DNA of 20,683 nt from a virus: positions 1 to 20,683 of IMG/VR virus record IMGVR_UViG_3300024346_000647; one strand, given 5' to 3'. Of the stretch, positions 1 through 20,683 are shown piece by piece. Numbering within the stretch: position 1 is the first letter of the stretch; each line of letters starts with the position of its first letter. The position numbers were made by a program, and so were the translations under genes. The notes under the pieces are model-generated. The model made no database searches and was not told the origin of the DNA. It saw nothing but the letters and a program-made list of their open reading frames with translations.

Positions 1-1619
1 GCAAGTGTGCTAGTAACAATATTAAATCGTTGATCAAGTTCTTCTTTCATTGCAAGATTTGAAGTCAACGCTTTCATTTCGTCACGTGTTGCTTCTAATG
101 CATATATAGTAGGAGCAAGCTGATCAAGAATAACTTTAGTAGAAGTAGCTCTTAAATAACTTTGTGCTGCTGTAGTCGTTTGATAATATGTACCCATAAC
201 GATATCACTAGTTAGTGCATCAATGATACGTCTAACATCGCGTTCGCAGGTTTCTTGATTATATACAAAAGGTTGTTCTGTAATAGTATTCGAAGTAATA
301 TAATAAAATGTATCGTTGCCGTCAAACTTAATAACAGAACCAGTTTGCGGTTTATCTCTCAAACTCGAAATATCAATACTAGCATTTGTTCTTAAGTTTA
401 CTGTTCCGGTTGCTTGTAATGTTGCGCCGCCGCCTGTAAATGTAATAGTTGGAACACTTTTATATCCACTTCCGTTGTCGCTAATACTAACTGCTGCAAG
501 TTCGCCTGTGGTTAAATCAACTTGTGCCGTAGCAACTGCTGTTGTTCCACTGACAGCTTCTGGCGCACTAATAGTTACCGTTGGTGTACTAGTGTATCCA
601 GTTCCTGCAAAAGACAGTGTTACACTACCTACTGTTGAATAATAGTCTTGGTCAGCAGTTGCAGTAGTGTATGCTATTGGATAATAGCCATCTGCTAAAA
701 CACCTTTTGTACCAAAGTCACTAACTGAGTTTGAAATACTTAAATAACCACCTTTGGTAGTCATAAACCCTACACTACAAAAAACTGAGAAGCAACTAAC
801 AATCTGTGTGTAACCAAAGTTAGTAACGTGGAAACCAATGCCGCCTTGCGAAATCTGTGTAAATGCATCTGCAACAAAACTAAACACAAGCGATGCAGGA
901 TCGTAATCGTCTCCGTCAACTAATAGGCCGCCGCCTCCGCCGTTGATGTTAACTTGTTTTTCTAATGGAACATTTGGATTGTCTGCTAACAATATTGGTT
1001 TTGCACCTGGTGTAATACCTTCAATCTGTACAGTTTCAAATGGTACAAACTCAGTTCCGTCGTTCAACCAAGGACCGTTCATGTTAGTACAGTTTTGTAC
1101 ATATGGCGATGTAGTTACAAGAGCTCCAGGACGTATTCTAGCACACCAACCTGGCGCACGTAATCCTCTAAATGTTATTTGATACAAATAACACGCATTA
1201 CCCATAAGGAAGAAATCTGAGGTAGGATTTTTTGGAAACACTCTAGTATTTCTAAGTTCACCTTGCCCTGTAACTGTAACAAAATCTCTTAATGTTATCG
1301 GGTTATTTTCGTAATAGTCGCCTGGTGCAACAATAATAGTTGACCCAATCGGAGCTACTTCTGATGCACGTTTTATACTAGCAAATGCGCCGTTTTTATC
1401 TGCGCTTCTGCCATCGTTGTCATCATTACCATCTTCAGTAACATAATATACGTTAGTAACTTTTGGACCGGTAACATCACCTGTAGTACGCATACTAGCA
1501 TTTACACGAAACTCCTTGCCCTCGGCAAGGTTCATTTCCATGTCGCCGTCAGATGTAAGAATAAAGGTTTTATCCCCTATCTTTCTACTATGTATAGACT
1601 GTCTTTTAATATAACTCAT
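1..1619 (-). CDS. Large tail-fibre-like virion structural protein (N-terminal 539 residues, cut by window edge)
   Basis: The reading frame is open from an ATG at 1619 to the window edge, so only the N-terminal part is visible. Residues 57-120 (YYVTEDGNDDNDGR, then a TIIVAPGDYYENNP-type run) look like the entry to a parallel beta-helix, as in phage fibres and pectate-lyase-like spikes. Two GxGYxSxPTxT repeats lie at about 339-350 and 383-394; this motif recurs in marine phage fibre proteins. A Gly-rich stretch lies at 227-231. The ATG directly follows the TAA of the upstream gene, with a purine-rich GGAAG just before it, which argues for translational coupling. It is the last of four consecutive structural genes. 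A host-contacting fibre or baseplate wedge-type protein is inferred; the exact role is unknown. Confidence 0.8.
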   Translation of the reverse strand, partial: MSYIKRQSIHSRKIGDKTFILTSDGDMEMNLAEGKEFRVNASMRTTGDVTGPKVTNVYYVTEDGNDDNDGRSADKNGAFASIKRASEVAPIGSTIIVAPGDYYENNPITLRDFVTVTGQGELRNTRVFPKNPTSDFFLMGNACYLYQITFRGLRAPGWCARIRPGALVTTSPYVQNCTNMNGPWLNDGTEFVPFETVQIEGITPGAKPILLADNPNVPLEKQVNINGGGGGLLVDGDDYDPASLVFSFVADAFTQISQGGIGFHVTNFGYTQIVSCFSVFCSVGFMTTKGGYLSISNSVSDFGTKGVLADGYYPIAYTTATADQDYYSTVGSVTLSFAGTGYTSTPTVTISAPEAVSGTTAVATAQVDLTTGELAAVSISDNGSGYKSVPTITFTGGGATLQATGTVNLRTNASIDISSLRDKPQTGSVIKFDGNDTFYYITSNTITEQPFVYNQETCERDVRRIIDALTSDIVMGTYYQTTTAAQSYLRATSTKVILDQLAPTIYALEATRDEMKALTSNLAMKEELDQRFNIVTSTL

Positions 1620-1952
1620 TTACACTTCCAAATAACTTAATGTTGCTGATAGATTTGTTGGCGCTTGTCCTATTAGCATAACTCTGTCTCCTGCTTCCAA
1701 TATTAATCGTTCTGCCGAGAATGTAAAAGTATCAGCTGCACCAATTTCTAAATCATTTAATATTAAGTTATCGGTTGTTTTGACTGCACCATTAGGAATA
1801 ATATGAACATCAACTTTAGTATCATTACTACCTGTTCCGTCATTGAGACCTGTATTACATATTAGCAGAGTCGTTAATGCAAACTTCTTTTCTGCTGGTA
1901 CAGTTAAAAGAGTTGTATCTGTTGTTAATATTGCTGCATTTACTATCGCCAT
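1620..1952 (-). CDS. Small virion structural protein, 110 aa
   Basis: This is a small all-beta-looking protein (NAAILTTDTTLLTVPAEKKF at the start, ATLSYLEV at the end) without signal peptide or membrane segment. A good ribosome binding site (AAGGAAG) lies 5 bases before the ATG. It sits between two fibre-like genes in the same orientation, and its stop codon abuts the start of the next. Similar short beta proteins are common beside fibre genes in marine T4-type phages, where they are taken as fibre accessory or decoration proteins. That role is inferred from position; no catalytic motif is seen. Confidence 0.7.
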   Translation of the reverse strand: MAIVNAAILTTDTTLLTVPAEKKFALTTLLICNTGLNDGTGSNDTKVDVHIIPNGAVKTTDNLILNDLEIGAADTFTFSAERLILEAGDRVMLIGQAPTNLSATLSYLEV

Positions 1953-1962
1953 TGTTTCTTCC

Positions 1963-3012
1963 TTAAAATATAATACTATAAAGCAACGCTTTATTTCTGC
2001 TTACAAGTTCGTCTTCGGTACCGTCTGCGTTTATAAAATACAGACCAGTGCCGCCGTCACCAAGTGTTTTACTATATAAAGTACTACCTGCACTTGGTGG
2101 GCTTGCTGGTGTTACTTCTTCTGTAAAGTTTAACCAGCCATCTATTTGTACTCTTCCAGTTCCTGAACCTTTTAAAATAATATCACTATTAATACCTGAT
2201 GTAGTAATAATATTATCATCAAATCTTAGATCTTCAAACTCAACTCTAGATTCAAAAAACGTAGCAATAGTACTTTCATTAATCGATATTTCAGCTCTAC
2301 TAGTTCCGCCACCTGATTCAGTATCGTATACTTGAACAGTTGTCGGTGATAAAGTGCCTGTTGTTATTTTATCTTGGAAGTTATATGTAAAATAACCGCC
2401 AACATAATCAAGCAATCCTCTAACGTTAACCAAACTATCGTCATCTACCGGAACGCTAAGTCCATCTGTCTGAGATGGATCTGGCGTAATATTACTTCCA
2501 GTATATGCCCATATTTGTTTTTCATAATCAGTAGTACCAGTAACAGTAACAACTCCAGTACCGCCTCCGATTAAATACAAATCTTGATCGAGTGTTGGAA
2601 TAATACTACCAGTATGAATACCCGAAAGGTCTCCACTAGCTAGTTTAAAAATAAACGCACCTTCGTTAGCAGGTTCTGCGCCATTACGAATAGTTTTTAG
2701 ATTTTCATCATAAAAGAACTTTGCATCAAACGCATCAGGACCACGATCAATAATGATACCAGCGCCTCTTCCGTTGCCATCAGATACGTCAGTAATCCCA
2801 GCGTCACCGCCAGGATCGCCATTATTGATTGTGATAGTTTTATCATCAACTATTAACTCAGCTGATCCAATACTAGTTTGAGCACCCAATACATCCAAGT
2901 CACCGTTAACAGTAACCTTGCCTGTTAACCCAGTGTCAAGAAGAATCTCTCCAGCTGTGTTTATAGAGATTGTGTACTTGTCTACACCTATGCGATTAAT
3001 GCGTTCAGACAT
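1963..3012 (-). CDS. Fibre-like virion structural protein, 349 aa
   Basis: The N-terminal 90 residues carry a pattern typical of marine T4-type fibre proteins: GKVTVNGDLDVLGAQTSIGS, then ELIVDDKTITINNGDP and a GAGIIIDRGPDAFDAKFFYDE block. In related phages such blocks recur as tail-fibre shaft repeats. The C-terminal third (SDIILKGSGTGRVQIDGWLN, then LYSKTLGDGGTGLYFINADG) resembles the end of such fibres. An AAGGAA ribosome binding site lies 6 bases before the ATG. The downstream 110-residue gene follows after 10 bases, within whose upstream sequence this gene's stop codon lies. No enzymatic motif is seen, and assignment to a specific fibre (long, short or whisker) is not possible. Confidence 0.78.
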   Translation of the reverse strand: MSERINRIGVDKYTISINTAGEILLDTGLTGKVTVNGDLDVLGAQTSIGSAELIVDDKTITINNGDPGGDAGITDVSDGNGRGAGIIIDRGPDAFDAKFFYDENLKTIRNGAEPANEGAFIFKLASGDLSGIHTGSIIPTLDQDLYLIGGGTGVVTVTGTTDYEKQIWAYTGSNITPDPSQTDGLSVPVDDDSLVNVRGLLDYVGGYFTYNFQDKITTGTLSPTTVQVYDTESGGGTSRAEISINESTIATFFESRVEFEDLRFDDNIITTSGINSDIILKGSGTGRVQIDGWLNFTEEVTPASPPSAGSTLYSKTLGDGGTGLYFINADGTEDELVSRNKALLYSIIF

Positions 3013-3022
3013 TTAAGTTTCC

Positions 3023-3424
3023 TTAAACTGCTGTTAGTACAATGTAATCGTTTGTCGAATCGTTTTCTAATGCCCAAGTATATCTAGTACCCGAGAAGTC
3101 AGTAGCAACACGTTTTGTGATTTTTGCAATGTTAACTTCAGCGCCTGAGTTTGATCCTACATAACCAAACATTCTCATTTCGCCTTCTGCACTTGGTGCA
3201 CCATTCTTAAGAACACAAGTTGTTGTACTTGTTGAATCTTTAATGTTTGGCGAACCTACGTTTGCATCTTGTGTGCAAACAAAAGTTTTTGCTCCACGCT
3301 GCTTAACTATAGCACCGTCTGTTCTTAATGATGCATCGTAGAATTCTACTCTTACACCTGTGTTGCCATCAGCATCGCCGATTACATCAACACCGTTAAT
3401 ATCTTTTTTTAGTGGACGTCCCAT
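3023..3424 (-). CDS. Small structural-type protein, 133 aa (MGRPL family)
   Basis: The protein begins MGRPLKKDINGVDV, a start seen in a family of small proteins in marine T4-type phages. It continues with a beta-rich body: VKQRGAKTFVCTQD, a central FGYVGSNSGAEVNIAKI stretch and TRYTWALENDSTNDYIVL at the end. No signal peptide, membrane segment or catalytic motif is visible. A strong AAGGAG ribosome binding site precedes the ATG, and a late-promoter-like box lies at 3511-3518. It opens the fibre gene cluster. It is probably a virion component such as a decoration or fibre-associated protein, on context only. Confidence 0.72.
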   Translation of the reverse strand: MGRPLKKDINGVDVIGDADGNTGVRVEFYDASLRTDGAIVKQRGAKTFVCTQDANVGSPNIKDSTSTTTCVLKNGAPSAEGEMRMFGYVGSNSGAEVNIAKITKRVATDFSGTRYTWALENDSTNDYIVLTAV

Positions 3425-3510
3425 TTTGTTTCTCCTTATGACGTTCTAGGTCTACACAGATGGTATTCTGCGTAAGTCCAGTTTTTCTGGCTCTTTTATA
3501 CCTACACAAG

Positions 3511-3518
3511 TATTTATC
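3511..3518 (-). promoter_or_regulatory. Late promoter box GATAAATA
   Basis: On the minus strand the sequence reads GATAAATA, one base from the T4 late promoter consensus TATAAATA. It lies about 87 bases upstream of the ATG at 3424 and just downstream of the terminator at 3549-3584, so it would restart transcription for the fibre gene cluster. The 5' leader between box and gene includes a small CCAG/CTGG hairpin. Confidence 0.6.
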
Positions 3519-3548
3519 TAAAAGAATAAAATGGGTTATAATGTTCGT

Positions 3549-3584
3549 AAAAAAAGGCCTACCGCATCAGTGGGTAGACCTTTT
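3549..3584 (-). terminator. Intrinsic terminator ending the 3801-3549 RNA
   Basis: The minus-strand RNA forms a 12-pair stem, AAAAGGUCUACC with GGUAGGCCUUUU, around a 9-base loop, followed by a run of seven U. One pair is U-G in the minus-strand RNA but would be an A-C mismatch in the plus-strand RNA. This marks the minus strand as the functional one. It lies between the noncoding stretch and the late promoter of the next unit. Confidence 0.85.
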
Positions 3585-3801
3585 AATAATAAAGTGATAG
3601 AGAGGATTACATTCTACCTCCAACAACCTAGTAAGTATTTCATACGTTCAGTTGCGCCTAGTATCAAACAGTTACGTTCGAAATACGTATCTTCATGTCT
3701 CCATGCTCATACGCTGCCACTACAGCTACCAGCCAAGTTATTGTCCTTACGAAACAACATTTCCTTGCACTATCTAACAAAAAGACCGTCGTCTTTGTTA
3801 T
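3549..3801 (-). ncRNA. Putative freestanding small RNA, about 250 nt
   Basis: This stretch has no convincing gene, yet it is bounded by a sigma70-type promoter (3808-3835) and an intrinsic terminator (3549-3584), both on the minus strand. The predicted RNA holds several local hairpins. AAAGAC/GUCUUU pairs at 3781-3796 with a 4-base loop. Further on are CAAG...CUUG enclosing UUGU...ACAA, GCUG...CAGC, and CAUG-GAGA-CAUG with a GNRA-type loop. A 17-codon ORF starting at 3760 (MLFRKDNNLAGSCSGSV) is possible, but its AAGGA is too close to the ATG to look like a normal start. I do not recognise the RNA family; a regulatory RNA or leader transcript is inferred. Confidence 0.62.
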
Positions 3802-3807
3802 GTATTT

Positions 3808-3835
3808 AATATAACATATACAATACAGAAGTCAA
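3808..3835 (-). promoter_or_regulatory. Sigma70-type promoter with extended -10
   Basis: On the minus strand there is TTGACT (3835-3830), a 16-base spacer, and TATATT (3813-3808) preceded by TG one base away, an extended -10. This matches the host sigma70 consensus closely and differs from the late boxes elsewhere in the window. The -35 overlaps the stop codon of the cold-shock-like gene. The expected start is near 3801. Confidence 0.65.
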
Positions 3836-4038
3836 CCAATTTTTTCTATTTTTTTAAGATTAAATGCATATTTTTTTCCATTTGATAATAGTTCTTCATA
3901 TTCAACTACATCACCTATAAGTGCTTTAAAATCTTTAGTTTCAAAAAGAACATCATACAACTCTGGGCCCCATTCTTTAGGGCGTATTATGCTATATTTT
4001 CTTTTTTTATTGTATTTTATTATTTGTCCTATTGGCAT
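3832..4038 (-). CDS. Cold-shock-domain-like small protein, 68 aa
   Basis: Length and pattern resemble a single cold-shock (CspA-type) OB fold: GQIIKYNKKRKYSIIRP at the start, YDVLFE where RNP2 (VFFH) would be, GDVVEYEELLSNGKKYAFNL towards the end. The RNP1 motif KGYGFI is replaced by RKYSII, so the usual stacking aromatics are largely missing. A GGAG lies 10 bases before the ATG. The gene sits alone between the gp23 terminator and the small RNA promoter. An RNA-binding role is possible, but the degenerate motifs make nucleic-acid binding uncertain; it could be another small OB-fold protein. Confidence 0.6.
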   Translation of the reverse strand: MPIGQIIKYNKKRKYSIIRPKEWGPELYDVLFETKDFKALIGDVVEYEELLSNGKKYAFNLKKIEKIG

Positions 4039-4070
4039 TATTTTATTACTCCATGCAAATAGTTATCATA

Positions 4071-4096
4071 AAAATAGACCCCGTAGGGTCTATTTT
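4071..4096 (-). terminator. Strong intrinsic terminator after gp23
   Basis: A perfect 11-pair inverted repeat, AAAATAGACCC with GGGTCTATTTT, surrounds four bases. In minus-strand RNA the loop is UACG closed by a C-G pair, a UNCG-type extra-stable tetraloop, and the stem runs into a U tract. It lies 20 bases past the gp23 stop, so it ends the head gene transcript. Confidence 0.88.
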
Positions 4097-4116
4097 CGTT
4101 TTAGTTAAGTTTAAAC

Positions 4117-5289
4117 TTACGAGAAGCTTAGGTTGTTTGCAGTTACTTCTACTTTTTCCAAGTAGTCAGCTGCGTTACCTAGAGACGAAGCAGTGTTCGA
4201 TAGCTCAACATATCCATAACGTGTCATGAACGAAACTGTTGGTTCGAATGTACTTGGATCTAGGACAACACCTGAAGACATAAGTGGGATGTATGGGCAA
4301 TAGAATGCTGCTGCATCTGATTCACTTGTACCTTTGTAACCAACTAATACATCATCATCTGCTGCATATGTGTTTACGTAGATCTTCATTGCGTTGTTCA
4401 ATGTACCAACCATTTTAGTGTTAGTTGGTGCTTCAAAAGTACCTTCAGTTGTACGTGCAAATGCTGAAGTTGTAGCACTTTGTAGAACTGTTAGGATTGC
4501 TGGAGATACAACTGCCCAGTTACCTGCGCCACGGCGTGTACGCTGTGCGATGCGGTTAGCTGCACGGTTAACTAGTACTGCAAGTGCAGCATGTTCGTCA
4601 CCAACAAAAGTTGCTGTACCACTAACTGCTGCTTGGTCAAATGTATCTGTACCTGTACCAGCTAGTGTGTTAAGAGATGCTAGGACCTCTTGGTCGATCT
4701 CAGCAGTAATCTCTTGAGCAAGTGCTGCCATGATTTCTGCTTCAACGTCGATGCCGTGCTGCGACTGTGCGTCTTGTGCGGCTTCGAATGTCCAACGTGC
4801 TGATAGCTTACGTGTTTTAGCTTCAACAGTTTGCTTTAAGATCTGAATTGACAAACGGTTACCCGCTGCGCCTTCAAGTGCTGCTGTAGCGTCTGCTTTT
4901 GCACTAGTAGCGTTACCACTATATGCTTCAGCAATCTTAAATGGACTTAGTGCTTCTTCACCAGCTACTGCACCGCTTGCGCCTGTGCCTGCTGTGTCGC
5001 TGTAGCGAACACGTAGCGTGTGAATCTGGCCAACTGGGCCAGTCATTGGTTGTACGCCTACAATCTCGTTTGCGATGACTGTTGGCATAACACGTCTAAT
5101 CACTGGTAGGATTACACGGTTTAGTGTTGCGATGTTACCGGCAGATGTAGCACCCGCAGTTGCAGTTTCAGCCAAATACCTACGGGTATTTTCTAGGGTT
5201 GAAGCCATTACTGCTTTCTTATTGCCTTGAAGGCCTTCAAGAAGTGCTGACTTGGTATCATTCCAACGACTTTCTAGTAGTTCTGACAT
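4117..5289 (-). CDS. 23: Major capsid protein, gp23-like, 390 aa
   Basis: The protein forms the capsid hexamers of T4-type heads. Residues 42-100 match the gp23 family: NRVILPVIRRVMPTVIANEI, then VGVQPMTGPVGQIHTLRVRY. A prohead protease site of the (I/L)xE type, LAE at 39-41, would release a 41-residue propeptide; T4 gp23 is cut after residue 65. The C-terminal part includes FYCPYIPLMSSGVVLDPSTF and SFMTRYGYVELSN, also family-typical. At 390 residues it is clearly shorter than T4 gp23 (521), so part of the surface insertion is likely missing. An AAGGAG precedes the ATG, 13 bases after gp22. A strong terminator follows. Confidence 0.95.
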   Translation of the reverse strand: MSELLESRWNDTKSALLEGLQGNKKAVMASTLENTRRYLAETATAGATSAGNIATLNRVILPVIRRVMPTVIANEIVGVQPMTGPVGQIHTLRVRYSDTAGTGASGAVAGEEALSPFKIAEAYSGNATSAKADATAALEGAAGNRLSIQILKQTVEAKTRKLSARWTFEAAQDAQSQHGIDVEAEIMAALAQEITAEIDQEVLASLNTLAGTGTDTFDQAAVSGTATFVGDEHAALAVLVNRAANRIAQRTRRGAGNWAVVSPAILTVLQSATTSAFARTTEGTFEAPTNTKMVGTLNNAMKIYVNTYAADDDVLVGYKGTSESDAAAFYCPYIPLMSSGVVLDPSTFEPTVSFMTRYGYVELSNTASSLGNAADYLEKVEVTANNLSFS

Positions 5290-5302
5290 TGGTATCTCCT
5301 TA

Positions 5303-6397
5303 TTATAATCCAGCTAGACGTTTAATATCAACTACGTTAGAGTCGAATGCGTCTGCTTTGATGTCATTTGTTTGTGTTCGGTTGCCTGTTACTTCTTTTG
5401 CCTCTGATAGTACTGCCTTCTTCTTCGCTGGAGTATTACCGTCTATTACCGCCGGCAGGTATTTGTCAAACGATGCTCTTAAACGAGATGTTTGAACTGA
5501 TTCCAGTAAGTCTGTCATAATGTCACGTTGGTCTTTACTTAATGGTGAAACCAATGCATTAATAGTATCTTTGCGGGTATTTGACTCGTTGATTGTTTTA
5601 ACCTCGATTGCCTTTGCTTCCGCAAGTTTGATCGCTTTAGCCGCTGCTGTACGTGCTTCTACAATTTGTTTGTTTTTTGTATCTACAACTTTAAGCAGTT
5701 TTGATGTCTCTGAACTTTCGTTCAAATAACTGTGTTGATATTCGTTAGCAAATGCTTCGAATAACTTACGGCCAAAATCATTTTCTCGTGCTTGATCAAT
5801 ATCTTCTTTGAGTGCTGAAATTTCTTTCTTAAGTCCTTTAGCAACTGTTTCTGATACTAATGCTGCACTTTTCTTAATAAAGTCTGATTTAACTTTATTA
5901 ACGTGTGCTTTGCCTTCACGTACTAAACGTACTTTTGTTTCGGCAAGATCTTTTTTATCTTCGTAAAACTCTGCAAGTTCTTTTGCAAGTGATTCAACTA
6001 CAAACTCTTCTAGAGCAACAAACTTATCCTTTGTTACTTTTTGATCTGCGTGTAGTTCCTTGATTTCTTTTGCTAGTTGTTCACTAACAAATGATTTCAT
6101 TAAATTGGCATTTTTACGCTGTGCAACTGCAAACTTAGCTTTTGCTTCTGCTAGTTGTTTGCGGTCATCGTGGAACTCTGCAATTTCTTCTGCTAATTTT
6201 TCACTCAACATTGCATCAATGGCTTCCACCATTGTTGTTTTGTCATGTGCATATTTTTTAGCAAATTCTTCGCGAAGTTCCGCAGTAGCTTGAAGTTTAT
6301 TTTCTTCAACCTTAGCGTTCCATGCTTCCTCTAGTTCTGAACGCACTTCTTCCGATAGTGCTGAGTTTTCGAAGAGTGATTTAAGTGAGTCTAACAT
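5303..6397 (-). CDS. 22: Prohead core scaffolding protein, gp22-like, 364 aa
   Basis: The protein is highly charged, Glu/Lys/Ala-rich and almost entirely predicted coiled coil. It lies directly between the prohead protease and the major capsid protein, the place of T4 gene 22. A unit of the type (V/L)SExLAxEIxEFxxDKK recurs at about residues 64-81, 104-120, 134-149 and, more diverged, 181-199. The end (AVIDGNTPAKKKAVLSEAKE, then NVVDIKRLAGL) resembles the C-terminus of T4-type gp22. It would form the inner core of the prohead and be degraded by gp21. It is longer than T4 gp22 (about 270 residues), owing mainly to the repeats. A GAGGAG lies just before the ATG. Confidence 0.88.
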   Translation of the reverse strand: MLDSLKSLFENSALSEEVRSELEEAWNAKVEENKLQATAELREEFAKKYAHDKTTMVEAIDAMLSEKLAEEIAEFHDDRKQLAEAKAKFAVAQRKNANLMKSFVSEQLAKEIKELHADQKVTKDKFVALEEFVVESLAKELAEFYEDKKDLAETKVRLVREGKAHVNKVKSDFIKKSAALVSETVAKGLKKEISALKEDIDQARENDFGRKLFEAFANEYQHSYLNESSETSKLLKVVDTKNKQIVEARTAAAKAIKLAEAKAIEVKTINESNTRKDTINALVSPLSKDQRDIMTDLLESVQTSRLRASFDKYLPAVIDGNTPAKKKAVLSEAKEVTGNRTQTNDIKADAFDSNVVDIKRLAGL

Positions 6398-6414
6398 ATG
6401 ATCTCCTCTCCTAG

Positions 6415-7038
6415 TTAGCGGAGTTTGCTTATTACATCTAATAAGCTCTCTTTTAAATATTTTTGTGCCTGTTTATCGCCTTGTACTTCCCTAGATGTTA
6501 GGAACGCCTTATAGCCACCTTTGCTGTTCATAAGATGTTCGTATATCGGTGTTGGGTAGGCGCCCGGAGCACTTGGCTGGGCAACTACATCTACTGTTAT
6601 AATCTCAAAATCGGAAACTTCTCCGTTGCCACTTTCGCTGACATTACCACTACCTCTCGATGAAACACCTAGTTTAACACCTGCCTCAAGCATTGTTTTA
6701 ACTAGTTGTCCCATCGGAGTTGGTAGTATTTTAAGTTTACCGTAACCGTTTGGGCCATCCATCCACATTTCTGTGATCATATGGCTTACACGGTCAATGT
6801 TTATATTAAGTCCTTCTGGATGATCTACTTCGCCTAGTACTGAAAAACCATTGCTAATCTGCTCGTTGAGCGTGGTGACAGCCCTGCCAATTTCGTTAAC
6901 GGGATATACACGTTGATTTGCGTTGCGTACTCCGCCTTGAATACAAATACCTTTCATAAAAAGATCCTTGCCCTCATTAGCAGACTCAACAATCACTTTA
7001 GCTTGATCAAAACTCAAACTTTCGCTTAGTAAATTCAT
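6415..7038 (-). CDS. 21: Prohead core protease, gp21-like, 207 aa
   Basis: This serine protease of the T4 gp21 family cleaves scaffold and capsid proteins during head maturation. Visible motifs are GEVDHPEG with the likely catalytic His73, GVKLGVSSRGSG with the nucleophile Ser126 or Ser127, and the FEIITVDVVAQPSAPGA segment with a conserved Asp150. Length agrees with the T4 protein (212 residues). An AAGGA ribosome binding site lies 7 bases before the ATG. It lies between the acidic core protein and gp22, as expected for the head module. Its LxE target is visible in the gp23 encoded downstream. Confidence 0.94.
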   Translation of the reverse strand: MNLLSESLSFDQAKVIVESANEGKDLFMKGICIQGGVRNANQRVYPVNEIGRAVTTLNEQISNGFSVLGEVDHPEGLNINIDRVSHMITEMWMDGPNGYGKLKILPTPMGQLVKTMLEAGVKLGVSSRGSGNVSESGNGEVSDFEIITVDVVAQPSAPGAYPTPIYEHLMNSKGGYKAFLTSREVQGDKQAQKYLKESLLDVISKLR

Positions 7039-7048
7039 ACTTCAGTCC

Positions 7049-8068
7049 TTACTTCGCTCTTTTTGGAGCGCCATTTAAAGGTGAACCTGCGCCTGCGTCT
7101 TGGTTAGGTGCAGCACCTTTCTTCTCGGCACCATGGCCGGGTTGGTTTGACATTTTTGTCGCCCCTTTAGCACCAGGAACATTTACGTTCTTGGTATTCA
7201 TATCTTTTGCTGTTGGAGCAGCTAGACCACCTTGTGTTCCGCCTGTTCCGCCGTCGCCACCTTTAACTATGTTAGCACTTGTGCCGCCCATGTTATTTGG
7301 TTTTGCTGTTGGTGATTTTGCGTTTGCGCCGTTGTCGCCCATTTTAGCTGGTGCTACTTTGTCTGCATATTCACGCATTACTTCACTTGCTGACTTTGCA
7401 GTTTTTGATTCTTCTACTTCTTTGTCAGTAGCTTCTTCAACTTCTTCGTCTGCTTCAAATGCATAAGATTCTTCTTCTGGCTCTTCTTCGCCGCCCATAT
7501 CCATGTCTGCGTCATCGCCGCCCATGTCCATGTCCATTCCGCCTTCTTCGCCTTCTTCGCCTTCTTCGTCGCCCATCATGGCTTCAAATTCTGCTTTTAA
7601 TGCTTCTAGCTCGTCTTCTAAGTCAGCAACACGATCTTCTACGTCACCTTCTTCGTCGCCCATGCCCATGTCTGCGTCATCGCCGCCCATGTCCATGTCC
7701 ATTTCACCTTCGGCATCGTCTGCGCCTGGCATTTCGATGTCCATGCCTAGCTCGTCTGCTGGGTCACCTTCACCAAAGAAACCTTCTTCAACTTCTTCAT
7801 CAGTTGTTTCTTCTAGGTCTTCATCTGATTCATCTAGGTCTTCATCATCAGACTCGTCTAAGTCTTCATCTGATTCATCTAGGTCTTCATCAGTTGCTTC
7901 ATCTACTTCTTCATCAGTTGTTTCTTCAACTTCTTCATCTTCTAGTAGTGATTCATAAATATCTCTTGATTTTTCCACTACGATTTCGTGGAACAATGCT
8001 TCTGCACCTTCTTTGTCTTCATTTACAAGACGCTCAAGCATTTCTTCAAACTTGTTGCGATCAGTCAT
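7049..8068 (-). CDS. Acidic prohead-core-type protein, 339 aa
   Basis: The protein has three parts. A short helical head (DRNKFEEMLERLVNEDKEGA, then VVEKSRDIYESLL) resembles the start of small T4-type prohead core proteins such as gp68. An extremely acidic middle, about residues 45-230, has DEDLDESDE-type repeats and two copies of a MDMDMGGDDADM block. A Gly/Ala/Asn/Lys-rich low-complexity tail follows. The ATG at 8068 is preferred over one 7 codons upstream because AAGGAG lies 6 bases before it. It sits just upstream of gp21. A scaffold or packaged core role is inferred from position and charge; no enzymatic motif is seen. Confidence 0.8.
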   Translation of the reverse strand: MTDRNKFEEMLERLVNEDKEGAEALFHEIVVEKSRDIYESLLEDEEVEETTDEEVDEATDEDLDESDEDLDESDDEDLDESDEDLEETTDEEVEEGFFGEGDPADELGMDIEMPGADDAEGEMDMDMGGDDADMGMGDEEGDVEDRVADLEDELEALKAEFEAMMGDEEGEEGEEGGMDMDMGGDDADMDMGGEEEPEEESYAFEADEEVEEATDKEVEESKTAKSASEVMREYADKVAPAKMGDNGANAKSPTAKPNNMGGTSANIVKGGDGGTGGTQGGLAAPTAKDMNTKNVNVPGAKGATKMSNQPGHGAEKKGAAPNQDAGAGSPLNGAPKRAK

Positions 8069-8101
8069 GTCATTCTCCTTTATTGTCAAGGCTGTCTATT
8101 A

Positions 8102-8120
8102 TATTTACACTTTATTTAAA
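8102..8120 (-). promoter_or_regulatory. Candidate late promoter boxes TGTAAATA and TTTAAATA
   Basis: Two overlapping-class NNTAAATA boxes occur on the minus strand (8109-8102 and 8120-8113), 34-52 bases before the ATG at 8068 and just past the hairpin at 8131-8156. Either could drive the acidic core protein, gp21, gp22 and gp23. Both differ from TATAAATA at the first two bases, and this stretch is AT-rich, so confidence is low. Confidence 0.35.
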
Positions 8121-8130
8121 ATATACGCTG

Positions 8131-8156
8131 AAAATGGGCTCAAAACGGCCCATTTT
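8131..8156. terminator. Hairpin, probable terminator between head sub-operons
   Basis: A perfect 9-pair inverted repeat, AAAATGGGC with GCCCATTTT, encloses 8 bases, 9 bases past the stop codon of the 196-residue gene. On the minus strand it is followed by only four T before CAGCG. On the plus strand it is followed by a longer T-rich run. Partial termination on the minus strand is the likely role. Confidence 0.6.
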
Positions 8157-8164
8157 ATTTTTTA

Positions 8165-8755
8165 TTAAAGAATTTTATTAAATTCCTCATATGTTATATG
8201 CGATAGATTACTTAAATCCTTTAAATGATCCGGAATATAATCTTCTATTGAGCTTAGTACTCGGTAGTATTTAGTCTTTGGATGCTGATTTATACACATC
8301 ATTGTTTGTCTTTGCCAGTTTCCATAATACGTTGCTCTGTCGTTAACGTTCTTATAGTTCCTACTACCTGCATATATATTATTAACTAGCTGATTATCTT
8401 TTCCTAAACCTACATAGTCAAATCCTAGTATATATATTTCTTTATGATCGTGCTGACTTGCTAGTAGCAATGCTGTTGGACCACTACTCCATCCTTTGTT
8501 TGGATTCATAATATTAATATTAGGTGTTCGTTCCGTTAGTTTATTTCGGTTTGAATGAACATTATATTTTAGGTGATATTCAGTTTCGCTAATTTCGATA
8601 ATCATTTTAGTATCAACACATACTAAATGATCTGGCACAAATTCTCTATACAATCCATTACAACCATAGGTTGTGCCTTTTGCTTTTAAGTTATGTAAGT
8701 TGATTACAGAACGGCTAGTACCGTTTCCAAGTACAAAAGCTATTTTATTTGACAT
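8165..8755 (-). CDS. GT42/DUF115-like putative sugar-transfer protein, 196 aa
   Basis: The start AFVLGNGTSR (residues 6-15), YGCNGLYREF with Asn33, DHLVCVD (42-48) and the later GWSSGPTALLLAS plus KEIYILGFDYVG (105-116) follow the order of motifs in CST-type sialyltransferases and DUF115 proteins. There, GNGxS and the N/D motifs bind the nucleotide-sugar and SG...GxD closes the fold. No membrane segment is present. The gene overlaps the stop of the upstream small gene by one base (TAATG) and lies inside the head module. Modification of a virion or host surface glycan is inferred; the family call is by motif memory and could be wrong. Confidence 0.5.
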   Translation of the reverse strand: MSNKIAFVLGNGTSRSVINLHNLKAKGTTYGCNGLYREFVPDHLVCVDTKMIIEISETEYHLKYNVHSNRNKLTERTPNINIMNPNKGWSSGPTALLLASQHDHKEIYILGFDYVGLGKDNQLVNNIYAGSRNYKNVNDRATYYGNWQRQTMMCINQHPKTKYYRVLSSIEDYIPDHLKDLSNLSHITYEEFNKIL

Positions 8756-9003
8756 TAGATCCCGCCGGCGGCTGCTTGTGCTGCTAGACCGTACATTTGT
8801 CTAACATAATTAAGATCCTTGGCTTTTTGTTCAGTGTGGGTATCAGATGCTTTACGGGCACGATTAATATCTTTTAGAGATAATCTACTTTTCCTATTGT
8901 CATCAACTTTAACAATGCTGATGTCATCTTCAGCATTGTATGTATTGTCCTCAGTAGGCTCCATTGTTTCTCTGTCGAAGTAATATAGTTCTCTAAGTAT
9001 CAT
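8755..9003 (-). CDS. Small protein next to portal, 82 aa (gp67 position)
   Basis: The chosen start is the ATG at 9003 (MILRELYYFDRETMEPTED), 7 bases past the gp20 stop. A longer frame reading back into gp20 gives unrelated low-quality residues. The protein is charged and mostly helical: LSLKDINRARKASDTHTEQK, then LNYVRQMYGLAAQAAAGGI. In T4 the small core protein genes 67 and 68 occupy this place between 20 and 21, so a minor prohead core or virion role is likely, but I cannot show homology. No clear ribosome binding site precedes it, which suggests coupling to gp20 translation. Confidence 0.68.
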   Translation of the reverse strand: MILRELYYFDRETMEPTEDNTYNAEDDISIVKVDDNRKSRLSLKDINRARKASDTHTEQKAKDLNYVRQMYGLAAQAAAGGI

Positions 9004-9010
9004 ATTGTAT

Positions 9011-10765
9011 TTATATCGTTTGTGCCGGATTTGGTTCTGCGCCATCGCCGCCAAGTTCGTTTCCTGTATTTGTTTCGGGTGCAGTATCAGTTCCGCCGTC
9101 AATGCCGCCTTCATCTCCACCTAACTCGTCTTCAAGTCCGCCAAAGTCGCCTGCAAGATCAGCGCCGCTTAATCCAGCTCCTCTCATTTCGCCTGCCATG
9201 TCGTCAGTAACAAGATCAGTTAAGTTTTCGTCATTTTCTTCACGCCATAAACGTTCGTTCTCTGCTATTTCTTCTGCACTTAATCCTAAGAATCTTTCAA
9301 GTGCAAATCTATTTGAAATATACGGAACAGCTGCCATACTTGTAAATGTGCTTATTCTATTGTTGTCTAGTTCTGCTTGTCTATATGCTGCAAAGTTCTG
9401 TGGCGGTGTTAATCGTAAGTCAAACATTGCATAATCAATGTTTGCACCTTTACTTTGCAAAAATAGTTTAAACTCACTATTAAAATCTTCGGCCATCATA
9501 TCTTGCAAACGTTCGCAATATTTGTTAAATCTTAACTCTTGAATGTATGCTGTGCCAACTCGTCCATCATTATACTGTGATGCACCGTCATCAGCGCCAG
9601 TAGGCAAGTAGGAACTAGGTATACGCAGACCGCGTACTAGTTTGTTAGTAAAGTATCTAAGATCATCAATCTCGCCTAAGTTAGTACCGCCTGGTAGTGT
9701 TTCAACTTTTGAACCACGTCCTTCAGCTGTTTGTGGGAAAAAGTAATCTTCGTTGATTGACAGTGGATTATAACTACTGTCTATAACATTTGTACCTCCA
9801 CCTGTCTTACTTGGGATACGTCTTTGATGTATTTCAGTTTTAACACGTTCCACAAACTGCATAGCAAGGTGTGAAGGCATGTTGCCCACATCAACGTAGA
9901 ATACTCTTCTTTCAGGAGCACGTTGAACACGATAGATAATAATCGCATCTTCTAATAACTCCTTTTGCTTGTATACTTTAAAAATACTTTCAAGCAAACT
10001 ATTACCAAAAGGATAGTTTTGATCTAACCCTTCACTTAAACTCAAATGCAAAACATGTTGTGCATCAATGTATGTTTCGTCGTGTTCTTGTGCAAATCTA
10101 CTAGTGTTTCCACTTGGTGTATGATTATTACCTACGCCAGTTCCTCTTTGAACTTGCTGATATCCGTTAGTTCCGCCTGGTCCATAACTGTTTTGTGTGT
10201 TTAATGGTGTTGCTTCCAATGCACCAAATGCAAAGTTTAGATTTTTTACAACATACTGTTCTGGTTTTTTGCCTTCTGATTCATTTACAATGATTTTTGT
10301 AATCTGACTAGGATCAACATGAAATAGTTTCTGTGTTTCAGGATCTCTAATAAAAAACTGATCACCGTATTTAAATGTATTGCGTATAGTTCTAAACATA
10401 CGTGTTTCAAACTTGTTTAGTTTACACCATTGCTGTAGATACTGTCCAATAACTTGTACTTCGCTGTTTGTAGGTGCGCCTTTAAAATCAAGACGGAAGT
10501 GTGTTTTGTTGTCGTTGTTTTTTTGTGTACAAAATTCAGCTAGAATATCAAGTGCAGCATTAACTTCGCTATCACTATCCATAGTGTTGTATTGATTATA
10601 ACGTTCAATACGATTTGGTGAGCCAACATAAACGTCAGGCAAGTGAGATGAATAGTTAGCTGCGGCCGGTCCCATGCCGCTAGATCCTTTTTGACTAAAC
10701 GGACTGTAGCTTCCGTTTGTGTTATCACTTGTAGGAACTGGAGTAAAATGTTTTTTCCAACTCAT
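9011..10765 (-). CDS. 20: Portal vertex protein, gp20-like, 584 aa
   Basis: The dodecameric portal starts head assembly and is the DNA channel. The family is recognised from the N-terminal SPNRIERYNQYNTMDSDSEV, the FRTIRNTFKYGDQFFIRD segment, the IIYRVQRAPERRVFYVDVGN block and RLQDMMAEDFNSEFKLFL near the end. The last 70 residues form an acidic, Gly-rich tail (GGLEDELGGDEGG). Length is a little above T4 gp20 (524), mainly from an Asn/Gly/Thr-rich insert near residues 190-225 and this tail. Its ATG overlaps the TGA of the tape-measure-like gene (ATGA), so the two are translationally coupled. Confidence 0.95.
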   Translation of the reverse strand: MSWKKHFTPVPTSDNTNGSYSPFSQKGSSGMGPAAANYSSHLPDVYVGSPNRIERYNQYNTMDSDSEVNAALDILAEFCTQKNNDNKTHFRLDFKGAPTNSEVQVIGQYLQQWCKLNKFETRMFRTIRNTFKYGDQFFIRDPETQKLFHVDPSQITKIIVNESEGKKPEQYVVKNLNFAFGALEATPLNTQNSYGPGGTNGYQQVQRGTGVGNNHTPSGNTSRFAQEHDETYIDAQHVLHLSLSEGLDQNYPFGNSLLESIFKVYKQKELLEDAIIIYRVQRAPERRVFYVDVGNMPSHLAMQFVERVKTEIHQRRIPSKTGGGTNVIDSSYNPLSINEDYFFPQTAEGRGSKVETLPGGTNLGEIDDLRYFTNKLVRGLRIPSSYLPTGADDGASQYNDGRVGTAYIQELRFNKYCERLQDMMAEDFNSEFKLFLQSKGANIDYAMFDLRLTPPQNFAAYRQAELDNNRISTFTSMAAVPYISNRFALERFLGLSAEEIAENERLWREENDENLTDLVTDDMAGEMRGAGLSGADLAGDFGGLEDELGGDEGGIDGGTDTAPETNTGNELGGDGAEPNPAQTI

Positions 10766-12942
10766 ATTGTACCTTTCAGCATATTGCCTTGTAGACTTTT
10801 TGTAGCTCTAAATGTTTTTTGTTGCGCACTTGCTGAGGATGATTCTATAGTTACAAGTGCTTGTAGCTGTTGTATCATTGTATCAAACTTACTTGACATT
10901 AAATTACTCATTTGTTCTGCAACATTATTATTACTTATCGTATTTTGTCCATTTATGCCATTGTTTTGAACATTGCTATCAAGACTTTTAATACCTTTCA
11001 TAAGATTTTGCATAACACCCATACTAGTATTTGCACTCATAACAGTAGCTGGACCACTAATAAACTCAGGGCCAGCTTCACCTACCATGCCGTATTCATT
11101 AGCGCCGATGCGTCCGCCTTCTGCAAATCCGCCGGTGTATCGTGATGGATTAGATTGAAATCTTGCAACTTTACTCATTGTTTCGGATTGTATAGCTGCC
11201 AATCCATCAATTGAGTTTACTATTGTCTCACTTAAATTGGTTTCAGCTTCTGCAATTCTGGCTCTTGCGGCTTCGGCTGCTTCTCGTGCTGCTCGAACTG
11301 GTGGATCTAGCGCATTAAGCCCTTGTTGAGTTAGTGTTGCTAACTCTGCTACAGAAGTATCTAAAGCTGCGTTTGCCTCTGCTACTTCTGCTCGTGCTGC
11401 TTCTACATCGTTTTGTGTAGTTGTTGCTGTGTCGTTAACTACTGTGTCTGTGCGTTCTCCAGTTGCAGTTGTAGTTGCTCCTAAAGCTTCAGCATCAGAA
11501 GTTGCACTTTGTCCGTTTTGTACTAGTTGACCAAGAATGTTTCCATGACCTTGTCTCATTACTTCGCTACTTGTATCAAGAAATTCGGCTGCATTAAATA
11601 AGTTGTTGATGCCGCCGCTTAGTTCTTGAGCTATTTGATTTGCGTTTGGCATTACTTCTGTTATTTTTTGCAAGGCGGCAACAGCTACATTTTCAATATG
11701 CGGAATAGTTGTTTCCATAACTGACGCTGTTAGTGTGCGTAAGTTTTCTTGTATTTTTATAGTTTCGTCAAATATCCCTGTGACTTGTTCTGTTTGACGA
11801 GCTTGCTCTTGGCGTATTTGTTCATCAAGCTGCTCTCTAGCCTCTTCAGATGTCATAGTTCCATCTCTGACACTATCAACAGCGTTTTTATAATCATAAC
11901 TGGCGTTACTAGCATCAGCAAATGCACCTGATATATTACTCATGCCTCCAAGCATTGCAGTTTGTCTAAACTGTTCTGTGTTTTGATAATCAATTGCTGC
12001 GCCAGTTGCTGCTTCTAAACTACTTTGGAAACTGCTAATATCGCCAGCATTAAACTGTTGGGCCGCAGCATACAAGTCGTCAGCACCTTGACCCATTGCA
12101 AGCATTGCACCACGTGTTGCTTCAGTAGTTGGTGCGCCTCTAAGAGCGATATCTACAAATGCATCAGCAGCATCTTTACCTAGTGTGTTTTGTAGCTCTA
12201 CTAACTTGTTGGTAAATGCAGTTTGTTCTTCAGCAGTTTTACCAGTTAAAAACGCATTAACATCGCCTTGACGTCTGCGTTCTTTCATTTCATCAGCTAT
12301 TACATCACGTTGCTTGCCAGTTAACTTTGATAGTCCATCTAGTTCAACCATTAGATTTTTAGCAGCAACAGCTTGTTGTTCTACACTTGCTCTATCTGTT
12401 CTACTGTTAGCATCACTTAGTTCGCCATAAAGGGCAAGATTTTCATTTATGTCTGCTGTTGTAAAACCCAACTGTCGGAGTTTGGTTCCTAGTTCTGCGC
12501 TATCAAGAATAGTAGTTGATACTGCTTTAAATCTTGCCATTGCTAGATCAGTTGTACCGCCAAATGCTCTTAAACTTTCAGAATTCTTTTTTAAGAATCC
12601 AGTCATTTCCTCAACACTTAAACCAAGTTCGGCGGCAGATACCTTTACATCTTTTATTTCTTTGCCAAATGTAGCACCAACATTAGTAAGTTGTTGGTAT
12701 TCAGCAAGACTAGCTTCAGCAAACTGCGACAATCCGTCAACTAGTTTGCCAACAGTATTTCCAAACAATCCAGTGTTAGCAGAAATTGCACCACTGTATG
12801 CAGATAGCTGTTGCTGGCCAGTGAGTAATGCGCCGCCAAGACCAACTGCTGCTTTAGTAACACCAGTAAGGCCGCCGGTTGTATTATTCAATGTACCTAA
12901 CAGTTTACTTATTGCGTTGCCGCCGACTGCTTCTTCTGCCAA
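10762..12942 (-). CDS. Tape-measure-like tail protein, 726 aa, TTG start
   Basis: Long helical, Ala/Gln/Glu-rich stretches span most of the protein (for example AARAEVAEANAALDTSVAEL). Near the C-terminus, residues 608-635 contain EGGRIGANEYGMVGEAGPEF, the GEAGPE motif seen near the end of many tail tape measure proteins. It most likely sets tail length or fills the tail tube, like T4 gp29, though homology to gp29 itself is not evident. The only start codon after the in-frame TAG at about 12957 is a TTG at 12942, with AGGAG 9 bases upstream. It stands back to back with gp26, a hub or tail assembly gene, and overlaps gp20 by 4 bases. Confidence 0.78.
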   Translation of the reverse strand: MAEEAVGGNAISKLLGTLNNTTGGLTGVTKAAVGLGGALLTGQQQLSAYSGAISANTGLFGNTVGKLVDGLSQFAEASLAEYQQLTNVGATFGKEIKDVKVSAAELGLSVEEMTGFLKKNSESLRAFGGTTDLAMARFKAVSTTILDSAELGTKLRQLGFTTADINENLALYGELSDANSRTDRASVEQQAVAAKNLMVELDGLSKLTGKQRDVIADEMKERRRQGDVNAFLTGKTAEEQTAFTNKLVELQNTLGKDAADAFVDIALRGAPTTEATRGAMLAMGQGADDLYAAAQQFNAGDISSFQSSLEAATGAAIDYQNTEQFRQTAMLGGMSNISGAFADASNASYDYKNAVDSVRDGTMTSEEAREQLDEQIRQEQARQTEQVTGIFDETIKIQENLRTLTASVMETTIPHIENVAVAALQKITEVMPNANQIAQELSGGINNLFNAAEFLDTSSEVMRQGHGNILGQLVQNGQSATSDAEALGATTTATGERTDTVVNDTATTTQNDVEAARAEVAEANAALDTSVAELATLTQQGLNALDPPVRAAREAAEAARARIAEAETNLSETIVNSIDGLAAIQSETMSKVARFQSNPSRYTGGFAEGGRIGANEYGMVGEAGPEFISGPATVMSANTSMGVMQNLMKGIKSLDSNVQNNGINGQNTISNNNVAEQMSNLMSSKFDTMIQQLQALVTIESSSASAQQKTFRATKSLQGNMLKGTI

Positions 12943-12968
12943 AACGTTAAACTCCTACTTAACTATGA

Positions 12969-12976
12969 AATAAATA
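12969..12976 (+). promoter_or_regulatory. Late promoter box AATAAATA for gp26
   Basis: AATAAATA, one base from the T4 late consensus, lies 32 bases before the gp26 ATG. It is the only plausible promoter for the single plus-strand unit in this window, in the 66-base divergent gap. Confidence 0.5.
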
Positions 12977-12986
12977 TAGCTAGTAG

Positions 12987-12994
12987 TATTTACC
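12987..12994 (-). promoter_or_regulatory. Late promoter box GGTAAATA for the tape-measure/portal unit
   Basis: On the minus strand GGTAAATA lies 44 bases before the TTG start at 12942. It shares the TAAATA core with the other boxes in the window. Together with the plus-strand box at 12969-12976 it would make a compact divergent late promoter pair. Confidence 0.4.
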
Positions 12995-13008
12995 TAATAG
13001 GAACCCCC

Positions 13009-13848
13009 ATGGAAAAAACAGAAAGTCCACTAAAAAAATATCGGAGACAGCCTAAGTTATATCTAAACATTCCTAGCAATGGAAAATGGTATGATCAAAA
13101 GACCGTAGCCGAAAATACATATACCAATCTTGCAGTGTTTAGTATGACAGCAAGTGACGAAATATTATTTAAAACACCCGATGCTCTAATCAATGGAGAT
13201 GCAACTGCAAATAACATCAGCAGTTGTATTCCTGCTATATTAGATCCTTGGTCTATTAAAACATTAGATCTCGATGCAATACTTGTTGCAATAAGAATGG
13301 CATCATACGGCGAAACTATGTCAGTTACTTCTAAATGCAAAAAATGTAATGTTGAAAACTCATATGAAATTAACTTACAACATTATTTAGATTTCTTTTC
13401 AACAAGAGAGTTTGAAGATAAGATATATCATGAAGATTTTTGCCTACACCTCGAGCCATTGTCTTATAAGAAATGGACTGAAATTCAAAAACAACAAACT
13501 GCGTACCAACGTGCATTAAATCTAACAGTAGGTAGGATTGATGATGAAAAAGAAAAAGAAAAGTTTGTACAAGACATTATTGATAAAATAAATGCTTTAG
13601 TTGCACAAGCAATACTTGATCAAGTAGTTGCTATCGAAGTTGACGGACATATTGAAAATGATAAAAAAGAAATTAACGATTTTCTAAATGATGCCGAAGT
13701 AGTACTATTTCATAAAATTAAAAAGATGATTGAAAAGAATACATTAGAGTGGAAAATACCTGCTGAAGAAATAAAATGTACCGAGTGCGGTCACGAAGAT
13801 ACAGTTAGAATATCATTGGACACATCGGATTTTTTCGTACAAGGCTAA
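13009..13848 (+). CDS. 26: Baseplate hub assembly protein, gp26 family, 279 aa
   Basis: The start (SPLKKYRRQPKLYLNIPSNG, then WYDQ) and the middle (AILVAIRMASYGETMSVTSK, then CKKC) match the T4-type gp26/gp51 hub assembly family. Four cysteines in two CxxC pairs, 110/113 and 257/260, suggest a zinc site. AGGAA lies 6 bases before the ATG. It is longer than T4 gp26 (208 residues). The final codons contain a canonical -1 slippery heptamer followed by a hairpin that includes the stop codon, so a fraction of ribosomes should make a 353-residue fusion. It stands back to back with a tape-measure-like gene, which suggests a tail assembly chaperone role. Confidence 0.85.
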   Translation: MEKTESPLKKYRRQPKLYLNIPSNGKWYDQKTVAENTYTNLAVFSMTASDEILFKTPDALINGDATANNISSCIPAILDPWSIKTLDLDAILVAIRMASYGETMSVTSKCKKCNVENSYEINLQHYLDFFSTREFEDKIYHEDFCLHLEPLSYKKWTEIQKQQTAYQRALNLTVGRIDDEKEKEKFVQDIIDKINALVAQAILDQVVAIEVDGHIENDKKEINDFLNDAEVVLFHKIKKMIEKNTLEWKIPAEEIKCTECGHEDTVRISLDTSDFFVQG

Positions 13849-13883
13849 CGAGACTCGATGATTCTGAAATACTTTCGTTAGCC
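13830..13883 (+). promoter_or_regulatory. Programmed -1 ribosomal frameshift signal
   Basis: The gp26 frame reads GAT TTT TTC, giving the heptamer T TTT TTC at 13830-13836, a perfect X XXY YYZ site. After a 6-base spacer comes the stem GGCTAACGA (13843-13851) paired with TCGTTAGCC (13875-13883). A further G-U and A-U pair extend it to 11 pairs with a 19-base loop. The gp26 stop TAA (13846-13848) lies inside the stem. The -1 frame is open from 13809 to 14069. Heptamer, spacing, stem and open frame all fit canonical -1 frameshifting. Confidence 0.85.
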
Positions 13884-14069
13884 AAGGATTTTGAAAATAA
13901 TATCAAACAAATAAAAGACAATGCATATCGTTTGAGTTGGTATATGCGTGGTGGGCTTTCGATTGAACAAATACTCTATGATACTGATTTAGAGGATCAT
14001 GAGATTATTAGTAATATTATAAAAGATAATATTGAAAACACAAAAAGTAGTAAAATGCCGTTGATTTAA
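13836..14069 (+). CDS. -1 frame extension of gp26 (frameshift product C-terminal domain, 77 aa)
   Basis: This frame runs RTRLTRLDDSEILSLAKDFE, then a SWYMRGGLSIEQILYD stretch and NIENTKSSKMPLI, ending at TAA 14067-14069. It is helical, charged and protein-like. It has no usable start of its own: the first in-frame ATG is at 13944 in the middle of the WYMRGG motif, the only earlier candidate is a TTG at 13932, and neither has a ribosome binding site. Reading through the slippery site at 13830-13836 would fuse it to residue 276 of gp26. The arrangement mirrors the lambda G/GT tail chaperone. A relation to T4 gp51 (which follows 26 in T4) is possible but not shown; T4 gp51 is much longer. The stop abuts the convergent gene at 14070. 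Confidence 0.8.
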   Translation, partial: RTRLTRLDDSEILSLAKDFENNIKQIKDNAYRLSWYMRGGLSIEQILYDTDLEDHEIISNIIKDNIENTKSSKMPLI

Positions 14070-15428
14070 TTATTGAGGACCTGGAACAGCATCAGGGTTT
14101 GTCGGCATACCTGGTTCGCTTGATGTACTAGGATCAGCACCTGCTGCTGGTTCTGTACCTGCTGCTGGTTCTGTTGCATCAACTGGATTTAGATTCATTA
14201 TACCAGCTAATAATACTTCTCTGCGTCCTTCAGGTATATATGGAACTAGTTGGCTTTTTATTCCTGGAGGAAATAGTAAAGTTCCAAAAACTAGTTTAGC
14301 CCATTCACTTTCTCCGTAGTATTCACCTGTAACACCTTCTGTTTCTTTTGGATCGTATCCTGATATTGCTTTAGCCAATGCACCGGTGCCAAACTTGCCA
14401 TCTACAGCCGCAGCCAATCCAGCTGTTACAGATTCTAAACTACGACCAGTTAATACAAATATATCTTTAAACGAACTATCAACAATCACTTCTGCTATCC
14501 AACGTTGTATACTCGATGAACTTAAAATTAGTGGCACTACTATCCACAACGCCTCGGTGACAATCAAACTTATAAAAGATACAGGAGCGCCAACTCCTGT
14601 AAGTGCAACAGCTACTTGTCCGCTTCTAATTACAGCTTTGATTGGTTTTAATATTTGTTTTACAAATCCAATTTTTCTAACCAACAATAATATTTGTGCA
14701 GTATAATATGCTACAATTTGGCCTTGTAGTATGCTTCTAATATCTTTTAATCTCTGGATATCTGTTCCTGGAGGAGCATTGTCAATTTCTTGATTTATGT
14801 TGACAACCTCTATCATCATTCCCCAGAAAGGTCCAGCAACTGCCATAGCCTTTGTTGCTATTCGGACTACAGGATTTTGTAGAATTTTTATAAGAGTGCT
14901 ATTCTTAGCTTTTGCAACATTTTCAAAAGTTTCTGCTGTTGCATTTGTAATGCGTCTTCCTAGAGCAAACCGTTTGTTTACTGTACCTTTTAATCCGCCG
15001 GAGCGTACTTCTTTGTCAATAGTAGATGTAACTTGAGCCGGAGTCTTGTTGCTGCTGCTCAGTTCATCTACTCTTTTTTGAATAGCTCTGGCTTCTGTTT
15101 CACTAGCAGATTCAACCATAGTTGTTTGATCAGGTAAAAATGTTGCCCACTTATTATCACTAAGTTGTTGTACACCTGGTGTAAACTTAAACCCACTTCG
15201 AGGAATTGGAGTACTAGTTCTCCACTGCGCTGTTAGTTGTCTGCCAACACCTGATGGCGCAGGTCTACCATTACCACCAGTAGGATTAACCTCAGTCCAC
15301 ATAGCACCACGCCATTTGTATGTCTTACCATCGAGCTCAGCAGTGGTATCAATCTCGGGCATCCGAGTATCAGTTTCATCTTCGAATATAAGATGTGTTT
15401 TTCTTAATGTGACTTCACTTAGTTTCAT
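14070..15428 (-). CDS. Unknown protein with hydrophobic segments, 452 aa
   Basis: I do not recognise the family. The N-terminus (MKLSEVTLRKTHLIFEDETD) is followed by a GKTYKWRGAMWTEVNPTGG stretch resembling a small binding module, then charged helices to about residue 180. Hydrophobic stretches lie at about 190-220 (VVRIATKAMAVAGPFWGMMI), 240-265 and 280-320 (VTEALWIVVPLILSSSSIQR), so it may insert into or disrupt a membrane. The C-terminus has tandem EPAAG-type Pro/Ala repeats. A perfect late promoter box lies 25 bases before the ATG, so a virion or late lysis/injection protein is inferred. It ends directly against the plus-strand gp26 extension with no terminator between them. Confidence 0.75.
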   Translation of the reverse strand: MKLSEVTLRKTHLIFEDETDTRMPEIDTTAELDGKTYKWRGAMWTEVNPTGGNGRPAPSGVGRQLTAQWRTSTPIPRSGFKFTPGVQQLSDNKWATFLPDQTTMVESASETEARAIQKRVDELSSSNKTPAQVTSTIDKEVRSGGLKGTVNKRFALGRRITNATAETFENVAKAKNSTLIKILQNPVVRIATKAMAVAGPFWGMMIEVVNINQEIDNAPPGTDIQRLKDIRSILQGQIVAYYTAQILLLVRKIGFVKQILKPIKAVIRSGQVAVALTGVGAPVSFISLIVTEALWIVVPLILSSSSIQRWIAEVIVDSSFKDIFVLTGRSLESVTAGLAAAVDGKFGTGALAKAISGYDPKETEGVTGEYYGESEWAKLVFGTLLFPPGIKSQLVPYIPEGRREVLLAGIMNLNPVDATEPAAGTEPAAGADPSTSSEPGMPTNPDAVPGPQ

Positions 15429-15452
15429 AGAACTGTTCCAACTATCATAATG

Positions 15453-15460
15453 TATTTATA
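15453..15460 (-). promoter_or_regulatory. Perfect T4 late promoter box TATAAATA
   Basis: On the minus strand the sequence is exactly TATAAATA, the T4 late consensus recognised by the gp55 sigma factor, 24 bases before the ATG of the 452-residue protein. It is the best such match in the window. Confidence 0.8.
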
Positions 15461-15467
15461 ACTTATT

Positions 15468-15486
15468 AGTTGAACTACGTTCAACT
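15468..15486. repeat. 8-bp inverted repeat upstream of the late promoter
   Basis: AGTTGAAC and GTTCAACT are perfect inverted repeats around three bases, 7 bases upstream of the late promoter box on the minus strand. It may be an operator-like site or the 3' hairpin of the upstream RNA; there is no T run to make it a standard terminator. Confidence 0.6.
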
Positions 15487-15530
15487 GTGTTTTCGTTAGC
15501 ACTCAACACATTACATATTAAATATAATAG

Positions 15531-15550
15531 CATATCACATAAGTGATATG
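15531..15550. repeat. 8-bp inverted repeat, hairpin
   Basis: CATATCAC and GTGATATG pair perfectly around ATAA. It lies at the 3' edge of the structured noncoding stretch as read on the minus strand. A short TTTAAGTTT follows on the plus strand, and no T run follows on the minus strand. Operator, processing hairpin or weak terminator are all possible. Confidence 0.6.
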
Positions 15551-15576
15551 TTTAAGTTTCATGTAGATTGTTTCAG

Positions 15577-15928
15577 TCAGACGGAACCTGTTACGGTCCC
15601 ATCTAATCTCAAAATACGCTTCATGTGAGTCGCACCAGCCGAGACATTGGAAGTAGGTTATTGTTTATACACAAAGTACAATGGGCTCTGACCTTTCCCA
15701 ACCTACGTCGACATCGCTGTTTCCAGCTACCTCTTGCTTCGTTCCTATTGCTAAAGAGTTTTTATGTACTGTGTTTGTGTTTTTCGACTGCCAACAAAAC
15801 AATCTATATCAACCAGTGAGCCCAATTTGTTTGGTGGCTTCCTACCTCTGGGTAGTCGATCAATATGTTACGTGTGCTTCTATACGAGAGCGTTTTCCAC
15901 AGCGGTATTGTAAACTGGCCCGCCAACC
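15577..15928 (-). ncRNA. Putative structured noncoding RNA between GIY-YIG gene and late unit
   Basis: No credible gene lies here. Minus-strand RNA folds extensively. A 12-pair hairpin (15577-15588 with 15595-15606, hexaloop) has three G-U pairs that would be A-C mismatches on the other strand. A GCUG-GAAA-CAGC GNRA hairpin lies at 15716-15727. A GUAGGUU/AACCUAC helix (15700-15706 with 15653-15659) encloses AUUGU/ACAAU. A longer imperfect helix pairs 15825-15838 with 15790-15803. A CUACC/GGUAG hairpin lies at 15842-15855. No promoter of its own is clear; it may be read through from the endonuclease gene. Family unknown. A mobile RNA tied to the adjacent endonuclease was considered, but no intron core was found. 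Confidence 0.5.
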
Positions 15929-16381
15929 TTAGGTGTTGGAATGTTTTGCCTGTATGTGATGTTCTAGCAATGCCTGTTTGAGTTTGTCTGATCCACCGAC
16001 TCTAACATTAATGATACCGTTGTAGTAATCATCTGTTTCGAGTACTCGCCTATCAAACTGCTCTCGTGCCTCTATGTAGGACATTTCGCCCCTACCTTTA
16101 CATAGGTATAGTATTTCTCTTGTAAACTTATCTGAGCCTAGTGCAGCTACATCTGCATTTAGTCTGTCTGAACTACCGTAGTATGTTCTCCAGTCGCTTT
16201 CTTTGTAGCCTCTACGTTTGTTCTTCTTGCCTTTTAATGGTGGCTTAGTAGTCTTAAACTTTGCTAGTTTTTTGCCTATGTATTTTTGACCTGTAGTAGT
16301 ATTAGTAATAAGATAAACAAATCCTTCATACTCGTCTGGTATTTCAGTTATTTCTTTACCTTGATATATCCAACTACTCAT
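15929..16381 (-). CDS. GIY-YIG endonuclease, SegE-like, 150 aa
   Basis: The protein has the GIY-YIG nuclease layout: FVYLITNTTTGQKYIGKK (residues 21-38, carrying the VY...YIG pair), a Lys/Arg-rich insert, DWRTYYGSSDRL with likely catalytic Arg65, FTREILYLC, and YIEAREQF with the probable metal-binding Glu104, then an Asn-Gly near 121. The RTYYGSS pattern is that of T4 SegE-type freestanding homing endonucleases. No clear DNA-binding C-terminal domain remains beyond about 45 residues. No good ribosome binding site precedes the ATG, 37 bases after the halogenase gene. It likely acts as a mobile homing nuclease or a host or competitor DNA nuclease. Confidence 0.78.
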   Translation of the reverse strand: MSSWIYQGKEITEIPDEYEGFVYLITNTTTGQKYIGKKLAKFKTTKPPLKGKKNKRRGYKESDWRTYYGSSDRLNADVAALGSDKFTREILYLCKGRGEMSYIEAREQFDRRVLETDDYYNGIINVRVGGSDKLKQALLEHHIQAKHSNT

Positions 16382-16406
16382 ACTATTATGTATTAGTTTG
16401 ACTAGA

Positions 16407-16416
16407 AGGTCGACCT
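16407..16416. repeat. 10-bp perfect palindrome AGGTCGACCT
   Basis: The self-complementary AGGTCGACCT lies in the 37-base gap between the halogenase stop and the endonuclease start. It could be a dimeric protein binding site or a nuclease target; no partner is identified, and chance is possible. Confidence 0.5.
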
Positions 16417-16418
16417 CT

Positions 16419-18053
16419 TTATTGGATTATATTTTTCTTATGCTTGTTAATATATTCACTTCCAAACATATTGCTAAAATAATCTATTGGCCATTTGTTT
16501 AAGCCTTTGTTGTATTCTTCTACATTATTATACATTTTCATAAATTGGTCAATCGATTTTTTATTATTTGACGAATGTATTTCGTGTAATAACTTTTCGT
16601 TACGTACTCTACGAATGTATAATTCTTGTTGCTCCGGTGTTGACTTTGTTGGCCAATCGTCTAAATCTTGAACCCAGTTGTTTGCAATGTCTAACCAGTT
16701 CACATCTGGAAATGCTGTAACATATCCTACAACACTGTCCATACAGTTTGCCTGTTCGTAATATTTTTTCTTAACAAGACCTTTGTGGTTAAGCTCTTTA
16801 CCGATGCGTCTCATATCTTGCCAGAAATGATTGTCTCCACGTCTACTCAATGTGTAATGTACTGCTGTAAAATCTGCAATGTCATCAAAATAATATGTAA
16901 CCTTGCGATTGTAGTAATCTTTATCGTAATCACGTTGTAACATCCAAGCAATGCGTTTCATACAAGAGATGCTGCTTACAACAGCATTTGCTTCGAGAGG
17001 ATCAATAAATCCTGCCGCCATTCCTACAGCAAATGTGTTTCCAACATTGGGAGTTTTAAGTCTTCCTGGTGTCCATTTTAAATTTCGGGGCTCTCTTATT
17101 TGTCTGCCTTTAATAATACTGTGCCAATATTTTAGTGCTTCATCGTCACTAAAGTATTCGTCGCTGTACACAAGTCCAGTACCGATACGATTATTAAGAG
17201 CAATACTAAACTGCCAGCCCATGTCACGTCTAATACTTCTAGTGTAGTTAACTTGTTCTGTTTCTTTGTCTTCATACTCAATAGGACATACCCAGGCACT
17301 ATTAACTTTGTTCGCTGTGTAAGTATGAAACTCATTGGTTAGTTTTCCAATCAATACTCTTGACAGCCCTGTACAGTCGACCCAAATGTCACTAGTAACT
17401 TCACGTCCGTTGTCTAATACAACACTAGTAATGCCTTTATCGCTTGTATTAACTTTATCAATGTGTGCAATAGTTTCGACTACATTATATGCTTTACAAA
17501 CATTTTCTCTAATCCAAGGAGAAGTTTTTTCTGCATCGATGTGATAAGCATAGGTTGCAGTTGCTGGCAGTAAGTAGTTGCCATCGTCGTCAAACGGCAT
17601 TTTTAAATCTTTACAATACTGATAGCCTTCAGCATTGTGATGATAAACATCCAAGTCTGGTGCGCTACGATTTCTAAACACATCTAACCAAACGTCTGTA
17701 GTTTTAATTTCATTTGGAAAAGTACTAGTAATGTTTTTCCAAGTAAAGTCTTTGTCAAGTCCATTACTCCAATGGAACATACGAAGTACATCTGGCCCAT
17801 CAGCAGTATCAGTCCAATCTTCCATGTTGTTGCCGTATTTGAATACTGCACCTGTTTCTCTCATAAAACGTTTTTCATCAACACCCAGCCCTCCAAGTAG
17901 TCCTGGTAAATGAGGTGTAATACTTTCACCAACACCGATAATACCAACTTTCTCGCTATGAATCATTTCAACAGTTGCATTAGGAAATTCTTTTGCTAAG
18001 AAACAACTAGACAATGCTCCAGCTAACCCGCCACCAACTATTGTAATTTTCAT
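16419..18053 (-). CDS. Flavin-dependent halogenase (tryptophan-halogenase family, viral type), 544 aa
   Basis: The family uses reduced FAD, oxygen and halide to make hypohalous acid, which a conserved lysine directs onto an aromatic substrate. Visible are the FAD-binding VGGGLAG (residues 6-12), GVGESITPHLPGLL (40-53), FKYGN with Lys72 in the place of the catalytic lysine, TYAYHIDA (167-173 region), WVDCTGLSRVLIG (224-236), and AAGFIDPLEANAV (346-358) with Glu354 in the position of the catalytic glutamate. The WxWxIP motif is changed to WQFSIA at 280-285, as expected for an atypical member. Length fits. A marine cyanophage homologue, VirX1, is known to iodinate varied substrates. AAGGA precedes the ATG, which follows the TAA of the upstream gene. 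Substrate here is unknown. Confidence 0.9.
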   Translation of the reverse strand: MKITIVGGGLAGALSSCFLAKEFPNATVEMIHSEKVGIIGVGESITPHLPGLLGGLGVDEKRFMRETGAVFKYGNNMEDWTDTADGPDVLRMFHWSNGLDKDFTWKNITSTFPNEIKTTDVWLDVFRNRSAPDLDVYHHNAEGYQYCKDLKMPFDDDGNYLLPATATYAYHIDAEKTSPWIRENVCKAYNVVETIAHIDKVNTSDKGITSVVLDNGREVTSDIWVDCTGLSRVLIGKLTNEFHTYTANKVNSAWVCPIEYEDKETEQVNYTRSIRRDMGWQFSIALNNRIGTGLVYSDEYFSDDEALKYWHSIIKGRQIREPRNLKWTPGRLKTPNVGNTFAVGMAAGFIDPLEANAVVSSISCMKRIAWMLQRDYDKDYYNRKVTYYFDDIADFTAVHYTLSRRGDNHFWQDMRRIGKELNHKGLVKKKYYEQANCMDSVVGYVTAFPDVNWLDIANNWVQDLDDWPTKSTPEQQELYIRRVRNEKLLHEIHSSNNKKSIDQFMKMYNNVEEYNKGLNKWPIDYFSNMFGSEYINKHKKNIIQ

Positions 18054-18260
18054 TTATTTTTTTCCTTTTCGGTACTCGATCATGTGTGCTTCGTATTTGT
18101 CTATAATCTCATCTTGTCTTTGTTTTGCTAGACTCATTAAGTTTCTTAACTCACGACGAGCAGTACGCTTGGTGCTTTCGCTAGGCCTACGTTCAAATGT
18201 TTCACTTGCCTTCAAGTATCTTAATACTGTTTGCATTATCTGATCGTGTGTGTCATTCAT
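18054..18260 (-). CDS. Small basic helical protein, 68 aa, unknown
   Basis: This is a short, charged, helical protein with the central run RRPSESTKRTARRELRNLMS and a basic YRKGKK end. No signal, membrane segment or known motif is seen. It starts two bases after the gp46 stop and ends directly before the halogenase ATG, so it belongs to the same transcript. The dense packing and the clean codon frame support a real gene. Its net positive charge would allow nucleic-acid binding, but that is only a guess. Confidence 0.68.
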   Translation of the reverse strand: MNDTHDQIMQTVLRYLKASETFERRPSESTKRTARRELRNLMSLAKQRQDEIIDKYEAHMIEYRKGKK

Positions 18261-18262
18261 AT

Positions 18263-20041
18263 TTATTCTACGATGTCAATATCGTTTTCATAATTTGTAA
18301 ATCCATTTTCTTTAACAACTTTCATAACGTGACTAACCCTACCAATCAACTCGTCTTTGTGTGAAATAAGGAAAACATTTTTGTTACGCTCTCTGCCCAT
18401 CTTCTTTAGTACAGCAAGTGCAGATTCAACACCAGCAGTGTCCATACCTGAATCGATTAACTCGTCAATGAACAACAAGTTAACACCTTGATATAACGAT
18501 TCCCAAACGTCACGGAATGCAAAGCTCATACCAAGTATAAGTCTGTTGCGTTCTCCTCTTGACAAGTTGTCAAAGTCTAAGTCTTGTCCTAGTTGTGTAA
18601 TCTCAACACTAAGATCATTTTGAAACTGTACTTGATGCGGCAGTCCTAGTCTGTCAAGGTAATATGTAAGTCTGTTGTTGAGGTACAATAGATTTTGATC
18701 AATAATCTTTTTACGAATAAAGCTATCTTTGTTTGTTAATAGTTTTAACAAAAACTCTTGGTGCTCTTTAACTACTGTCAAGTCATTAATAATACCCCAA
18801 TCGATCTCTTGTAATGCAGTATTAGTCAAGTCATCTATCTGTGCTTGGTACGGATCTTCTTCTTGTCCTTTGTTTTCTAATGCCGATCGTAAGTTGTCTA
18901 CATTGTTACGATGATCATATGCTTCTTTAGCACTTTCATAAAATGTAGTTGGCTTGCCATTGATATCGCCAATCTCTTCAAGAGACTTCATTACTTCAAC
19001 TACTTTATCTGCAATCTCTTGATGATAGGTAGTTGCATCAAGTAGTTCTTTGTCTTTGCGAGACGCAATCTCTGCTTTTTTATCTGCATGTAGTTCCTGG
19101 CCACATGTGTAACAGGTTGCATCCTCAAGTTCTGCAATGTCTTTAGCAACCTTTTTGACACTCTTATCAGCTCGTACTAGTGCAGGCTCTAGTGTGCTTA
19201 ACTCTTTCCTTAAAGAGGTTATTTTGTTGTTGTGTTCAGTCCAGTTGGCTAACTTTTCATGTGCTTCAAGCTCTTCTTCAATGTTTAGTTTTTCTAACTC
19301 GTCAATGCCTGCAGATAACTTTTCTTGATCCTGTCTACTTTTACTTTGCCATGCACGTTGTCTACCAGCAAGTGTTTCGATGCTCTGTTGAATCTTTTTA
19401 TTTGCAGCTTCAATGGCATCAATCTTTAGTGTTTCTTCTTTGATAACATCTTTTGTCTGTCTTACTTTATCTTTTAATGCATCTGCCTTCTCGGTGATGA
19501 TGGTAATACCAAGTAGCTGCTCAATGATAGCACGTTGGTCGTTTGCTCTCATACTAAGGAATGGTTCGGTGTAAGTATTAAGTGCAACAACATGTTTAAA
19601 CATGTCATGACTCATATCTAGTAATGCACCAATGTCTTCTTGTGTCTTACGACTGTCACCTTGCGACTCGTCGTGCAACTCGTCTTTTTGTTCATGATTG
19701 TTTATATAAAACTTTAGTACATTTGGTGAACGTCCACGTTCGATACGATATTGATTGCCTGCCTTTTCGAAATTAAGAGTAACTAACATGCCTTTGCTGT
19801 TAGTTTTATTGATCAAGTTGTTGCGTTTGATGTTTGTAAGTGCAGTACCATACAACGCATATGACAACGCATTAATGATTGTTGTCTTGCCTGTACCGTT
19901 ACGTGATCCTGTATCGTCGCCACCTTGATCTAAGTTCTCTCCAAGTACTAGAGTTAGTTGTTCTTTGTTAAAATCAACTGCTTGGGTAACATTACCCACA
20001 CTCATGAAGTTTTTTACTGTTAGGTCTTTAATTTTTATCAT
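18263..20041 (-). CDS. 46: Recombination endonuclease subunit, gp46-like (Rad50/SbcC type), 592 aa
   Basis: With gp47 this ATPase resects DNA ends for recombination-dependent replication and takes part in host DNA breakdown. The full SMC/Rad50 layout is visible: Walker A GSRNGTGKTT (45-54) after a small insert, Q-loop area, a coiled coil of about 190-440 with the zinc-hook CYTCGQ at 310-315, signature LSRGER (493-498), Walker B NLLFIDE (521-527), D-loop SGMD and the switch His561 in LISHKDE. Length is near T4 gp46 (560). Its ATG overlaps the gp47 TGA (ATGA), so translation is coupled and the two are made in step. Confidence 0.96.
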   Translation of the reverse strand: MIKIKDLTVKNFMSVGNVTQAVDFNKEQLTLVLGENLDQGGDDTGSRNGTGKTTIINALSYALYGTALTNIKRNNLINKTNSKGMLVTLNFEKAGNQYRIERGRSPNVLKFYINNHEQKDELHDESQGDSRKTQEDIGALLDMSHDMFKHVVALNTYTEPFLSMRANDQRAIIEQLLGITIITEKADALKDKVRQTKDVIKEETLKIDAIEAANKKIQQSIETLAGRQRAWQSKSRQDQEKLSAGIDELEKLNIEEELEAHEKLANWTEHNNKITSLRKELSTLEPALVRADKSVKKVAKDIAELEDATCYTCGQELHADKKAEIASRKDKELLDATTYHQEIADKVVEVMKSLEEIGDINGKPTTFYESAKEAYDHRNNVDNLRSALENKGQEEDPYQAQIDDLTNTALQEIDWGIINDLTVVKEHQEFLLKLLTNKDSFIRKKIIDQNLLYLNNRLTYYLDRLGLPHQVQFQNDLSVEITQLGQDLDFDNLSRGERNRLILGMSFAFRDVWESLYQGVNLLFIDELIDSGMDTAGVESALAVLKKMGRERNKNVFLISHKDELIGRVSHVMKVVKENGFTNYENDIDIVE

Positions 20042-20683
20042 GTTAGCTCATTGTAAATGTCTAGTAAAAGTTTTTTATCGAACGTCTCGGTGTCGATGGC
20101 TTGTATCTCTTTGCTTACAATCTGGTCTACACTTTCAAACTGTGCAATATCAAGATCGGAATTCATTTCTTCGAGATGCTTCTGTGGAATAAGTGTAATC
20201 TCACGACATTCATATTGCTCCATGAATGTTTCTTTGATGAAACTAGCCTCTTCGTAACTAATATCAATGTCGAGTGTCACTCTCATGTACATGTTTGGTT
20301 TGATGAGGGTGTCTTTCTCGTCAATCAACTGGCTTAGTTTAACTGTACGGTACTTAGGACAGTCAGCCCAATCGATGTACAACGGTTCTACATCATTCTC
20401 TTTGTCTAGGATCATCATACCACGTGCATCGTCCCAAGCATCAGCATAGTTGTGTGGAAAAGCATTACCAATGTAATGTACTTTGCCTTGCTTCTGACGT
20501 TTGTGGAAGTGACCGCTGAACACATACTCTTGGTTCTTGAAGTGTTCAGCTTTTAATTCTCCGTGGTCGGGCATTTGTACCATAGCGTTCATATAGAACG
20601 ATGGGAGTTCAAAGTGACCAAACAAGTATTTTGCTTTTAACTTTTCAATCTTCTTCCACTCATCGCCGACTAACCACGGGACC
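20038..20683 (-). CDS. 47: Recombination endonuclease subunit, gp47-like (Mre11/SbcD type), C-terminal 214 residues
   Basis: The gene enters from the window edge, so the N-terminal metal-binding motifs are outside. Visible are FGHFELP near the start and FSGHFHKRQ, the late histidine motif of Mre11/SbcD phosphoesterases that binds the two metal ions, followed by YIGNAFPHNYADAWDD. The rest (PLYIDWADCPKYRTVKLSQL and VTLDIDISYEEASFI) corresponds to the capping domain. It pairs with gp46, overlapping it by 4 bases. The internal ATG at 20625 is not the true start: the frame stays open to the edge (VPWLVGDEW). Confidence 0.94.
   Translation of the reverse strand, partial: VPWLVGDEWKKIEKLKAKYLFGHFELPSFYMNAMVQMPDHGELKAEHFKNQEYVFSGHFHKRQKQGKVHYIGNAFPHNYADAWDDARGMMILDKENDVEPLYIDWADCPKYRTVKLSQLIDEKDTLIKPNMYMRVTLDIDISYEEASFIKETFMEQYECREITLIPQKHLEEMNSDLDIAQFESVDQIVSKEIQAIDTETFDKKLLLDIYNELT

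Follow-up and report, generated by a model that had tools for sequence, protein, structure and literature searches.

Frameshifting is reportedly, according to an abstract of 2022, apparently conserved in several groups of T4-like phages, and T4 itself is said to use genes 26 and 51. In phage lambda a single gene, G/GT, is described as giving a short protein together with an extension reached by a -1 frameshift, and as serving as an assembly chaperone (PMC5009743), and both gp26 and gp51 of T4 are given as hub assembly chaperones (PMC3004832). A passage of PMC12846349 credits Vladimirov, Gautam & Davidson 2022 with poly-T slippery sequences in the TAC-N genes of T4-like phages, and a passage of the PRFect study (PMC10885494) takes from the same work that some T4-like phages dispense with a frameshift and have a short gene beside a longer, fused one. 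The first-pass annotation of the DNA analysed here had known of no established frameshift for gp26 or gp51 of T4-type phages, a view that is out of date given the precedent of Vladimirov, Gautam & Davidson (Virology 2022), who identified the chaperone genes of T4-like phages. Chaperone frameshifting in T4-like phages was already reported in 2022 and the locus described here is a new example of it, not a new mechanism. It has in common with that system, as far as the passages above describe it, a short form of the gp26 family, a poly-T site, an extension in another frame and the existence of some two-gene phages, while the marine group and the covarying stem around the 0-frame stop are results of the present analysis.

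The window, i.e. the whole stretch of DNA that was analysed, consists of 20,683 nucleotides of the IMG/VR virus record IMGVR_UViG_3300024346_000647 and contains several other T4-type genes, namely those for portal, major capsid protein and prohead protease, together with a gene whose product, like gp46, has AAA/SMC and Rad50-hook domains. The features of the gp26 locus are the following:

10762-12942, minus strand: divergent gene for a 726-aa protein, candidate tape measure and expected client, adjoining the portal gene
13009-13848, plus strand: gene of the gp26 family in the 0 frame, coding for a putative short tail assembly chaperone (TAC-N) of 279 aa
13830-13836, plus strand: slippery heptamer T TTT TTC in the gp26 frame, three codons 5' of the TAA stop
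13837-13842, plus strand: 6-nt spacer between heptamer and stem, from sequence and predicted fold
13843-13853, plus strand: 5' arm of a putative stimulatory stem, enclosing the 0-frame stop
13846-13848, plus strand: 0-frame stop TAA within the stem; relatives have TAA or TAG
13873-13883, plus strand: 3' arm of the stem, from predicted fold and covariation
13836-14069, plus strand: -1 frame extension (TAC-C; P0002), 77 aa, stop at 14067-14069

The 0-frame protein matches PF12322 (T4_baseplate) with an E-value of 5.6e-15 and 56 bits, against a curated cut-off of 24.5, and the baseplate hub family phrog_150 with an E-value of 5.2e-17, and on these profile matches it is a member of the T4 gp26/gp51 family. 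An AlphaFold2 model of the protein (pLDDT 86.7) found its best viral matches among predicted T4-like baseplate hub assembly proteins, and sequence and fold searches of gp26 against the PDB gave no match with E ≤ 0.001.

The arrangement at the end of this gene is that of a canonical -1 frameshift site, with an X XXY YYZ heptamer before the stop, a stem within ~5–9 nt of it (here a 6-nt spacer) and a coding downstream frame. Heptamer, spacer, 11-pair stem with the gp26 stop and startless -1 frame had all been pointed out in the first-pass annotation, and every position and number given there held. Programmed -1 ribosomal frameshifting very probably yields both gp26 as a short chaperone and a 353-aa fusion as its long form, as in lambda G/GT, a reading already put forward from the sequence and one supported by every comparative test that was run. 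The majority of ribosomes would stop at 13846 and release the 279-aa short form, while some, held at the stem with TTT-TTC in the P and A sites, would slip back one base onto TTT-TTT, read past the stop and so extend the protein by 77 residues to the 353-aa long form. Slippage, its rate and the chaperone role are inferred.

When the extension was used as a search query 64 viral loci were obtained, and in the 58 of these that include the junction and were examined the heptamer is identical in every case and the -1 frame open in each, the loci being related and not independent so that this and the other heptamer and stem counts given here overstate the number of events. The alignment of related marine loci proposed from the first reading thereby bore it out, since besides the heptamer in 58/58 it revealed a fixed spacing and a covarying stem in the 21 close relatives. 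The nearest isolated phages, Atu_ph07 and Phosso (both rhizobial giant phages), carry the heptamer as well. A search with gp26 led to the giant T4-like phages XaC1, BF, 121Q, PA5oct, CBB, Vibrio 2.275.O, Kaldavass, phiKp_21 and XbC2, in all nine of which T TTT TTC lies close to the gp26 stop, with a -1 ORF after it, and in a wider scan of cyanophage-like loci the heptamer was located immediately 5' of the last codon and stop in 80 out of 80. It is also present in KVP40 and Aeh1 (Straboviridae) and in phiW-14, while phiM12 and HTVC008M have T TTT TTT (seven T) instead. Codon usage does not account for the invariant heptamer, because Phe-Phe pairs at other places in these loci are rarely encoded by TTT-TTC (3/53 in the marine loci and 16/218 in the cyanophage-like loci); in the small sample from giant phages the corresponding figure was 5/21. 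To judge from these comparisons the frameshift signal is real and deeply conserved. A sequencing error was rejected as an explanation of the two frames, since many independent contigs and isolated phages carry the same arrangement.

A run of six T, extended to seven in HTVC008M and phiM12, could also let the RNA polymerase slip, in which case the frame would be shifted in the transcript and not by the ribosome. The run is short, though, and in the 138 marine and cyanophage-like loci it always ends in C at a codon boundary, and within the close clade it is followed 3' by a covarying stem at fixed spacing, which fits a ribosomal stimulator; we therefore hold polymerase slippage to be extremely unlikely. 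In Rhodothermus phage RM378 (L198, ~2150–2390) the gp26-family gene ends in a run of seven T and a candidate extension lies in the +1 (or -2) frame, not in -1.

The stem of the window has 11 pairs in the predicted fold, nine of them forming a perfect inverted repeat, and a z-score of -3.4 against shuffled sequences. Among 21 distinct close relatives, all with the same 6-nt spacing, the covariation of the stem was 0.364 compared with 0.150 ± 0.022 in shuffles, none of 500 being as high; 90.9% of the stem cells were paired (77.4% in shuffles, 20–41% in slid controls) and changes on both sides numbered 31 compared with 11.5 in shuffles. The third base of the stop codon pairs with the opposite arm in every one of the 21 sequences, as A-U in 16 and as G-C in five. 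The cyanophage-like group has a different stem, in which one position varies among U-A, G-C and A-U. The two marine relatives that diverge most (L069 and L070) lack the stem of the window or have a different one, and no strong downstream fold was found in KVP40, Aeh1, BF and CBB, nor any match in an Rfam scan of the window. On this evidence the stem is well supported in the close clade and not universal, its stimulatory role being putative. Since it sits at the end of the gp26 frame it could be taken for a transcription terminator or some other RNA element unrelated to frameshifting; against this, it is without a T tract and was not called as a terminator, and coding runs through it into a downstream frame under selection, which leaves such a function hardly credible.

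No stop interrupts the -1 frame between 13809 and 14066; its post-slip part (13836–14066) comprises 77 codons, and the 77-residue domain of the earlier annotation was recovered from the sequence, as was the 353-residue fusion (276 + 77 aa). Over 76 codons in 18 representatives no stop was found in the -1 frame of any of them, whereas the other two frames contain 7.3 and 9.6 stops on average, and beyond the stem the dN/dS of the -1 frame is ~0.14. By these measures the -1 frame is coding and under purifying selection. The full length of the marine extension matches the -1 extensions of giant phages in a profile comparison (E 6.6e-8), while no direct profile match to T4 gp51 or to the cyanophage domain, no family in Pfam, PHROGs or NCBIfam and no meaningful match by sequence in the PDB were found for it. 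A structure model of the extension, with modest confidence (pLDDT 74), proposes three helices.

The -1 ORF might instead be an independent gene that is translated by re-initiation after the gp26 stop, with the heptamer being incidental. Atu_ph07 and Phosso have ATGA overlaps at the junction, and most cyanophage-like loci have an ATG at +3 after the stop that annotators have taken as the start of 'gp51'; in all of these the -1 ORF could be translated separately. The window, however, has no ATG, GTG or TTG in the -1 frame before TTG 13932 and ATG 13944, the latter falling within a conserved WYMRGG motif, and most close relatives have no start within ~60 nt of the slip site. Many members lack a start upstream of WYMRGG, Aeh1 has none before +48 and PA5oct has no start codon anywhere in the -1 frame, and the residues upstream of the first start in this frame are conserved. 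Relatives with an own start and no heptamer had been named as the case that would speak against frameshifting, but the heptamer is retained even in loci having the ATG. An independent gene is thus very unlikely, and frameshifting from gp26 into the extension remains the preferred reading.

T4 has gene 26 for the short and gene 51 for the long form, both of the PF12322 family, and its gene 26 does not end in a slippery heptamer. A single PF12322 gene is present in each of S-PM2, P-SSM2, HTVC008M, 121Q, PA5oct and Atu_ph07 and in each of seven marine records of 58–137 kb, which may be fragments. T4 gp51 consists of the short-form domain and a C-terminal extension in one frame and shares PF12322 and phrog_150 with gp26 of the window. 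The family phrog_150 spans T4 gp51 (aa 3–281) in one frame and is split at the -1 shift in S-PM2, P-SSM2 and HTVC008M, and the cyanophage -1 domain matches the C-terminus of T4 gp51 (profile match, E 3.6e-5), phrog_634 covering both. The Kyanoviridae P-SSM2 and S-PM2 resemble the present locus in having T TTT TTC before the last gp26 codon, a -1 ORF and a downstream stem, but differ in the sequence of the stem, in an ATG just past the stop and in an extension of 60 codons. Giant phages, cyanophages and some Straboviridae all carry the same heptamer at the same site, which supports the view that the frameshift is ancestral to the T4 superfamily and that genes 26 and 51 of T4 are exceptional; the locus of the window extends chaperone frameshifting to an uncultured marine phage group. 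It is conceivable, if rather doubtful, that some lineages (cyanophages and rhizobial giant phages) make both the frameshift fusion and, from a start codon at the junction, a separate C-terminal domain; if so, the stem would set the ratio of three products and such loci would be an intermediate state on the way to the two separate genes of T4.

In this reading, some phage records list one half of a protein as a small gene of its own or omit it altogether. The genes named 'gp51 baseplate hub assembly catalyst' in P-SSM2 (L104, 2718–2891) and S-PM2 (L108, 3191–3364) resemble the C-terminal part of a gp26 frameshift fusion, in Atu_ph07 (L001, 4001–4231) the annotated gene gp687 begins inside the extension domain, and in PA5oct (L075, 3331–3549) a startless -1 extension of 73 codons is absent from the annotation.

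In its sequence anatomy the gp26 locus is like lambda G/GT, with a short gene and a frameshifted C-terminal extension without a start of its own. The gp26 model differs from lambda-type chaperones in being larger, in its mixed alpha/beta structure and in its Cys pairs, and no solved lambda-type chaperone structure was among the matches of the fold searches with gp26. A chaperone role of gp26 and of the fusion is suggested by analogy with gpG and gpGT, in which case one would expect the short form to coat the tape measure protein and the C-terminal extension to bring in subunits of the tail tube.

As for the client, the divergent gene had been proposed to encode the tape measure, which fits its position, since it lies beside the portal gene, between portal and gp26, as in XaC1, BF, 121Q, CBB, XbC2, Kaldavass and Phosso; the proposal gained nothing from profile searches, in which the 726-aa protein had no family match, nor from pairwise BLASTP against the equivalents in giant phages and Phosso, in which nothing was significant. 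By position the product of 10762–12942 is a candidate tape measure protein. The equivalent protein of PA5oct is annotated as found by MS.

On the other side of the locus a gene for a 452-aa protein (14070–15428), with no convincing family match, is convergent with the fusion gene, their stop codons abutting. Further along, near the gp26 locus, a SegE-type GIY-YIG endonuclease (PF19835) is encoded at 15929–16381 and a tryptophan halogenase-like gene (PF04820, E 5e-76) at 16419–18053.
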